A stretch of 64,000 bases of DNA from Methylonatrum kenyense (GTDB lineage Bacteria > Pseudomonadota > Gammaproteobacteria > Nitrococcales > Aquisalimonadaceae). A program made the translations under genes and the position numbers. The stretch is from the NCBI RefSeq assembly GCF_023195885.1, contig NZ_JALPKO010000009.1, positions 1 through 64,000 of the forward strand, read 5' to 3'. The notes under the pieces are model-generated. The model was not told where the DNA came from and did not search any database. It was given only the letters and a program-made list of their open reading frames with translations. Shown here one piece after another: positions 1 through 64,000 of this stretch (position 1 is its first letter; the number at the start of each line of letters is the position of its first letter).

Positions 1-153
1 CTGATGCAGTCGCTGGCGCTGGTTCATCTGGACCATGGTGCTTCTGCCATTGGCACCGAGGTCGAGGTGGAAAGCGGTGGCAAGCGCTATGCCGCCCGTG
101 TCGTACAGACGCCGTTTTACGATCCCATGCGTCTGCGAAGCACCTCCCGATAA
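1..153 (+). CDS. C-terminal tail of a GcvT-fold aminomethyltransferase/demethylase (partial)
   Basis: Only the last 50 codons are present; the gene starts before the window and ends with TAA at 151-153. The tail has a 'GTEVEVESGGKRYAARVV' strand pair followed by 'TPFYDPMRLR', the pattern of the small C-terminal barrel of aminomethyltransferase (GcvT) and of folate-linked demethylases built on the same fold (dimethylglycine or sarcosine dehydrogenase types). The tail alone cannot tell glycine-cleavage T-protein from a methylated-amine demethylase. It is followed 22 bases later by a porin gene and then an Amt-like transporter on the same strand, so a methylamine or betaine degradation context is possible but unproven. 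Confidence 0.6.
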   Translation: MMQSLALVHLDHGASAIGTEVEVESGGKRYAARVVQTPFYDPMRLRSTSR

Positions 154-175
154 CAGCCGAGAGCGGAGAATTCCG

Positions 176-1417
176 ATGAAAACGAACCAGAAATCAGTGA
201 CCGCAGGCGTTCTGGCCGGGGTTCTGCTCGCGCCGGTCCCGGCGCTGGCCGTGGACCGGGACGCGCCGACAGATGTGGACGCGATCAAGGCGCAACTGGA
301 GGAGCTTCAGAGCCAGTTGGTGGAGTTGGAAGACCGGCAGGCCGAACGGGACGCTGAAGAAAGCACGGACGGCATTCGCTTCGGCGGCGCGGTGCGTCTC
401 ACCTACGCCTGGACCGATTGGGACGATCAGCAGAAGGATCGGGGTGGTGACTTCGATCTGGAGCACGTCGGCATCAATATGGATGGCTCCATCGGTGACG
501 TCATCCTCAGTGCCCAGTGGCGGCGCTACAATGATTTCCAGGCCATTCGCTACGCCTGGGTCGGCTACGAGTTCACGGATCGGACGCACATGGAGCTGGG
601 CATCACCCAGGTGCCGTTCGGCATCCTGCCGTTCTCCAGCCACAGCTTCTGGCTGGGTGGCACCTATTACGTGGGTTACGAGGACGACTACGACGCCGGT
701 ATCAAGCTGGAACACCGCCCCAATGATGACTGGACCTTCCACGCCGCGTTCTTCAAGAACTCGGAGTACACCAGTGGCCGGTCAGAACGTTACTCTTTTG
801 ACCTGGTCACCGATGGTGACGACGACCAGCAGAACCTGGAGACAAACCAGGTGAACCTGCGCGGTGAGCGGCACCTTGTGACCAGCGACGATTTCCGGGT
901 GGACCTCGGTCTGAGCCTGCAGGGCGGCCAGATGTACAACCGGATCACCGAACGCAACGGCAGCCGTTTCGCCGGTGCCGTACACGCCGACGCGTACTAC
1001 CGTGACTGGAATTTCCAGCTGCAGGGCGTGCGCTATCAATACAACCCGGAAAACCCGGATGGCGTGTCCAGCAGTTTCGTCCAGAAGGGGGCCTTCGGCT
1101 TCCCGTTCATGATGGCGGCACGTGCCAATGTCTACACGGCGAATATCGCCCGTTCGTTCGACATGAACCTGGGGCCGGTCAGCAATGTGACCTGCTACAA
1201 CGACTTCACCTATATCGATCCGACGGTGAAGGATTCGTCGAACTCGATCCAGAACGTCACCGGATGTGCCATTACCGCGGGCGGCGTGCTGGCCTACGTC
1301 GACTGGATTGCCGGCAGGAACATGTGGTTCGTGAACGGTGATGGCATCGGTCTGGACGGCGACTCGGCGGGGAGCTGGAATTCCCGTTTCAACTTCAATG
1401 TCGGCTATTACTTCTGA
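176..1417 (+). CDS. Outer-membrane porin with N-terminal coiled coil
   Basis: 413-residue predicted outer-membrane beta-barrel. The ATG at 176 was chosen over an upstream in-frame ATG because it starts a clean signal peptide (KTNQKS, hydrophobic core, cleavage near ALA at about residue 25) and follows 'gagcggag'. Residues ~33-62 form a heptad-like coiled coil (AQLEELQSQLVELEDRQ), as in trimeric OprP/OprO-type porins. The rest alternates hydrophobic and polar residues, is rich in Asp, Tyr and Trp, and ends in phenylalanine, the BAM recognition residue. Substrate unknown. It sits between a GcvT-fold gene and an Amt-like transporter, which hints at uptake of a small nitrogenous or anionic solute. 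Exact porin family not assigned. Confidence 0.75.
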   Translation: MKTNQKSVTAGVLAGVLLAPVPALAVDRDAPTDVDAIKAQLEELQSQLVELEDRQAERDAEESTDGIRFGGAVRLTYAWTDWDDQQKDRGGDFDLEHVGINMDGSIGDVILSAQWRRYNDFQAIRYAWVGYEFTDRTHMELGITQVPFGILPFSSHSFWLGGTYYVGYEDDYDAGIKLEHRPNDDWTFHAAFFKNSEYTSGRSERYSFDLVTDGDDDQQNLETNQVNLRGERHLVTSDDFRVDLGLSLQGGQMYNRITERNGSRFAGAVHADAYYRDWNFQLQGVRYQYNPENPDGVSSSFVQKGAFGFPFMMAARANVYTANIARSFDMNLGPVSNVTCYNDFTYIDPTVKDSSNSIQNVTGCAITAGGVLAYVDWIAGRNMWFVNGDGIGLDGDSAGSWNSRFNFNVGYYF

Positions 1418-1541
1418 CAGTAGGCGGGAGATTAGCTTGAACCGATCAACGGCTCCCGCCCCCGGCAAAATGTGAGCAATGTCGGGCCTCCTTCCCGTTG
1501 ATCGAAAGTGCGCGTGAGGCATCCTCCCGCACGTTTTTGCA

Positions 1542-1569
1542 ACCGGCTCCCATGGAGCCGGTTTTTTTT
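1542..1569 (+). terminator. Intrinsic terminator downstream of the porin gene
   Basis: Perfect 9-bp stem ACCGGCTCC/GGAGCCGGT with a 3-base loop, followed by eight T on the plus strand. It lies 125 bases after the porin stop codon and separates the porin from the Amt-like gene. Confidence 0.85.
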
Positions 1570-1603
1570 CCTGCAATGTTCCTTCCGGAGTTCCCGGCCA
1601 GCG

Positions 1604-1618
1604 GTGACGGTTTGTCAC
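1604..1618. promoter_or_regulatory. Inverted repeat GTGAC-N5-GTCAC, possible activator site
   Basis: Perfect 5-bp inverted repeat with a 5-base spacer, about 150 bases upstream of the transcription start expected from the sigma-54-like promoter at 1737. The distance suits an enhancer-binding protein, but the sequence is not an NtrC site. Identity of the protein unknown. Confidence 0.3.
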
Positions 1619-1736
1619 ATATTCGCGATCTGTCCCGGTGTCTTTCCCGGTTCTGCGACGCGGTCTCGACGCTGTTGCTTCCAGTCGCACGCGAAAAGCA
1701 GAATTTTTAATTTTAAAATCAGACTCCTGCCGCGTT

Positions 1737-1752
1737 TGGCATAGCTGATGCT
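1737..1752 (+). promoter_or_regulatory. Sigma-54-like promoter upstream of the Amt-like gene
   Basis: TGGCATA-GCTG-ATGCT keeps the GG-N10-GC spacing of -24/-12 promoters (GG at 1738-1739, GC at 1750-1751) and matches TGGCACG-N4-TTGCW at 9 of 12 positions. An A/T-only tract at 1703-1719 just upstream could serve as a bend or IHF region. Start would be near 1762, giving a ~135-base leader. Confidence 0.5.
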
Positions 1753-1896
1753 TTTTCCCTCCGCCGTTTCCTTGCAAAGCCGTTTTCTCATTGTCGCGAC
1801 AGAGCGGCGACGTGGAGGCGGTGACCGGGAACGCACCGGCAAGCCCTCCGGTGTGTAACCAGCGGCGCTCTCAAACGAGGACGGAGGAGACATCGA

Positions 1897-3267
1897 ATGA
1901 CACTTTCAACGACAGCCCAGTTCGCGGACCAGGTAACGCTCAGTTCCCTGGTCCAGAATCTGGTTTATGCCTCGGGCACGGTCGGCGCCATTTTTGTGGT
2001 CGTCGGTCTGCTCCTGATTGACGCCGGCATGGTTCGGCGGCGCAATCTGTTCAATGCCACCATCGAGAAAATGGTCGGCTTCTTCATCGGCTTTGCCACC
2101 TATTTCCTGATTGGCTTCGCCTTCTGGGCCAGCCAGTACTACATCATGGAAGGCTATACCCTCACCGATTCGATCAAGGACTGGTGGTTTGCCGGAGGCT
2201 TGGCCAACGAACTGGCACAGAACGTGGATCCGGCGGTCTTTCCGGGCCTGAACAACTTCCAGATCTTCGTCTTCTTCCTCGCCTGCTTTGCCGGCATCAT
2301 CAACGTGCTGCTGCACTTCTCGGTGTCCGAGCGGATGAAGGCGAGCGCCTATTACATCTGTGCCTTCGTCGCCACCATCGTGTCCTCGATCCTGAGCTGG
2401 CTGACCTGGGGCTCGGTCGGTCCGCTGACCAACCCGGGCTTCCACGACTTCTTCGGCGTCGGTTTCGTCTACATCTTCCCGGCCGGCATGGCCCTGGTGC
2501 TGGCGCGCAAGGTGGGTGCCCGTCCGGGCATGTTCAGTCCGCACCCGAAGGTTGCCGGCTATCATCCGCCGAGCATCGGTCTGGCAGCTGCAGGCATGAT
2601 GACGATTTTCGCCGGGCTGCCGATGGTGATCCTGTCCTGCCTGTTCTTCTTTGATCCGGAGGCCCTGGCGGTGAGCATCACGATGGCGGACTCCAGTGTG
2701 GGCATCGCCTTCAACAACTATGGTGTCGCCTGGGCCGGTGGCGCCCTGATGGGCGCGGCTATCGCCTATAGCACCGGCAAGTACAGCTATCTGCTGCTCG
2801 GCCCGCTGGCCGGCTATGTGGCCGGTGCATCCGGCTTCGACGTCTATGTGCCGTGGCAGATGTTCCTGGTCGCGCTGGGCGCGCCGCTGGTCGCCTACGC
2901 GGTCTACGAGTTCACGCTGAAAATGAAGATCGACGAGCACAAGCTGATCCCGCTGTTCATCGGCGCCGGCTCCTACGGCCTGCTGATGCTGGGGATCCTC
3001 AAGGCGGGTACGCCACGGGGTGGCTATCTTGGCATTGAGGAAGGCGCATTCGCCTTCCAGCATGGCGAGATCAGCTTCCTGATGCAGCTTGCTGGCGTTG
3101 CCGTATGTATCGGCCTGGGGGTCATCACTGCCATGGTGCTGGCCTTTGTGCTTGAGCGCACGATTGGTTTGCGGGTCTCGGAAGATGCGCAGGCGGACGG
3201 GCTCGACAAGTCGTTGTGGGGGATTACCACCGATGTGGATACCACGGCGGATCGCTTGAAGGCCTGA
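1897..3267 (+). CDS. Divergent Amt/MEP/Rh-family transporter lacking both pore histidines
   Basis: 456-residue membrane protein with about 11 hydrophobic segments. Family membership rests on 'SERMK' (residues 144-148) entering a helix, 'LSWLTWG' (166-172), the Asp-containing loop 'GFHDFFG' (181-187), 'KIDE' (344-347) and the C-terminal 'GLRVSEDAQADGLD' (424-437), all landmarks of Amt proteins. Hand alignment to E. coli AmtB puts Tyr192 where the first pore histidine (H168) lies and Ile355 where the second (H318) lies; the D160 equivalent is kept as Asp184. Known Amt transporters need this His pair, so substrate or role may differ (methylated amine, sensor or another solute). RBS 'ggaggaga' precedes the ATG. 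Sigma-54-like promoter upstream, intrinsic terminator downstream: a single-gene unit. Confidence 0.75.
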   Translation: MTLSTTAQFADQVTLSSLVQNLVYASGTVGAIFVVVGLLLIDAGMVRRRNLFNATIEKMVGFFIGFATYFLIGFAFWASQYYIMEGYTLTDSIKDWWFAGGLANELAQNVDPAVFPGLNNFQIFVFFLACFAGIINVLLHFSVSERMKASAYYICAFVATIVSSILSWLTWGSVGPLTNPGFHDFFGVGFVYIFPAGMALVLARKVGARPGMFSPHPKVAGYHPPSIGLAAAGMMTIFAGLPMVILSCLFFFDPEALAVSITMADSSVGIAFNNYGVAWAGGALMGAAIAYSTGKYSYLLLGPLAGYVAGASGFDVYVPWQMFLVALGAPLVAYAVYEFTLKMKIDEHKLIPLFIGAGSYGLLMLGILKAGTPRGGYLGIEEGAFAFQHGEISFLMQLAGVAVCIGLGVITAMVLAFVLERTIGLRVSEDAQADGLDKSLWGITTDVDTTADRLKA

Positions 3268-3290
3268 CCCGCGGGTTCCTGCCCGTTGCC

Positions 3291-3328
3291 AAAAAGCCCG
3301 ATCGGTCCGCAGACCGGTCGGGCTTTTT
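3291..3328. terminator. Bidirectional intrinsic terminator
   Basis: Stem AAAAAGCCCGA..CGGTC / GACCG..TCGGGCTTTTT is flanked by A-tract and T-tract, so it can end the Amt-like gene (plus) and the small membrane-protein gene at 3392-3547 (minus). Confidence 0.85.
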
Positions 3329-3391
3329 CTGTACAGCACACGCCATTCGTGTGTTGGCGGCCGCGTGCCCGCAGCCGTTCCGATGCACGGC

Positions 3392-3547
3392 TCAGCGCTT
3401 CTCGAGAATCAGCACCGAGAGCCAGCCGAGCGAGGCGAGCAGGAAGACCGCCTGCGCCAGCCCGGAATAGATTCCCGCCAGACCTGTGAATCCGGCTGCG
3501 CCCGTGACCGCCGCGAGGATGAACAGTGCAATCTTGATTGGCCCCAT
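3392..3547 (-). CDS. Small DUF1328-like membrane protein
   Basis: 51 residues with two hydrophobic segments separated by 'GAAGFTGLAGIYSGLAQ', the Gly/Ala-rich centre seen in DUF1328 (YtjA-like) inner-membrane proteins of 50-60 residues. The ATG at 3547 is preferred to the in-frame one at 3589 because it has 'gaaggg' nine bases upstream and matches the family length. Function of the family is not known; members are often induced by stress. It stands alone, 62 bases from the end of the next minus-strand gene. Confidence 0.65.
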   Translation of the reverse strand: MGPIKIALFILAAVTGAAGFTGLAGIYSGLAQAVFLLASLGWLSVLILEKR

Positions 3548-3609
3548 TGGTGCGTGCCCTTCAGCAAACCGCCAACTATACCGTCCCACGGGGAACGCTG
3601 GTTGATGTG

Positions 3610-4683
3610 CTAGTCACGGACGCGCCAGCGCAGCATCCCCAGCAGGAAGGCCCCCAGGCCGAGCAGGATGCCACTGAACAGGATCAGGGGCAGCCGCATC
3701 GCCGGTGCCACCGGCTGAAACCGATACACGGATCCGGCCGCGGCCCAGAGATCGTCGTTCTTGATTGCCAGGTGCGAGACGCTGCCGTCGAGTCCGGGCG
3801 GTCCCACGGCCAGACGTTCCAGGCCGCCACGGGTCTCCAGCCAGTTGTCACGGGGGATCAGACGAACCTGTACCACGCCGTCATCCGTCGCACCGAGCAG
3901 CATCGGCGTGTCCGGTTCCCGGTCATCGATCAGCAGGTCCAGGTAGCGGGTGTCGCGATCGGCGCTGCCGTGCAACGCGCGCCAGGCAGCACCGGTTTCC
4001 GCCTGCCAGTAGACGCCCTGGTCGGTGCCGGCCAGCAGAATGCCGTTCGCGGTCTCGGCGAAGGCGAACACGTTTACCGGATCAGACAGTCCGTCGCGAT
4101 TGGCACGCCAGCTGGCGTCGGCCCCGGTGCGCGACCAGATACCCTCGCCGATGGTGCCGGCGTGCTGGTGTCCGGCCTGGTCCTGCCAGACGCGATAGAC
4201 CTGTGGCTCGGCAAGTTGCTCCTGCAAACCGGTATCCTGCCAGCCGTCTTCGGTGAATTGCAGCACGCCCAAGGCGCCGCCGGCCAGCAGGCTGGTGTCG
4301 AATGCACGGATGTCGGAGATCCGCCCGTCGACCGCATCCACCCGACCGTTCAGGTCGAACAGACCGTCCGGCGCGGCAATCAGCAGCCGGTCCTCATGCA
4401 GGCCCAGCCGGGTTACCGCCCGATCGCCGGGAACATTTCCGTAGGGCTGCCAACCGTCGTCGTGCAGCCAGATACGACCGGACTGGGTGCCCATCAGCAG
4501 GCGGTCGTCAGCGGTGACAAGCAGTGCCGCCGCGTGTTCTTCCAGCGCCGGATCGTCGGGCATCCAGGCCGGTCGGTGCGGCAGCAGCGCGGTGATCACG
4601 ATCAGCGCCACGGCGCCGACCATCAGGCCGGCACCGAGGCCCGGCAGCAATGCTGCCTTGAGGTCGTTGTCAGCGTTCGTCAC
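3610..4683 (-). CDS. Membrane-anchored beta-propeller-like protein, unknown function
   Basis: About 357 residues from the GTG at 4683; an upstream ATG at 4818 would add a low-quality Arg-rich extension, and no clear RBS settles the start. The protein has an N-terminal membrane segment (LGAGLMVGAVALIVITALL), about six repeats of the type 'LL.GT..G.W.....' and 'LLAGTDQGVYW' typical of YCF48/BNR or two-component-regulator propeller blades, and a C-terminal membrane segment (LPLILFSGILLGLGAFLLGML) ending in an Arg-rich tail. The propeller is therefore probably periplasmic and tethered at both ends. It is divergent from an outer-membrane-type gene at 4802, 118 bases away. No function can be assigned. 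Confidence 0.6.
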   Translation of the reverse strand: MTNADNDLKAALLPGLGAGLMVGAVALIVITALLPHRPAWMPDDPALEEHAAALLVTADDRLLMGTQSGRIWLHDDGWQPYGNVPGDRAVTRLGLHEDRLLIAAPDGLFDLNGRVDAVDGRISDIRAFDTSLLAGGALGVLQFTEDGWQDTGLQEQLAEPQVYRVWQDQAGHQHAGTIGEGIWSRTGADASWRANRDGLSDPVNVFAFAETANGILLAGTDQGVYWQAETGAAWRALHGSADRDTRYLDLLIDDREPDTPMLLGATDDGVVQVRLIPRDNWLETRGGLERLAVGPPGLDGSVSHLAIKNDDLWAAAGSVYRFQPVAPAMRLPLILFSGILLGLGAFLLGMLRWRVRD

Positions 4684-4801
4684 AGTGGATGAGAACCATT
4701 GCTCAGTTCCGGAAATTGTTGCTGGCGCGACCCGGCAACGGTCAGTAAAACGGTGCCGACAACGAGAGCCGCCAGATCGGTCAGGCGGTCGCGGAGTGGG
4801 C

Positions 4802-6184
4802 ATGCGCTGGTACAACACGAGCGGTTCAGGATCTCGCGCCCGGCGCGCGGGTCAACGCTGGTCTGCAGTCCTGGTCGTCCTGCTTGCGTTCGCCGGCGAG
4901 GCCCTGACAGCCTCCGCCGATCTCAGCCTGCTTGACGATGCCGTACGCCTGTCTCCCCTGACCCTGCAGCGTGAGACTGTCGGCGTGCAGATGCAAACCC
5001 CCGACATGGGTGGTGAACGCTGGCGCAGCCGGATGCTCTGGCTGCAGGGTCGTGCCGCCAACGATCCACTTGGCATGTCCGGCCAATTCGAGGGCGGTGC
5101 CTGGCAGGTCCGGCACGACCGCTACGGTTCCTACGCGGTCAACCTGGCTCAATTGCGGCCGGAGTTGATGCTCAGCAGCGACCTGCCCGAGCAACGTGTC
5201 GCCAGCATGACCGGCAATCGTCGCTTTGCCATGGGCGACCGGCAGGTCACGCTGGGCGCCGAGATGGCCATGCTCCGGCAGACGGATCAGGGGGATAACT
5301 GGCGGCCGCACAGCGGCGCCGGCTACGGCCTCGATCTGCAGGCCAGGGAGCTGCACCGGCCGCTACAATACCGCTTGCGGGCCGAGCGCTTCGGTCGCCA
5401 TTTCGAGCCGGTCACGGCGCGGCGTTCGCCCGGACAGCGCTACGCCAACCGTGACGGCATACAGTTCGATTCCCGTTATGGATCCGCTGCGGAGCTGCAG
5501 TTGCATGCCGGCTATTCCTGGCAGCGCCGGTACCCATTGCGCGGGCCCGTGACCGCGCAGGCCTGGCATACGGGTCTGCGCCTGCCCGGAAACGTCCTGT
5601 CGCGGATTCCGGTCCGGCAGGACTGGCGCTGGCGGCACCAGCAGCGAAGTAACGGGTCGGGGACGGTGGCGAGCCGGAGTCGCGAACTGCGGTGGAGCGG
5701 AGCCTTGTCCCATCCTGGCCCGGTTGCCGGATCCACGCGTCTGCAGCTCCGCTGGTATGCGCTGGACGATCAGGCCAGCGGCCGGCTGAGCCGGCGCAGC
5801 AGGCAGCTGCAACTGGACCACAGCCGCCAGTATCGCTTTGCCGGCATGCGACTCCAGGCGGGGCCCGGGTTCGACTATCGGGTGCAACACGGTTTCGGCG
5901 CAATCGAGCGCCTGGATCCCACGTTTCGCGTCAATCTCAGTGGCCGGGCACACCGCCTTGCGGCACGACTTGGTACCCATACCATGGCAAGCCATCCGTC
6001 GGATTCGGTGATCAGCGTCTATGGCTTGCGGCTGAATTACCGTTACCGGCTGCACACGCACATGCTGGGTCTCGCGTATGATCACGCGCTACACGACCAG
6101 CGCCACGACGCCTCAATGGATCTCTGGCGAGCCGGCCTGTACTGGCGCTACGGCTTTCGCCTGGGCGGCGACCTGAATTCCTGA
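4802..6184 (+). CDS. Predicted outer-membrane beta-barrel protein, unknown family
   Basis: 460 residues from the ATG at 4802 (GGAG six bases upstream). Residues 1-38 look like a signal peptide (RARRAGQR, then AVLVVLLAFAGEALTASA). The rest is rich in alternating strands with many Arg, Tyr and Trp (for example LQYRLRAERFGRHFEP, LGLAYDHALHD, LYWRYGFRLGG), with paired strands every 20-25 residues, as in large barrels. The last residues (GGDLNS) are not the classic aromatic terminus, so targeting is less certain. No match is recalled. Divergently paired with the membrane-anchored propeller gene, suggesting one envelope function. Confidence 0.5.
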   Translation: MRWYNTSGSGSRARRAGQRWSAVLVVLLAFAGEALTASADLSLLDDAVRLSPLTLQRETVGVQMQTPDMGGERWRSRMLWLQGRAANDPLGMSGQFEGGAWQVRHDRYGSYAVNLAQLRPELMLSSDLPEQRVASMTGNRRFAMGDRQVTLGAEMAMLRQTDQGDNWRPHSGAGYGLDLQARELHRPLQYRLRAERFGRHFEPVTARRSPGQRYANRDGIQFDSRYGSAAELQLHAGYSWQRRYPLRGPVTAQAWHTGLRLPGNVLSRIPVRQDWRWRHQQRSNGSGTVASRSRELRWSGALSHPGPVAGSTRLQLRWYALDDQASGRLSRRSRQLQLDHSRQYRFAGMRLQAGPGFDYRVQHGFGAIERLDPTFRVNLSGRAHRLAARLGTHTMASHPSDSVISVYGLRLNYRYRLHTHMLGLAYDHALHDQRHDASMDLWRAGLYWRYGFRLGGDLNS

Positions 6185-6253
6185 ACCGACCACTGCGCCG
6201 GCTGTCGACAGGGTGCGGCCCTGGCACCATGCCACCAACCGGATGTGCGACGC

Positions 6254-6913
6254 ATGCAGGACGAGCTTGCAGACCAACGCCCCTCGCTGTTGCCGCCAGT
6301 CGTCACCTGGCTGCTGGTGATCAACGGCCTGATATTCCTGGCCCAGGGTGTGGCCCATTCACCGTTGTTGATGAACTTCGCGCTCTGGCCGCTCGGGTCC
6401 GGCGGCAGCGTGCTGACCACGGACGGCATGCAGAGTGTGCCCGGTTTCCAGGTCTGGCAGCTCGTGACCTACGGCTTCCTGCATGGCGGAACCCTGCACC
6501 TGTTCCTGAACATGTTCGCCCTGTGGATGTTCGGTGTGCCGCTTGAGCACCGCTGGGGCTCGCGACGCTTTCTGACCTATTTCCTGGTCTGCGTGATCGG
6601 CGCCGGTCTGATTCAGCTGGTGGTCGCCAGCCAGGCGGGCGAGACCTACCCCACGGTCGGTGCCTCGGGCGGGGTGTTCGGTATTCTGCTCGGCTTCGGC
6701 ATGCTGTTCCCGAATCAGCGGCTGATGTTGTTGTTCCCGCCGATTCCGATCAAGGCCAAGTATTTCGTGATCTTCTACGGCGCCTTCGAGCTATGGGCCG
6801 GGATCACCGGCACGCTGGCCGGCATCGCCCACTTCGCCCATCTCGGCGGGATGCTGTTCGGCTTCCTGATGATCCAGTACTGGAGCCGGAGCTTTCCGTT
6901 CCGTCGGATATGA
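6254..6913 (+). CDS. Rhomboid-family intramembrane serine protease
   Basis: 219 residues with about six membrane helices. It carries the rhomboid signatures: 'HLFLNMFALWMFG' in the helix-2 region, the nucleophile motif 'GASGGVFG' and the catalytic histidine in 'HFAHLGGMLFG'. Rhomboids cleave single-pass membrane proteins inside the inner membrane; the substrate here is unknown. The ATG at 6254 is used; a GTG three codons earlier is equally possible and neither has a strong RBS. Same strand and 69 bases after the barrel protein. Larger than the minimal six-helix core only by short tails. Confidence 0.9.
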   Translation: MQDELADQRPSLLPPVVTWLLVINGLIFLAQGVAHSPLLMNFALWPLGSGGSVLTTDGMQSVPGFQVWQLVTYGFLHGGTLHLFLNMFALWMFGVPLEHRWGSRRFLTYFLVCVIGAGLIQLVVASQAGETYPTVGASGGVFGILLGFGMLFPNQRLMLLFPPIPIKAKYFVIFYGAFELWAGITGTLAGIAHFAHLGGMLFGFLMIQYWSRSFPFRRI

Positions 6914-6956
6914 CAGCGCGAAAAATTCGAGATCCTAAGTTGTGTTACCTCCGACC

Positions 6957-7070
6957 CGGTCGGGGCAACAGCCGTTCCACTACGGAAACGCTGTAAACCC
7001 GTCGATGGGCGCTCGACGGCCGCGTCCGTGCGGCCGACGTTCCTCCGTGGAAAGCCTGTCCCCCCGACCT
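6957..7070. repeat. Multi-hairpin dispersed repeat, copy A
   Basis: About 114 bp. Its ends are imperfect inverted repeats (CGGTCGGGGCAACAG... against ...CTGTCCCCCCGACC) and the middle holds CGGCCGC/GCGGCCG and CCCGTCGATGGGC palindromes. It is nearly the same as 27156-27268 and shares the core 'GACGGCCGCGTCC.TGCGGCC' with 27331-27422. It lies between the convergent rhomboid and RND pump genes and could fold into a cruciform or act as a bidirectional barrier. Confidence 0.85.
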
Positions 7071-7138
7071 GCTGGCCGGCCAAGCCGCGTGAATCGAACC
7101 GATAGAAGGTGCCCCCAGGCTCGGACGCCCGTTCGGTA

Positions 7139-10100
7139 TCAGCCGCCCTCGGTGACCGAGGTGTGGCCCTGATGCCGGCGCTGGAGCCGGTTCTTCAGGC
7201 GCTGGAAGCCGTTTTCCGCCAACGAGTAGGACGCCGGGATGACCACCAGGGTGAGCAGCATCGACGAGATCATGCCGCTGATGATGGCGACGGCCAGCGG
7301 TCCCTGGGTTTCGGCGCCGGCACCGGCGCCCATGGCAGCCGGCAGCATGGCCAGTATCAGGGTCAGTGAGGTCATCAGGATCGGTCGCAGCCGGATCGGA
7401 CAGGCCTCTTCCAGCGCCTCGTCCACGCTCAGGCCGCGCTTGTCGCGATACTGGTTGGTCAGGTCAACCAGCAGGATGCCGTTCTTGGTGACCAGGCCGA
7501 TCAGCAACACCAGGCCGATCATCGAGTAGATGTTCAGCGTGTGGCCGAAAAGCCAGAGGCCGAGCACGCCGCCGACCATGGCCAACGGCAAGGCAGCGAG
7601 AATGATCAGTGGCTGCAGGAAGGAATTGAACTGGCTGCCGAGCACCATGTAGACCAGCACCGTCGCGACCACGACCACGAACACGATTGCCGCCGCGGTG
7701 CGCTCAAACTCCTCGGACTGGCCCACCAGGTTGAGTGAATAACCCAGCGGTAGGATGTCATCGGCCTCGGCACGCACGCCGTCCACGGCCTCGGCCAGTG
7801 GCACCGTGGGGTTGGCGTAGAACTGCGCGGCGAACTCCAGATCGTAGCGGCCGATCACCGAGGGTCCGAGTTCGGTGTCGAACTGTGCCAGGTTGTCCAG
7901 CCGGACCATGTCTCCCTCCGGGGACCGCAGGAAAATCCGGCGCAGATCATCGGCGCTCTCGAAACTGCTGGCCGCTGCCTTGAGGCGGATATCGTAGCGT
8001 TCACCGTCACCGGGATCGTCGTTGTAGCGGGCCACGTCGATGCCGCCGGCCAGCACGTTCGCCGCGCGAGCCACTTCGAAGGTGCTCAGGCCCAGGCTGC
8101 GGGTGCGGTCGCGGTCCACGTTCAGTACCAGTTCCGGCTGGTCCAGGTTCAGGTCCAGGTCCAGCGTCGCGATCTGGTCGCTGCCGCGCAGCCGGCGTTC
8201 CAGCTCCTCGGACAGGCGCGCGACTTCGTCCAGATCCGGACCGGCGATGTTGAATTGCAGCGGCTCGCCACGCTGGCCGCCGATCAGGGGAATCACCGAG
8301 GCGAAGGCGCGTGCGCCGGTCATCTCGCCCAGTCGCTCCTGTACCGCGTCCATGATCTGTCGCTGATGCAGCTCACGCTGCTCCCGCGGGTCCAGCCGGA
8401 CGAAAGCGATGCCCTCGCTGACCTGGCCGTCGTCACCGAGGCCGATGGCGGTGAAGAACGTGCTGACGCCTTCCTGCTCGTCCAGGGTCTGCTCGATAAA
8501 GCGCAGCTTTTCGTCGCTGTAATCGATGCTCGAGCCCAGCGGTGTCTGCAGGACGATCAGGAACTGTCCCTCGTCTTCCTCGGGCGAGAATTCGCCGCCC
8601 AGGTCGCCAAGCAGGCTGCCAACGCCGACGGTTATTGCGGCGGCCACGGCCAGGGTGCTCCAGCGGAAGCGCAGCACCTTCCGCAGCAACCAGCGATAGC
8701 CGCGTTCCAGGCCGCGGAAGCCGCTTTCCAGCAGGTTGTAGACCCGGCCGTGCTGCTCGGGTACCGACAGGAAACGGGCGCAGAGCATCGGCGTCAGGGT
8801 CAGCGCCACCAGGCTGGAGGCCAGCACGCCGAGGGCGACGACCACGGCGAAGGATTCGAAGAAGCGGCCGATGATGCCGTCCATGAACAGCACGGGCAGG
8901 AAGATCGCGATCAGCGACAGCGTGGTCGCGATAATCGCGAAGAACACCTCATTGGAACCGGTGATCGCGCCCTCCACCGGATCGCGGATGCCGTTCTCCC
9001 GATGCCGGAAGATGTTCTCCAGCACCACGATCGAGTCGTCGACCACGACGCCGATCAGCAGCAGCATGGCGAGCATGGTCATGCTGTTCAGCGTGTAGCC
9101 GAAGAAGTAGATGGTGGCGACGATCGCCGCCAAAGAAATCGGCACCGACAGCACCACGATCAGCGTCGAGCGCAGGTTCTTCAGGAACAGCCAGAGCACG
9201 AGTCCGGCAAAAAGGATCGCCAGTGCGATGGTCTGGTACAGCGTGTCGATCATTTCGAGGATGAACACGGACTGGTCCGAGGCGATATTGATCTCCATCC
9301 CCGGAGGCAGTTGCGGCCGTATTTCCTCGTCCAGTCGTCGTTCCACGTCGTCGATGATCGCCACCGTGTTGGTGCCGGAGACCTTGACCACACCCAGGCC
9401 AACCGTGGGCTCGCCGTTGAACCGGGCCAGGGTTCGCGGGTCCTCCAGGCCATCCACCACTTCGGCCACGTCGCGCAGCCGGATCAGCGCGCCGTTGTCG
9501 GAGGCGACAATCAGTTCCTCCAGCGCCCAGGGCTGGTGGTATTCCATGTCAAGCTTGATCAGCCGTTCGCTGCGGCCCGACACCAGGAAGCCGCCGGGTA
9601 ACTGGAAGTGCTCGTTCTCGAAGGCGTTGAGCAGATCCTGCACCGTGAGGTTGTAGGCGGACAGCCGGTCCGGGTCGATCTCCACGCGAATGTTGCGCTC
9701 CAGGCCACCGCCCAGCCGCACCTCACCGACGCCGTTGATGTTCTCAAGCTGCGGCCGCACCGTGTTGCGGGCGTAGACGCTGAGTTGCTGCACGGTACGG
9801 TCGCCCTGCACGGCCAGCCACATGATCGGCTGCGCATCGGTCTCGACCTTGCGGATGATTGGTGCCTCGGCGTCCTCCGGCAGGTCCTGGCGGATCTCGT
9901 TGACCTTCGCCTGTACCTCGTTGAAGGCGATGTCGACGTCCTTCTCCAGGTCAAAGGTGATGTTCACCACCGAAGTGCCGGGCGTGGACGTGGAACTGAT
10001 GTCGTCGATGCCGGGCACCGTGTTCACCGCCCGTTCCACCACCGAGGTGATGGAGGCATCGATGATGTCCGGATCGGCGCCCTGCTGGGTGACGATCACG

Positions 10101-10237
10101 GTGATGACCGGGAAATCGATGTTGGGAATGCGGTCGGTGCCCACCTGCTGATAGCCGATCACACCGAACAGTACGAGCACCGCACTCAGCATCACGGCCA
10201 GCACATGGCGGCGGATCGACAGCTCGGGGAGGGTCAT
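7139..10237 (-). CDS. RND-family efflux pump inner-membrane subunit
   Basis: 1032 residues, the usual size of HAE-1/AcrB-type permeases. N-terminal helix, large periplasmic loop with porter domains, TM helices 2-6 including 'GVVVDDSIVVLENI' with the paired Asp of the proton relay, then a duplicated second half ending in 'LVTKNGILLVDLTNQYR' (Lys of the relay) and terminal helices. It exports substrates from the inner membrane or periplasm by proton exchange through a TolC-like channel not encoded here. Its ATG overlaps the adaptor stop codon by four bases, so the two are translationally coupled. Substrate unknown; the divergent type resembles MdtB/MexF-like clades, but this is not resolved by eye. 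Confidence 0.93.
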   Translation of the reverse strand: MTLPELSIRRHVLAVMLSAVLVLFGVIGYQQVGTDRIPNIDFPVITVIVTQQGADPDIIDASITSVVERAVNTVPGIDDISSTSTPGTSVVNITFDLEKDVDIAFNEVQAKVNEIRQDLPEDAEAPIIRKVETDAQPIMWLAVQGDRTVQQLSVYARNTVRPQLENINGVGEVRLGGGLERNIRVEIDPDRLSAYNLTVQDLLNAFENEHFQLPGGFLVSGRSERLIKLDMEYHQPWALEELIVASDNGALIRLRDVAEVVDGLEDPRTLARFNGEPTVGLGVVKVSGTNTVAIIDDVERRLDEEIRPQLPPGMEINIASDQSVFILEMIDTLYQTIALAILFAGLVLWLFLKNLRSTLIVVLSVPISLAAIVATIYFFGYTLNSMTMLAMLLLIGVVVDDSIVVLENIFRHRENGIRDPVEGAITGSNEVFFAIIATTLSLIAIFLPVLFMDGIIGRFFESFAVVVALGVLASSLVALTLTPMLCARFLSVPEQHGRVYNLLESGFRGLERGYRWLLRKVLRFRWSTLAVAAAITVGVGSLLGDLGGEFSPEEDEGQFLIVLQTPLGSSIDYSDEKLRFIEQTLDEQEGVSTFFTAIGLGDDGQVSEGIAFVRLDPREQRELHQRQIMDAVQERLGEMTGARAFASVIPLIGGQRGEPLQFNIAGPDLDEVARLSEELERRLRGSDQIATLDLDLNLDQPELVLNVDRDRTRSLGLSTFEVARAANVLAGGIDVARYNDDPGDGERYDIRLKAAASSFESADDLRRIFLRSPEGDMVRLDNLAQFDTELGPSVIGRYDLEFAAQFYANPTVPLAEAVDGVRAEADDILPLGYSLNLVGQSEEFERTAAAIVFVVVVATVLVYMVLGSQFNSFLQPLIILAALPLAMVGGVLGLWLFGHTLNIYSMIGLVLLIGLVTKNGILLVDLTNQYRDKRGLSVDEALEEACPIRLRPILMTSLTLILAMLPAAMGAGAGAETQGPLAVAIISGMISSMLLTLVVIPASYSLAENGFQRLKNRLQRRHQGHTSVTEGG

Positions 10238-11355
10238 CGGGTGGCGTCCGCGTCGTCTGCCTCGTCGACCTCGTCGTCATCGTCGGCGATCCGGACCTTG
10301 GCACCATCGGACAGGAATCCGGCGCCGTCTACGGCCACGGCGTCGCCGTCGTCGACACCATCGAGGATCTCGGTGCGGTCGCGGCCGCGGCGGCCGACTT
10401 CCACCTCGCGGGCATGGGCCTTGTTATCCTCGATGACATACACCACCTCGCCCGCCGGACGCTGCACGATGGCAGCGGTCGGCACCACGACCCCGTCACG
10501 CGAGATCACCACCACATCGGCATTCACGCTGCCGCCTTCGCGCCAGCCGCCGGGGTTCTCGATATTGACGATGGCCTCCACGGTTCGACTGCCGCCCATC
10601 AGCCCGGGCCGTAGTTCGCGGATGGTGCCTCCGACTTCCTGATCACCGCTTAACGGCGCGCGCATGCGGGCGATCTGGCCGGTCTCCAGGCGTTGCGAGG
10701 CGGTTTCCGGGTAGGGCAGACGCACCTGCAGCAGATCCTGGCTGAGCAGCCGGAACAACGCCTCACCGACAGCCACATAGTCGCCGTCGGAGACGTTCCG
10801 CTCATCGACTTCGGCGTCCACCGGGGCCTCGATGCGTGTCTTGCGCAGATCCCTTTCGGCGCTGTCGAGCTGGACCTGGGCGGCCTGCAGTTGCTCGCGG
10901 CTGGCCTCCAGTTCCGACTCCAGACCATCCACCGTGGACTGGGTGACGAAGCCGTCCTCAAGCAACTCGCGATTGCGGACCAGTTCCCGTTCCTGATTGC
11001 GGATGCTGACTTCCAGTCGGCGGATCTCGGTCGCCGCCGAGGCCCGCGCCAGTTGATAGGGCTCCGGGTCGATCTCCAGCAGCAGCTCGCCACGCTCGAC
11101 CCGGTCACCGGCATCCACGTGCACATCGGTGATCTGGCCGCTGACTTCGGAGGCGATATTGGGCGTGGTGCGCGAGGTGATCCTGCCGATGGTCCGCTCG
11201 AGGATCTCCACCGTCTCGGTACGGGCCGTTTCCGTCGTGATCAGCACGGCGTCTGCTCCGGGCTGATTCTCTTCGCTGCTACTGTCGCCATTGTCGCCGC
11301 AGGCGACCAGCAGCGAGGCAAGGCATGGCAGCAACGCGAGTCGGAGCCGGGACAT
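10234..11355 (-). CDS. RND efflux periplasmic adaptor (membrane fusion protein), lipoprotein
   Basis: 373 residues from the ATG at 11355, which has 'gaggtg' nine bases upstream. Lipobox 'LVAC' gives a lipidated cysteine near residue 19, anchoring it in the inner membrane as in AcrA/MexE. Domain order: barrel half-strand 'ITDVHVDAGDRVERGELLLEID', coiled-coil hairpin (~residues 85-165, 'RRLEVSIRNQERELVRNRELL'), lipoyl return strand 'RIEAPVDAEVDERNVSDGDYV', then beta-barrel and membrane-proximal domains. The C-terminus is very acidic (DDDDEVDEADDAD). First gene of the two-gene pump operon, 72 bases after a TetR regulator gene. Confidence 0.92.
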   Translation of the reverse strand: MSRLRLALLPCLASLLVACGDNGDSSSEENQPGADAVLITTETARTETVEILERTIGRITSRTTPNIASEVSGQITDVHVDAGDRVERGELLLEIDPEPYQLARASAATEIRRLEVSIRNQERELVRNRELLEDGFVTQSTVDGLESELEASREQLQAAQVQLDSAERDLRKTRIEAPVDAEVDERNVSDGDYVAVGEALFRLLSQDLLQVRLPYPETASQRLETGQIARMRAPLSGDQEVGGTIRELRPGLMGGSRTVEAIVNIENPGGWREGGSVNADVVVISRDGVVVPTAAIVQRPAGEVVYVIEDNKAHAREVEVGRRGRDRTEILDGVDDGDAVAVDGAGFLSDGAKVRIADDDDEVDEADDADATR

Positions 11356-11427
11356 GGCGGCAAGCACCTCATGCGGATTGCGTCGGGTGGTGTGGAGCAG
11401 GCAGTGACCGAAGCTGATCGGTCGGGT

Positions 11428-12072
11428 TCAGTCCGGCCTGTGGTCGCGGCTGGTGGTCGCGTCAAGCAGATCGATCAGTGCTGCGCTGAAGGCGGCCGGG
11501 TCGTCCGCGCGGAAGCGGTCCGAGATCTGGTCGACCACGCCGCGGAGCCGGAAAAAAATGAAATTTGCGCCGATGATGGTCATTGCCAGCACCGTTGGGT
11601 CGACATCCTCCGCCAGCCGATGTTCCGCCTGCAGGTTTTCCAGATTTCCGATCAGCTTGCGAAAGCCCTCGACGACATTGGCTTCCGCCAGCGTGCGCTG
11701 GGCATTGTCCGGCGTGCTCATCATCTGCCGCATGAACAGGTTGACCGAGTGCGGGTCACGCAGCATCAAGGCCAGGTTTTCGCGGATGAACAGTTCCAGG
11801 CGACAGCGGGGCGGCTGGCCGCATTCGCGCAACACCTCCACCACCTCTTCGAACATGTCGGAGCTGTCACCGAGTACCGCCTTGTAAAGTCCCATCTTGT
11901 TGCTGAAATGATGGAACACATTGGCCTTGCTGACCCGGGCGCGCTCCGCCACATCCCGTATCGACACGCCGTCATAGCCACGTTCGGCGAACAGTGTGCG
12001 CGCCGCATGGACGATCCGGTCTGCGGCACCCCGTCGGGCCAGCGGGTCGGAGCCAGAAACAGCAGTCGACAT
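11428..12072 (-). CDS. TetR/AcrR-family repressor of the RND pump
   Basis: 214 residues from ATG 12072. The N-terminal helix-turn-helix reads 'RIVHAARTLFAERGYDGVSIRDVAERARVSKANVFHHFSNKMGLYKAVL', the standard TetR DNA-binding domain; the C-terminal ligand domain includes a CecR/YbiH-like segment ending 'FFRLRGVVDQISDRF'. It lies directly upstream of, and on the same strand as, the adaptor-pump pair, so it likely represses itself and the pump in response to a pump substrate. No clear operator palindrome was identified in the short gap to the adaptor gene. A longer in-frame start at 12132 is less likely because it adds an unconserved leader. Confidence 0.9.
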   Translation of the reverse strand: MSTAVSGSDPLARRGAADRIVHAARTLFAERGYDGVSIRDVAERARVSKANVFHHFSNKMGLYKAVLGDSSDMFEEVVEVLRECGQPPRCRLELFIRENLALMLRDPHSVNLFMRQMMSTPDNAQRTLAEANVVEGFRKLIGNLENLQAEHRLAEDVDPTVLAMTIIGANFIFFRLRGVVDQISDRFRADDPAAFSAALIDLLDATTSRDHRPD

Positions 12073-12230
12073 CGGAAGTGCTCGCGTTAGAGGGCTGATC
12101 GCTCGGTCAGGTGACGCTAGCAGGATCGGCAAGTTTGGCGCAAGTCGCCATCATCCGGCGGATTGTGCCTAGTCCAAGCTGCGCCAATCGCGGTCTGCTT
12201 GGACGATCCCGGACCGCAAACTGTAAGCTT

Positions 12231-12622
12231 GGGAAACGCTGAATTATTCGCACGCCTGCATTGGAGTCCGCATTTTTCTCCGAGGCAAGGCGCGCTGCGC
12301 AGCGCCGCAGTCATTCTGCGGTCAAGCAGCGCAACGCAGGAGTCGGGAAAAATGCGGCCCAACCGGAGGCAAGCATGCACCGTCGCACGCCACCCCGGGT
12401 AGCACCACTACCCGAGGCGACCTGCTCCTGGCCAGTCGAAAGAACGGCACACGAGCGCGGCGGCGTGGGACGGTGCATGCTTGCCAGTGACCCGGCCGGT
12501 TTTGGCCCCTGGCTGTGTTGCGCCACCGGCCCGGTAGCTCAAGCTACCGAACCGGCACCGCGCCTTGCCAGATGACCAAAACCGGTCTCGGGCGCAGACG
12601 CGGGAATAAATCAGTGTTTCCC
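12231..12622. mobile_element. MITE-like element, copy 1 (full, with nested insertion)
   Basis: Left end GGGAAACGCTGAATTATTCG (12231-12250) is the inverted repeat of the right end at 12601-12622, so both termini are present. The interior (TCCGAGGCAAGGCGCGCTGC, then GGCCGGTTTTGGCCCCTGG, then GGTAGC/GCTACC hairpin and GCGCCTTGCCAGATGACC) matches copy 2 at 42.5 kb and, inverted, copy 3 at 43.3 kb. No coding potential. It fills most of the 620-base gap between the TetR and GNAT genes; I see no convincing promoter in the remaining parts of that gap. Confidence 0.85.
12368..12485. mobile_element. Nested 118-bp inverted-repeat element inside MITE copy 1
   Basis: 24-bp terminal inverted repeats (start GGCAAGCATGCACCGTCGCA, 23 of 24 matching the inverse at 12462-12485) with an internal CGGGTAG/CTACCCG hairpin. 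The same point in copy 2 (near 42600) lacks it, so it was inserted into this copy after the family spread. Confidence 0.75.
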
Positions 12623-12692
12623 TCGGCCAGCGTGGGAATCGCTCCGTGCTTGCTTCGTCACAAACCGCAGAGAATTCGGAGACTGCCGACTG

Positions 12693-13292
12693 ATGATGAC
12701 CGACACGCCACGATTGCTGAGCCTCAGTGGCCAAGAAATCAACCCGTACCTGGATGCCCTTGCCAGTCTGCGCATCGAGGTATTCCGGGAGTTTCCGTAT
12801 CTGTATGACGGCGACCACGCATACGAGGAACGCTATCTGAAAACCTACGCGGCCTCACCGCGCAGCGTGTTCATCGTCGCCCTGACCGGTGACGAGGTGA
12901 TCGGCGTTGCCACCGGCCTGCCGATGGCCGATGAGACCGAGGAGTTCAAGCGGCCCTTCGTCGAGCAGGGCTACGATGTCGACAGCATCTTTTATTTCGG
13001 CGAGTCGGTGTTGCGCAGCCAGTGGCGCGGTCAGGGTATCGGTGTTGCCTTCATCGACGGTCGCGAGGCCTTTGCCCGCGAGAAGGGTTTCCGGACCACG
13101 GTATTCTGTGCCGTGCAGCGACCCGAGGACCACCCGGCGCGGCCGGCCGACCATGTGCCGCTGGACCGCTTCTGGGAAAACCGGGGCTATCGCCGCCAAC
13201 CCGCCCTACAGACCACCTATCGCTGGCGCGACGTTGGCGACACAGAGGAAACCGACAAGCCGATGATGTTCTGGATGAAGGAACTGGACTGA
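12693..13292 (+). CDS. GNAT-family N-acetyltransferase
   Basis: 199 residues with a GNAT fold: 'LASLRIEVFREFPYLYDGD' helix pair, 'VFIVALTGDEVIGVATGLP' strand pair, and the acetyl-CoA motif 'LRSQWRGQGIGVAFIDGREAFAREKG' (R/Q-x-x-G-x-G/A). The C-terminal 'FWENRGYRRQP' is the usual last strand. Substrate unknown; small-molecule acetylation is typical. Two adjacent ATG codons (12693, 12696) could start it, about ten bases after 'ggaga'. It stands alone between the MITE-like element and a strong hairpin that overlaps its stop codon. Confidence 0.85.
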   Translation: MMTDTPRLLSLSGQEINPYLDALASLRIEVFREFPYLYDGDHAYEERYLKTYAASPRSVFIVALTGDEVIGVATGLPMADETEEFKRPFVEQGYDVDSIFYFGESVLRSQWRGQGIGVAFIDGREAFAREKGFRTTVFCAVQRPEDHPARPADHVPLDRFWENRGYRRQPALQTTYRWRDVGDTEETDKPMMFWMKELD

Positions 13293-13316
13293 AAAGCGCC
13301 TTCAGCGCTTTTCAGT
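13288..13316. terminator. Perfect 12-bp hairpin at the GNAT stop codon
   Basis: ACTGAAAAGCGC / GCGCTTTTCAGT with a 5-base loop, including the TGA stop of the GNAT gene. A/T-rich outer stem rather than a classic U-tract; probably acts as a transcription end or mRNA 3' stabiliser. Confidence 0.6.
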
Positions 13317-13329
13317 GAGTTTTCAGGCT

Positions 13330-13394
13330 TCAGTGTTCAGACAAACATTCGGCTTCGGGGTGGGCGTTACAGGTCTGCACTGTCTGAACACTGA
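13330..13394. repeat. 14-bp inverted repeat in a convergent intergenic region
   Basis: TCAGTGTTCAGACA (13330-13343) and TGTCTGAACACTGA (13381-13394) are perfect inverses 37 bases apart. A similar half (GTCTGAAAACTGAACACT) occurs at 43672-43689. May be a small dispersed repeat; the GNAT and minus-strand membrane protein genes converge here. Confidence 0.6.
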
Positions 13395-13417
13395 ACACTG
13401 AAACCTTCCTTCTTGCC

Positions 13418-13753
13418 TTACATTCCCCCCACCAACACAAGAAACGCGACGATCCCGGTCAGCGCGTGCAATGCGACAAGACCCAGGAACGGGGGCTCGT
13501 CGCGGCGGTGTACCGCGAGCATGAAAACGCCGCCGATGGCGGTGAGCAGGAACAGGAAGAAGGCGCTGTTGAACCACAGATTTTCCGGGCCGGTGAAGAC
13601 CCGGTAGCCGAGCAGGCTGATGGCGGCGATGGCACCGCCGCCATGCACCGCCGGTATCATCCTGCCGAGACGACCGCGTTTCGTGCCCAACCAGGCAAGG
13701 CTGGCACCGAGGGCAATGGCGAGCGTGAACAAGGCGACAATCGCGGCGTTCAT
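13418..13753 (-). CDS. Small four-helix membrane protein, unknown function
   Basis: 111 residues, almost wholly hydrophobic: helices near 2-22, 35-53, 62-80 and 90-111, with 'GTKRGRLGRM' and 'VHRRDEPPF' as loops (positive loops would place the termini outside the cytoplasm). No family recognised with confidence. Its ATG overlaps the stop codon of the upstream kinase-fusion gene (tcat at 13750-13753), so it is translationally coupled to it. Confidence 0.65.
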   Translation of the reverse strand: MNAAIVALFTLAIALGASLAWLGTKRGRLGRMIPAVHGGGAIAAISLLGYRVFTGPENLWFNSAFFLFLLTAIGGVFMLAVHRRDEPPFLGLVALHALTGIVAFLVLVGGM

Positions 13754-15273
13754 GGCGTTTCCGTCCCCGGCCGGATTCGATGCTGGCGTTCTTCGTCCGA
13801 GGGCCGCTCGAATTGCTGTAGCTGGAAGTCCAGCACCGCCGCATCCGCTTCCGACGGATCGCGGCCTTTTGCGGCCCGCAGTTGCAGCCGCTGGCGCAGG
13901 GTCTGCTGCGGAGCATCACAGTACAGCAGGCGCCAGGGGCAGCCGTGGCTCGCGGCCAGCTGACGAAAGCGGTCGCGTTCCGTGCGTTTCAGACAGGCGG
14001 CGTCAACAATCACGCTCCAGCCGGCTGCCAGCAGTTGCCCGGCCTTGGCCGCCAACGCCGTGTAGGTGGCACGCCCGGCATCCTGACCGTAGAGTGCGCC
14101 GGCCACCGGCGAGTCGGTGCGGGCCAGTGCGTCCAGGCCGAACAGACGTTTCCGTTCCACATCTGACCGCAGCCGAATCGCGCCGATCTCCTCGGCCAGC
14201 GCCAGGGCGGCAGTGGACTTGCCGCTGGCTGACAGACCGCAGGTGGTGATCAGCTGCGGCGCCTGTGGCTGGCAGTACCGCTCGGCCAGTTCCAGATAAC
14301 GATCACGCCGCGCGACACTGGCCTGCCGCTGCGCCGCCGGTCGACTCTGATCGTTCAGGTTGATCGTGTGAATCTTGGCCCGGATCAGCGCCCGGTAGCA
14401 CTGGAAAAGCCGCAGATCGGTGACCCCGGCGTGATCGCCGCTGACATCCAGATAGCGGTTGAGAAAGCGCGTTGCCAGTGGCGAGGCGCCGCGGTCATCC
14501 AGATCCATCAGCAGAAAGGCGATGTCCGCCATCACGTCCATCCAGCGCAGGCGGGCATCGAACTCGATACAGTCGAAGGCAACCGCACGGTCATCAATCA
14601 GGGCGATGTTTTCCAGATGTAGATCACCGTGTCCTTCGCGTACCAGGCCGGCGGCAAGCCGTCGCCGCAGCCGCTGGCGTAAGGCCGGTATGGTGCCAAG
14701 GAGGTAGCTGGTGACGGATTCGGGTACCTTTGCACCAAGTCCTTCCAGTTGTTGCAGATTGGCCAATAGGGGCTCGATCAGCGGTTCAGGGTCGGCCAGC
14801 CAGTCCGGCAGTTCGGCGCTGGCGGCCTCGTTGTGAAACGCGGCGATGGTCTCGGCCAGTTGCTCCAGATGCTCCGGTGCCAGTTCGCCGCGCGGGAGTA
14901 CCCGGTCCAGCCGTTGCTGCTGCGAGAAACGGCTCATGCGGACCGCATAATCCAGCACCTTGCCGGTACCGTCGAGCTGGGGCGCCTCCAGCTGGCCGGT
15001 CAGCCGGACCACGGCCTGATAGATGGACGGCGCCAGCCGGCGATTCAGCCGCAACTCGTCCTCGCAGGCAATCCGGCGGCGGTCCAGGCCAGTGAAGTCC
15101 AGAAAGCCCAGGTCGAGCGGCTTCTTCAGCTTGAACACCAGGCCATTGGCCAGCAGTAGACTGGAAATGTGGGTTTCTATGCGGTCGACCGATGGGTGTT
15201 CGGCAGCGAGCTGTGCTGCAAGACCGTCCACCAGCCGGCGGTGCCAGGTCATTGACTCGGGCTCGTGCATCAT
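13750..15273 (-). CDS. Two-domain APH-like kinase / AAA P-loop kinase fusion
   Basis: 507 residues. N-terminal half is an aminoglycoside-phosphotransferase-like (COG2187) domain with catalytic 'HGDLHLEN' (215-222) and metal-binding 'DCIEFD' (234-239). C-terminal half is a small P-loop kinase (AAA_33, COG0645) with Walker A 'GLSASGKST' (346-354) and the later 'SDVERKRLFG'. The fused form is widespread and annotated as bifunctional APH/ATP-binding protein, but its substrate is not established. It begins four bases after the aroE stop and its stop overlaps the next gene, so it sits in an aroE-kinase-membrane protein unit. Both active-site motifs look intact. Confidence 0.85.
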   Translation of the reverse strand: MMHEPESMTWHRRLVDGLAAQLAAEHPSVDRIETHISSLLLANGLVFKLKKPLDLGFLDFTGLDRRRIACEDELRLNRRLAPSIYQAVVRLTGQLEAPQLDGTGKVLDYAVRMSRFSQQQRLDRVLPRGELAPEHLEQLAETIAAFHNEAASAELPDWLADPEPLIEPLLANLQQLEGLGAKVPESVTSYLLGTIPALRQRLRRRLAAGLVREGHGDLHLENIALIDDRAVAFDCIEFDARLRWMDVMADIAFLLMDLDDRGASPLATRFLNRYLDVSGDHAGVTDLRLFQCYRALIRAKIHTINLNDQSRPAAQRQASVARRDRYLELAERYCQPQAPQLITTCGLSASGKSTAALALAEEIGAIRLRSDVERKRLFGLDALARTDSPVAGALYGQDAGRATYTALAAKAGQLLAAGWSVIVDAACLKRTERDRFRQLAASHGCPWRLLYCDAPQQTLRQRLQLRAAKGRDPSEADAAVLDFQLQQFERPSDEERQHRIRPGTETP

Positions 15274-15276
15274 CGC

Positions 15277-16101
15277 TCAGGCCAGGTCGGCGCGCAGAGC
15301 GGCAATCACCGGTGCCGTTTGTGGCCGGACACCACGCCACAGAAAGAATGACTCCGCCGCCTGCTCCACCAGCATGCCAAGGCCGTCGATGACGGTCGTC
15401 GCGCCTTGTTCCACGGCCCAGCGCTGAAAGGCGCTGCGCTCCGCACCGTAGGCCATTTCCTGCACCGCACCACCGTCGGCGAGCAGACCGTCCGGGAGCG
15501 TGGGCATCTCGCCCGATAGCCCGGCCGAGGTACCGTTGATGATCAGGTCGAACGGCCGCTCGGCGGCAAGATCCTGGAACGACAAGGCGTGGCGGGTCAC
15601 GCCATGGCACAGCGGCAGCAAGCCCTCGGCCTTGCTTACGGTGCGGTTGGCAATCACCAGTTCCAGCGGAAGTTGTTCCACCAGGGGCAGCAGGATGCCG
15701 CGCACGGCACCGCCTGCGCCGAGGACCAGGATCCGTTTTCCACGCAGGACCAGGTCGTGATTGACGGTCAGGTCACGCAGCAGCCCGACGCCGTCGGTGT
15801 TGTCGCCCTCGAGGCGGCCGTCCGCCAGCCGGATCAGGGTGTTCACGGCGGCCGCATGGTCTGCTCGCGCAGTGCGCACATCCGCCAGATGCCAGGCTTC
15901 CTGCTTGAACGGTACCGTGACATTCAGACCGCAGCCGCCGTCAGCAAGGAATGCCTGCACGGTTGCGTCAAAATTGTCGTTGTTGGCTTCCAGGCGTCCA
16001 TATTCCAGTGCCTCGCCGGTCTGCTCGGCGAAGCGGGCATGGATAAATGGCGAGCGACTGTGCGCGACGGGGTTGCCGATAACGGCGTACTGATCGGTCA
16101 T
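15277..16101 (-). CDS. aroE: Shikimate dehydrogenase
   Basis: 274 residues; reduces 3-dehydroshikimate to shikimate with NADPH in aromatic amino-acid synthesis. Key features: substrate loop '[15 protein letters not shown]' near the N-terminus, catalytic Lys in '[11 protein letters not shown]', catalytic Asp in '[11 protein letters not shown]', NADP-binding '[14 protein letters not shown]' and 'NRTVSKA'. The ATG at 16101 has GGAG six bases upstream; longer readings add only a basic tail. Other pathway genes aroB and aroK lie 13 kb away in the window. The downstream kinase fusion probably shares its transcript. Confidence 0.96.
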
Positions 16102-16172
16102 GGAGTCTCCATGGACGGAACGACGGGTCCGCCGAGCATAGAGTGCCTGGCGGCCACGGTTCAACGCGCTGA

Positions 16173-17423
16173 TCAGCCGAAGATCAGCATCAGTACCTGG
16201 AAGAAGATGATCGCGAGGATGCCGCCCGCCGGCAGGGTCACGATCCAGGACAGGAAGATGCTGCGGACCACGGACAGGTTCAGCGCCGCGATACCGCGTG
16301 CCAGGCCGACACCGAGCACCGCGCCGACCAGGGTGTGGGTGGTGGAGACCGGAATGCCCAGCCCGGATGCGGTGACCACGGTACCGGCGGCAGCCAGCTC
16401 GCAGGTGAAGCCGCGGCTGGGCGTGAGCTGGGTGATTTCCTTGCCGACCGTGGCGATCACCCGGTAGCCGAGCGTCAGCAGACCAATGACGATACCGCAG
16501 GCGCCGAGCAGCAGGACCCAGGTCGGCACCGCGGCCTGGGCGGTGACTTCGCCGCTTTGCACCACCGACAGCACTGCCGCCACCGGACCAATGGCATTGG
16601 CAACGTCGTTGGAGCCGTGGGCAAATGCCATGGCGCAGGCGGTCACCACCATCAGCACGGCGAAGATGCGCTCGACGTTGGCGTAGTGAAAACGGCGGTC
16701 CAGGCGCGGATCGATCGGAATGCGGTTGATCACCACCTTGCCGCCAACGGCGAGTACCGCGCCGATGACAAACGCGATGGTGTAGGACTGCGGGATGGTC
16801 AGATCCAGCCCGACGTGAGTCAGACCCTTCATCAGGGTCATCAGCGACATGATGAAACCGGTCAGAAAGATGTACAGCGGCACATAGCGCCGTGCCTCGC
16901 TGATCGGATCGCGGCGGTCAAGGATCAGCCACTGCACGCTGCGGAACAACAGGTAGGCTGCAACCCCGGCGAGCAGCGGCGAGATCACCCAGCTCATCGC
17001 GATCGAGCCGACCACCGGCCATTGCACGGCACCCCAGCCCAGCCCGGCGATGGCAAAGCCGACGATGGCACCGACAATGGAGTGCGTGGTCGAGACCGGC
17101 CAGCCCATGCGCGAGGCGATGGCCAGCCAGGTGCCGGCGGCAAGCAGTGCCGCCAGCATGCCGAAGATCAGTTGCTCCGGTCTGCCCTCCAGCAGGCCAA
17201 CCTCGATGATGCCGGAGCGTATCGTGTTGGTGACCTCGCCGCCGGCCAGCACCGCGCCGGCGAACTCGAAAATCGCGGCGATGATCACCGCCTGCTTGAT
17301 GGTCAAGACCCGCGAACCCACCGAGGTGGCCATTGCGTTGGCCACGTCGTTGGCGCCGATCCCCCAGGCCATGAACAGGCCGAAGATGGCCGCCAGGATC
17401 AGATAAATCAGTCCGTATTCCAT
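16173..17423 (-). CDS. pitA: PiT-family low-affinity phosphate transporter
   Basis: 416 residues, 10 or so membrane helices in two inverted halves. Both halves carry the PiT signature: '[14 protein letters not shown]' near residue 23 and '[15 protein letters not shown]' in the middle, plus '[12 protein letters not shown]' and '[12 protein letters not shown]'. It takes up divalent metal-phosphate complexes by proton symport in the inner membrane. It lies 48 bases downstream of a DUF47 gene on the same strand, the usual partner arrangement. No PHO box was recognised upstream. Confidence 0.93.
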
Positions 17424-17471
17424 CAGCCCTTCATGCCTTTGAAGTCGTTACCGATATGTCCGAGCAGGCGG

Positions 17472-18152
17472 CTATTTGGCGAGGGTCATCTGCAGCCGGG
17501 AACCAACCCGCTCCGCGAGATCGGCGAGGCCGCCGATCTGCTCGATGACGCGGTAGAGGAACATCACATGAACCGGCGGCAGCGACTGCTCCTGCTCCAG
17601 CAGGAGGGCGCGCAGCTTGATCTGCAGGTTGTCGGTTTCCTTCTCCACCCGGTCCAGCTCTTCCAGCAGCGCCTCGACCACCTCCACCTCCGAGCCGCGG
17701 AATCCGGTCTCAACCAGCTCGTCAAGCTCGTCAACGGTCTTCTTGGCCTGGCGTGCCGCGTCCACCGAGCGGTCGACAAATTCCATGAAGGGTTTGACGA
17801 TCGCGGGCGGCAGTGTCATGCGCCGTCCCAGCACCAGGCCGGCCACGTCCTTGGCCTTGTTCGCGATCTTGTCCTGCAGCCGCAGCAGGTCCAGCAGGTC
17901 GCGGCGATCCACGGGCAGGAACAGGGTGCGCGGCAGGTCCATGCGCAGCGCTTGTTTCATCGCGTCCGCCTCGTCTTCCAGTCGGGCGATCTCCGTGTAG
18001 ACGTCTCCGACTGCGGCGAAATCCTCGCGGCCCGCCGCCTCGAACAGCGGCCGAAGCTGCTCGGCGCACTGCACCACTTTGGTGACATGCTCCTGCAGCG
18101 GCCGTATCGGCGAGCTGCCAAAGATTCCGGAGAAGTAGCTTTTACCAATCAT
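17472..18152 (-). CDS. DUF47 (PhoU-like) partner of the phosphate transporter
   Basis: 226-residue helical protein of the TIGR00153/DUF47 family, related in fold to PhoU. Recognisable from 'FGSSPIRPLQEHV', 'IARLEDEADAMKQALRMDLPRTLFLPVDRRDLLDLLRLQDKIANKAKDV' and the Glu/Asp pairs that bind metal clusters in the family. Usually encoded just upstream of pit and thought to modulate it. The ATG at 18152 is chosen because conservation begins at 'MIGKSYFSGIFG'; upstream in-frame codons read as junk. Promoter-like hexamers lie 50-75 bases upstream. Confidence 0.88.
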   Translation of the reverse strand: MIGKSYFSGIFGSSPIRPLQEHVTKVVQCAEQLRPLFEAAGREDFAAVGDVYTEIARLEDEADAMKQALRMDLPRTLFLPVDRRDLLDLLRLQDKIANKAKDVAGLVLGRRMTLPPAIVKPFMEFVDRSVDAARQAKKTVDELDELVETGFRGSEVEVVEALLEELDRVEKETDNLQIKLRALLLEQEQSLPPVHVMFLYRVIEQIGGLADLAERVGSRLQMTLAK

Positions 18153-18200
18153 CGCGCTGCGCCTGTCACAAAGTGCCATGGAATTGCCACAAAGGGCGGG

Positions 18201-18229
18201 AGTATAGGCGAAACCCGGGCGCTGCCCAA
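18201..18229 (-). promoter_or_regulatory. Candidate sigma-70 promoter for the DUF47-pitA operon
   Basis: On the minus strand TTGGGC (18229-18224), 17-base spacer, TATACT (18206-18201). The -10 matches 5 of 6; the -35 only 3 of 6. Transcription would start near 18194, about 42 bases before the ATG. Confidence 0.4.
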
Positions 18230-18232
18230 AGC

Positions 18233-18283
18233 ACCGGCGAGTCGACCTGCGGTGAGTGCGGTGACAGCTCGTCACTCGCCGGT
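18233..18283. repeat. 10-bp inverted repeat downstream of hemB
   Basis: ACCGGCGAGT (18233-18242) and ACTCGCCGGT (18274-18283) are perfect inverses enclosing GGTGAGTGCGGTGACAGC. No T-tract. It lies just after the hemB stop (minus) and may be its transcript end. Confidence 0.45.
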
Positions 18284-18302
18284 CGAGGGTACCGATGCCG
18301 GA

Positions 18303-19791
<1,489 letters not shown>

Positions 19792-19795
<4 letters not shown>

Positions 19796-20886
19796 GGTGT
19801 CTGCTCTAAACCGTCCTGATGGTATGCGGGGCTGAGTTCGTGCACGGCGTCAATCATGGCGCCGGCATGTTCGGGCCTGACCTCGGGATGGATGCCATGG
19901 CCCAGGTTGAAAACGTGACCACTGCCATGACCGAAACTCGCCAGGGTTTCCGCGACCTTCTCGCGGATGGTCTCTGGAGAAGCATAGAGCACGCTGGGGT
20001 CCAGATTGCCCTGCAGCGCGACGCGTTCACCAACGCGCCGCCGCGCATCCCCCAGGTTCTGGGTCCAGTCTATGCCCAGGCCGTGGGCGCCGGAATCCAC
20101 CATTGACTCCAGCCATGCCCCGCCGTTCTTGGTGAAAAAGACCACTGGCACCTCACGGCCGTCGTAGCGGCGATGCAGTCCGGCGATGATACGGCTGGCG
20201 TAATGCAGCGAGAATTCGCGGTAGGTCTCCGGGGTCAGCACACCGCCCCAGGTATCGAAAATCATCAGTGCCTGTGCCCCGGCCTCGATCTGGGCATTGA
20301 GATAGGCGGTTACCGAATCCGCCAGCACGCCGAGCAGATGGTGCATCAGGTCCGGTCGGTCGTAGAGCATGGCCTTGCAGTGGGCGAAATTCTTGCTGGA
20401 GCCGCCCTCCACCATGTAGGTGGCCAGGGTCCACGGGCTTCCGGTAAAGCCGATCAGCGGCACCCGGCCCTTCAACGCGCTGCGAATGGTGCTCACCGCG
20501 TCGGTGACGTAATGCAACTCGCCGGCCGGATCCGGGACAGCCAGCGCCTTGACTGCGCGCTCATCCCGGACCGGCCGCTTGAATTTCGGTCCTTCTCCCT
20601 GGGCGAAGTACAGGCCCAGACCCATGGCATCCGGAATGGTCAGGATGTCGGAGAACAGGATCGCGGCGTCCAGCGGGAAACGTTCCAGCGGTTGCAGCGT
20701 GACCTCACAGGCCAGTTCGGTGTTCTTGCACAGGTCCAGGAAGCTGCCGGCCCGGGCCCGTGTCTGCCGGTATTCCGGCAGGTATCGGCCCGCCTGCCGC
20801 ATCATCCAGACGGGCGTGCGCTCGGTCGGCTGCCGCAACAAGGCACGAAGCAGGAGGTCGTTCTGGAGTTCGCTGGATGCCGTCAC
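19792..20886 (-). CDS. hemE: Uroporphyrinogen decarboxylase
   Basis: 364 residues; converts uroporphyrinogen III to coproporphyrinogen III by removing four carboxyl groups. N-terminal signature '[17 protein letters not shown]' and second signature '[20 protein letters not shown]' are both intact, with the catalytic Asp in '[12 protein letters not shown]'. The GTG at 20886 is selected: AAGGA lies six bases upstream and the length fits the 354-residue E. coli enzyme; the longer ATG reading covers a terminator-like hairpin. First gene of the hemE-nudix-hemB run. Confidence 0.96.
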
Positions 20887-20913
20887 GGATGATCCTTGTG
20901 GGTTACAGAGAAC

Positions 20914-20946
20914 GGAAAAGGCCGGGACATTCCGGATCCCGACCTT
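20914..20946 (-). terminator. Intrinsic terminator of gltBD
   Basis: On the minus strand AAGGTCGGGA / TCCCGGCCTT (one G-U pair) followed by TTTTCC, 43 bases after the gltD stop codon and just ahead of hemE. Confidence 0.6.
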
Positions 20947-20989
20947 CCCATAAGACATAAAACCTAAAACCGTTTAACGTTTAGGTGCG

Positions 20990-22405
<1,416 letters not shown>

Positions 22406-22465
22406 TCAAAACTGTTCGGGCGCGGCGTCACGGCCGCGCGATAAGCTTATCCGGCAAGCGTGGAA

Positions 22466-26938
<4,473 letters not shown>

Positions 26939-27049
26939 GGGAAAAGCCTCTGCGTGATTGTTGCCATGATTCCGGTGGGGCGGGGCGCTACGCGGCGCCC
27001 GCAGGACGAGCGGCGGTGAACCCGCCCGTGGCAATGCAAACGGCCGCAC

Positions 27050-27078
27050 AGTATAGCGATTCGTGGAAACACGAACAA
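27050..27078 (-). promoter_or_regulatory. Candidate gltBD promoter with an internal palindrome
   Basis: On the minus strand TTGTTC (27078-27073), 17 bases, TATACT (27055-27050). The spacer contains the inverted repeat TTCGTG-GAAA-CACGAA (27060-27075), which could be a repressor or activator site. The -35 is weak. Leader would be ~105 bases. Confidence 0.4.
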
Positions 27079-27155
27079 TCCGGGCATGCGGCCGTACTCC
27101 TTCTCGGTGCCACACCGCACGCCCGTTCAGGTCTGGAGCCGTGTTGGCGCGGATC

Positions 27156-27268
27156 CGGTCGGGGCGACAGGTTTCCACTGCGGAAACGCTGTGAACCCAT
27201 CCGTGGGCGCTCGACGGCCGCGTCCCTGCGGCCGACGTTCCTCCGTGGAATGCCTGTCGCCCCGACCT
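27156..27268. repeat. Multi-hairpin dispersed repeat, copy B
   Basis: About 113 bp, nearly identical to 6957-7070. Termini CGGTCGGGGCGACAGG and CCTGTCGCCCCGACCT are inverted repeats; the centre carries CGGCCGC/GCGGCCG and CCCATCCGTGGG palindromes. Intergenic between gltB and dgt; the 522-base gap otherwise holds only copy C and the gltB promoter region. Confidence 0.85.
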
Positions 27269-27330
27269 AACGGTCTACCAACCGAAGAGGTCGTTTTCTG
27301 TTATCAGCGCGATCACACTTGGCCTGGGGG

Positions 27331-27422
27331 CGGGAGACGCAGTGGCGGGATGTCGGCCGCAGGGACGCGGCCGTCAAGCCCGCATGGATGCGTTCACGGT
27401 GGTCCCGCGACTGCGTCTCCTG
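27331..27422. repeat. Related multi-hairpin repeat, copy C (inverted)
   Basis: Ends GGAGACGCAGT (27333-27343) and ACTGCGTCTCC (27410-27420) are perfect inverses, extended by GGCGGGA/TCCCGCG. Read on the minus strand, the core 'TTGACGGCCGCGTCCCTGCG' and the preceding GTGAACGCATCCATGC match copies A and B, but the outer arms differ, so this is a sub-family. Confidence 0.75.
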
Positions 27423-27460
27423 TCCCTCAGGCTCGGAGTCGAAGCTGCATGAGCCGGGGG

Positions 27461-28630
27461 CTATGTCAATCGGCGGGGATTGAACAGGCGCTCATGCTCG
27501 TCGATGGCGAAGCGGTCGGTCATGCCGGCGATGTAGTCGGCGACCCCGCGGGCGCGGCCATGGTCGCCGTGTTCGGCCTCCAGCGCCTGGGTGCGGGCAT
27601 GTTGCCGTGGCGGCAGCAGGGCGATGTCGGCGAACAGGGCCTCGAACAATTGCCGCAGCGTTCGCTGTGCCTTGGCCACCATGCGGTAGACGCGGTGATG
27701 CCGGTATAGCTGGTGAAACAGGAACTGTTTCAGCTCTGCCTGCTGCCGGTCCATGGCCGGGCTGAAACGGATCAATTGCTGACCCGCATCGCGAACCGCC
27801 TGCGGCGAGCCCGGGGCTGTTGTGCTGATGGCGGCGCGTGTGGTCTGGATGACATCGGCCACCAGTTCGCCGATCAGGCGCCGCACCATTTCGTAGACCA
27901 GCCGGCGGTCTTCCAGTCCGGGGTGGGCGGTGCGCACCTCGCGCAGCAGGCGTCCGGTCATTTCCAGTTGTTCGAGCTGGTGCAGCGTGATCAGCCCGGC
28001 GCGGAGGCCGTCGTCCACGTCGTGACTGTTGTAGGCGATGCTGTCCGCCAGGTTCGCCAGTTGTGCCTCGAGGCTCGGCTGGCTGCGATCAAGAAAGCGT
28101 CGTCCGAGCTCGCCCAGCTGTCGGGCATTGCTTGCCGAGCAGTGCTTGAGGATGCCTTCGCGGGTTTCGAAGCACAGGTTGAGCCCGTCGAAATCGGCAT
28201 AGCGTTCCTCCAGCAGGTCGACCACGCGCAACGATTGCAGATTGTGTTCGAAGCCCCCGTACTCGCGCATGCAGTCATGCAGGGCATCCTGACCAGCATG
28301 GCCGAACGGTGTGTGGCCCAGGTCGTGCGCCAGGCAGATGGCCTCGGTCAGGTCCTCGTGCAGGCGCAGCGCACGGCTTATCGTGCGTGCCACCTGGCAG
28401 ACCTCCAGCGTGTGGGTCAGGCGGGTGCGAAACAGGTCGCCCTCGTGATTGACGAAAACCTGCGTCTTGTACTCCAGCCGGCGGAATGCCGAGCAATGGA
28501 TGATGCGGTCGCGGTCACGCTGGTATTCGGTGCGGTGCGCCGGTGCCGGTTCGGGGATGCGGCGCCCGCGGGAGCTGGCCACATCGCTGGCCCAGGGGCC
28601 ACGACCGGGGGCGTCCCAGATCACGGTCAT
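27461..28630 (-). CDS. dgt: Deoxyguanosinetriphosphate triphosphohydrolase-like protein
   Basis: 389 residues, HD superfamily. Signature '[24 protein letters not shown]', metal ligands in 'RLTHTLEV' and '[15 protein letters not shown]' (HD dyad), and '[17 protein letters not shown]' containing the last Asp ligand. Hydrolyses dNTPs to nucleoside and tripolyphosphate. The length fits the short type-2 Dgt-like group rather than the 505-residue E. coli enzyme. Its ATG overlaps the aroB stop by four bases; the aroK-aroB-dgt order is common in gammaproteobacteria. Confidence 0.93.
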
Positions 28631-29718
28631 GCGGAGACGAAGTGATCCAGCGTCCGGCGCAGGCTGTCCATCGGTACCGTGTCGGTGACCACGGCCTTGC
28701 CGATGGCCTGCTGCAGGACCAGGCGAAGCCTGCCGCCCTCGGCCTTCTTGTCCACCGCCATCAGCTCCAGAAAGCGTTCTGCCGACATGCCGGCCGGTGG
28801 TGCGTCAGGGAGTCCGGCCCGGAGGATGAGCTGTCGCGCGCGCTCGAATTGCTGCTGGTCGATCCAGTCCATCTCCCGCGCCAGATGTGCCGCCATCACC
28901 ATGCCCGCACCGACTGCCTCGCCGTGCAGCCAGTTGCCGTAGCCGCTGGCGGTTTCGATGGCATGGCCAAAGGTATGACCCAGATTCAGGATCGCTCGCA
29001 GTCCACCTTCCCGCTCGTCGGCGGCGACCACCTCGGCCTTGATGGCGCAGGAGCGCAGGATGGCTTCGGTCAGTGCGGCCTCATCGTGCTGCAGCAGGGA
29101 TTCGACATGGTTTTCCAGCCAATCGAAGAAGCCTGCATCCCGGATCAGGCCGTATTTGATGACCTCGGCGATGCCGGCCGACATCTCGCGATCGGGCAGG
29201 GTGCCGAGGGTCGCAGTGTCGGCGATCACGCAGCGCGGCTGATGAAAGGCGCCGATCATGTTCTTGCCCAACGGGTGGTTGACCCCGGTCTTGCCGCCGA
29301 CCGAGGAGTCCACTTGCGCCAACAGCGTCGTGGGTATCTGGATGAAATCGACGCCGCGCTGATAGCTGGCAGCGACAAAGCCGGTCAGGTCTCCGATTAC
29401 ACCGCCACCCAGAGCGACCAGCATGCATTTCCGGTCGAAGCGCCGTTCCAGCAGCCGGTCGTAGACCTGCTTGCAGATGTCCAGGCTCTTGTATTGCTCA
29501 CCATCCGGCAGGATCACGCTGTCCACATCCAGGCCGTCCAGGCGCTGCAACAACCGTTCGAGGTACAGCGGCGCCACAGTGGTGTTGCTGACGACCAGAA
29601 CCTGGCGGCCGCGCAGGTGCGGCCGGATCAGTGCGTCCTGCTCCAGCAGTCCGGCACCAATGTGAATGGGATAGCTGCGCTCGCCCAGGTCGACATGCAG
29701 GGTTTTCATCTCGCTCAT
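28627..29718 (-). CDS. aroB: 3-dehydroquinate synthase
   Basis: 363 residues; NAD- and zinc/cobalt-dependent conversion of DAHP to 3-dehydroquinate, second step of the shikimate pathway. Landmarks: '[12 protein letters not shown]', NAD-binding '[21 protein letters not shown]', '[21 protein letters not shown]', and metal ligands in 'EVIKYGLI', '[11 protein letters not shown]' and '[10 protein letters not shown]'. The first ATG (29718) overlaps the aroK stop, indicating coupling. It also overlaps dgt downstream. Confidence 0.97.
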
Positions 29719-30245
29719 TGCGTACTGTTCCGTTCTTCTAGGGTGCGCATGATCTCGCGCACCACCTGCTGCACGCCAGCCTGGTCCGTGTTGACAGTCA
29801 GATGCGCGGTTTCCAGGTAGAGGGGCCGGCGCTGCTCCATCAGATCGCGCAGACGGGCTTCGGGGTCCTCGGTCTGCAGCAGTGGCCGATTCCTGTCGCG
29901 TCGGGTCCTGCGAAGTTGCTCGGCAATGGATGTTTCCAGGTAGATGACCAGCCCCCGGTCCCGAAGACGGTGTCTTGTGTCTGCGTCCAGAATGGCCCCG
30001 CCACCGGTGGCGAGAACGCAGCGGTCGTTCCGGCTCAGTTCGTCGATCATTGCCTTCTCGCGGCGACGGAAGCCTTCCTCACCCTCGATATCGAAGATCA
30101 CCGGGATATCAACCCCCGTGCGCCGCTCCAGTTCCTTGTCGCTGTCGCAGAACGCATAGCCAAGCGCACGCGCCAGCTGACGCCCGATGGAGGACTTGCC
30201 GGCGCCCATCGGGCCGATCAGGACAATGCGATCTAAGTTGCTCAT
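29715..30245 (-). CDS. aroK: Shikimate kinase
   Basis: 176 residues; phosphorylates shikimate at the 3-hydroxyl. P-loop '[16 protein letters not shown]' at ~10-25, shikimate-binding '[30 protein letters not shown]' and 'LATGGGAIL', lid 'RDRNRPLL'. Start at ATG 30245 fits family length although the RBS is weak; the longer reading adds an unconserved 33 residues. Normally pilQ abuts aroK, but here a lipoprotein gene and a 228-base A/T-richer gap intervene, so aroK may have its own promoter in that gap. Confidence 0.96.
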
Positions 30246-30473
30246 TGCGCACGGATGGTAGCAGTCGGAATGCGAGTTCGGCAGCAAAACCTCAGCCAAA
30301 AATGTGACAGAGCCAAAGGCCTGCCGGATCGGTGACTGCGGCATTCAAGAATAATTTAGGAACAATTGATGCTCGGTTTTTTTAGCCCATGGCGCATCGG
30401 CATCAACGACGGGTCCTCGCATTTTCCTAATTGCAGCGAAGTGGCTCGCTCGCAACGCCTTCGGGCTCACACA

Positions 30474-31691
30474 TTAGTCCACTTGAAGGGATAACGTCTC
30501 GGGCCCTGCTGTTGCGCCCGTGCCATTTTCATCTGTCACGGACACGCTGAATGGGAAGCTCCCCGTCTCTGTCGGAGTTCCGCTGATTACACCATTAGGT
30601 TGCAACTCCAAACCGTCTGGTAATCTTCCATCCGTGATTTCCCACCGTCGAATTCCAACACCCCCCTGACTCTGAAGGGCGGAAAGGTAAGCATCGCTCT
30701 CAAAGGCGTTCGGGATATCTGAATCAGTAGTGATGATTAGCAGGGGGCCAGTTCCATCGCCTTGGTCGTCAATGGTGACGCCATAAACGAAAGCCGGTGC
30801 GATGAAGTCGGCGGGGGCATTACCGCTGGTATCCATTGCCTGAACGCGTATACCTGCAATTCCGGGCTGTGACCCAGCGCGAAAGCTAAAGCTGACTCCG
30901 CCATTGGAGGTTTGAACGTCCAACTCACTCGTGTTCGAACCGTCACTTGCGATAAGACGGCTGTCTGATGTGAAGCCTCCATCGTCGACGATCGTGAGTC
31001 GAACGTTCGTATCTGACCCGCTGGGATTCGGTACACGATTGCCTTCTTCATCGACAACGAGCAGAAGAAAACTGGCGATGTCGCCGGCCGGGACGTTTCG
31101 AGGAACTGGGCCGAAAAGCGCGTAAGCCTGGGGCGTGCTGGAACCAGGCTGACCAACGCGAATCGTCGTACTGTCAGATAACGACACGTCATCGACGGTG
31201 GCCTGAGCTCGGAATGTTACGTTGCCAGCGACAAGTCCGGTGATCAAGAAATCAGCTCTCCCGGCAGCGCTTTCCACGGGCAATGTGGCAAAGGCTTCGG
31301 CACATTCACCATCACCCTCGATCTCACCGTCGTCTCCATCGCCATCGTTAAACTTGCCGAGTACTGCGCGACCACCCCCGTCCGAAAACGATACTCTGCC
31401 TTGAACTTCTGTCCCGTCAGGAATATTGCCGTCGCCGCCGTCACGGTCCAACCGGACGGAAATGACTTGAGTGAAAGGTGTAAGTCCGCAAGAAATGTTC
31501 CCACCTTGGGGCAGGACAGGGAGTGGAGAGCTCAACCCCTGAACCCGAAGTCTAAGTTCTGGTTGAAGAACATCCTGCCCACCACTGCTGCTGCTTCCTC
31601 CGAGACAGCCTGACAAGATGGCCGCGGACGCCATAAGAGTGCCCACTAATCCGAACTTGACATAGCGTAATGTGTTCTTATTTAACTGCAT
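30474..31691 (-). CDS. Lipoprotein with C-terminal Ig-like (He_PIG) domain, between pilQ and aroK
   Basis: 405 residues. N-terminal signal with lipobox 'ILSGC' (Cys at ~29) followed by a Gly/Ser-rich linker 'LGGSSSSGGQ'. The body is acidic with Ca-binding-like Asp/Gly tracts (DRDGGDGNIPDG, NDGDGDDGEIEGDGE) and two or three Ig/invasin-like strands ('GNVTFRAQATVDDVSLSD'). The last 75 residues match a putative Ig domain ('RLPDGLELQPNGVISGTPTETGSFPFSVSVTDENG'). Base composition is visibly lower in GC than the flanking pil and aro genes. A surface adhesin or pilus-associated role is plausible because it follows pilQ by 84 bases on the same strand, but not shown. Confidence 0.7.
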   Translation of the reverse strand: MQLNKNTLRYVKFGLVGTLMASAAILSGCLGGSSSSGGQDVLQPELRLRVQGLSSPLPVLPQGGNISCGLTPFTQVISVRLDRDGGDGNIPDGTEVQGRVSFSDGGGRAVLGKFNDGDGDDGEIEGDGECAEAFATLPVESAAGRADFLITGLVAGNVTFRAQATVDDVSLSDSTTIRVGQPGSSTPQAYALFGPVPRNVPAGDIASFLLLVVDEEGNRVPNPSGSDTNVRLTIVDDGGFTSDSRLIASDGSNTSELDVQTSNGGVSFSFRAGSQPGIAGIRVQAMDTSGNAPADFIAPAFVYGVTIDDQGDGTGPLLIITTDSDIPNAFESDAYLSALQSQGGVGIRRWEITDGRLPDGLELQPNGVISGTPTETGSFPFSVSVTDENGTGATAGPETLSLQVD

Positions 31692-31775
31692 GATTGCCCC
31701 GTTGTGTTTGTTGGCAATTTTTTTAGTGGTTACGGCCTCGCGTCTGGCCGTCCGCTAACCGTCATCGCCCCGGCG

Positions 31776-33920
31776 TTACTGAACGCTACCGCCTGACAGG
31801 CTCTCGTCGAGAATTCGTGGCGTGACGAAGATCAGTAGCTCGCTGTTCTCGTCGATTCGTAGATTGCTGCGGAACAGCCAACCGATGCCGGGCAGGGATC
31901 CGAAAAACGGCACCCGGCTGACTTGCTGGCGGCGGTCGCGCTCGTAAATGCCCCCTAGTACGACGGTCTCTCCGTTTTCGACCAACACCTGGGTAGTGAC
32001 TGACTGCGTGTCGATGCTGGGCACGCCGAGGAACACCTCGCCGATCGTGTCCTTGCTGACCTCCAGGTCCATGATCACACGGTTGTCCGGCGTAATCTGT
32101 GGCGTCACGTCAAGGGCCAGGACGGCTTCCTGGAACGAGACATTGGTGGCGCCGCTAGCGGTGGCCTCCTGGTACGGGATTTCCACGCCTTGCTTGATGC
32201 TGGCAGTACGCTGGTTCGAGGTGATCACTCGGGGGCTGGAGACAATCTCGCCACGGCCCTCGCTCTCCAGTGCGGACAGTTCAAGTTGCAGCAGTCGGTC
32301 GCCGATACGCCCGATCGCTAGACCGACGGCACCAGCCGGATCATTAACCGGAAGGTCGACAAGCTGGCCCTCCCGAAATTCCGTACCCGTAAGCAGCCCG
32401 GGAGAATCCGTTTCAGCCGGAAACCCGGTTCCCGGATCTGCGATACCACCAGGCCGTGTGCCGCCGATTACTGCACCGTCACCACGGCTCAACCGGCGCT
32501 GTGCACTGGCACCAAACCGAACACCCAGCTCGCGGCTGAAGTCGTCGTTCGCGAGCACGATGCGGGACTCGATCAGCACCTGACGCACCGGGATATCCAG
32601 GCGATTGATCAGCCGGCGGATCTCCGAGAGGTTGCTCTCGGTATCGCGAATGATCAGCGTGTTGGTACGTTCGTCGATGGTGACATTGCCGCGCTCCGAC
32701 AACAGGGTCGCATCGGCCGATTGCAGCAGCGTCGAGATATCGCCGGCCTTGGCGTAGTTGATCTGGAAGTAGTCCGAACGCAGCGGTGCCAGTTCTTCCT
32801 CGTCACGGCGCGCCTGGGCATCCAGCCGCTCGCGTTCCGCGATCTCCTCGGCCGGGGCCACCAGCATCACGTTGTCGGTGATGCGCTTGTCCAGCCCCTG
32901 GGTGCGCAGGATGATGTCCAGTGCGTGGTCCCAGGGCACGTTCTGCAGGCGCAGGGTCAGGTTGCCGGTGACACGGTCACTGACAACGACGTTGAGGCCG
33001 GTGAAATCGGCGATCAACTGCAGCACGGCACGAACTTCGATGTCCTGGAAGTTCAGCGACAGACGCTCACCCGTGTACTCGGGGTCTTCCCGCTGGGCCC
33101 GTTCCTGCTCCGCCCGGGTCATGGGCTGGAATTCCACGGTAAAGACGTTGTCGGCCTGATAGCCCATGTGCCGGTATTCGCCCTCGGGTCGAATACGCAT
33201 GACCACGTCGCGGCCGTCCTGGCGGGTGTCGATGGTGCGCACCGGGGTGGCGAAGTCCTCGACATTAAGCCGCCGCTGCAGGCGCTCGGGCAGCTCGGTG
33301 TCGCTGAAGCGGGCAACAATGTGATCGCCATCCCGGCGCAGGTCGACGTCGGTGGAATCATCGCTCAGTTCGATCACCACGCGACCGGCATTGTCGCTGC
33401 CGCGGCGGAAATCGATGTCCATCAGTTCACGGCGAGCGGTGCGACGTACAGCGTCATCGGGGTCGGTGCGCTGGACCAGGTCACGCTGCGCTGGCGCATC
33501 GCTGCGGTCACGCAGCGTGATCAGGAAGCGGTTGCCATCCAGTTCGGCGTCGTAGCGCATCATCTCGGAGAGCTGCAGCACCACTCGCGTGCGGCCGCCT
33601 GCCTCGGCGGTGTTGACCCGTTCGACGCGGCCCACACCGATGTCCACGGAGCGCTCGCTCAGTGCGTTGCGGGTGCCCGGAAAATCAAAGGTGATGCGGG
33701 CGGGGTCATCGACGCTGAAGCTACTGGGGCGAACGGGTTCGCCGTCCAGTTCGATGGCAATCTGCACCTCGTTGCCCGGCAGCGTGGTGTACTCGATATT
33801 GCTGACGGATGTCTCGGCCGCCGCGGTTTGCAGGCCGAACAACAGGAGTCCGATCAGAAAGATGAAGCGGAAGACCTGGCCCCTGGCCGCGCCGTTGGGT
33901 GCGAAGGTGACGCTGTTCAT
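31776..33920 (-). CDS. pilQ: Type IV pilus secretin PilQ
   Basis: 714 residues; forms the outer-membrane ring through which the pilus passes. Signal peptide to ~35 (FIFLIGLLLFGLQTAAAE), AMIN domains that bind peptidoglycan (~38-130 and ~165-265), N0/STN-like 'RLSLNFQDIEVRAVLQLIADFTGLNVVVSDRVTGNLTLRLQNVPWDHALD', N1 domain with 'TNTLIIRDTESNLSEIRRLINRLDIPVRQVLIESRIV', and secretin core ending 'VPFFGSLPGIGWLFRSNLRIDENSELLIFVTPRIL'. RBS 'agggag'. Last pil gene in pilMNOPQ, 15 bases after pilP. Confidence 0.97.
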   Translation of the reverse strand: MNSVTFAPNGAARGQVFRFIFLIGLLLFGLQTAAAETSVSNIEYTTLPGNEVQIAIELDGEPVRPSSFSVDDPARITFDFPGTRNALSERSVDIGVGRVERVNTAEAGGRTRVVLQLSEMMRYDAELDGNRFLITLRDRSDAPAQRDLVQRTDPDDAVRRTARRELMDIDFRRGSDNAGRVVIELSDDSTDVDLRRDGDHIVARFSDTELPERLQRRLNVEDFATPVRTIDTRQDGRDVVMRIRPEGEYRHMGYQADNVFTVEFQPMTRAEQERAQREDPEYTGERLSLNFQDIEVRAVLQLIADFTGLNVVVSDRVTGNLTLRLQNVPWDHALDIILRTQGLDKRITDNVMLVAPAEEIAERERLDAQARRDEEELAPLRSDYFQINYAKAGDISTLLQSADATLLSERGNVTIDERTNTLIIRDTESNLSEIRRLINRLDIPVRQVLIESRIVLANDDFSRELGVRFGASAQRRLSRGDGAVIGGTRPGGIADPGTGFPAETDSPGLLTGTEFREGQLVDLPVNDPAGAVGLAIGRIGDRLLQLELSALESEGRGEIVSSPRVITSNQRTASIKQGVEIPYQEATASGATNVSFQEAVLALDVTPQITPDNRVIMDLEVSKDTIGEVFLGVPSIDTQSVTTQVLVENGETVVLGGIYERDRRQQVSRVPFFGSLPGIGWLFRSNLRIDENSELLIFVTPRILDESLSGGSVQ

Positions 33921-33935
33921 TGTTGTGCTCCCTGT

Positions 33936-34496
33936 CTACCGATCATCGCGCACGCTGAGCGCTGCTTCCCGTTCGGTCCAGGATTGTTCCCCGGTCCGAA
34001 CCAGTTCCAGCACGTCGACGCGTCGCTCACTGATTTCCACGATGCGGCCGTGGTTCTGCCCAAGATAATTGCCTTCCCTGACGCGGTGTACCGTGCCCTG
34101 CGGATCCCGCACCAGCGCGAATCGTTCGCCCTCGCGTTCCAGCAAGCCTGACATGCGCAAGGAGTCGAGGGGGTATTCCTCCAGCGTTTCGCGGGGCCTG
34201 TCCGGATCCGGCCTCGGCCCTGACGCAACCTCGGTATCCCGTGCCTCCTCGCGGAAGCTGAGCTGGTTGAAGGGGTCACGGTCCGGGTCCCGCGGATAGA
34301 CGTGGCTCGGCGGGTCCTCCGGCTCCTCGAACTGTTCCAGAGGTTGCGCCGGCCGCGCCTTGATCTCCGCGATGTAGCGTTCCAGATCGGCGGTTTCCTG
34401 AGAGCAGCCGGATAACAGCGTCAGCGAGCATATCAGCGTGACCGGGAATGCGACTCCGGAAAGTCTCGATTGACGGTTGTGCCGGTCAGTCCCCAT
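33936..34496 (-). CDS. pilP: Type IV pilus assembly lipoprotein PilP
   Basis: 186 residues. Lipobox 'LLSGC' near residue 31 anchors it to the inner membrane; a disordered Pro/Glu-rich stretch follows, then the folded PilP domain ('YPLDSLRMSGLLEREGERFALVRDPQGTVHRVREGNYLGQNHGRIVEI') that binds PilQ and the PilNO dimer. The sequence GTGATG offers two starts: GTG 34499 or ATG 34496, both overlapping the pilO stop; the ATG is used. Conserved order and length support the call. Confidence 0.94.
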   Translation of the reverse strand: MGTDRHNRQSRLSGVAFPVTLICSLTLLSGCSQETADLERYIAEIKARPAQPLEQFEEPEDPPSHVYPRDPDRDPFNQLSFREEARDTEVASGPRPDPDRPRETLEEYPLDSLRMSGLLEREGERFALVRDPQGTVHRVREGNYLGQNHGRIVEISERRVDVLELVRTGEQSWTEREAALSVRDDR

Positions 34497-35098
34497 CACG
34501 ACTCGTCCTCGCCCTCGTCATCCAGATACCAGTAGGTGCGCGCCGTGGCGCTCATGGTCAATTCGCCGTTGTCCCCGCCGCGCCTGATTTCGACGTCGTG
34601 CAGCGTGACGATCCGGGGCAGGTTGGCGACGTCGCTGACAAAGCGGCCGAACTCGTGGAAACGGCCACGCACCCGGATCTGGATGGGCATTTCGGCATAG
34701 AAGTCACGACGGACGGAACTGCCTGGCCGGAACAGTTCGAACTCGAGTCCGGCGCCAAGGCCTGCCTGGGAGATGTCCACCAGCAGCGGCGGCACCTCGA
34801 CCCGGCTCGGCAGCTCACGCAGCCGCGCCTCCAGCGAGCGCTCCATCTCGTCCAGCAATTCCTCGTAGGCGCCAAGGTTTGCCGCCCGGCCCTGCTTGGT
34901 CTCGAATTCGCCGCGCAACTGGGGTTCCTGGGCTTCGACGCGGACCAGTTGCTGCTGCTGATCCTGCCAGGAGAAGTACCAGCCTGCCGCGACCACCGCG
35001 GCGCAGACCAGCAGTGCTGCCAGGAACTTGATCACCGGCGGCCAGCTGCCGGTGTTGTTCAGGTCGAGTTCGCTGAGTTCGACGCCCTGAACCTTCAT
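34496..35098 (-). CDS. pilO: Type IV pilus alignment protein PilO
   Basis: 200 residues: short cytosolic N-terminus, membrane helix (VIKFLAALLVCAAVVAAGWYF, ~22-42), coiled coil (~45-95) and ferredoxin-like periplasmic domain ('PSRVEVPPLLVDISQAGLGAGLEFELFRPG'). It pairs with PilN and links PilM in the cytosol to PilP/PilQ. Start overlaps the pilN stop by four bases. Confidence 0.95.
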   Translation of the reverse strand: MKVQGVELSELDLNNTGSWPPVIKFLAALLVCAAVVAAGWYFSWQDQQQQLVRVEAQEPQLRGEFETKQGRAANLGAYEELLDEMERSLEARLRELPSRVEVPPLLVDISQAGLGAGLEFELFRPGSSVRRDFYAEMPIQIRVRGRFHEFGRFVSDVANLPRIVTLHDVEIRRGGDNGELTMSATARTYWYLDDEGEDES

Positions 35099-35679
35099 TC
35101 GGCGTCCTCCCCATTGTCATTCTCATCGCTTGTCAGCGGCGAGGTCTGTTGCGTCCGCAAGGTGAAATCGCTGAGCCGCAGGCCGTCTTCGCGGCGCACC
35201 TCGATCACGTCCAGCTCCGGATTGCGCAGCCAGTCCGATGCCTCCAGCCGTTCCATGTAGCTGGAGACGCGGGCGTTGGACTGGCCGACGCCGCTAAGGG
35301 TCAGCCGATCGCCCTGCTGTCGCAGCGAGTTCAGATACAGGCCATCGGGCAGGGTCAGCACCATCTCCTCGAACATGTGCACGATCTGGGGTCGGCCCCG
35401 CTGCAGATCCTGGATGACCTCCATGCGGGCGTTCAGCTGGTCGCGGGTCGCCTCCAGCTCGCTGATGCGGGTGATCTGCCGATCCAGTTCACGGATTTCG
35501 GCCCGCAGCATGTCGTTGCGGTTTTCCTGGTGCTCGATTTGCTGGTTGAGGTAGGTCAGACCCGCGAACCAGATACCGGCTCCTATCACCACTGCGGCAC
35601 CGAGCATTCCCAGGAAGGCCTGCTGGCGGCGTCGACGGCGCTCCTCGCGCCAGGGCAAGAGATTGATGCGGGTGCTCAT
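35095..35679 (-). CDS. pilN: Type IV pilus assembly protein PilN
   Basis: 194 residues. Begins 'MSTRINLLPWREERRRRRQ': the 'INLLPWR' motif is the segment that inserts into PilM. A membrane helix (FLGMLGAAVVIGAGIWFAGL) and coiled coil follow, then the periplasmic domain that dimerises with PilO. Coupled to pilM (ATG overlaps its stop) and to pilO. Confidence 0.96.
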   Translation of the reverse strand: MSTRINLLPWREERRRRRQQAFLGMLGAAVVIGAGIWFAGLTYLNQQIEHQENRNDMLRAEIRELDRQITRISELEATRDQLNARMEVIQDLQRGRPQIVHMFEEMVLTLPDGLYLNSLRQQGDRLTLSGVGQSNARVSSYMERLEASDWLRNPELDVIEVRREDGLRLSDFTLRTQQTSPLTSDENDNGEDAE

Positions 35680-36740
35680 GCGTCGAAGCTCCTCATCGCA
35701 AGCCCGCAGGCAATCAGCAGTGCCGGGGCGTCTTCCACCAGCATTTGCGGGCGCACCCGGTTGGAAACGGACATGTTCACGAACGGATTGGCGATGAAGG
35801 TCGGAATCCCGGCCTGGTCACGCACCAGGTCATCGATGCCCACGATCGAGGCGCAACCGCCGGCAAGCACGATGCTGTCCACCGAGTTGTGCTGGCTCGA
35901 GCCGTAGAAGAACTGCAGTGCACGGGTGATCTGCTGCGCCATGGAATCCATGAACGGGTGCAGTACCTCGTCCTCGTAGCTGTCAGGCAGGCCGCCCTGG
36001 CGCTTGGCGCGTCCGGCGTCCTCGATCGACAGGCCGAAGCGGCGGCTGATTTCCTCGGTCAGCTGGCGGCCACCGAAGACCTGCTCCCGGGTGTAGATGA
36101 TGCGCTGATTCTCGAACACGGAGAGCGTGGTCATGGTCGCGCCGACATCGACCACAGCGATGCGTTGTCCCTCGCCGCGGGCAGGCAGATCCTCCGCCAG
36201 CAGGGCAAAGGCGTTCTCGGTGGCGTAGCTCTCCACGTCGACGATCCGGGCCTTCAGCCCGGCGCCTTCGCAGGCATCGACGCGGGTGTCGACATTGTCG
36301 CTGCGCGAGGCAACAAGCAGCACCTCGACACTGTTCGGGTCCCGCAGGGCCGGCCCCAGAACCTGGAAATCCAGGCTCACCTCGTCCAGCGGGTGTGGAA
36401 CATACTTCTCCGCCTCGATTTCGATCTGCGCCTGCAGGTCGTCCTCCGACAAGTCGGCCGGCATGTTCACGGTTTTGCTGATCGCCGCTGAGGCAGGAAC
36501 CGCCAGCGCCACGTCCTTGAGCTTGGTTCGGGACCGCTTGACCGCACCGGCCACAGCCGCCGTCACCGCCTCGAGATTGGTGATGCTCTTTTCGATGACG
36601 GAATCCGTCGGCAGCGCCTCCACGGCATAACTCTCGACGCGGTAGCGCCCACTCTGACGCCGAATCTCCAGGAGTTTTACCGCTGTCGAGCTGATGTCGA
36701 TGCCGAGCAGGGCCGTCCCTGACTTGCCGAACAAACCCAC
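35676..36740 (-). CDS. pilM: Type IV pilus actin-like ATPase PilM
   Basis: 354 residues from the GTG at 36740 (GGGAG about ten bases upstream), exactly the family length. FtsA/actin-like fold: phosphate-1 'LLGIDISSTAVKLLEI', phosphate-2 'IAVVDVGATMTTLSVFEN', adenosine 'IVLAGGCASIVGIDDLV'. It binds the PilN N-terminus on the cytosolic face. The frame stays open to 36929 but the extra 63 residues look unconserved. First gene of the pilMNOPQ operon, divergent from mrcA with a 249-base region between start codons. Confidence 0.95.
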   Translation of the reverse strand: MGLFGKSGTALLGIDISSTAVKLLEIRRQSGRYRVESYAVEALPTDSVIEKSITNLEAVTAAVAGAVKRSRTKLKDVALAVPASAAISKTVNMPADLSEDDLQAQIEIEAEKYVPHPLDEVSLDFQVLGPALRDPNSVEVLLVASRSDNVDTRVDACEGAGLKARIVDVESYATENAFALLAEDLPARGEGQRIAVVDVGATMTTLSVFENQRIIYTREQVFGGRQLTEEISRRFGLSIEDAGRAKRQGGLPDSYEDEVLHPFMDSMAQQITRALQFFYGSSQHNSVDSIVLAGGCASIVGIDDLVRDQAGIPTFIANPFVNMSVSNRVRPQMLVEDAPALLIACGLAMRSFDA

Positions 36741-36989
36741 GATGTCGCGTCTCCCGAGCTGCCCTGACTCGAACGCCGCGGCCGGCGCCGTCCGAAACCT
36801 TATGAATCGTGTTTGTTGTTGCTGCCGCCTCGTAGCGTCATGCATGTCGCCTATCGGCAACAGCATCCCCATTTTCGGGAGCCGCAGCAGAAATACAAGC
36901 ATTTTCCGCTGTATCCCCCGACTTCCCAATGACTTTATACTGTGAATTCAGCTCCCGAAACCGAGACTCCGTCGACAGAATCCCCGATC

Positions 36990-39470
36990 ATGACCTGGTT
37001 TGCCCGCGCAATTGCCTATGTACTGGCAGCAATGCTGTCGCTCGTCGTGCTTGGCGCGGTGGCCGCGGCCGGCCTGTACCTGTACCTGGAGCCGCAGTTG
37101 CCTTCGGTGGAAACCCTGCGCGACATCCGGCTGCAGCAACCCCTGCGGGTGTACACGGCGGACGAGGAACTGATTGCCGAGTTCGGCGAGTACCGCCGCG
37201 AGCCGGTCGCCTACGAAGATATCCCGGAGCGCCTGCGAGATGCCTTTATCGCCGCCGAGGATGAAAATTTCTACTCCCACCACGGCGTGGACCCGGTCGG
37301 CATGGCACGGGCGGTGTTTTACCTGGTCCAGCATCAGGAGATCGGCCCTGGCGGCAGCACGATCACGATGCAGGTGGCGCGGAATTTCTTCCTGTCGCGG
37401 GAACAGACCTACCTGCGCAAGCTGAACGAAATCCTGCTGGCAATGCGCATCGAGCGGGAGCTCAGCAAGGAGCAGATCCTCGAGCTGTATGTCAACAAGA
37501 TCTATCTTGGACAGCGGGCCTATGGTATCGGCGCGGCGGCGCGGATCTACTACGACGCCGAGGTCGACGAGCTCGATCTGGCACAGATGGCGATGATTGC
37601 GGGGCTGCCGAAGGCGCCGTCGTTTGCCAACCCCGTCAGCCGGCCCGAGCGCGCCCTGCAGCGGCGCGCTTATGTCCTGAGACGCATGCTTGAAACCGGT
37701 GTGATCTCCCAGGAGGAGTTTGCCGAGGCCAGCACCGCGCCGGTAACGGCCACCGTGCACCGCGACGAACGTCCGGGCGTCAATGCCCCGTTCGTCGCCG
37801 AGATGGCCCGGGCGTATGCGGTGGAACGATTTGGCGACGATGCCTACGTTGACGGCTACCGGGTCTATACCACCATCGACAGCCGTCTGCAGCGCGAGGC
37901 GGATCGGGCGCTGCGCGACAATCTACTGGCCTATGACCGGCGTCATGGCTACCGTGGTCCGGAGGCCGAGTTCGATCTGGATCAGCACGCCGACGAGGAG
38001 GCATGGGACCGGCTGCTTCGCGACTTCCGCCGGATGGCGCATCTGCGGCCCGCGCTGGTGATCGACGTGGATGAATCCGGCGACCGGGCGCGTCTTTATC
38101 TCGGCCGCGGGGATTACGGCGAGCTTGATCTGGATGCGGTTCGCTGGGCGCGGCCGTACATCAATGAATCCGCGGTTGGTGATCGTCCGTCATCGGTTGC
38201 CCAGGTGCTGTCACGCGGTGACCTGGTGCGGGTCTATCCGGAGCAGGTCGAAGCCGAAGGCGACGACGAGGAGCCGCAGCAGGTGCTGCGCTTCTCCCAG
38301 GTGCCGGCCATCGAGGGCAGCCTGATCAGTCTGTCGCCGGCCTCGGGCGCAGTGGTGGCACTGGCGGGCGGTTTCGATTTCGGACGCAGTCAGTTCAATC
38401 GCGCGGTGCAGGCCCAGCGCCAGCCCGGCTCGGCATTCAAGCCGTTCATCTATTCGGCCGCACTGGAGCGTGGTTTCTCGCCCGCTTCGGTGGTCAATGA
38501 TGCGCCGATCGTGGTCGAGGATGATTCGCTGGATCGCAGCTGGCGGCCGGAAAACTATAGCCGGCGCTTCTACGGTCCGACGCGCGTGCGTGAGGCGCTG
38601 GCGCAGTCACGCAACCTGGTGTCAATCCGGGTGCTGCGGGACCTCGGTATTCCCTACGCCTCCGAGTTCATGGAGCGCTTTGGTTTCGACGCGGAACGCA
38701 TGTCGCCGGGCTTGTCGCTGGCACTGGGCAGTGCCGAGGTGACACCGCTGCAGCTCACCGCTGCCTATGCGGTGTTTGCCAACGGCGGCTACCGGGTTGA
38801 CCCGTACCTGGTCAGCCGGATCGAGGACTCTGACGGCAACCTGGTGTTCCGCGCCGTGCCGGCCATGGCCTGTGAAGACTGTGCGGTGGTGGATACGGAC
38901 ACCGCCGAGGACACCGTTGCCGAAGGCAGTGCCGAGGAGAATGCGGACCCGCTCACGCAGCAGTTCCGGCCCGCGGAACGTGTGTTGCCGGCAACCAATG
39001 CGTTCCTGATTACAGACATGATGAAGGACGTGATTCGCAGCGGCACCGGGCAGCGTGCACGGGAGCTCGGGCGCAACGATATTGCCGGCAAGACTGGCAC
39101 CACCAATAACCTGCGTGATGCCTGGTTCTCCGGGTACAACCGGCATCTGGTCACCACGGCCTGGGTCGGCTTTGACCAGTCGCAGAACATGGGACGGGGT
39201 GAGACCGGAAGCCGCGCGGCCCTGCCCATGTGGATCGACTTCATGGGTGTTGCGCTGCGCGATATACCGGAGGAGTCGCCGCTGCGGCCCTCGGGTCTGG
39301 TAACCGCCCGGATCGATCCCGAATCCGGCTTGCTGACCAGTGCCGACAATCCCCGGGCGATCTTCGAGTTGTTCCAGGAAGGCGCTGTGCCTGACCGCGA
39401 GGGCCGGAGTGATCGGACGGATGGAGGCCCTGGGAGCTCCGATCGCGGGCGTTCCGAGCCGTTGTTCTGA
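36990..39470 (+). CDS. mrcA: Penicillin-binding protein 1A
   Basis: 826 residues from ATG 36990, chosen because class A PBPs enter the membrane helix at once (TWFARAIAYVLAAMLSLVVLG); a GTG at 36942 would add 16 residues, and TATACT at 36936-36941 looks more like a -10 than coding sequence. Glycosyltransferase (GT51) motifs 'EDENFYSHHGVD' and 'GGSTITMQVARNFFLS'; transpeptidase motifs SxxK at Ser481 (GSAFKP), SxN (SRN) and KTGTT at Lys701. The OB-like insert sits between them. It polymerises and cross-links peptidoglycan at the inner membrane. Divergent from pilM, the usual gammaproteobacterial arrangement. Confidence 0.96.
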   Translation: MTWFARAIAYVLAAMLSLVVLGAVAAAGLYLYLEPQLPSVETLRDIRLQQPLRVYTADEELIAEFGEYRREPVAYEDIPERLRDAFIAAEDENFYSHHGVDPVGMARAVFYLVQHQEIGPGGSTITMQVARNFFLSREQTYLRKLNEILLAMRIERELSKEQILELYVNKIYLGQRAYGIGAAARIYYDAEVDELDLAQMAMIAGLPKAPSFANPVSRPERALQRRAYVLRRMLETGVISQEEFAEASTAPVTATVHRDERPGVNAPFVAEMARAYAVERFGDDAYVDGYRVYTTIDSRLQREADRALRDNLLAYDRRHGYRGPEAEFDLDQHADEEAWDRLLRDFRRMAHLRPALVIDVDESGDRARLYLGRGDYGELDLDAVRWARPYINESAVGDRPSSVAQVLSRGDLVRVYPEQVEAEGDDEEPQQVLRFSQVPAIEGSLISLSPASGAVVALAGGFDFGRSQFNRAVQAQRQPGSAFKPFIYSAALERGFSPASVVNDAPIVVEDDSLDRSWRPENYSRRFYGPTRVREALAQSRNLVSIRVLRDLGIPYASEFMERFGFDAERMSPGLSLALGSAEVTPLQLTAAYAVFANGGYRVDPYLVSRIEDSDGNLVFRAVPAMACEDCAVVDTDTAEDTVAEGSAEENADPLTQQFRPAERVLPATNAFLITDMMKDVIRSGTGQRARELGRNDIAGKTGTTNNLRDAWFSGYNRHLVTTAWVGFDQSQNMGRGETGSRAALPMWIDFMGVALRDIPEESPLRPSGLVTARIDPESGLLTSADNPRAIFELFQEGAVPDREGRSDRTDGGPGSSDRGRSEPLF

Positions 39471-39614
39471 CGGAGCGGCAGCCGTGCCGGCCTGGTCGTT
39501 CAACTGGCTTGGTGGTGCCGGGTGAACCCGCCGGGACGCGCCAGCAGACCGGTTTCCAAGGCTTCGAATTGTCAATTCCATCACGGGGTTGGCACCCCAG
39601 GAGGATTCCCCATC

Positions 39615-40253
39615 ATGGCCAAGCAGGGTGCGCCCCGTGACCAGCGGATGCGGCAGCGTCTGATTCAGGAATGCGCGCGAATCATGGTCGAGGAGGGCGT
39701 CCGGGACTATCTGGTGGTCAAACGCAAGGCCGCCGACCGGCTCAACGCCCCGGGGACCGAGAACATGCCGCGGAACCGCGAAATCCAGGAGGCGGTGCTG
39801 GATTACCAGCGACTGTTCCGCGGCGACAGGCATGCCAGTCACCTGCGCGAATTGCGTGAGGCGGCGCTGGAAGCCATGCAGTTCTTCGCCGCGTTCCGGC
39901 CGCGTCTGGTCGGCTCGGTGCTGGATGGCACCGCCAGTGACTGGTCGGACGTCAACCTGCACGTCTTTGCTGACACGCCGGAGGACGTCGCGGTCTTCCT
40001 GATGGATCGCGGGATACCGTTCGAGACGGCGGAGCGCCGACTGCGTTTCAATCGGGACGACTGGGAGTTCTACCCGGTCTACCGATTCATGGCCGGTGAC
40101 GTGCCGGTTGATCTGACGGTCTTCTCGGGCGGTGGCCTGCGCCAGGCTCCGAGAAGCCCGGTGGACGGGCAACCGATGGACCGGGCGAATCGGGACGCGG
40201 TTCGGCAGTTGCTGAACGGTGAACCGGAACTGCTGGTCCCGCCGCCGGGCTAG
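39615..40253 (+). CDS. Nucleotidyltransferase-like protein with degenerate metal motif
   Basis: 212 residues from ATG 39615 with AGGAGG nine bases upstream. N-terminal helical region 'LIQECARIMVEEGVRDYLVVKRKAADRL' followed by a polymerase-beta-like core 'RPRLVGSVLDGTASDWSDVNLHVFAD'. The usual GS-x(n)-SD-[IV]-D-L metal site reads S-D-V-N-L here, so the second Asp is Asn and catalysis may be impaired or altered. I recall this as a conserved gammaproteobacterial family, often annotated as nucleotidyltransferase, without a known substrate. Stands alone after mrcA, convergent with gltA. Confidence 0.7.
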   Translation: MAKQGAPRDQRMRQRLIQECARIMVEEGVRDYLVVKRKAADRLNAPGTENMPRNREIQEAVLDYQRLFRGDRHASHLRELREAALEAMQFFAAFRPRLVGSVLDGTASDWSDVNLHVFADTPEDVAVFLMDRGIPFETAERRLRFNRDDWEFYPVYRFMAGDVPVDLTVFSGGGLRQAPRSPVDGQPMDRANRDAVRQLLNGEPELLVPPPG

Positions 40254-40285
40254 ACGGCAGCCGCGGCCCCGGCGGTTAAGGCCAT

Positions 40286-40314
40286 AAAAAACCCGGCCCA
40301 TTCCAGCCGGGTTT
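40286..40314 (-). terminator. Intrinsic terminator of gltA
   Basis: On the minus strand AAACCCGGC / GCCGGGTTT with an 8-base loop followed by a run of T. It lies 17 bases after the gltA stop; on the plus strand it may also stop transcription of the convergent nucleotidyltransferase-like gene. Confidence 0.85.
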
Positions 40315-40330
40315 CCCTTCCGGTTTCCGT

Positions 40331-41626
40331 TTAGCGTTTCACTACCGGAACGTAATCGCGGCGGGCGGCGCCGGTGTAGATCTGCCGTGGGCGCCCGATA
40401 CGCTGTTCCCCGTCTTCGGTCATCTCGGCCCACTGGGCAATCCAGCCCGGCGTCCGGCCCAGTGCGAACATCACGGTGAAGAACTGGGTCGGGATGCCCA
40501 GTGCCTTGTAGATCAGGCCCGAGTAGAAATCGACATTCGGGTAGAGCTTGCGCTCGACGAAATAGTCGTCCTGCAGCGCGATTTCCTCAAGCTTGATCGC
40601 CAGTTCCAGCTGCGGATCGTCGGCCATGTTCATGGCATGCAGGACTTCGTGGCAGGTCTTGCGGATGATGGTCGCGCGGGGATCGTAGTTCTTGTACACC
40701 CGGTGACCGAAGCCCATCAGCCGGAACGGATCATCCTTGTCCTTGGCCTTGTCGATGTAGTGCGCGACGTTACGCACATCGCCGATTTCCTCCAGCATGC
40801 GCAGCACGGCCTCGTTGGCGCCGCCATGGGCGGGCCCCCAGAGTGCGGCGCAGCCCGAGGCGATGGCAGCAAACGGGTTGGTGCCGGTGCTGCCCGCCAG
40901 GCGCACGGTCGAGGTGCTGGCGTTCTGTTCATGATCCGCGTGCAGGATCAGCAGCTGGTCCAGTGCCTTCTCCGCCACCGGATTGATCTCGTAATCCTCG
41001 GTCGGGCGCGAGAACAGCATGTTCAGCAGGTTGCCGGAATAGCTGAGGCGGTTTTTCGGATAGACGAACGGTTCGCCGACGAAATGCTTGAATGCCGCAC
41101 CGGCGATGGTCGGCATCTTGGCGATGATCCGGTGGGCGCACAGTTCACGGCTTTCCGGGTCGTTGATGTCGATGCTGTCGTGGTAGAAGGCAGACAGCGA
41201 GCTGACCACGGCCGTCAACATGGCCATCGGGTGAGCGTTGTAGTGAAAGCCGTCAAAGAAGTCCTTGAGACTCTCGTTGACCATGGTGTGCTTGGTGATC
41301 GAGGCCGTGAACGCGTCGAGTTCGTCGGCAGTCGGCAGTTCCCCGTAGAGCAGCAGGTGGGAGACTTCCAGGAACGTGCTGTGTTCGGCCAGTTGTTCGA
41401 TGGGGTAACCGCGATACAGCAGCACACCCTCGTCGCCGTCGATGAAGGTGATATCGCTGCGGCAACTTGCGGTGGAGGTGAAACCCGGGTCGTAGGTGAA
41501 GTAACCGAATTCCTTGTAGACCGATTTGATATCGATAGCGCCCGGACCGTGGGTCCCTTCCTTGACCGGAAACTCGACGCTTTTTCCGGAGGTGTTGTCG
41601 GTAACCGTCACAGTATGCTTGGACAT
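40331..41626 (-). CDS. gltA: Citrate synthase (type II hexameric GltA)
   Basis: 431 residues; condenses acetyl-CoA and oxaloacetate, first step of the TCA cycle. Catalytic residues lie in '[19 protein letters not shown]' (His), '[15 protein letters not shown]' (His) and '[15 protein letters not shown]' (Asp); '[13 protein letters not shown]' binds substrate. The N-terminal ~50-residue domain ('[25 protein letters not shown]') marks the NADH-regulated Gram-negative type. Start ATG 41626 has AGGAG upstream. Monocistronic, with its own terminator. Confidence 0.97.
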
Positions 41627-42115
41627 AGATGCTCTCCTGTCTCCCCCGGGCAAAACCAAATGAAACACGATGTCGGCCCGGGAGGCCGTCCAGTTTGTTC
41701 GAACGCGGAACCGGTTCGTATCTGATCGCGTTTGCGTCAGCGCTGCGCAGACCGGTCGGCGGACGGCTGGCAAGCCGTGGGCGGGACTGGCAACGAATCC
41801 GCTGCGTCTCGCCGGCTACCACGACCGCTACCCGTGGCAATCAATGCGCTGACACCCCAATTGACGGACAGTGCTGCCGAATACCTTCGCAGATCATCCG
41901 ACTGAAGCCAGGCCGTGAACGGCCGGAGTCGCATTGTGTACGATGCAGCGCACAAAAAAAAGCTTGGGCCCGTGCGCAGCCTCACCGCCTCGGCAAGTTA
42001 CTGCGTGACCGGGTGAATTGCCAGGCGGGCCTGGTCTGTCATTGACTGGCTGGCGGGTATCCGGCAAAAAAAAACCGCGCCGTGGCGCGGTTCTTCGGGT
42101 CGCATCGTGCGGAGC
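41627..42115. other. Intergenic region between gltA and rpmE2
   Basis: 489 bases with no gene I can support. It contains the rpmE2 terminator at its right end and a GAACCGGTTC palindrome at 41708-41717. An A-tract precedes an AAGCTT at 41954-41967. No promoter for gltA stands out, though it must start in here. Confidence 0.5.
42066..42092 (-). terminator. Intrinsic terminator of rpmE2
   Basis: Minus-strand stem AACCGCGCC / GGCGCGGTT with a 2-base loop region and nine following T, 24 bases after the rpmE2 stop. Confidence 0.88.
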
Positions 42116-42373
42116 TTACTTGCTCTTGCCCATGCGGCCGTATTTCTGCTTGAAGCGATCAACCCGGCCACCGCTCTGCAGAACGCGCTGCTTGCCGGTG
42201 TAGAACGGGTGGCTCTTGCTGGAGACCTCGACCTTCACCAGGGGGTATTCATTGCCATCTTCCCAGGTGATGGTTTCCTTGCTGCGGATCGTCGACCGCG
42301 TCAGGAAGGCGAAGTCGGAGGCGATGTCCTGAAACACGACCTCGCGGTACTCGGGATGGATGTCAGCCTTCAT
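42116..42373 (-). CDS. rpmE2: Ribosomal protein bL31, type B (zinc-independent)
   Basis: 85 residues from ATG 42373 (AGGG nine bases upstream). '[29 protein letters not shown]' and '[28 protein letters not shown]' identify bL31. The CxxC zinc-binding cysteines of type A L31 are absent (no Cys in the protein), so this is the type B paralogue, usually expressed to spare zinc. Whether the genome also has a zinc-binding copy cannot be seen. I found no clear Zur palindrome upstream. Single gene with its own terminator. Confidence 0.95.
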
Positions 42374-42459
42374 CGGTAAATACCCTGGATTTGTGTCTGC
42401 CGCCAAAAATGAGATCGCGAAGTGTACAAGTGCGATACCGGGCAGGCAAGGCCTGTCTT

Positions 42460-42701
42460 AAGGAAACACTGATTCATTCGCACGTCTGCGTTGGAGTCAG
42501 CATTTTCTCCGAGGCAAGGCGCGCTGCGCAGCGCCGCAGTGATTCTGCGGTCAAGCAGCGCAACACAGCCTTCGGGAAAAATGCGGCCCAAGTCGAAGAC
42601 CCCGGCCGGTTTTGGCCCCTGGCGGCGTTGCGCCACCGGCCCGGTAGCTACCGCTACCGAACCGGCACCGCGCCTTGCCAGATGACCAAGCCCGGTCTCG
42701 G
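42460..42701. mobile_element. MITE-like element, copy 2 (right end truncated)
   Basis: Starts AAGGAAACACTGATTCATTCG at 42460, as in copy 1. The interior matches copy 1 closely but lacks the 118-bp nested insert. Similarity stops near GGTCTCGGAG (42701), so the right terminal repeat is lost beside the protease stop codon at 42726. It occupies most of the 352-base gap between rpmE2 and the protease. Confidence 0.8.
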
Positions 42702-42725
42702 AGCCCCATGTCGATTGATTGCCCG

Positions 42726-43253
42726 TTAGTACTGCGTCAGGGTCAGTACGCCCCGCGATTGACGAAAATCCAGGTCTCCGAGGAAGCTCATGCCGAGCAG
42801 GATTTCCTCGCCGTCCATGTGCGGATTGATGGAGCCGCGGATATCGCGTTGCTCCAGGTCGCCCAGTGTGACGCGGGACAGCTCGGTTGCGTAGGCGGTG
42901 ACCATGCCGTTCGCAGTCCGGTACTGCATGGGTGGTCCGCGTTCCAGGCCGATTTCCCGGGCCACTGTCTCCGGGATCGAGACATCGCTGGCGCCGGTAT
43001 CGAGCATGAAAGTCACCGCATGGCCGTTGATCGTGCCCTCGGCGACATAATGGCCCGCTCGATTGCGTTCGAGACTGATCTCGCGTGCGCCGTCGCTGGC
43101 GATCACGGTCTGGATGTTCCGGTTCGGGTTGTCCTGCCGGTCGAGCCAGGCATCGAAGCCCAGCGCCAGGACGGCGGCCACGGCACCCCACATGCCAAGC
43201 AGCATGAGGCGGCCGAGCAGATTGCCGGATGATCTGGAGCGTCGCGCGGTCAT
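42726..43253 (-). CDS. Retropepsin-like aspartic protease, membrane-anchored
   Basis: 175 residues of the TIGR02281/clan AA family. One N-terminal membrane helix (LMLLGMWGAVAAVLALGF, ~16-33), a short periplasmic linker, then one retropepsin lobe with active-site 'FMLDTGASDVSIPETVARE' and flap/psi-loop residues ending 'GEEILLGMSFLGDLDFRQSRGVLTL'. Acts as a homodimer, as one lobe supplies one Asp. Substrate unknown. Its 3' end abuts MITE copy 2 and its 5' side faces MITE copy 3. Confidence 0.88.
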   Translation of the reverse strand: MTARRSRSSGNLLGRLMLLGMWGAVAAVLALGFDAWLDRQDNPNRNIQTVIASDGAREISLERNRAGHYVAEGTINGHAVTFMLDTGASDVSIPETVAREIGLERGPPMQYRTANGMVTAYATELSRVTLGDLEQRDIRGSINPHMDGEEILLGMSFLGDLDFRQSRGVLTLTQY

Positions 43254-43293
43254 TTCTGGAGTATAAACACGGGCCCTGCCGAGGGCACGGGTT

Positions 43294-43622
43294 AAGGAAA
43301 CGCTGATCTATTCCCGCGTCTGCGCCTGAGACCGGTTTTGGTCATCTGGCAAGCCGCGGTGCCGGTTCGGTAGAGGCGTAGGGTGGGTCAAGCGAAGCGG
43401 ACCCACGCAGTGTGATCTGTTGGCGGGACAACAAAGTTGTTCGAACAAACAAGGTGTTCGGACAAAACCAGGACCGGAAAAGGTATTGGCGGCGGCGGTG
43501 ACCGAGCGCGGGCTGGCACCATGGTAACGGATCACGCCGCGTGCATTCGCTGCGCTTAATGCACCCTACGCTTCGTGCGCAGCGCACCTTGCCTCGGAAA
43601 AAAGCGGACTCCAACGCAGGCG
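43294..43622. mobile_element. MITE-like element, copy 3 (inverted, interrupted)
   Basis: Starts AAGGAAACGCTGATCTATTC (43294-43313) and runs through the inverse of the right part of copy 1 (GAGACCGGTTTTGGTCATCT). The other end (CCTTGCCTCGG... GCGGACTCCAACGCAGGC) is the inverse of copy 1's left part, but its terminal repeat is eroded. The centre is replaced by the nested element at 43377-43570. Confidence 0.75.
43377..43570. mobile_element. Nested 194-bp element with 41-bp terminal inverted repeats
   Basis: CGTAGGGTGGGTCAAGCGAA...GTGATC (43377-43417) and its inverse GATCACGCCGCGTGCATTCG...CCCTACG (43530-43570) are similar inverted ends; each is itself a hairpin (GGGTC...GACCC, GTGCATT...AATGCAC). 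This 'TAGGGTGCATTA' palindrome type is common in gammaproteobacterial genomes. The interior has the perfect palindrome TTGTTCGAACAA at 43437-43448 and no coding sequence. Confidence 0.7.
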
Positions 43623-43687
43623 CTCCGCGAACCGGCCTCAACGACTTCCGAAATGCCACAGCGACGGCCCTGTCTGAAAACTGAACA

Positions 43688-45121
43688 CTATCCCTTAACC
43701 ACTTTCCCCGGATTAAGGATGCCCCTGGGGTCCAGTGCTTGCTTGATCGACCGCATCAGGTCCAGTTCGACGTCGGACTTGTAACGGTCAAGGGCGTCCA
43801 GGCGGAGTTGGCCGACGCCGTGCTCGGCGGCGATCGAGCCGCCGAGTGCATCGACCAGGTCGAAAACCAGCCGGTTGCACTCGGTTTCCCGCGCCAGGAA
43901 TGCATCGCGCCCGCAGTCGGCCGGCTGGCTCAGATTGAAGTGCAGATTGCCGTCACCGATGTGGCCGAAGGCACAGATCCGGAGACCCGGAATCAGGGCT
44001 TCCAGCGCGGCTTGCGCCTGCGCCAGAAACTCCGGAATGCGCGAGACCGGCACGGAGATGTCGTGCTTGATGCTGGCACCGTACCGAACCTGACCCTCCG
44101 GAATGCTCTCCCGCAGGCGCCATAACGCAGCCGCCTGCGCCATCGAGTCGGCGAATACCGCATCACTGACCGCGTTGGCCTCCAGCGCCTCGCCCAGGGC
44201 CAGCTCCAGCGCCTCGCGCAACGCGGTTCCGGTGCCCGAACTGCTCGCTTCCACCAGCAAGTACCAGGCATGGGCGGAGTCGAACGGGTCGCGACAACCG
44301 GGCACGTGGTGAAGGGACATTTCCAGACTGGCGCGGCTCATGAGTTCACAGCCGGTCAGGGCGTCGCCGCTGGCCTGACGCAGTTGTCCGAGTAGCTGCA
44401 CCGCCTGTGTGGGCGTTTCCACGCCAAGCAATGCGGTGATGGTTGTTGCTGGCCGGGGGAAGAGTTTCAGCACCGCCGCCGTGATCACGCCCAGCGTGCC
44501 CTCGGAGCCGATGAACAGGTTTCGCAGATCGAAACCGCTGTTGTCCTTGCGCAGGCTGCGCAGGCCGTCCCAGATGCGGCCGTCGGCCAGGACCACCTCC
44601 AGCCCCAGGGTGAGATCGCGGGCGTTGCCGTAGCGCAATACATTGGTGCCGCCGGCATTGGTCGCCAGGTTGCCGCCAATCTGGCAACTGCCTTCCGAGG
44701 CCAGGCTGAGCGGAAACAGCCGATCAATCCGTTGTGCGGCGGCCTGCAGATCCGCCAGCACGCAGCCGGCCTCGGCGGTCAGTGTACCGTTGTCGGCGTC
44801 GATGTCCCGGATCCGGTTCATCCGCCGCAGGCTAAGGATGACCTGCGTGCCGGAGGTATCGGGCGCGCCGCCGCCGACCAGGCCGGTATTGCCACTCTGC
44901 GGCACCACCGTGATGCTTGCGTCGTGGCAATGCCGCAGAATCAGCGCCACCTCGCCGGTTGAGCCAGGGCACAGCACGGCGGCCGCGCGGCCCTGATAGC
45001 GGCCGCGCCACTCCTTCAGGAATGGTGCCTGTCGCTCGCCTTCAATCCAGACTTGCGGCTCCAGGCTGGAGCGGAGTGCCTCCAGTGCCTGCCGGCGGTC
45101 TTGTTCGCGGCTGTCGCTCAT
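43688..45121 (-). CDS. FAD-binding 2-hydroxyacid oxidoreductase (D-lactate/D-2-hydroxyglutarate dehydrogenase family)
   Basis: 477 residues of the GlcD/D2HGDH-type VAO family. FAD-binding domain: 'VVPQSGNTGLVGGGAPD', 'ASEGSCQIGGNLATNAGGTNVLRYGNARDLTLGLEVVLADG', 'DLRNLFIGSEGTLGVIT'. C-terminal cap has the metal/substrate motif 'CAFGHIGDGNLHFNLS' and 'GGSIAAEHGVGQLRLDALDRYKS'. It oxidises a D-2-hydroxyacid and passes electrons to a quinone or flavoprotein. No GlcE/F partners nearby, so a stand-alone D-lactate or D-2-hydroxyglutarate dehydrogenase is likely; which one cannot be told. Divergent from dinB with 40 bases between starts. Confidence 0.88.
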   Translation of the reverse strand: MSDSREQDRRQALEALRSSLEPQVWIEGERQAPFLKEWRGRYQGRAAAVLCPGSTGEVALILRHCHDASITVVPQSGNTGLVGGGAPDTSGTQVILSLRRMNRIRDIDADNGTLTAEAGCVLADLQAAAQRIDRLFPLSLASEGSCQIGGNLATNAGGTNVLRYGNARDLTLGLEVVLADGRIWDGLRSLRKDNSGFDLRNLFIGSEGTLGVITAAVLKLFPRPATTITALLGVETPTQAVQLLGQLRQASGDALTGCELMSRASLEMSLHHVPGCRDPFDSAHAWYLLVEASSSGTGTALREALELALGEALEANAVSDAVFADSMAQAAALWRLRESIPEGQVRYGASIKHDISVPVSRIPEFLAQAQAALEALIPGLRICAFGHIGDGNLHFNLSQPADCGRDAFLARETECNRLVFDLVDALGGSIAAEHGVGQLRLDALDRYKSDVELDLMRSIKQALDPRGILNPGKVVKG

Positions 45122-45161
45122 GGCTTCATTGTGCCATCAGCTCACCGCGTCAGCAGGCCCC

Positions 45162-46262
45162 ATGGCATCCGAACAGCCCCTCCAGCGCAAGATCATCCAT
45201 GTGGACATGGATGCCTTTTACGCTGCCATAGAGCAACGCGATGATCCGGCCCTGCGCGGGCGGCCGGTGGTTGTCGGCGGCAGTCCGGATGGTCGTGGCG
45301 TGGTTGCAACCTGCAGCTATGAGGCGCGCCGTTTCGGTATCCATTCGGCGATGCCGGCGGCGCGGGCGATCCGCTTATGTCCGGATGCCGTGTTCCTGCG
45401 GCCGCGGTTCACCGTCTATCGCGCTGTGTCGCGGCAGATTCAGGCACTGTTCCGGGACTACACAGACCTGGTCGAACCGCTGTCACTGGATGAGGCCTAC
45501 CTGGACGTGACCTGCAGCTCGCGGTTTCAGGGCTCGGCAATCCGCATCGCCCGCGACATCAAGGCGCGGATCCGCGCCGAGACAGGGCTGACGGCGTCGG
45601 CCGGCGTGTCGTACAACAAGTTCTTCGCCAAGCAGGCCTCGGATCTGGAGAAACCGGACGGCCTGACCCTGATCCGGCCGGAGCAGGGTGCCGGTTTCAT
45701 TGCCAGTCTGCCGGTGGGTCGGATTCATGGCGTGGGGCGTGCCACCGAACGGCGCATGCATGACCTCGGCATTCGTACCGGGGCCGATCTGCGGCGCTGG
45801 TCGCTGGCGGAACTGCAACAGACCTTTGGCCGTCGCGCCGGCTACTATTACGGCCTTGCACGGGGCGTCGACGAAAGGCCGGTGCGGGGCGAGCGGATCC
45901 GAAAGTCGATCGGTGCCGAGCAGACCTACCCCGCTGATCTGCGAGACCGCACCGCGATGTGCCAGGCGCTGGTGCCCCTGGCCGAGAAAGTGGCCACGGC
46001 GCTCGATGCCCGCGAGCTACAGGGGCATACGCTCACCCTGAAGGTGAAGTTTTCGGATTTCCGGCAGATCACGCGGGCGCGCAGCCGGGCGTTGCCGTGG
46101 CGGAACGCGGTCGACATGCTGCCGGTCGCCGAGGCCTTGCTTGGCCAGACCGAGGCCGGCGAGCGGCCGGTGCGATTGCTGGGGCTGAGCGTCTCCTCGT
46201 TGCAGCCGCGGGAGGAACGGGTCGCCGAACAGATGACCCTGGCCTACTCCGGCGATCGCTGA
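45162..46262 (+). CDS. dinB: DNA polymerase IV
   Basis: 366 residues; Y-family translesion polymerase. Catalytic acids in 'IIHVDMDAFYAAIEQRD' near the N-terminus and 'SLDEAYLDVT' (~115); 'YEARRFGIHSAMP' is the steric/finger region; thumb HhH 'VGRIHGVGRATERRMHDLGIRTGADL'; little-finger domain follows ('LTLKVKFSDFRQITRARS'). Start ATG 45162 gives the family length; a longer ATG at 45120 overlaps the divergent oxidoreductase start and is less likely. No LexA box seen in the short gap. Confidence 0.95.
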   Translation: MASEQPLQRKIIHVDMDAFYAAIEQRDDPALRGRPVVVGGSPDGRGVVATCSYEARRFGIHSAMPAARAIRLCPDAVFLRPRFTVYRAVSRQIQALFRDYTDLVEPLSLDEAYLDVTCSSRFQGSAIRIARDIKARIRAETGLTASAGVSYNKFFAKQASDLEKPDGLTLIRPEQGAGFIASLPVGRIHGVGRATERRMHDLGIRTGADLRRWSLAELQQTFGRRAGYYYGLARGVDERPVRGERIRKSIGAEQTYPADLRDRTAMCQALVPLAEKVATALDARELQGHTLTLKVKFSDFRQITRARSRALPWRNAVDMLPVAEALLGQTEAGERPVRLLGLSVSSLQPREERVAEQMTLAYSGDR

Positions 46263-46274
46263 CCGGGTTGCCGT

Positions 46275-46463
46275 TCATTCATCGTCCCGGCGCACATGCA
46301 GGCTCGTCAGATCGCCGTCGGCGTCAACCTCCAGCAGAAACTCGATCGGGCTGCAGCAGACCTGGCAGTCCTCGATGTACTGCTGGCTGCCGCCGCTGGC
46401 GTCGACCAGGGTGTCCAGCGCTTCGCCGCAATAGGGGCAGTGGATTGTTACCTCATGCAGCAT
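46275..46463 (-). CDS. CPXCG-motif cysteine-rich small protein
   Basis: 62 residues with two zinc-knuckle-like pairs: 'IHCPYCGEALD' (CPxCG) and 'EDCQVCCSPIEF'. This matches the small CPXCG family of proteobacteria, function unknown, often beside dinB or hemW. The ATG at 46463 lies inside the last codons of hemW (11-base overlap), so translation is probably coupled. Confidence 0.8.
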   Translation of the reverse strand: MLHEVTIHCPYCGEALDTLVDASGGSQQYIEDCQVCCSPIEFLLEVDADGDLTSLHVRRDDE

Positions 46464-47616
46464 TGCCGTCGTCCGGCAGGAACTCGGCCAGGATCGTGTC
46501 CAGATGATCGCGGCCCAGTCGTGTTGTCCGGTAGCGCGCGCCATCCGTCTGCAGCAGGCCATCCTCCAGCAGGCGATCCAGCACCGGTCTGACCAGCTCG
46601 AAATCCAGGCCCGTTCGCTGGCTGAACAAGGCAACCGGGAAGCCGGCGTTGAGCCGCAGCGCATTCATCATGAATTCCAGTATCCGGTCATCCGTCTGTA
46701 GTCGGCGCGGTTCTACGTCGGCGGTTCCCCGGGCCATGCGCGCCATGTACAGCGCCGGAACCTTGACCTTGCGGTAGCGGTGGATGTTACCGGCGGAATC
46801 CGTCAGTTTGCCGTGCGCGCCGGCACCTGCGGCCAGGTAGTCGCCGAAACGCCAGTAATTCAGATTATGGCGGCACTGCCTGCCCGGCCGCGCGTAGGCG
46901 GAAATCTCGTATTGCGCCAGCCCGACGGCCTGTAATCGCCGTTGACACTGCAACTGCATCTCGGCCCGGGTGTCCGGGTCCGGCAGCGCGGGCGGTTTGG
47001 CAAAGAAGACCGTGTTCGGCTCCAGCGTGAGCTGGTAATGCGATAGGTGGTCGGTGCCGAGGGCCAGTGCCTGATCCAGGTCGGCAAGAGCCTGGTCCAG
47101 GCTTTGTTCGGGCAGGCCGTACATCAGATCCAGGTTGATCGCCGAAAACCCGGCCTCACGCGCCGCATCGACGGCGTCCAGTGCCTGGCTGCGATCATGG
47201 ACCCGGCCCAGGCGTTGCAACAGCGCGTTGTCGAAACTCTGCACGCCAAGCGACAGGCGGTTGACGCCGGCCTCGCGGTAGCCCCGAAAACGCTCGGCTT
47301 CGGCGCTGCCCGGGTTGGCCTCCATTGTGATTTCGGCACCAGACTGCAACCGGGGCAGCAGTGCCGTGAGCACGGATTCAATGGCTGCAACCGGAAACAG
47401 GCTCGGGGTGCCGCCGCCAATGAACACCGTGTCGATCAGTCGTCCATCGGCTCTGGCCAACTCCAGTTCGAGGTCACGCAACAGTGCCTGCAGGTAATCG
47501 TCGTAGGGGGGTGTGTCGCCGGCGGCATGCGAATTGAAATCGCAATAGGGGCATTTGCGCGTGCACCAGGGCAGGTGCAGATACAGTCCGAGTGGCGGCA
47601 GCTCCACTCCGGTCAC
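46453..47616 (-). CDS. hemW: Radical-SAM haem chaperone HemW
   Basis: 387 residues. Radical-SAM cluster 'CTRKCPYCDFNSH' (CX3CX2C, followed by F, as in HemW/HemN-like), 'VFIGGGTPSLF', 'EANPGS', 'GVNRLSLGVQSFD' and 'INLDLMYGLPEQS', then the HemN C-terminal domain. HemW binds and delivers haem and is not the oxygen-independent coproporphyrinogen oxidase. GTG start at 47616 overlaps the rdgB stop (GTGA). Order rph-rdgB-hemW is conserved. Confidence 0.93.
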   Translation of the reverse strand: MTGVELPPLGLYLHLPWCTRKCPYCDFNSHAAGDTPPYDDYLQALLRDLELELARADGRLIDTVFIGGGTPSLFPVAAIESVLTALLPRLQSGAEITMEANPGSAEAERFRGYREAGVNRLSLGVQSFDNALLQRLGRVHDRSQALDAVDAAREAGFSAINLDLMYGLPEQSLDQALADLDQALALGTDHLSHYQLTLEPNTVFFAKPPALPDPDTRAEMQLQCQRRLQAVGLAQYEISAYARPGRQCRHNLNYWRFGDYLAAGAGAHGKLTDSAGNIHRYRKVKVPALYMARMARGTADVEPRRLQTDDRILEFMMNALRLNAGFPVALFSQRTGLDFELVRPVLDRLLEDGLLQTDGARYRTTRLGRDHLDTILAEFLPDDGNAA

Positions 47617-48215
47617 CCGCGGCGAAGTCCCGGGCGCAGGCGTTCCAGCAACTGGCGTAGCGCCTGGCCGCGGTGGCTCAGTCGGTTCTTGTTGTCGGGG
47701 TTGAGCCTCGCGGCACTACAGCCTTCGGCCTGGATGTAGAACAATGGGTCGTAACCGAAGCCGCCGCTGCCGTCCGGTGCGGTAAGAATGCGTCCTTCCC
47801 AGGTACCCTGACAGATGATCGGCGTGGGATCGTCGGCATGTCGCAGCAGCGCCATGACGCACTGAAAGCGGGCGGTACGCTCCTGCTCCGGTACGCCGGC
47901 CAGTTCCGCCAGCAAGAGTGTGTTGTTGTCGCGGTCGGTTGCGGACTCGCCGGCATAGCGCGAGGAGTAGATACCCGGTTCACCGTCCAGTGCATCGACC
48001 TCCAGGCCGGAGTCGTCACCGATGGCCGGCAGGCCGGTGTGGCGGCAGGCATTGCGGGCCTTGATCAGGGCGTTCTCGACAAAACTGAGCCCGGTTTCCT
48101 CGACCTCGGGTACGTGGAAGTGGCTCTGCGGCAGCAACGCCAGGCCCAGCGGTCGCAGCATGGCCGCGACCTCCTCCGTCTTGCCCGCATTGTTGCTTGC
48201 GAAAACGATACGCAT
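47613..48215 (-). CDS. rdgB: XTP/dITP diphosphatase (RdgB/HAM1)
   Basis: 200 residues; removes deaminated purine triphosphates. Family motifs: 'IVFASNNAGKTEEV' at the N-terminus, 'ETGLSFVENALIKAR', 'GDDSGLEVDALDGEPGIYSSRYAG', 'GGFGYDPLF' and 'LNPDNKNRLSHRGQAL'. Follows rph by 21 bases and overlaps hemW. Confidence 0.96.
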   Translation of the reverse strand: MRIVFASNNAGKTEEVAAMLRPLGLALLPQSHFHVPEVEETGLSFVENALIKARNACRHTGLPAIGDDSGLEVDALDGEPGIYSSRYAGESATDRDNNTLLLAELAGVPEQERTARFQCVMALLRHADDPTPIICQGTWEGRILTAPDGSGGFGYDPLFYIQAEGCSAARLNPDNKNRLSHRGQALRQLLERLRPGLRRG

Positions 48216-48236
48216 CGCGTCAGCGTTTCCCCTGCG

Positions 48237-48956
48237 TCACGCGCCTTCGATGGCCTGCCGCTGCGTGTCGATCAGTTCGTTGATGCCCTTGCGTGCCAGC
48301 GCCAGCATGCCGACGAGTTCATCGTCACGGAAGGCATGCCCTTCAGCGGTGCCCTGAATCTCGATGAAGCCGCCGGCCTCGTTCATGACCACGTTCATGT
48401 CGGTCTCGGCCTCGCTGTCCTCCGGATAATCCAGGTCCAGTACCGGTTCGCCCTTGTAGATGCCGACGGATATTGCGGCGACATGACCGATCAAGGGATC
48501 ACGTTTCAGTTTGCCAGCCCGGCGCAGCGTCTGCATGGCCAGGGCCAGTGCCACGTAGCCGCCGGTGATCGAAGCGGTGCGGGTGCCGCCGTCGGCCTGG
48601 ATGACGTCGCAGTCCAGCACCACGCTGCGCTCGCCCAGCGCGCCCAGATCGATGCAGGCGCGCAGCGAGCGGCCAATCAGGCGCTGGATCTCGATCGTGC
48701 GACCCTGCTGTTTGCCGCGCGCAGCCTCGCGGCCCATGCGGCTGCCGGTGGAGCGTGGCAACATGCCGTATTCGGCGGTTACCCAGCCCTGCCCCTTGCC
48801 GCGCAGGAACGGGGGCACGGATTCCTCTACCGAGGCCGTGCACAGCACCCGAGTGTCGCCGAATTCGACCAGGACGGAGCCCTCGGCGTGGCGGGTGAAA
48901 CCGGGGGTTAGGCGTATGCTGCGCAACTCGTCGGTTGCTCGGCCGCTGGGACGCAT
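48237..48956 (-). CDS. rph: Ribonuclease PH
   Basis: 239 residues; phosphorolytic 3' exoribonuclease that trims tRNA precursors. '[12 protein letters not shown]' start, '[20 protein letters not shown]', '[14 protein letters not shown]', '[15 protein letters not shown]' and '[19 protein letters not shown]' are all typical. ATG 48956 has AGGAG nine bases upstream. The open frame continues far upstream across yicC and gmk on the other strand, which is an artefact. Divergent from yicC. Confidence 0.97.
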
Positions 48957-49035
48957 GTACGGGACTCCTGCTGGAATGGGTTGGGGAGCGTACCATAGCG
49001 CTGCGTTTTTGCAGGCTCGGGGGGACCGCGTAAAC

Positions 49036-49073
49036 TCGCACGGTCCACCGTGCGAATGAATCAGTGTTTCCTC
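49036..49073. repeat. Hairpin plus MITE terminal-repeat fragment (copy 4)
   Basis: TCGCACGG-TCCA-CCGTGCGA (49036-49055) is a perfect 8-bp hairpin; it runs directly into GCGAATGAATCAGTGTTTCC (49052-49071), which is the MITE right-end motif seen at 42460 (inverted) and 12601. Only this end is present, in the rph-yicC promoter gap. Confidence 0.65.
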
Positions 49074-49139
49074 AGGGGCCGACCCCGCGGCGGGCGGCTC
49101 CAGGAGCGCTATCCCACGTGTCGCCAAGGAGTAATCTGC

Positions 49140-50003
49140 ATGGCTTGCAGCATGACGGCGTTCGAGCGCCGCGAATTGTCTGCCGACTGGGGCCGGCTGG
49201 CCTGGGAGCTGCGCTCGGTAAACCACCGCTATCTGGATATTACGCCGCGCCTGCCAGAGGATCTTCGGCAGCTTGAAACCGCCGTGCGCGAGCGCCTCGG
49301 TCGGCGGTTGTCCCGGGGCAAGGTGGAATGCAGTCTGCGTTTTCAGTCGTTTGCCGGTGCCTCGGGTGTGCAGATCAATTGGCCACAGGCCGAGGCCCTG
49401 GTCGCTGCCGCCGAGGAGCTCGAGCGGCGTTTCCCGGTTTCCGGGCAGCTCTCCGCCGAAGGCCTGTTGCGAACGCCCGGCGTGCTCAGCGAGCAGTCGC
49501 CGGATCTGGAGCCGGTGATGGATGCCGCCCTGGCCCTGCTCGATCAGACCATTGACGGCTTTATCGTGGCCCGTGAGCGTGAAGGCGAGGCACTGGTCGA
49601 CATGATTCGCAGCCGTGCGGAGCGGGTTGCCGAGCTGGCGGAGGAGGCGCGCGCGTTGGTCCCGCAGATCAGGCAGCGCCTGCGCGAACGGCTGGAGGCG
49701 CGGCTCGCGGAACTGGAACAGGTGCCGGATGCGAACCGCATCGAGCAGGAACTGGTGTTGATGGCCCAGCGGCTGGATGTGGACGAGGAGCTGGACCGGC
49801 TTGTCATGCATGTTGAGGAAATCGGGCGAGTGCTGCAGCGGCGAGAACCGATTGGCCGTCGGCTCGACTTTCTGATGCAGGAACTCAATCGCGAGGCAAA
49901 TACGCTCGGCTCGAAGGCGGCGGCCATTGACACCACCCAGGTTTCGGTCGAGATCAAGGTGCTGATTGAGCAGATGCGGGAACAGATCCAGAATCTGGAG
50001 TAA
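49140..50003 (+). CDS. yicC: YicC family endoribonuclease
   Basis: 287 residues from ATG 49140 with AAGGAG eight bases upstream. N-terminal YicC domain ('[42 protein letters not shown]') and C-terminal DUF1732 ('[32 protein letters not shown]...[22 protein letters not shown]'). E. coli YicC is an endoribonuclease acting on some small RNAs. Ends four bases before gmk, so the two are co-transcribed. Confidence 0.95.
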
Positions 50004-50633
<630 letters not shown>

Positions 50634-50687
50634 ACAAAGGGCCTGGTTCGGGATGTTGCAGGGCGTCACGGAATGGTCCAACTGATG

Positions 50688-50693
50688 TATAGT
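50688..50693 (+). promoter_or_regulatory. Possible -10 element for rpoZ-spoT
   Basis: TATAGT preceded by TG, 36 bases before the rpoZ ATG; no good -35 at 16-18 bases. Suggests a separate promoter for rpoZ-spoT. Confidence 0.3.
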
Positions 50694-50728
50694 AGGGTGC
50701 GGTGCAATATCACTAACTGGAGTGCAAC

Positions 50729-51031
50729 ATGGCGCGGGTTACCGTAGAAGATTGCCTGGATTTTGTGGATAACCGGTTCGAACTGGTGCTGGTCGCCGCC
50801 AAGCGGTCGCGGCAGATCGCCAATGGCTCCCAGCCCTTCGTGCCGTTGGAGAATGACAAACCCACCGTGCTCGCGCTGCGCGAGATCTCGGAACAGCACG
50901 TCGGTCCGTCGATCCTCGACGAAGAGCCGGAAGCGGAGATCACCGCGGCGGTGGAAGAGGCGCAGCGCGCCGAACTGATGCGGGAAGCGGCGGCTGCGGA
51001 TGCCGAGGCCGTCGAGCGTCCAGAGGAATGA
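50729..51031 (+). CDS. rpoZ: RNA polymerase omega subunit
   Basis: 100 residues beginning '[30 protein letters not shown]' and containing '[12 protein letters not shown]', the standard omega core that clamps the beta-prime C-terminus and forms ppGpp site 1. The acidic tail ([15 protein letters not shown]) is usual. Followed 13 bases later by spoT. RBS 'ctggag'. Confidence 0.97.
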
Positions 51032-51044
51032 TTGCGGAGGGCCG

Positions 51045-53225
51045 ATGGCGCGCGCAGAAGCCCTGACGCCCAGTGATACCGGCGCCGCGGATCCGGGGCG
51101 CGGGATAGATGAGCTTTGTCTTGTGCTCGAGGCCTATCTCGATCCGGATCAGGTGGACATGGTCCGCCGCGCCTACCGTTTCGGTGCCGCTGCCCATGAG
51201 GGGCAGCAGCGCCTTTCAGGTGAACCGTATATCACCCACCCGGTAGCGGTGGCCAAGGTGCTTGCCGAAATGCGGCTTGATGTGCAGAGCATCGTCGCCG
51301 CGATCCTGCACGATGTCATCGAGGACACACCGACCGCGAAGGAACACATCGCCACGGATTTCGGTGAGGAAGTCGCCGAGCTGGTGGATGGAGTCTCCAA
51401 GCTCACCCAGATCCATTTCGAGAGCAAGGCCGAGGCCCAGGCCGCCAATTTCCGTAAAATGGTGCTGGCGATGGCGCGTGATATCCGCGTCATCATCATC
51501 AAGCTGGCCGACCGCCTGCACAACATGCGGACCATCTGGGTCATGCCTCCCCACAAGCGGCGGCGCATCGCCCGCGAGACCATGGAGATCTATGCGCCGG
51601 TGGCCCATCGCCTGGGCATCAACAACATGCGCATCGAGCTGGAGGATCTGTCCTTCGCCGCCATGTACCCGATGCGCTTCAGGGTGCTGAAGTCCCAGGT
51701 CCGCAAGGTGCGCCGCAACCAGAAGGCCCTGCTCGGCCGGGTGCGGGAGGCAATGACCGAGCGGTTGGCTGGTTCCGGCATCGAACCGGTGGTGACCGGC
51801 CGCGAGAAGCACCTTTTCAGTGTCTACCGCAAGATGCGAAACGAGGGGGGGGAGCGAAAACCCTTCAACGCCATTTTCGACGTGCACGGTATCCGTGTGA
51901 CGGTGGAGGACGTCGACGCCTGCTATCGCACGCTGGGCGTGATGCACGGGCTGTACAAGCCGGTTCCCGGGCATTTCAAGGACTACATCGCGATCCCCAA
52001 GAGCAACGGTTACCAGTCACTGCATACCATGCTCTGGGGACCACAGGGCGTGCAGATGGAGGTCCAGATCCGGACCCACGAAATGGATCGTGTGGCCGAG
52101 ATGGGCGTGGCGGCGCACTGGATGTACAAGACCGGCGAGGCTGGCCAGAACACCGCGCAGACCCGGGCCAGGGAGTGGGTCAAGGATCTGCTCGAGATAC
52201 AGCGCAATGCCGGCAATCCGCTGGAATTCATCGAGAGCGTCAAGGTCGACCTGTTTCCCGACGAGGTCTATGTGTTCACGCCCCGCGGTGAAATCATGGA
52301 GCTGCCGCGCGGCGCCACGATGGTCGATTTTGCCTATGCCGTGCACTCCGACATTGGCGACACCTGTCTTGCCGCCAAGGTCGACAAACGCCTTGTACCG
52401 CTGCGAATGCCGCTGCAGACCGGGCAGACCGTGGAGATCATTACCGCCCCGGGCGCCAGGCCAAATCCAGCCTGGCTTGATTTCGTGGTCACCGCAAAGG
52501 CGCGTTCGGCAATCCGTCACGCCCTGAAGACCCTGCGCCACGAGGAGGCGGAAAGCCTCGGCAAACGGCTGGTTGACCAGGTGCTGGAGGGCATGGATCG
52601 CAGCCTGGACAGCCTGCCGGCGGAGCAACTGGAAACCGGCTTGCGCTCGGCAGGCGCGGAGAATCTATCGCAGTTGTTGCAGGATGTGGGGCTTGGCCGG
52701 TTGATGCCCTGGCTTGCGGCGCGTCATTTGAGCGGCCTGGTGGAGGAGCGCTCCGATGCGGAAAAGGAGCGGGATCCGCGCGAGCGGCTGACGATCAAGG
52801 GTACCGAGGGTGCCGTGGTCACCTTCGCCCGCTGCTGCAACCCCATCCCGGGTGATCCGATCGTTGGTTTTGCCAGCTCCGGCCGGGGCGTGGTGGTGCA
52901 TCTGCAGGACTGCCGCAATCTGGTGGAGTACCGCAAGCATCCCGAGAAGTGGCTTGACGTGCAGTGGGAACGCGACATCGACCGCGATTTTTCGGTGCCG
53001 GTGCGGGTTGACGTGGTCAACGGCCGGGGCGTGCTGGCCGAGGTGGCTTCCAGCATCTCTGACATGGACGGCAACATCCTGTCGGTTGCGGTGGACGAGC
53101 GTGACGGGATGATCGTCACCATCAATCTGTCGATTGCGGTACGCAGCCGTCTGCATCTTGCCCGTATCATGCGCCGGCTTCGGGTTCTGAAATCGGTGTT
53201 GCGGATCAACCGTGTGAAAGGTTAA
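51045..53225 (+). CDS. spoT: Bifunctional (p)ppGpp synthetase/hydrolase
   Basis: 726 residues from ATG 51045 (GGAGG five bases upstream). HD hydrolase domain with 'HPVAVAKVLAEM' and 'ILHDVIEDT' (HD at 89-90) intact; synthetase domain 'FDVHGIRVTVEDVDACYRTLGVMHGLYKPVPGHFKDYI' and 'PKSNGYQSLHT'; TGS 'DEVYVFTPRGEIMELPRGATMVDFAYAVHSDIGD'; zinc-finger-like 'ARCCNPIPGDPIVGF'; C-terminal ACT domain. Both catalytic domains look functional. Cytosolic stringent-response enzyme, co-transcribed with rpoZ. Confidence 0.96.
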   Translation: MARAEALTPSDTGAADPGRGIDELCLVLEAYLDPDQVDMVRRAYRFGAAAHEGQQRLSGEPYITHPVAVAKVLAEMRLDVQSIVAAILHDVIEDTPTAKEHIATDFGEEVAELVDGVSKLTQIHFESKAEAQAANFRKMVLAMARDIRVIIIKLADRLHNMRTIWVMPPHKRRRIARETMEIYAPVAHRLGINNMRIELEDLSFAAMYPMRFRVLKSQVRKVRRNQKALLGRVREAMTERLAGSGIEPVVTGREKHLFSVYRKMRNEGGERKPFNAIFDVHGIRVTVEDVDACYRTLGVMHGLYKPVPGHFKDYIAIPKSNGYQSLHTMLWGPQGVQMEVQIRTHEMDRVAEMGVAAHWMYKTGEAGQNTAQTRAREWVKDLLEIQRNAGNPLEFIESVKVDLFPDEVYVFTPRGEIMELPRGATMVDFAYAVHSDIGDTCLAAKVDKRLVPLRMPLQTGQTVEIITAPGARPNPAWLDFVVTAKARSAIRHALKTLRHEEAESLGKRLVDQVLEGMDRSLDSLPAEQLETGLRSAGAENLSQLLQDVGLGRLMPWLAARHLSGLVEERSDAEKERDPRERLTIKGTEGAVVTFARCCNPIPGDPIVGFASSGRGVVVHLQDCRNLVEYRKHPEKWLDVQWERDIDRDFSVPVRVDVVNGRGVLAEVASSISDMDGNILSVAVDERDGMIVTINLSIAVRSRLHLARIMRRLRVLKSVLRINRVKG

Positions 53226-53274
53226 AAAAAACACTGATTTATTCGTCCGGAAGGACAGTTGGAGACTGTGTCTC
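53226..53274. repeat. MITE terminal-repeat fragment (copy 5) with hairpins
   Basis: AACACTGATTTATTCG (53230-53245) is the MITE end motif directly after the spoT stop. It is followed by GTCC-GGAA-GGAC and GGAGAC-TGT-GTCTCC hairpins (to 53274). The rest of the element is missing. The hairpins may end spoT transcription. Confidence 0.55.
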
Positions 53275-53301
53275 CGACAGGTTTTCCTGAGAGGGTTCGC
53301 C

Positions 53302-55023
53302 GTGCAGGGACGACAGCGAAATGCCTCCGCCAGGCGATGGTTCTGGCCAGCCGTCGTGCTGGGCTCGCTCCTCGCCTTCCTGGTTTTCGACCGGCCGCTG
53401 GCGGCGGATTGTGATGGGCTGGAAGCGGCCCTTCCGGTTTCCGAGGCGCTGGCACTGGCCGAGGCCGGTGACACCGAAATCGTGTGGGTCCAGGGCGTCG
53501 TGACCGCCGCGTTTCCGGGCCGGCAGGGGTTGAATGGCTTTTTCCTGCAGTCCGACGACGATACGGACGCCCGGGGCAGTTTCGTCTATGCGCCCGATCT
53601 GGGCCCGACGGACTGGCAGCGCATCGAGCCCGGCAGCCATCTGCTGCTGGCGGCCCGGCCGGGGACCTGGCAGGGGCGGCCGCAACTGCAGCGGCTGCAG
53701 TCAGTGTCGCATTGCGGCGCGGCGCCGGTGCCCTCACCAGCCCCACTGGGTCTGCCTGCGGACGCCGAGGACCTTGAGCGTCTGCACGGCCGTCTGGTGG
53801 CCCTGCCGGATGATCTGGTGGTCACCGGCAATTATCAACTTGGCCGTTTCGGCAGTCTCAAGCTCAGCGCAGGCGAGCGCCTGTTCCGGCACCGAACCCC
53901 GGACGATGGGCGGTTGCATCGGCTGCTGCTCGATGACGGCAGTTACGCCCGCAACCCTGATCCTGTCCCGTATCTGAACGACCATGGCACCCGCCGGGTT
54001 GGTGACCGGGTGAGCGCGGTGACGGGCGTGCTGGTGAAGGCCTTCGATGACTGGAGGCTGCACCCGGTCTCGCAGCCGCAATTCAGCGATGCCAATCCCC
54101 GCCCCGCCGAGCCCGATTCGCTTCCGGGCCTCCGGGTTGCGGCGTTCAATGTCGAGAACTACTTCGTTTCCCTCGGGCGCCGCGGGGCGACTGATCAGGA
54201 CGAGCTCCAGCGCCAGCGCGACAAGCTGTTCGCGGCACTCGAGGCCCAGGACGCGCATCTGCTGGCCCTGGTGGAAGTGGAAAACAGTCGGGCGGCCCTG
54301 GAGGACCTGGTCGAACGGCTGAATGCACGCCTTCCGGAGGAACGTCACTACGCCCTGCTCGAGGGCCCCGCGCGACGTGGTGACGACGCGATCAAGGTGG
54401 CCCTGATCTACCGACCCACCGAACTGGAACCGCTTTCCGAAGCCGAGACCGACCTGCATCCGGCCCACAATCGGCCACCGGTGTTCGCGGCATTTCGTGA
54501 CCGTGAGACCGACAGGCGTTTTGTCGCCGCCGCGGTGCATTTCAAGGCCAAGGTCGGCTGCCCGGCGCAGGGTGACGTCGACCGCGGCCAGGGCTGCTGG
54601 AATCGGCTGCGCACCGAACAGGCCGAGGCACTGCTCGAGGCGGCGGCCGACGCCGCAAGGCGCCACAATACCGAGCAAGTCCTGCTGGCCGGCGACTTCA
54701 ACAGTTATGCCGGGGAGGACCCGATCCGCCGGCTGCAGCAGGATGGCTTCGTTGACCTTGTGGCCTCGCATCTGCCGCCCGAGCGACGCTACAGCTACGT
54801 CTTTCGTGGTGAGTCGGGTACCCTCGACTACATCTTTGCCAGTGACGCCCTGGCCGATGCGATCACCGGCGTGGATATCTGGCACATCAACGCCGATGAG
54901 CCGGTGTTTCTCGCCTTTGACCAACCCGGCGCGGATACGCTGGGCAGCCGCGGCCAGCCGTGGCGCTCATCCGACCATGACCCGGTGCTGATCGGCATTC
55001 GCCGGGACCAGGCCGGCGACTGA
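53302..55023 (+). CDS. Secreted endonuclease/exonuclease/phosphatase-family nuclease (ExeM/NucH-like)
   Basis: 573 residues from GTG 53302 (AGAGGG seven bases upstream). Signal or anchor segment '[23 protein letters not shown]' then an OB-like N-terminal domain ('[24 protein letters not shown]') as in ExeM-type extracellular nucleases, then the EEP domain: '[10 protein letters not shown]', 'LLALVEVEN', '[12 protein letters not shown]', '[15 protein letters not shown]', 'GTLDYIFAS', '[10 protein letters not shown]', with metal and catalytic Glu, Asp, Asn and His all present. Probably degrades extracellular or periplasmic DNA for phosphate or nutrients. It breaks the common spoT-ridA-recG order. 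Confidence 0.85.
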
Positions 55024-55073
55024 GGCAGGTCGCCGCGGGACCGGGACCATTCAGTTCGTCAGGAGGAATCATC

Positions 55074-55463
55074 ATGCAACGAACGACAATCCAGACTGAC
55101 CGTGCGCCCCAGGCCATCGGGCCCTATTCCCAGGCCGTCCGTGCCGGTGACACCGTGTGGCTGTCAGGCCAGATTCCGCTGGTGCCTGCCACCGGCGAGC
55201 CGGTTGAGGGCGATGCAGCAGCGCATGTTCGCCAGGTGTTCGAGAACCTGAAGGGCCTGGCCGAGGCCAGTGGCGGTAGCCTCCAGCATGTGGTGAAACT
55301 CACCATTTTCCTGACCGATATGGACAATTTCGGCCTGGTCAACGAACTGATGCAGGACTATTTCCACGAGCCCTATCCGGCGCGTGCCGCCGTCGGTGTC
55401 GCCAGTCTGCCCAAAGGGGTGGATGTGGAAATGGAGGCGATCATGGTGCTGGACGGCGACTGA
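55074..55463 (+). CDS. ridA: Enamine/imine deaminase RidA
   Basis: 129 residues; hydrolyses reactive enamines such as 2-aminoacrylate to keto acids and ammonia. '[26 protein letters not shown]' and '[24 protein letters not shown]' hold the active-site Arg and Glu. RBS 'aggagga'. Sits between spoT/nuclease and recG, the expected spot. Confidence 0.95.
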
Positions 55464-55472
55464 GTTTCCCGG

Positions 55473-57557
55473 GTGAGTCACACGAGCAGCCCGCTGGATC
55501 AGCCGGTAACAGGGCTGCGCGGAGTCGGCGCAAGGCTGGCGGAGCGGCTCGGAAAGCTAGGTATTCAAACGCTGCAGGACCTGATCCTGCACCTGCCTCT
55601 GCGCTACGAGGACCGCACACGGCCGCAGCCCATCGGCGGTCTGTTGCCCGGGCAGTCGGCGCTCGTGCAGGGCGAGGTGGCGCTGACCGAGCTGGTCGGC
55701 GGTGGCCGTCGTCGGCTGCTATGCAGGATCAGCGACGGCACCGGCAGCCTCACCCTGGTGTTCTTCCGGCTCTATCCGGGATTGCAGGCGAGGCTGTCGA
55801 AAGGGGTGCGGCTGGCCTGCTTCGGTGACGTGCGCCCGGGGCCGGCTGGCCTGCAGATGGCCCACCCGGAGATCCGGGTCCTGCATGGCAGCGAGGCTTC
55901 CGCGGAATCGGACCGCCTGACGCCGGTCTATCCGGCCACCGAAGGCGTCAACCAGACGACCCTGCGCCGGCTGGTCCAACAGGCCCTGGAATTCGCACGC
56001 GCCGGGCTCCCGGACCTGTTGCCGGACTGGCTTGCCGGGAACCAACTCCCTGGCCTGCTGGAGGCCCTGGAAACCGTCCATGGCCCGGCGCCGGATTGTG
56101 ACGTCGAGGCCATGCAGGCCGGCATGCATCCCGCCTGTCGACGCCTGTCGCTGGAGGAACTACTGGCCCATCAACTCAGCCTGCGTCAGTTTCGGATCCG
56201 CGCCCGCCGCGAACGCCGGGCGCCGGTATTGCGCGGCGATGGCCGTCTGCGCCAAGGCCTGCTGGATTCTTTGCCGTTTTCCCTGACCGCTGCACAGCGG
56301 CGCGTGCTGACCCAGATCGAAGCGGACCTTGGGCGTACCGAGCCGATGCTGCGACTGGTTCAGGGCGATGTCGGCTCCGGCAAGACCATCGTCGCCGCGC
56401 TGGCGGCGCTGCAGGCGGTGGAATGTGGCCAGCAGGCGGCGGTAATGGCGCCGACCGAGTTGCTTGCCGAGCAGCACCATCAGGGGTTCCGCTCCTGGCT
56501 GGAACCGCTCGGCGTCGAGGTCGCCTGGTTGTCTGGCAAGCTGGCCGCGGGCCAGCGGCGGCGGATGCTGGAGCGGATCGCCAGCGCCGACTGCGGCGTG
56601 GTGGTCGGAACCCATGCCCTGTTCCAGGACGAGGTTCGATTCCACCGCCTGGGGCTCGCGATCATCGATGAGCAGCATCGGTTCGGCGTGCATCAGCGGC
56701 TGGCCCTGCGTGAGAAGGGACAGGATGCCGAGATCCAGCCGCATCAGATGATCATGACCGCCACGCCGATTCCGCGCACCCTTGCAATGACTGCTTACGC
56801 TGATCTGGATGTCTCGGTGATCGACGAGCTGCCGCCGGGCCGCACACCGGTGACCACGGTGGCGATCCCTGAGGCACGCCGCGGCGAGGTCATGGCCCGG
56901 GTGGCCGAAGCCTGCGCCGACGGCCATCAGGCCTATTGGGTATGCACCCTGGTGGAGGAATCCGAGCAGTTGCAGGCGCAGGCCGCCGAGGACACCGCCG
57001 CCCTGTTGCGGGAGGCGCTGCCGGCGCTGCGCACCGGCCTGGTGCATGGGCGCATGAAGTCGGCGGAAAAAGAGGCCGTGATGGCGGATTTCGCCGCCCA
57101 CCGGCTGGACCTGCTGGTCGCCACCACCGTGATCGAGGTCGGCGTGAACGTGCCCAACGCCAGCCTGATGGTGATCGAGAACCCCGAGCGACTCGGGCTT
57201 GCGCAACTGCACCAGTTGCGCGGCCGGGTCGGACGCGGTGCCGCGGCAAGTTCCTGCGTGCTGCTGTACCAGGCGCCGCTGTCCGAAGGTGCCCGGGCCC
57301 GGCTTGGCGTCCTGCGCCGGACCGCCGACGGTTTCGAGATAGCACGTCAGGACCTGGCACAGCGTGGTCCGGGGGAGCTGCTCGGCACCCGACAGACCGG
57401 GGACTGGCAGTTCCGGATTGCCGATCCGGAACGTGATGCCGACCTGCTGGCCCGGGTCCGCGATGCCGCCGACCGTCTGTTGCAGCACGATCCGGCGCGC
57501 TCCGCTGCGTTGATCCATCGCTGGGTCGGCCGCCGCCAGCAATACGGGCGGGTCTGA
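55473..57557 (+). CDS. recG: ATP-dependent DNA helicase RecG
   Basis: 694 residues from GTG 55473, nine bases after ridA. N-terminal wedge/OB domain ('TGLRGVGARLAERLGKLGIQTLQDLILHLPLRYEDRT'), Walker A 'GDVGSGKTIVA' (~299), DEQH box 'IIDEQHRFGVHQR', 'MTATPIPRTLAM', and motif VI region 'RGRVGRGAAASSCVLLY'. Regresses stalled forks and processes D/R-loops. Length matches E. coli RecG (693). Confidence 0.97.
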   Translation: MSHTSSPLDQPVTGLRGVGARLAERLGKLGIQTLQDLILHLPLRYEDRTRPQPIGGLLPGQSALVQGEVALTELVGGGRRRLLCRISDGTGSLTLVFFRLYPGLQARLSKGVRLACFGDVRPGPAGLQMAHPEIRVLHGSEASAESDRLTPVYPATEGVNQTTLRRLVQQALEFARAGLPDLLPDWLAGNQLPGLLEALETVHGPAPDCDVEAMQAGMHPACRRLSLEELLAHQLSLRQFRIRARRERRAPVLRGDGRLRQGLLDSLPFSLTAAQRRVLTQIEADLGRTEPMLRLVQGDVGSGKTIVAALAALQAVECGQQAAVMAPTELLAEQHHQGFRSWLEPLGVEVAWLSGKLAAGQRRRMLERIASADCGVVVGTHALFQDEVRFHRLGLAIIDEQHRFGVHQRLALREKGQDAEIQPHQMIMTATPIPRTLAMTAYADLDVSVIDELPPGRTPVTTVAIPEARRGEVMARVAEACADGHQAYWVCTLVEESEQLQAQAAEDTAALLREALPALRTGLVHGRMKSAEKEAVMADFAAHRLDLLVATTVIEVGVNVPNASLMVIENPERLGLAQLHQLRGRVGRGAAASSCVLLYQAPLSEGARARLGVLRRTADGFEIARQDLAQRGPGELLGTRQTGDWQFRIADPERDADLLARVRDAADRLLQHDPARSAALIHRWVGRRQQYGRV

Positions 57558-57655
57558 GGGGAACCGGGTTCGGCGGCGCGAGGCGCAAGCGGGTACACTC
57601 AGGCCGCCCCGCCAGCAATGGCGGAAGCTGGTCCCGGGCGTTATCGAGGAGTGCC

Positions 57656-58210
57656 GTGAACCGACCTGATTGTCGCTGGTTTCATCAGCCCGTGTCGCGT
57701 GCCCAGCGCCTGCCCGAGGTGCTGGCCGGCTGGGTGATCGGAACCGACTCATTGACCCGGCGTTTGCGTGCGCGCTGCGGTGAACGCTTCAGCGTGCAAC
57801 GGCTTTACGAGGGCTGGCAGAAGCCATTACACGGCGAGGCACGGCGGCTGCGGCAGCGCCCTGCCCGGATGGCCTGGGTCCGTGAGGTCGCCCTGTGTTG
57901 TGACGGACAGCCGCTGATCCTGGCCCGCTCGGTGATCCCGTTGACTTCGCTGCGCGGGCGCAACGGTGCCCTGCGCCTGCTTGGCAACCGGCCACTGGGG
58001 GAGCTGCTATTCTCCGGGGCCGGGACCAGCAGGTCGCCCCTGCGCCTGGCCCGACTGCGGCGCAACGATGCCCTGGCCATCCGCCTCCACGACCATTGTG
58101 GCCGGGACATGGGCGGTAACTGGGCACGGCAGGCGGTGCATCTGCTGCACGGCAAACCGTTGTTGGTGACCGAAGTGTTTCTGCCGGAACTGGTTCAAGG
58201 TCATGGATAG
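57656..58210 (+). CDS. ubiC: Chorismate pyruvate-lyase
   Basis: 184 residues from GTG 57656 with GGAG upstream. Forms 4-hydroxybenzoate from chorismate, first committed step of ubiquinone synthesis. Typical blocks: '[20 protein letters not shown]', '[23 protein letters not shown]', '[11 protein letters not shown]', and final '[11 protein letters not shown]' with the conserved Glu. Overlaps ubiA by eight bases, so the pair is coupled. Confidence 0.93.
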
Positions 58211-59081
58211 GGCGTTTCTCAGCGACAGGGCGGTCCAGTACGCACGTCTGGCACGTCTGGACCGGCCGATCGGCAATTTCCTGTTGCTCTGGCCGATGCT
58301 CTGGGCGCTTTGGCTTGCTGCCGAGGGGATTCCGGATCTTCACCTGCTGGTGATTTTCGTTCTCGGCGTGCTGGTTATGCGTGCGGCCGGCTGTGTGATC
58401 AACGATTTCGCCGATCGCAATATCGACGGTCACGTGAAACGCACCACGCAGCGGCCCATGGCGCGCGGACTGGTCAGCCCGCGGGAAGCGCTGACTTTGT
58501 TCATCGTGTTGTGCCTGCTGGCATTCGGCCTCGTGCTGCTGACCAACCGGTTGACCATCCAGCTGTCCCTGGTCGCGGTGCTGCTGGCCGCCAGCTACCC
58601 GTTCATGAAGCGCTACACGCACCTGCCACAAGTCCATCTGGGGGCGGCGTTCGGATGGGCAGTGCCGATGGCCTTCGCGGCACAGACCGGTGGCGTACCG
58701 GCCCTGGCCTGGCTGGTGTTCACTGCGGCCGTGGTCTGGGCCACGGTCTATGACACCCAGTATGCAATGGTGGATCGCGACGACGATCTGAAGATCGGGG
58801 TCAAGTCCACTGCGGTACTGTTCGGCGAGATGGATCGCTTGATGATCGGCATCCTGCAACTGCTCATGCTGGTCACGCTGCTCCTGGTCGGCCAGCAGGC
58901 GGAACTCGGCGCGATCTATTATGTTGGGGTGTTGATTGGTGCCGGCTTCTTCGTTCGCCAGCAATGGCTCATTCGGCTACGTGAACGCGAGGCCTGTTTT
59001 CGGGCATTTCTCAATAACAATCTGTTTGGCGGCGTTATTTTCCTTGGCCTGGTGCTGCATTACGCCCTGGCAGCGGGCTGA
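58203..59081 (+). CDS. ubiA: 4-hydroxybenzoate octaprenyltransferase
   Basis: 292 residues, about eight or nine membrane helices. Prenyl-diphosphate motifs '[23 protein letters not shown]' (NDxxDxxxD) and '[17 protein letters not shown]' (DxxxD). Attaches the polyprenyl chain to 4-hydroxybenzoate made by UbiC. Same operon, same strand. Confidence 0.96.
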
Positions 59082-59108
59082 AATACGGATGCAAGACGGG
59101 ATGCACGG

Positions 59109-60545
59109 ATGACCCTGGATATCGGCTATCGGCTGGCGGCCCTGTTGATCCCGCTGGCATCCCTGGTGGTGTCCTGTCATGCGGTGCTGACCAAGCGGGA
59201 TTCCCGTAGCGCGCTGACCTGGGTGGCGCTGGCCTGGTTTGCACCCGTGGTCGGTGTCCTGCTCTACCTGCTATTCGGTATCAACCGCTTGCGGCGTCGT
59301 GTCACCCTGCAAAGCCGTGAGACGCCACACTGGGAGCATGGCGAGGCGGCGACCTGCGATCTCGCCACGCTGGAGCAGCGCCTGGAGCGGCGACATCGTC
59401 ATCTGGTGACGCTGGCCAGCGCCGTCAACCGGCTGACCGAGCGGCCGCTGCTGGACGGCAACACCGTTGAAGTGCTGGTCGACGGTGATGAAGCCTTTCC
59501 GGCGATGATCGAGGCCATTCATCAGGCCAGGATCAGCATCACGCTGGCCACTTACATCTTCGGCAACGATCGGATCGGCCGGGCCTTTGCCGATGCACTG
59601 ACCGCGGCGGTACGGCGCGGGGTTGCCGTCCGCGTACTGATCGATAATGCCGGCGAGCGATACACCTGGCCGTCGATGGTTGGTGTGCTGCGCCGGCGCG
59701 GGGTCGTGGTGGCCCGGTTTTTCCCCAGCCTGCCTAGCCGCCTGTTCGGCATCAATATGCGCAACCACCGCAAGTTGCTGGTCATCGACGGCCGGATCGG
59801 CTTCACCGGTGGCATGAATATCCGCCGGCACCACAGCCGCGAGGAATCGGGGCGCCGCATGGCCCGGGACTTCCAGTTTCGATTGCAGGGCCCGGTGGTG
59901 CAGCAACTGCAAGAGGTGTTTTACGAGGACTGGTATTTTGCCGCCCGTGAACGCCTCGACGGGCAACTCTGGTTCCCGCCCTGTCGACGCCGGGGCGAGG
60001 TCGTGGCACGCGGTATCCGCAGCGGTCCCGACGACAACTTCCTGAAACACCAGGATGTGTTGCTTGCGGCCATCGCCACCGCCGAGCGGTCGCTGCGAAT
60101 CGTCACCCCGTATTTCCTGCCCGAGAGCACGCTGATTTCGGCGTTGACCACCGCGGCCCTGCGAGGTATCCGCATCGATATCGTGTTGCCCGAGAGCAGC
60201 AACCTGCCGTTCGTGCACTGGGCAATGATGGCGCAATTGCCGCAGATCATGGATCACGATATCCAGGTCTGGCTCAGTCCGCCGCCGTTCGATCATGCCA
60301 AGGCGATGATCGTCGACGAGGTCTGGTCCTTCATCGGCTCCAGTAACTGGGATCCGCGCAGCCTGCGGCTGAACTTCGAGTTCAACGTCGAGTGCTACGA
60401 TCCGTCGCTGGCCAGCGTGCTGACGGCGCATGTCGACCAGAGAATTCGCGCCGCGCGGCTGCTCAACCTCGAGGAACTGGAAGATCGGGCCTTTCCCGTT
60501 CGACTGCGGGACGGCCTCACCCGCCTGCTGATGCCCTACCTGTAA
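59109..60545 (+). CDS. cls: Cardiolipin synthase (phospholipase D type)
   Basis: 478 residues: two N-terminal membrane helices (IGYRLAALLIPLASLVVSC; ALAWFAPVVGVLLYLLFG) with 'KRDSRSALTWVALAW' between, then two PLD domains. First HKD: 'NHRKLLVIDGRIGFTGGMN'; second: 'FDHAKAMIVDEVWSFIGSSNWD'. Joins phosphatidylglycerols into cardiolipin at the inner membrane. Length and ends fit ClsA. 27 bases after ubiA. Confidence 0.93.
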   Translation: MTLDIGYRLAALLIPLASLVVSCHAVLTKRDSRSALTWVALAWFAPVVGVLLYLLFGINRLRRRVTLQSRETPHWEHGEAATCDLATLEQRLERRHRHLVTLASAVNRLTERPLLDGNTVEVLVDGDEAFPAMIEAIHQARISITLATYIFGNDRIGRAFADALTAAVRRGVAVRVLIDNAGERYTWPSMVGVLRRRGVVVARFFPSLPSRLFGINMRNHRKLLVIDGRIGFTGGMNIRRHHSREESGRRMARDFQFRLQGPVVQQLQEVFYEDWYFAARERLDGQLWFPPCRRRGEVVARGIRSGPDDNFLKHQDVLLAAIATAERSLRIVTPYFLPESTLISALTTAALRGIRIDIVLPESSNLPFVHWAMMAQLPQIMDHDIQVWLSPPPFDHAKAMIVDEVWSFIGSSNWDPRSLRLNFEFNVECYDPSLASVLTAHVDQRIRAARLLNLEELEDRAFPVRLRDGLTRLLMPYL

Positions 60546-60632
60546 GCACCCGGGCCGCCACCCTCCCTGTCCTGCGGTTACCTCTTTGCGTCGGCAGCGG
60601 CGCTTGTCTGAAGCCCGACATGTCCGAGTCGC

Positions 60633-60649
60633 CGCACCGGTATGGTGCG
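60633..60649. promoter_or_regulatory. NtrC-type binding site upstream of nasR
   Basis: CGCACC-GGTAT-GGTGCG matches the NtrC consensus TGCACC-N5-GGTGCA at 10 of 12 positions and is perfectly symmetric. Centre about 96 bases upstream of the expected start from the promoter at 60712. A TTGGCGCC/GGCGCC-CAA hairpin (60650-60673) follows directly and may end cls transcription. Confidence 0.6.
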
Positions 60650-60711
60650 TTGGCGCCGCGCTTTGGCGCCCAAGGATCAGCTAAGTCATTGAATCCATAC
60701 TCCTGGTTCGA

Positions 60712-60727
60712 TGGCGCGGTTCTTGAT
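60712..60727 (+). promoter_or_regulatory. Sigma-54-like promoter of nasR
   Basis: TGGCGCG-GTTC-TTGAT differs from TGGCACG-N4-TTGCW at two positions; GG and the -12 G keep a 10-base spacing, although the -12 C is A. Expected start near 60737, 31 bases before the nasR ATG. Confidence 0.5.
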
Positions 60728-60767
60728 GGGTCCACCGGACGATTGGGGGCGGACAGCAGAGAGACCT

Positions 60768-62096
60768 ATGGGCAAGCAGCAATCGGTGGCCGGGACAGCC
60801 GCCGACTATCTGATCGCGTCAAGGCGATGCGAAATCCTCGGCCTTGAACACCTGCTGGGTACCAGTCGCCTGGTGGTGAGCATCAGCAACCTGGTACATG
60901 TACTTCAGCGTGAGCGCGGTACGGCGAACCTGTTTACCGGATCCGCCGGTTCCCGGTGTGGCGGCGCCCTGGATGAGGCCATGGCCCGTTCCCGGGAGCG
61001 CGAACAGCGCTTTCGATCCCGCTTGCGGGAGCTGGATACGGGGGCGAGCAGTCCTGCCTCCAACAGCCGCCTGTTCAACCGAATCGCGCATGCGCTACGC
61101 GGCCTTGACGCGCTTGAGGCGGTGCGCGACGCGATCCGGCAGCAGTCCCTGTCGCCGGAGACCATCATTGAGGGCTACAGTGCCCTGATCCAGGCGCTGC
61201 TTGGCGTTGTTTTCGAGGCCGCGGACTCGGCGGCGGACCATGCCATTTCGGCGATTCTGGTTGCCATGTTTCATCTGATGCAGGGCAAGGAGTTTGCCGG
61301 TCAGGAACGGGGGATTGGCGCCGCCGGCTTTGCCCAAGGCGAGTTCGGACAACGCTCGCGCAGACGCCTGCAGCATTTGATCGACAGCCAGGAACGCTGC
61401 TTCGAGGTGTTTGTCGGCTTCGCCGATGCCGAATCGCTCCGGCTCTGGAACGACGGGGGCGCGCACCGGGCCTCCGCCGAACTGGAACGGCTACGGCGTA
61501 TCGCACTGACCAGCGGGACTGCCACAGCCAATGTCGATGACCTCAGCGAGGCCTGGTTCGACGAGGCGAGCCGACGGATCGACGCAATGAAGCTGGTGGA
61601 AGATCAGCTTGAACGCAGCCTGGAAACACTCTGCAGCGCAACCCTGGAGCAGGCGCGCGACGCCCTCAGTCGGCAACGAACAGCGATCGAGGCCCTTGCT
61701 GCGGAGCCGGCCCCTGGCGGCACCTTTGCTGTGTTTCTCGGTAGCGACGAGCGGTCTACGCCCGACGACGGTGGTACGCAGCGCTACACGATGGAATGGG
61801 GTGGCGAGCAGCTCGGTCGTTCGCTGCTGGAATTGCTGCAGTCCCAGTCACGGCGGCTCCAGGCGATGGGCGAGGAGCTCAACGGCGCGCGCGCCGCGCT
61901 CGCCGAACGCAAGAACATCGAGCGGGCCAAGGGTTTGATCATGCGGCACCGCAGGTTGACCGAGGAGGAGGCGTACCGATTCTTGCGCGAGGTGGCGATG
62001 TCGCAAAGCCGCCGCCTGGCCGACGTCGCCGCCGACACCATCGCCATGGCCGATTTGCTGGGAGATTCGGGGGAAGCCAGCGGCCACCGGGGTTGA
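60768..62096 (+). CDS. nasR: Nitrate-sensing transcription antiterminator (NIT-ANTAR, NasR type)
   Basis: 442 residues from ATG 60768 with 'gagag' upstream. Residues ~30-330 are the all-helical NIT nitrate sensor: 'LVVSISNLVHVLQRERGTANLFTGSAGS' is its first helix pair and 'RIDAMKLVEDQLERSLE' its last. After a linker, residues ~375-435 form an ANTAR RNA-binding domain ('LNGARAALAERKNIERAKGLIMRHRRLTEEEAYRFLREVAMSQSRRLADVAADTI'). In Klebsiella NasR, nitrate binding to NIT lets ANTAR bind two leader stem-loops and prevent termination. The nirB leader just downstream holds exactly such stem-loops and a terminator. Own sigma-54-like promoter and NtrC-type site upstream. Confidence 0.9.
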   Translation: MGKQQSVAGTAADYLIASRRCEILGLEHLLGTSRLVVSISNLVHVLQRERGTANLFTGSAGSRCGGALDEAMARSREREQRFRSRLRELDTGASSPASNSRLFNRIAHALRGLDALEAVRDAIRQQSLSPETIIEGYSALIQALLGVVFEAADSAADHAISAILVAMFHLMQGKEFAGQERGIGAAGFAQGEFGQRSRRRLQHLIDSQERCFEVFVGFADAESLRLWNDGGAHRASAELERLRRIALTSGTATANVDDLSEAWFDEASRRIDAMKLVEDQLERSLETLCSATLEQARDALSRQRTAIEALAAEPAPGGTFAVFLGSDERSTPDDGGTQRYTMEWGGEQLGRSLLELLQSQSRRLQAMGEELNGARAALAERKNIERAKGLIMRHRRLTEEEAYRFLREVAMSQSRRLADVAADTIAMADLLGDSGEASGHRG

Positions 62097-62118
62097 TTTC
62101 GGACTGAACGCGAAACAA

Positions 62119-62144
62119 GAAAGGGTCCCGCCTGGGTCCCTTTC
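62119..62144 (+). terminator. Terminator-like hairpin after nasR
   Basis: GAAAGGGTCCC / GGGTCCCTTTC, an 11-bp stem with one T-T mismatch, 22 bases after the nasR stop; followed by only a short T tract, so its strength is uncertain. Confidence 0.6.
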
Positions 62145-62262
62145 TCGCTGCCACGAGGCCTACTGTCAGCCTCGTCAGGCGATTGCCGGTTCCTCCTGCG
62201 ACGCGCGTTGCTCCAGTGAACGGCTTGCTGTCATTGCTGCTCATGTTGGCATCCCCAAAATG

Positions 62263-62310
62263 AAAAACGCCCACCACCTTCCGCGCCTTTACGGAAGCCT
62301 GATGGGCGTC
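62263..62310 (-). terminator. Intrinsic-terminator-like structure on the minus strand
   Basis: Read on the minus strand, ACGCCCA...CTTCCG / CGGAAG...TGGGCGT is a nested two-part stem followed by TTTTTCATTTT. No minus-strand gene is recognised upstream of it (up to 62.6 kb), so it may end a small RNA or just be a strong hairpin in the plus transcript. Confidence 0.5.
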
Positions 62311-62500
62311 ATTGCCGGTTCGGAGAACGCAACCTGCGTTGGCAGCGTCCTGCCAGGAAGGAAGCAGAAACCGCGCAAGATTCTTGGTCTTCGTAAAAAC
62401 AGAGACTTAGGTGAACTGCCGGATCCCGGCCTGCATAAAAATCCCATATTGCAGTGCAGCGTCGCGGGGCGATTCACCAAACTGGCGCAAGGGCAATGCC

Positions 62501-62517
62501 CGCCCGATCCTGGTGCG
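62501..62517. promoter_or_regulatory. Weak second NtrC-type site
   Basis: CGCCCG-ATCCT-GGTGCG matches 8 of 12 NtrC positions, exactly 31 bases (three helical turns) upstream of the strong site, as paired NtrC sites often are. Confidence 0.35.
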
Positions 62518-62531
62518 CGACGCTCGCCTTG

Positions 62532-62548
62532 TGCCCCAGGGGGGTGCA
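62532..62548. promoter_or_regulatory. Strong NtrC-type enhancer site for nirB
   Basis: TGCCCC-AGGGG-GGTGCA matches TGCACC-N5-GGTGCA at 11 of 12 positions. Its centre is about 112 bases upstream of the predicted sigma-54 start, the distance seen at E. coli glnA. Confidence 0.75.
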
Positions 62549-62595
62549 GACGACGATTCGATTATCTCCCCTGTGCCTGACGGAATATCTATTTA

Positions 62596-62608
62596 AATCA
62601 AAATTATG
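62596..62608. promoter_or_regulatory. IHF-like site between NtrC sites and promoter
   Basis: AATCAA-AATT-ATG fits WATCAA-N4-TTR at 8 of 9 fixed positions inside the only long A/T-rich tract of the region (62583-62607), placed to bend DNA between enhancer and promoter. Confidence 0.5.
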
Positions 62609-62626
62609 GGGCGTATCTGGGCGTCC

Positions 62627-62642
62627 TGGCACGGCTTTCGCT
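62627..62642 (+). promoter_or_regulatory. Sigma-54 promoter of nirB
   Basis: TGGCACG-GCTT-TCGCT: the -24 element is perfect, the -12 element has one mismatch (TCGCT for TTGCT), and GG (62628-62629) and GC (62640-62641) are separated by ten bases. Start predicted at about 62652, six bases before the first leader stem-loop. Confidence 0.8.
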
Positions 62643-62657
62643 TTATCTGGTTTATTG

Positions 62658-62682
62658 CTGCGTGACCACTGGCGGTCCGCAG
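62658..62682 (+). promoter_or_regulatory. ANTAR target stem-loop 1 (hexaloop ACUGGC)
   Basis: C-T-G-C-G / C-G-C-A-G and GACC/GGTC pairs with one bulged T give a 9-bp stem closing the six-base loop ACTGGC (62668-62673), with A at loop position 1 and G at position 4, the ANTAR recognition pattern. Confidence 0.75.
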
Positions 62683-62706
62683 TCCGGCGATGCATGGCGC
62701 ATCAGC

Positions 62707-62728
62707 CGACGAACAACGGCGTTCATTG
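62707..62728 (+). promoter_or_regulatory. ANTAR target stem-loop 2 (hexaloop AACGGC), antiterminator
   Basis: CGACGAAC / GTTCATTG pair with one C-A mismatch and one G-U, closing the six-base loop AACGGC (62715-62720), again with A1 and G4. Its 3' half uses the same bases (62719-62728) as the 5' arm of the terminator, so the two cannot form together. A competing hairpin CGGCGATGC / GCATC-A-GCCG (62685-62708) lies in the linker. Confidence 0.7.
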
Positions 62729-62774
62729 CAGGTGTCCCCGGCGGGGATATGGCTGTGATGAACGCTTTTTTTTT
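62719..62774 (+). terminator. Regulated intrinsic terminator in the nirB leader
   Basis: GCGTTCATTGCAG pairs with CTGTGATGAACGC (13 positions, two G-U), topped by TCCCC-GGC-GGGGA, and is followed by nine T (62766-62774). It ends 54 bases before the nirB ATG, a position that makes sense only as an attenuator of nirB. Confidence 0.9.
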
Positions 62775-62828
62775 GTCTTGACGCAGGGTCAGTCCGAGCG
62801 GCTGACAGCGTCCGGTTCGGAGAACGAC

Positions 62829-64000
62829 ATGAAGGAAAAGCTGGTTCTGGTGGGCAACGGCATGGCCGGCATGAAGGTGGTCGAAGAACTGCTGACCATC
62901 GCCCCCGACAAGTACGCGATTACCGTGTTCGGTGCCGAGCCCTACGGCAACTACAACCGCATCATGCTCTCGCCGCTGCTGGCCGGGGAGAAATCCCTGG
63001 ACCAGATCATGCTGAACAGCGAGGACTGGTACGCCGACAACGACATACGGCTGCACAAGGGCAAGGAGGTCATCGAGATCGACCGCCACGGCAAGCGCGT
63101 GATCGCTGCCGACGGCACCGTCGAGCACTACGATCGCCTGCTGCTCGGAACCGGCTCGAACCCGGTGATGATTCCGGTGCCCGGACATGATCTGCCGGGC
63201 GTGGTCAGCTACCGCGACGTCAAGGACGTGGACGCGATGCTGGCAGCGAGCCGGCGGCGCAAGCGTGCGGTGGTGATCGGTGGCGGCCTGCTGGGCCTGG
63301 AGGCCGCCTACGGCCTGATGCAGCAGGGCATGGAGGTGACCGTGGTGCAGCTGATGCCGTGGCTGATGGAGCGTCAGCTCGACCAGGCGGGAGGACAGTA
63401 CCTGCAGCGCTCGCTGGAGGACCGCGGCATGCGCTTCCGCATGCAGGCGGAAACCGCCGAGATTGTCGGTGATGACAACGGCATCCGGGCGGTGCGCTTC
63501 AGGGACGGCACCGAGGAAGCGGCCGATCTGGTGGTGATGGCGGTGGGCATCCGGCCCAACACCGAACTGGCCCGCAAGGCTGGCCTGCACTGCGACCGCG
63601 GCGTGCTGGTGTCGGACACGCTGCAGACCTTCGACCCCAGCATTTACGCGGTCGGGGAATGCGTGCAGCATCGCGGCCAGACCTACGGCCTGGTCGCACC
63701 GCTGTTCGAACAGGCCAAGGTCTGCGCCAACCATCTGGCCGGCTACGGCTTTCGGCTGTACGAAGGCTCGGTGACCTCGACCAAGCTCAAGGTCACCGGG
63801 ATCGACGTCTTCTCCGCCGGCGATTTCCAGGATGCCGCGGGCGTCGACAGCATCGTCTACCAGGACCCGTCCGCCGGCATCTACAAGAAGGTCTGCGTCA
63901 AGGACGACCGCATCGTCGGCGCCGTGCTCTATGGCGACACCGGTGACGGCACCTGGTACTTCCAGTTGTTGCGCGAAGGCACCAGCGTCAAGGATTTCCG
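62829..64000 (+). CDS. nirB: Nitrite reductase [NAD(P)H] large subunit (partial)
   Basis: The first 390 residues are visible; the gene runs past the window. FAD-binding 'LVLVGNGMAGMKVVEELL' (6-22), 'YNRIMLSPLLAGEKSLDQIML' (42-62), NAD-binding 'AVVIGGGLLGLEAAYGL' (147-163), second FAD contact 'IYAVGECVQHRGQTYGLVAPLFEQA', and the start of the NirB-specific domain. The sirohaem/[4Fe-4S] and BFD-like Cys regions would lie downstream. It reduces nitrite to ammonia in the cytosol. NtrC/sigma-54 and NasR-type leader control mark it as assimilatory (NasB role). RBS GGAG seven bases before the ATG. Confidence 0.93.
   Translation, partial: MKEKLVLVGNGMAGMKVVEELLTIAPDKYAITVFGAEPYGNYNRIMLSPLLAGEKSLDQIMLNSEDWYADNDIRLHKGKEVIEIDRHGKRVIAADGTVEHYDRLLLGTGSNPVMIPVPGHDLPGVVSYRDVKDVDAMLAASRRRKRAVVIGGGLLGLEAAYGLMQQGMEVTVVQLMPWLMERQLDQAGGQYLQRSLEDRGMRFRMQAETAEIVGDDNGIRAVRFRDGTEEAADLVVMAVGIRPNTELARKAGLHCDRGVLVSDTLQTFDPSIYAVGECVQHRGQTYGLVAPLFEQAKVCANHLAGYGFRLYEGSVTSTKLKVTGIDVFSAGDFQDAAGVDSIVYQDPSAGIYKKVCVKDDRIVGAVLYGDTGDGTWYFQLLREGTSVKDF

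Follow-up and report, generated by a model that had tools for sequence, protein, structure and literature searches.

The leader of nirB in the window (the whole 64,000-nucleotide stretch of DNA analysed here) contains two stem-loops whose six-base loops have A at position 1 and G at position 4 (A1/G4 hexaloops), followed by a strong terminator and nine T residues, an arrangement proposed in the original prediction and borne out by the sequence, by folding and by a scan of the window. In our judgement this region is likely to work as an ANTAR antitermination leader of the NasR/nasF kind, responsive to nitrate. That reading, also put forward in the original prediction, is supported by an ordered set of NasR/nasF-type parts, by the layout in relatives and by compensating base changes. 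The anatomy of the leader and the gene order are observed directly, and stem-loop 2 is seen to be conserved together with the terminator. The parts occur in the order NtrC-like site, sigma-54 box, stem-loop 1, middle hairpin, stem-loop 2, terminator and nirB (Table 1), and they make the nirB leader a clean, testable nitrate switch in an Aquisalimonas-related lineage.

Table 1. Features of the nirB leader region, in coordinates of the window
Feature	Position	Strand	Basis and remarks
NIT-ANTAR (NasR-like) regulator gene	60768-62096	+	Pfam, phmmer; start codon uncertain, listed frame from 60711
NtrC-like site TGCCCCAGGGGGGTGCA	62532-62548	.	One mismatch to TGCACCN5GGTGCA; weak; strand unassigned
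Sigma-54 promoter box TGGCACGGCTTTCGCT	62627-62642	+	At most one mismatch; transcription start expected near 62653
Stem-loop 1, hexaloop ACTGGC (A1, G4), C-G closing pair	62658-62682	+	Sequence and RNAfold
Middle hairpin, five-base loop ATGGC	62685-62708	+	Sequence and RNAfold
Stem-loop 2 (antiterminator), hexaloop AACGGC (A1, G4)	62711-62724	+	Sequence and RNAfold
Intrinsic terminator (62719-62765), then nine T (62766-62774)	62719-62774	+	Folding energy, relatives
nirB	62829-64000	+	Pfam on the part in the window; ATG at 62829; runs past window end

Anatomy of the leader and the adjoining regulator gene

Stem-loop 1, CTGCGtGACC[ACTGGC]GGTCCGCAG, has nine pairs and a single bulged T, with its hexaloop at 62668-62673. 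The linker to stem-loop 2 measures 28 nt between the full stems, or 33 nt from the four-pair core, and is filled by the nine pairs of the middle hairpin, CGGCGATGC[ATGGC]GCATCaGCCG, which ends 2 nt from stem-loop 2 (GAAC[AACGGC]GTTC; four pairs, loop 62715-62720). If a dual-hexaloop target is defined as at least two stem-loops of three or more pairs with six-base A1/G4 loops, the leader is one, with stems of nine and four pairs; its 28-nt linker lies outside both the 5–12 nt of eut leaders and the 2–25 nt of an actinobacterial curation of ANTAR targets. The terminator arms are GCGTTCAT...ATGAACGC. Bases 62719-62724, comprising the last two loop bases and the 3′ arm of stem-loop 2, also belong to the terminator, and the two folds are therefore mutually exclusive. 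The predicted overlap stands, although its claimed extent, 62719-62728, was too long.

On its own the terminator folds at −31.8 kcal/mol (z −6.1), a value matched by 0 of 200 shuffles, and the leader from 62652 to 62777 has a z score of −5.4. The exclusion between stem-loop 2 and this same-direction terminator is apparent from the shared bases, the terminator's z score and a pairing change in relatives (see below). Scanning of both strands of the window for A1/G4 hexaloop hairpins with stems of at least four pairs yielded 109, and the pair in the nirB leader is the only one followed by T6. When the segment 62653-62710 was shuffled, any A1/G4 hexaloop hairpin arose in 224 of 5000 cases; in 84 of 5000 such a hairpin lay between +5 and +21 relative to the predicted transcription start. 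The nirB-leader terminator was missed by a simple terminator scan.

The middle hairpin had been viewed as an unusual feature that competes with the other folds. RNAfold retains it alongside stem-loops 1 and 2, and also alongside the terminator, so the competing-hairpin reading was discarded; non-competing hairpins between the loops are, moreover, frequent in related leaders. The GGC ending of the two loops is likewise no oddity, as AANGGC loops are common among related leaders, a frequency to be read with the GGC ending having been built into the search pattern for the relatives' stem-loop 2 and not for their far or near loops.

The sigma-54 box is the sole match in the window with at most one mismatch to the sigma-54 consensus; at up to two mismatches, the count of matches in the window is no higher than chance. 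For the NtrC-like site we assumed TGCACCN5GGTGCA as the consensus: two places in the window, this site among them, match with one mismatch, and matches with up to three mismatches are no more numerous than chance. Neither promoter-type pattern is commoner in the window than in shuffles, so that the NtrC-like site in particular is weak. The sigma-54 box predicts a transcription start near 62653, which would place all of the RNA elements inside the transcript.

The NIT-ANTAR gene expected upstream of the leader was confirmed by Pfam, with NIT and ANTAR matches of 172 and 63 bits, and by phmmer, which aligns the protein with NasR (4AKK) across both domains at an E-value of 2.9e-43; the NIT domain precedes the ANTAR domain, as in a NasR-type protein. 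Identity to Aquisalimonas proteins is 55–58%. Five NasR residues are reported to be important (PMC7496416): R340, K341 and R366 are kept, while W362 is replaced by Y and N373 by S, the positions having been matched by counting along the phmmer alignment. The 2.95-Mb assembly contains an ANTAR protein in one copy only, the single PF03861 match being that next to the leader, and no rival ANTAR partner is therefore known. Downstream of nirB, Pfam matches at locus L011 identify a 113-residue Rieske protein of the nirD type, a nasA-like gene (molybdopterin nitrate-reductase-like), a cobA-like gene (methylase type) and an MFS transporter. The NIT domain and this operon together suggest a response to nitrate or nitrite.

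Related leaders and the spacing of their hexaloops

Six of the 54 genomes searched in the order, that of the window included, contain the stem-loop 2 (P2) motif GAACAANGGCGTTC with T6 behind it; in other families the motif takes the form GGACAANGGCGTCC. With T4, this second form was found in 36 of 369 genomes of the class, the reversed control giving about 9 of 369; with T6, it was found in 29 of 397 genomes of the phylum, and no control matches were seen. Further P2 searches matched 13 of 57 and 29 of 210 genomes, again with no control matches seen. Control matches for the P2 searches were counted by eye. A first set of 77 distinct leaders, reduced to 70 by the removal of similar ones, includes the window's own leader and three likely false hits (L050, L057 and L097, with none of the searched genes). 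In 65 of the 70, a match to NirB, NrtA(-like), NasA, CobA or MFS lies downstream in the same orientation; 55 have a sigma-54 box at up to two mismatches, and a NIT-ANTAR gene precedes at least 20, a minimum because most loci span only 1500 bases upstream. A held-out set consisted of 28 leaders, 17 of them with a sigma-54 box, unlike the first 77 and unlike each other.

Among close relatives, 8 of the family's 14 genomes, the window's own included, encode a NIT-ANTAR protein, and the order regulator, leader, nirB is retained in the Aquisalimonas loci L002, L003 and L004. A search of a plasmid collection returned nothing. The three other genomes of the genus have neither the NIT-ANTAR regulator nor the P2 motif. 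Compensating changes, which had been anticipated for both stems, are found at stem-loop 2 with the terminator and, across the wider group, in the stems of the far hairpins; stem-loop 1 has no counterpart within the genus. None of the refuting outcomes named in the original prediction came up in these sequence comparisons. Of the 64 leaders with C at the variable position of stem-loop 2 (GTCC type), 47 have GG[AG]C in the terminator arm, 1 has GAAC and 16 have neither; of the 6 with T (GTTC type), 5 have GA[AG]C and 1 has neither. These counts support a terminator 3′ arm that tracks the variable base of stem-loop 2, with the qualifications that the search patterns, which contain the P2 letters, in part dictated the change, and that it may be a single event, since the GTTC form is seen only in the window's own family. 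The pair counts of a further alignment (A3) are not independent, its 14 rows having been hand-picked from 40 near hairpins selected for pairing, and alignments A1 and A2 were dropped as misaligned in places.

In addition to stem-loop 2, many leaders contain an A1/G4 hexaloop hairpin near to it (at most 15 nt away), far from it, or both (three hexaloops in total). Of the 70 leaders of the first set, 40 have a near hairpin (shuffle mean 0.81), 31 a far one (3.79) and 18 both (0.03); a far loop of the AANGGC form is present in 17 (0.09). The held-out set of 28 gave 13, 16, 7 and 12, respectively, with shuffle means of 0.36, 1.68, 0.03 and 0.05; its far count is 17 or 16 under slightly different stem rules. 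When far AANGGC words were picked blind to pairing, 18 of 34 formed at least four pairs, compared with 4.2 expected on dealing the flanks anew (sd 1.7, largest 12 in 2000), and such stems were formed by none of 6 control words on the reverse strand and none of 16 taken from further upstream. Judged by this pairing, the far hexaloops are real stem-loops.

In the 20 leaders with a NIT-ANTAR gene, the distance between stem-loop 2 and the A1/G4 hexaloops inside the predicted transcript varies between about 5 nt (L076) and 120 nt (L070), that in L031 being 15 or 18 nt depending on the rule. By the rule used, six of the 20 have no such loop in the predicted transcript (L002, L003, L038, L071, L072 and L095); L038 has an AACGGC loop on a stem with a mismatch. 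Given this span of 5–120 nt, the 33-nt spacing in the window is ordinary for the NIT-ANTAR group while falling outside the eut range. The middle hairpin, with its five-base loop, occupies the place of the relatives' near (third) hexaloop. Its most likely role is to absorb the length of the 28-nt linker, and it may be a worn-down third binding loop.

These leaders lead us to a tentative proposal, to which we attach somewhat less than even weight, that gammaproteobacterial nitrate leaders are commonly three-loop switches in which the far hexaloop would serve as the landing site of the ANTAR dimer before a handover to stem-loop 2. If this were so, the far loop would often lie in the 5′ part of the RNA, on a linker of almost any length and often with a second loop between, the halfway loop of the window having decayed to five bases; and the successive-binding ('recruitment hairpin') model of EutV would be freed from strict spacing. 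The spacing rule derived from EutV fails for the nitrate leaders, in which terminator-distant and third hexaloops are many times more frequent than in shuffles, and these loops bear on whether an ANTAR dimer binds two loops simultaneously or passes from loop to loop. In the portions of the literature that were accessible (including PMC5424462, PMC6759348, PMC3795266 and PMC8164766), no description of a third hexaloop in ANTAR leaders was found. The long-spaced, three-loop form is apparently an undescribed variant of a known switch, for which partial texts are weak evidence.

A fixed distance between the transcription start and the first hexaloop was considered and rejected. In the first set the loop lies at +5 to +21 in 25 of the 55 leaders with a sigma-54 box (up to two mismatches), 10.3 being expected with exchanged start sites (sd 2.5, largest 19 in 2000). 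The interval was chosen after the loop positions had been viewed, and the rule used itself truncates the range 'first loop within 30 nt'. Among the held-out leaders the loop lay in this interval in 5 of 17, with 3.1 expected (sd 1.4), a count reached in 766 of 5000 trials, and the claim was withdrawn on this result.

Several loci depart from the single-leader layout. L117 has two P2-type leaders about 1.2 kb apart (at 1500 and 2658), and paired leaders occur also in genomes G106, G362 and G386; at L089 both strands have a P2-type leader, preceding a NirB match in one case and a CobA match in the other. At L016 and L018 a hairpin CGCC[AATGG(C/T)]GGCG stands after the NIT-ANTAR gene, at some distance from the gene that comes next; no T run was seen after the hairpin, and another route of control is possible.

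Proposed mode of action and partner of stem-loop 2

In Klebsiella oxytoca, NasR is a NIT-ANTAR protein acting at the nitrate operon nasF, whose leader has two A1/G4 hexaloops and a stem-loop 2 that overlaps the terminator (PMC3369936, PMC7496416), as in the window. The window differs in having nirB as the first gene of the operon; its own 28-nt linker holds a nine-pair hairpin. NasR binds the two-hairpin RNA in a nitrate-dependent manner, read-through being 52% with nitrate and 5% without, and SELEX with NasR selected C-G-closed hexaloops with A1 and G4 preferred (PMC7496416). EutV/eutP of Enterococcus faecalis shares the dual A1/G4 hexaloop and the overlap of P2 with the terminator; unlike the window's regulator, EutV is a receiver-ANTAR protein, and the eut linker of 5–12 nt is sensitive to lengthening (PMC3369931, PMC8934654): an extension to 14 nt drastically lowers induction (PMC3369931), and 20 added nucleotides abolish antitermination in vitro (PMC8934654). 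The definition used in a 2012 search for ANTAR motifs allowed a variable linker. In the 2022 EutV structure paper successive binding was proposed, with P1 as a recruitment hairpin (PMC8934654). By analogy, the NasR binding data and the EutV successive-binding model fit the nirB leader. NasT-type gammaproteobacterial nitrate leaders share with the window the core of stem-loop 2, the terminator and the genes nearby; they differ in usually having a canonical near hexaloop, often with a far third one, and their regulator resembles the ANTAR protein of L039, which is taken as NasT-like.

For the nirB leader we envisage that, under nitrogen limitation, NtrC and sigma-54 would initiate transcription near 62653. 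Without nitrate the terminator would fold and transcription would halt at the T run. Nitrate or nitrite would cause the NIT-ANTAR dimer to expose its ANTAR domains, which would bind the first hexaloop as it emerges and then stem-loop 2. Held in this way, stem-loop 2 would consume the first bases of the 5′ arm of the terminator; with the terminator blocked for want of these bases, polymerase would continue into nirB, nirD, nasA, cobA and the MFS gene. Binding of the NIT-ANTAR protein to the hexaloops is what we infer from the parts and their order. Counting against this reading are the linker, whose 28 nt (33 nt from the core) exceeds the eut range, the absence of regulator and motif from the three other genomes of the genus, the six of the 20 leaders with a NIT-ANTAR gene in which, by the rule used, no such partner A1/G4 hexaloop lies in the predicted transcript, and the antiterminator half (the leader up to stem-loop 2), which folds no better than shuffles (z −1.4; 15 of 200 shuffles equal).

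The choice of partner for stem-loop 2 is less secure, and we lean towards the far hairpin rather than the near one. The same switch could instead make its first contact at the middle hairpin, with its five-base ATGGC loop, the far ACTGGC hairpin being an accessory. The frequency of near hexaloops in the 70 leaders and the EutV spacing rule favour such a near partner, as do the hairpins found at the place of the middle hairpin in L002–L004 (seven-base loops) and L025 (a five-base loop), L002 and L003 having no far A1/G4 hexaloop. A five-base loop, however, is outside both the SELEX and the eut consensus, whereas the far hairpin has the canonical loop and closing pair, and five leaders with a NIT-ANTAR gene have only a far A1/G4 hexaloop, at 28 nt (L032), 44 nt (L033), 63 nt (L069), 86 nt (L077) and 120 nt (L070). 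First contact at the middle hairpin is on this evidence rather unlikely. It is highly improbable that the leader is a plain attenuator, or responds to some other factor, with coincidental hexaloops: the shuffle-like folding up to stem-loop 2 and the failure of Rfam to recognise the plus-strand element would be in keeping with that idea, but the hexaloop pair is the only one with T6 in 64 kb, the NIT-ANTAR regulator gene adjoins the leader, and the same P2 motif precedes nitrate-type genes in 65 of the 70 leaders.

narK RNA and the minus-strand region

Rfam gave no match at or above a family's gathering score anywhere in the 64-kb window. The consensus of one family, narK RNA (RF03032), read directly, contains two A1/G4 hexaloop hairpins (AACGGC and AAAGAC) and in this resembles the nirB leader, where the hexaloops are of the same kind; the RF03032 model draws the first hairpin only, and the plus-strand nirB element is unmatched. 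Between 62090 and 62840 there is no plus-strand match to RF03032 at E-values up to 10, the only match being on the minus strand and below the gathering score. In the class, RF03032 gave 18 matches in 15 of 143 genomes (E at most 0.01; L135–L152), one of them above the gathering score, and 7 of the 18 overlap places matched by the P2 pattern. At least two A1/G4 hexaloop hairpins of three or more pairs on one strand are present in 11 of the 18, and 10 of these 11 adjoin a nitrate-type gene. From these counts narK RNA seems to consist in large part of ANTAR-target leaders, and this Rfam family thereby gains a likely function. Four matches have no hairpin (L139, L141, L146 and L151), some of which may be explained by excerpts that miss the match at contig ends. 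A link between narK RNA and ANTAR proteins was not found in the literature, the partial texts covered being weak evidence of novelty.

The minus-strand match, at 62303-62377, is weak (22.3 bits, E 0.07). It falls in an element (62260-62377) whose two hexaloops are AACGCA and AATGAC; the AATGAC hairpin continues into a strong terminator that has TTTTT. The element points towards the 3′ end of the NIT-ANTAR gene; no clear gene follows it, and no sigma-54 match with up to two mismatches lies upstream on the same strand. Taken by itself, the hexaloop portion is no more stable than shuffled sequence. The element may be a relic of the leader of a lost gene, or a small RNA. An exact 15-base direct repeat, CCGGTTCGGAGAACG, occurs at 62315-62329 and 62812-62826, the latter copy covering the likely ribosome-binding region of nirB, so that a minus-strand transcript of 62315-62329 would be complementary to that region. 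The repeat is possibly due to chance, since the same 281-base query has two other exact 15-base matches in the genome.
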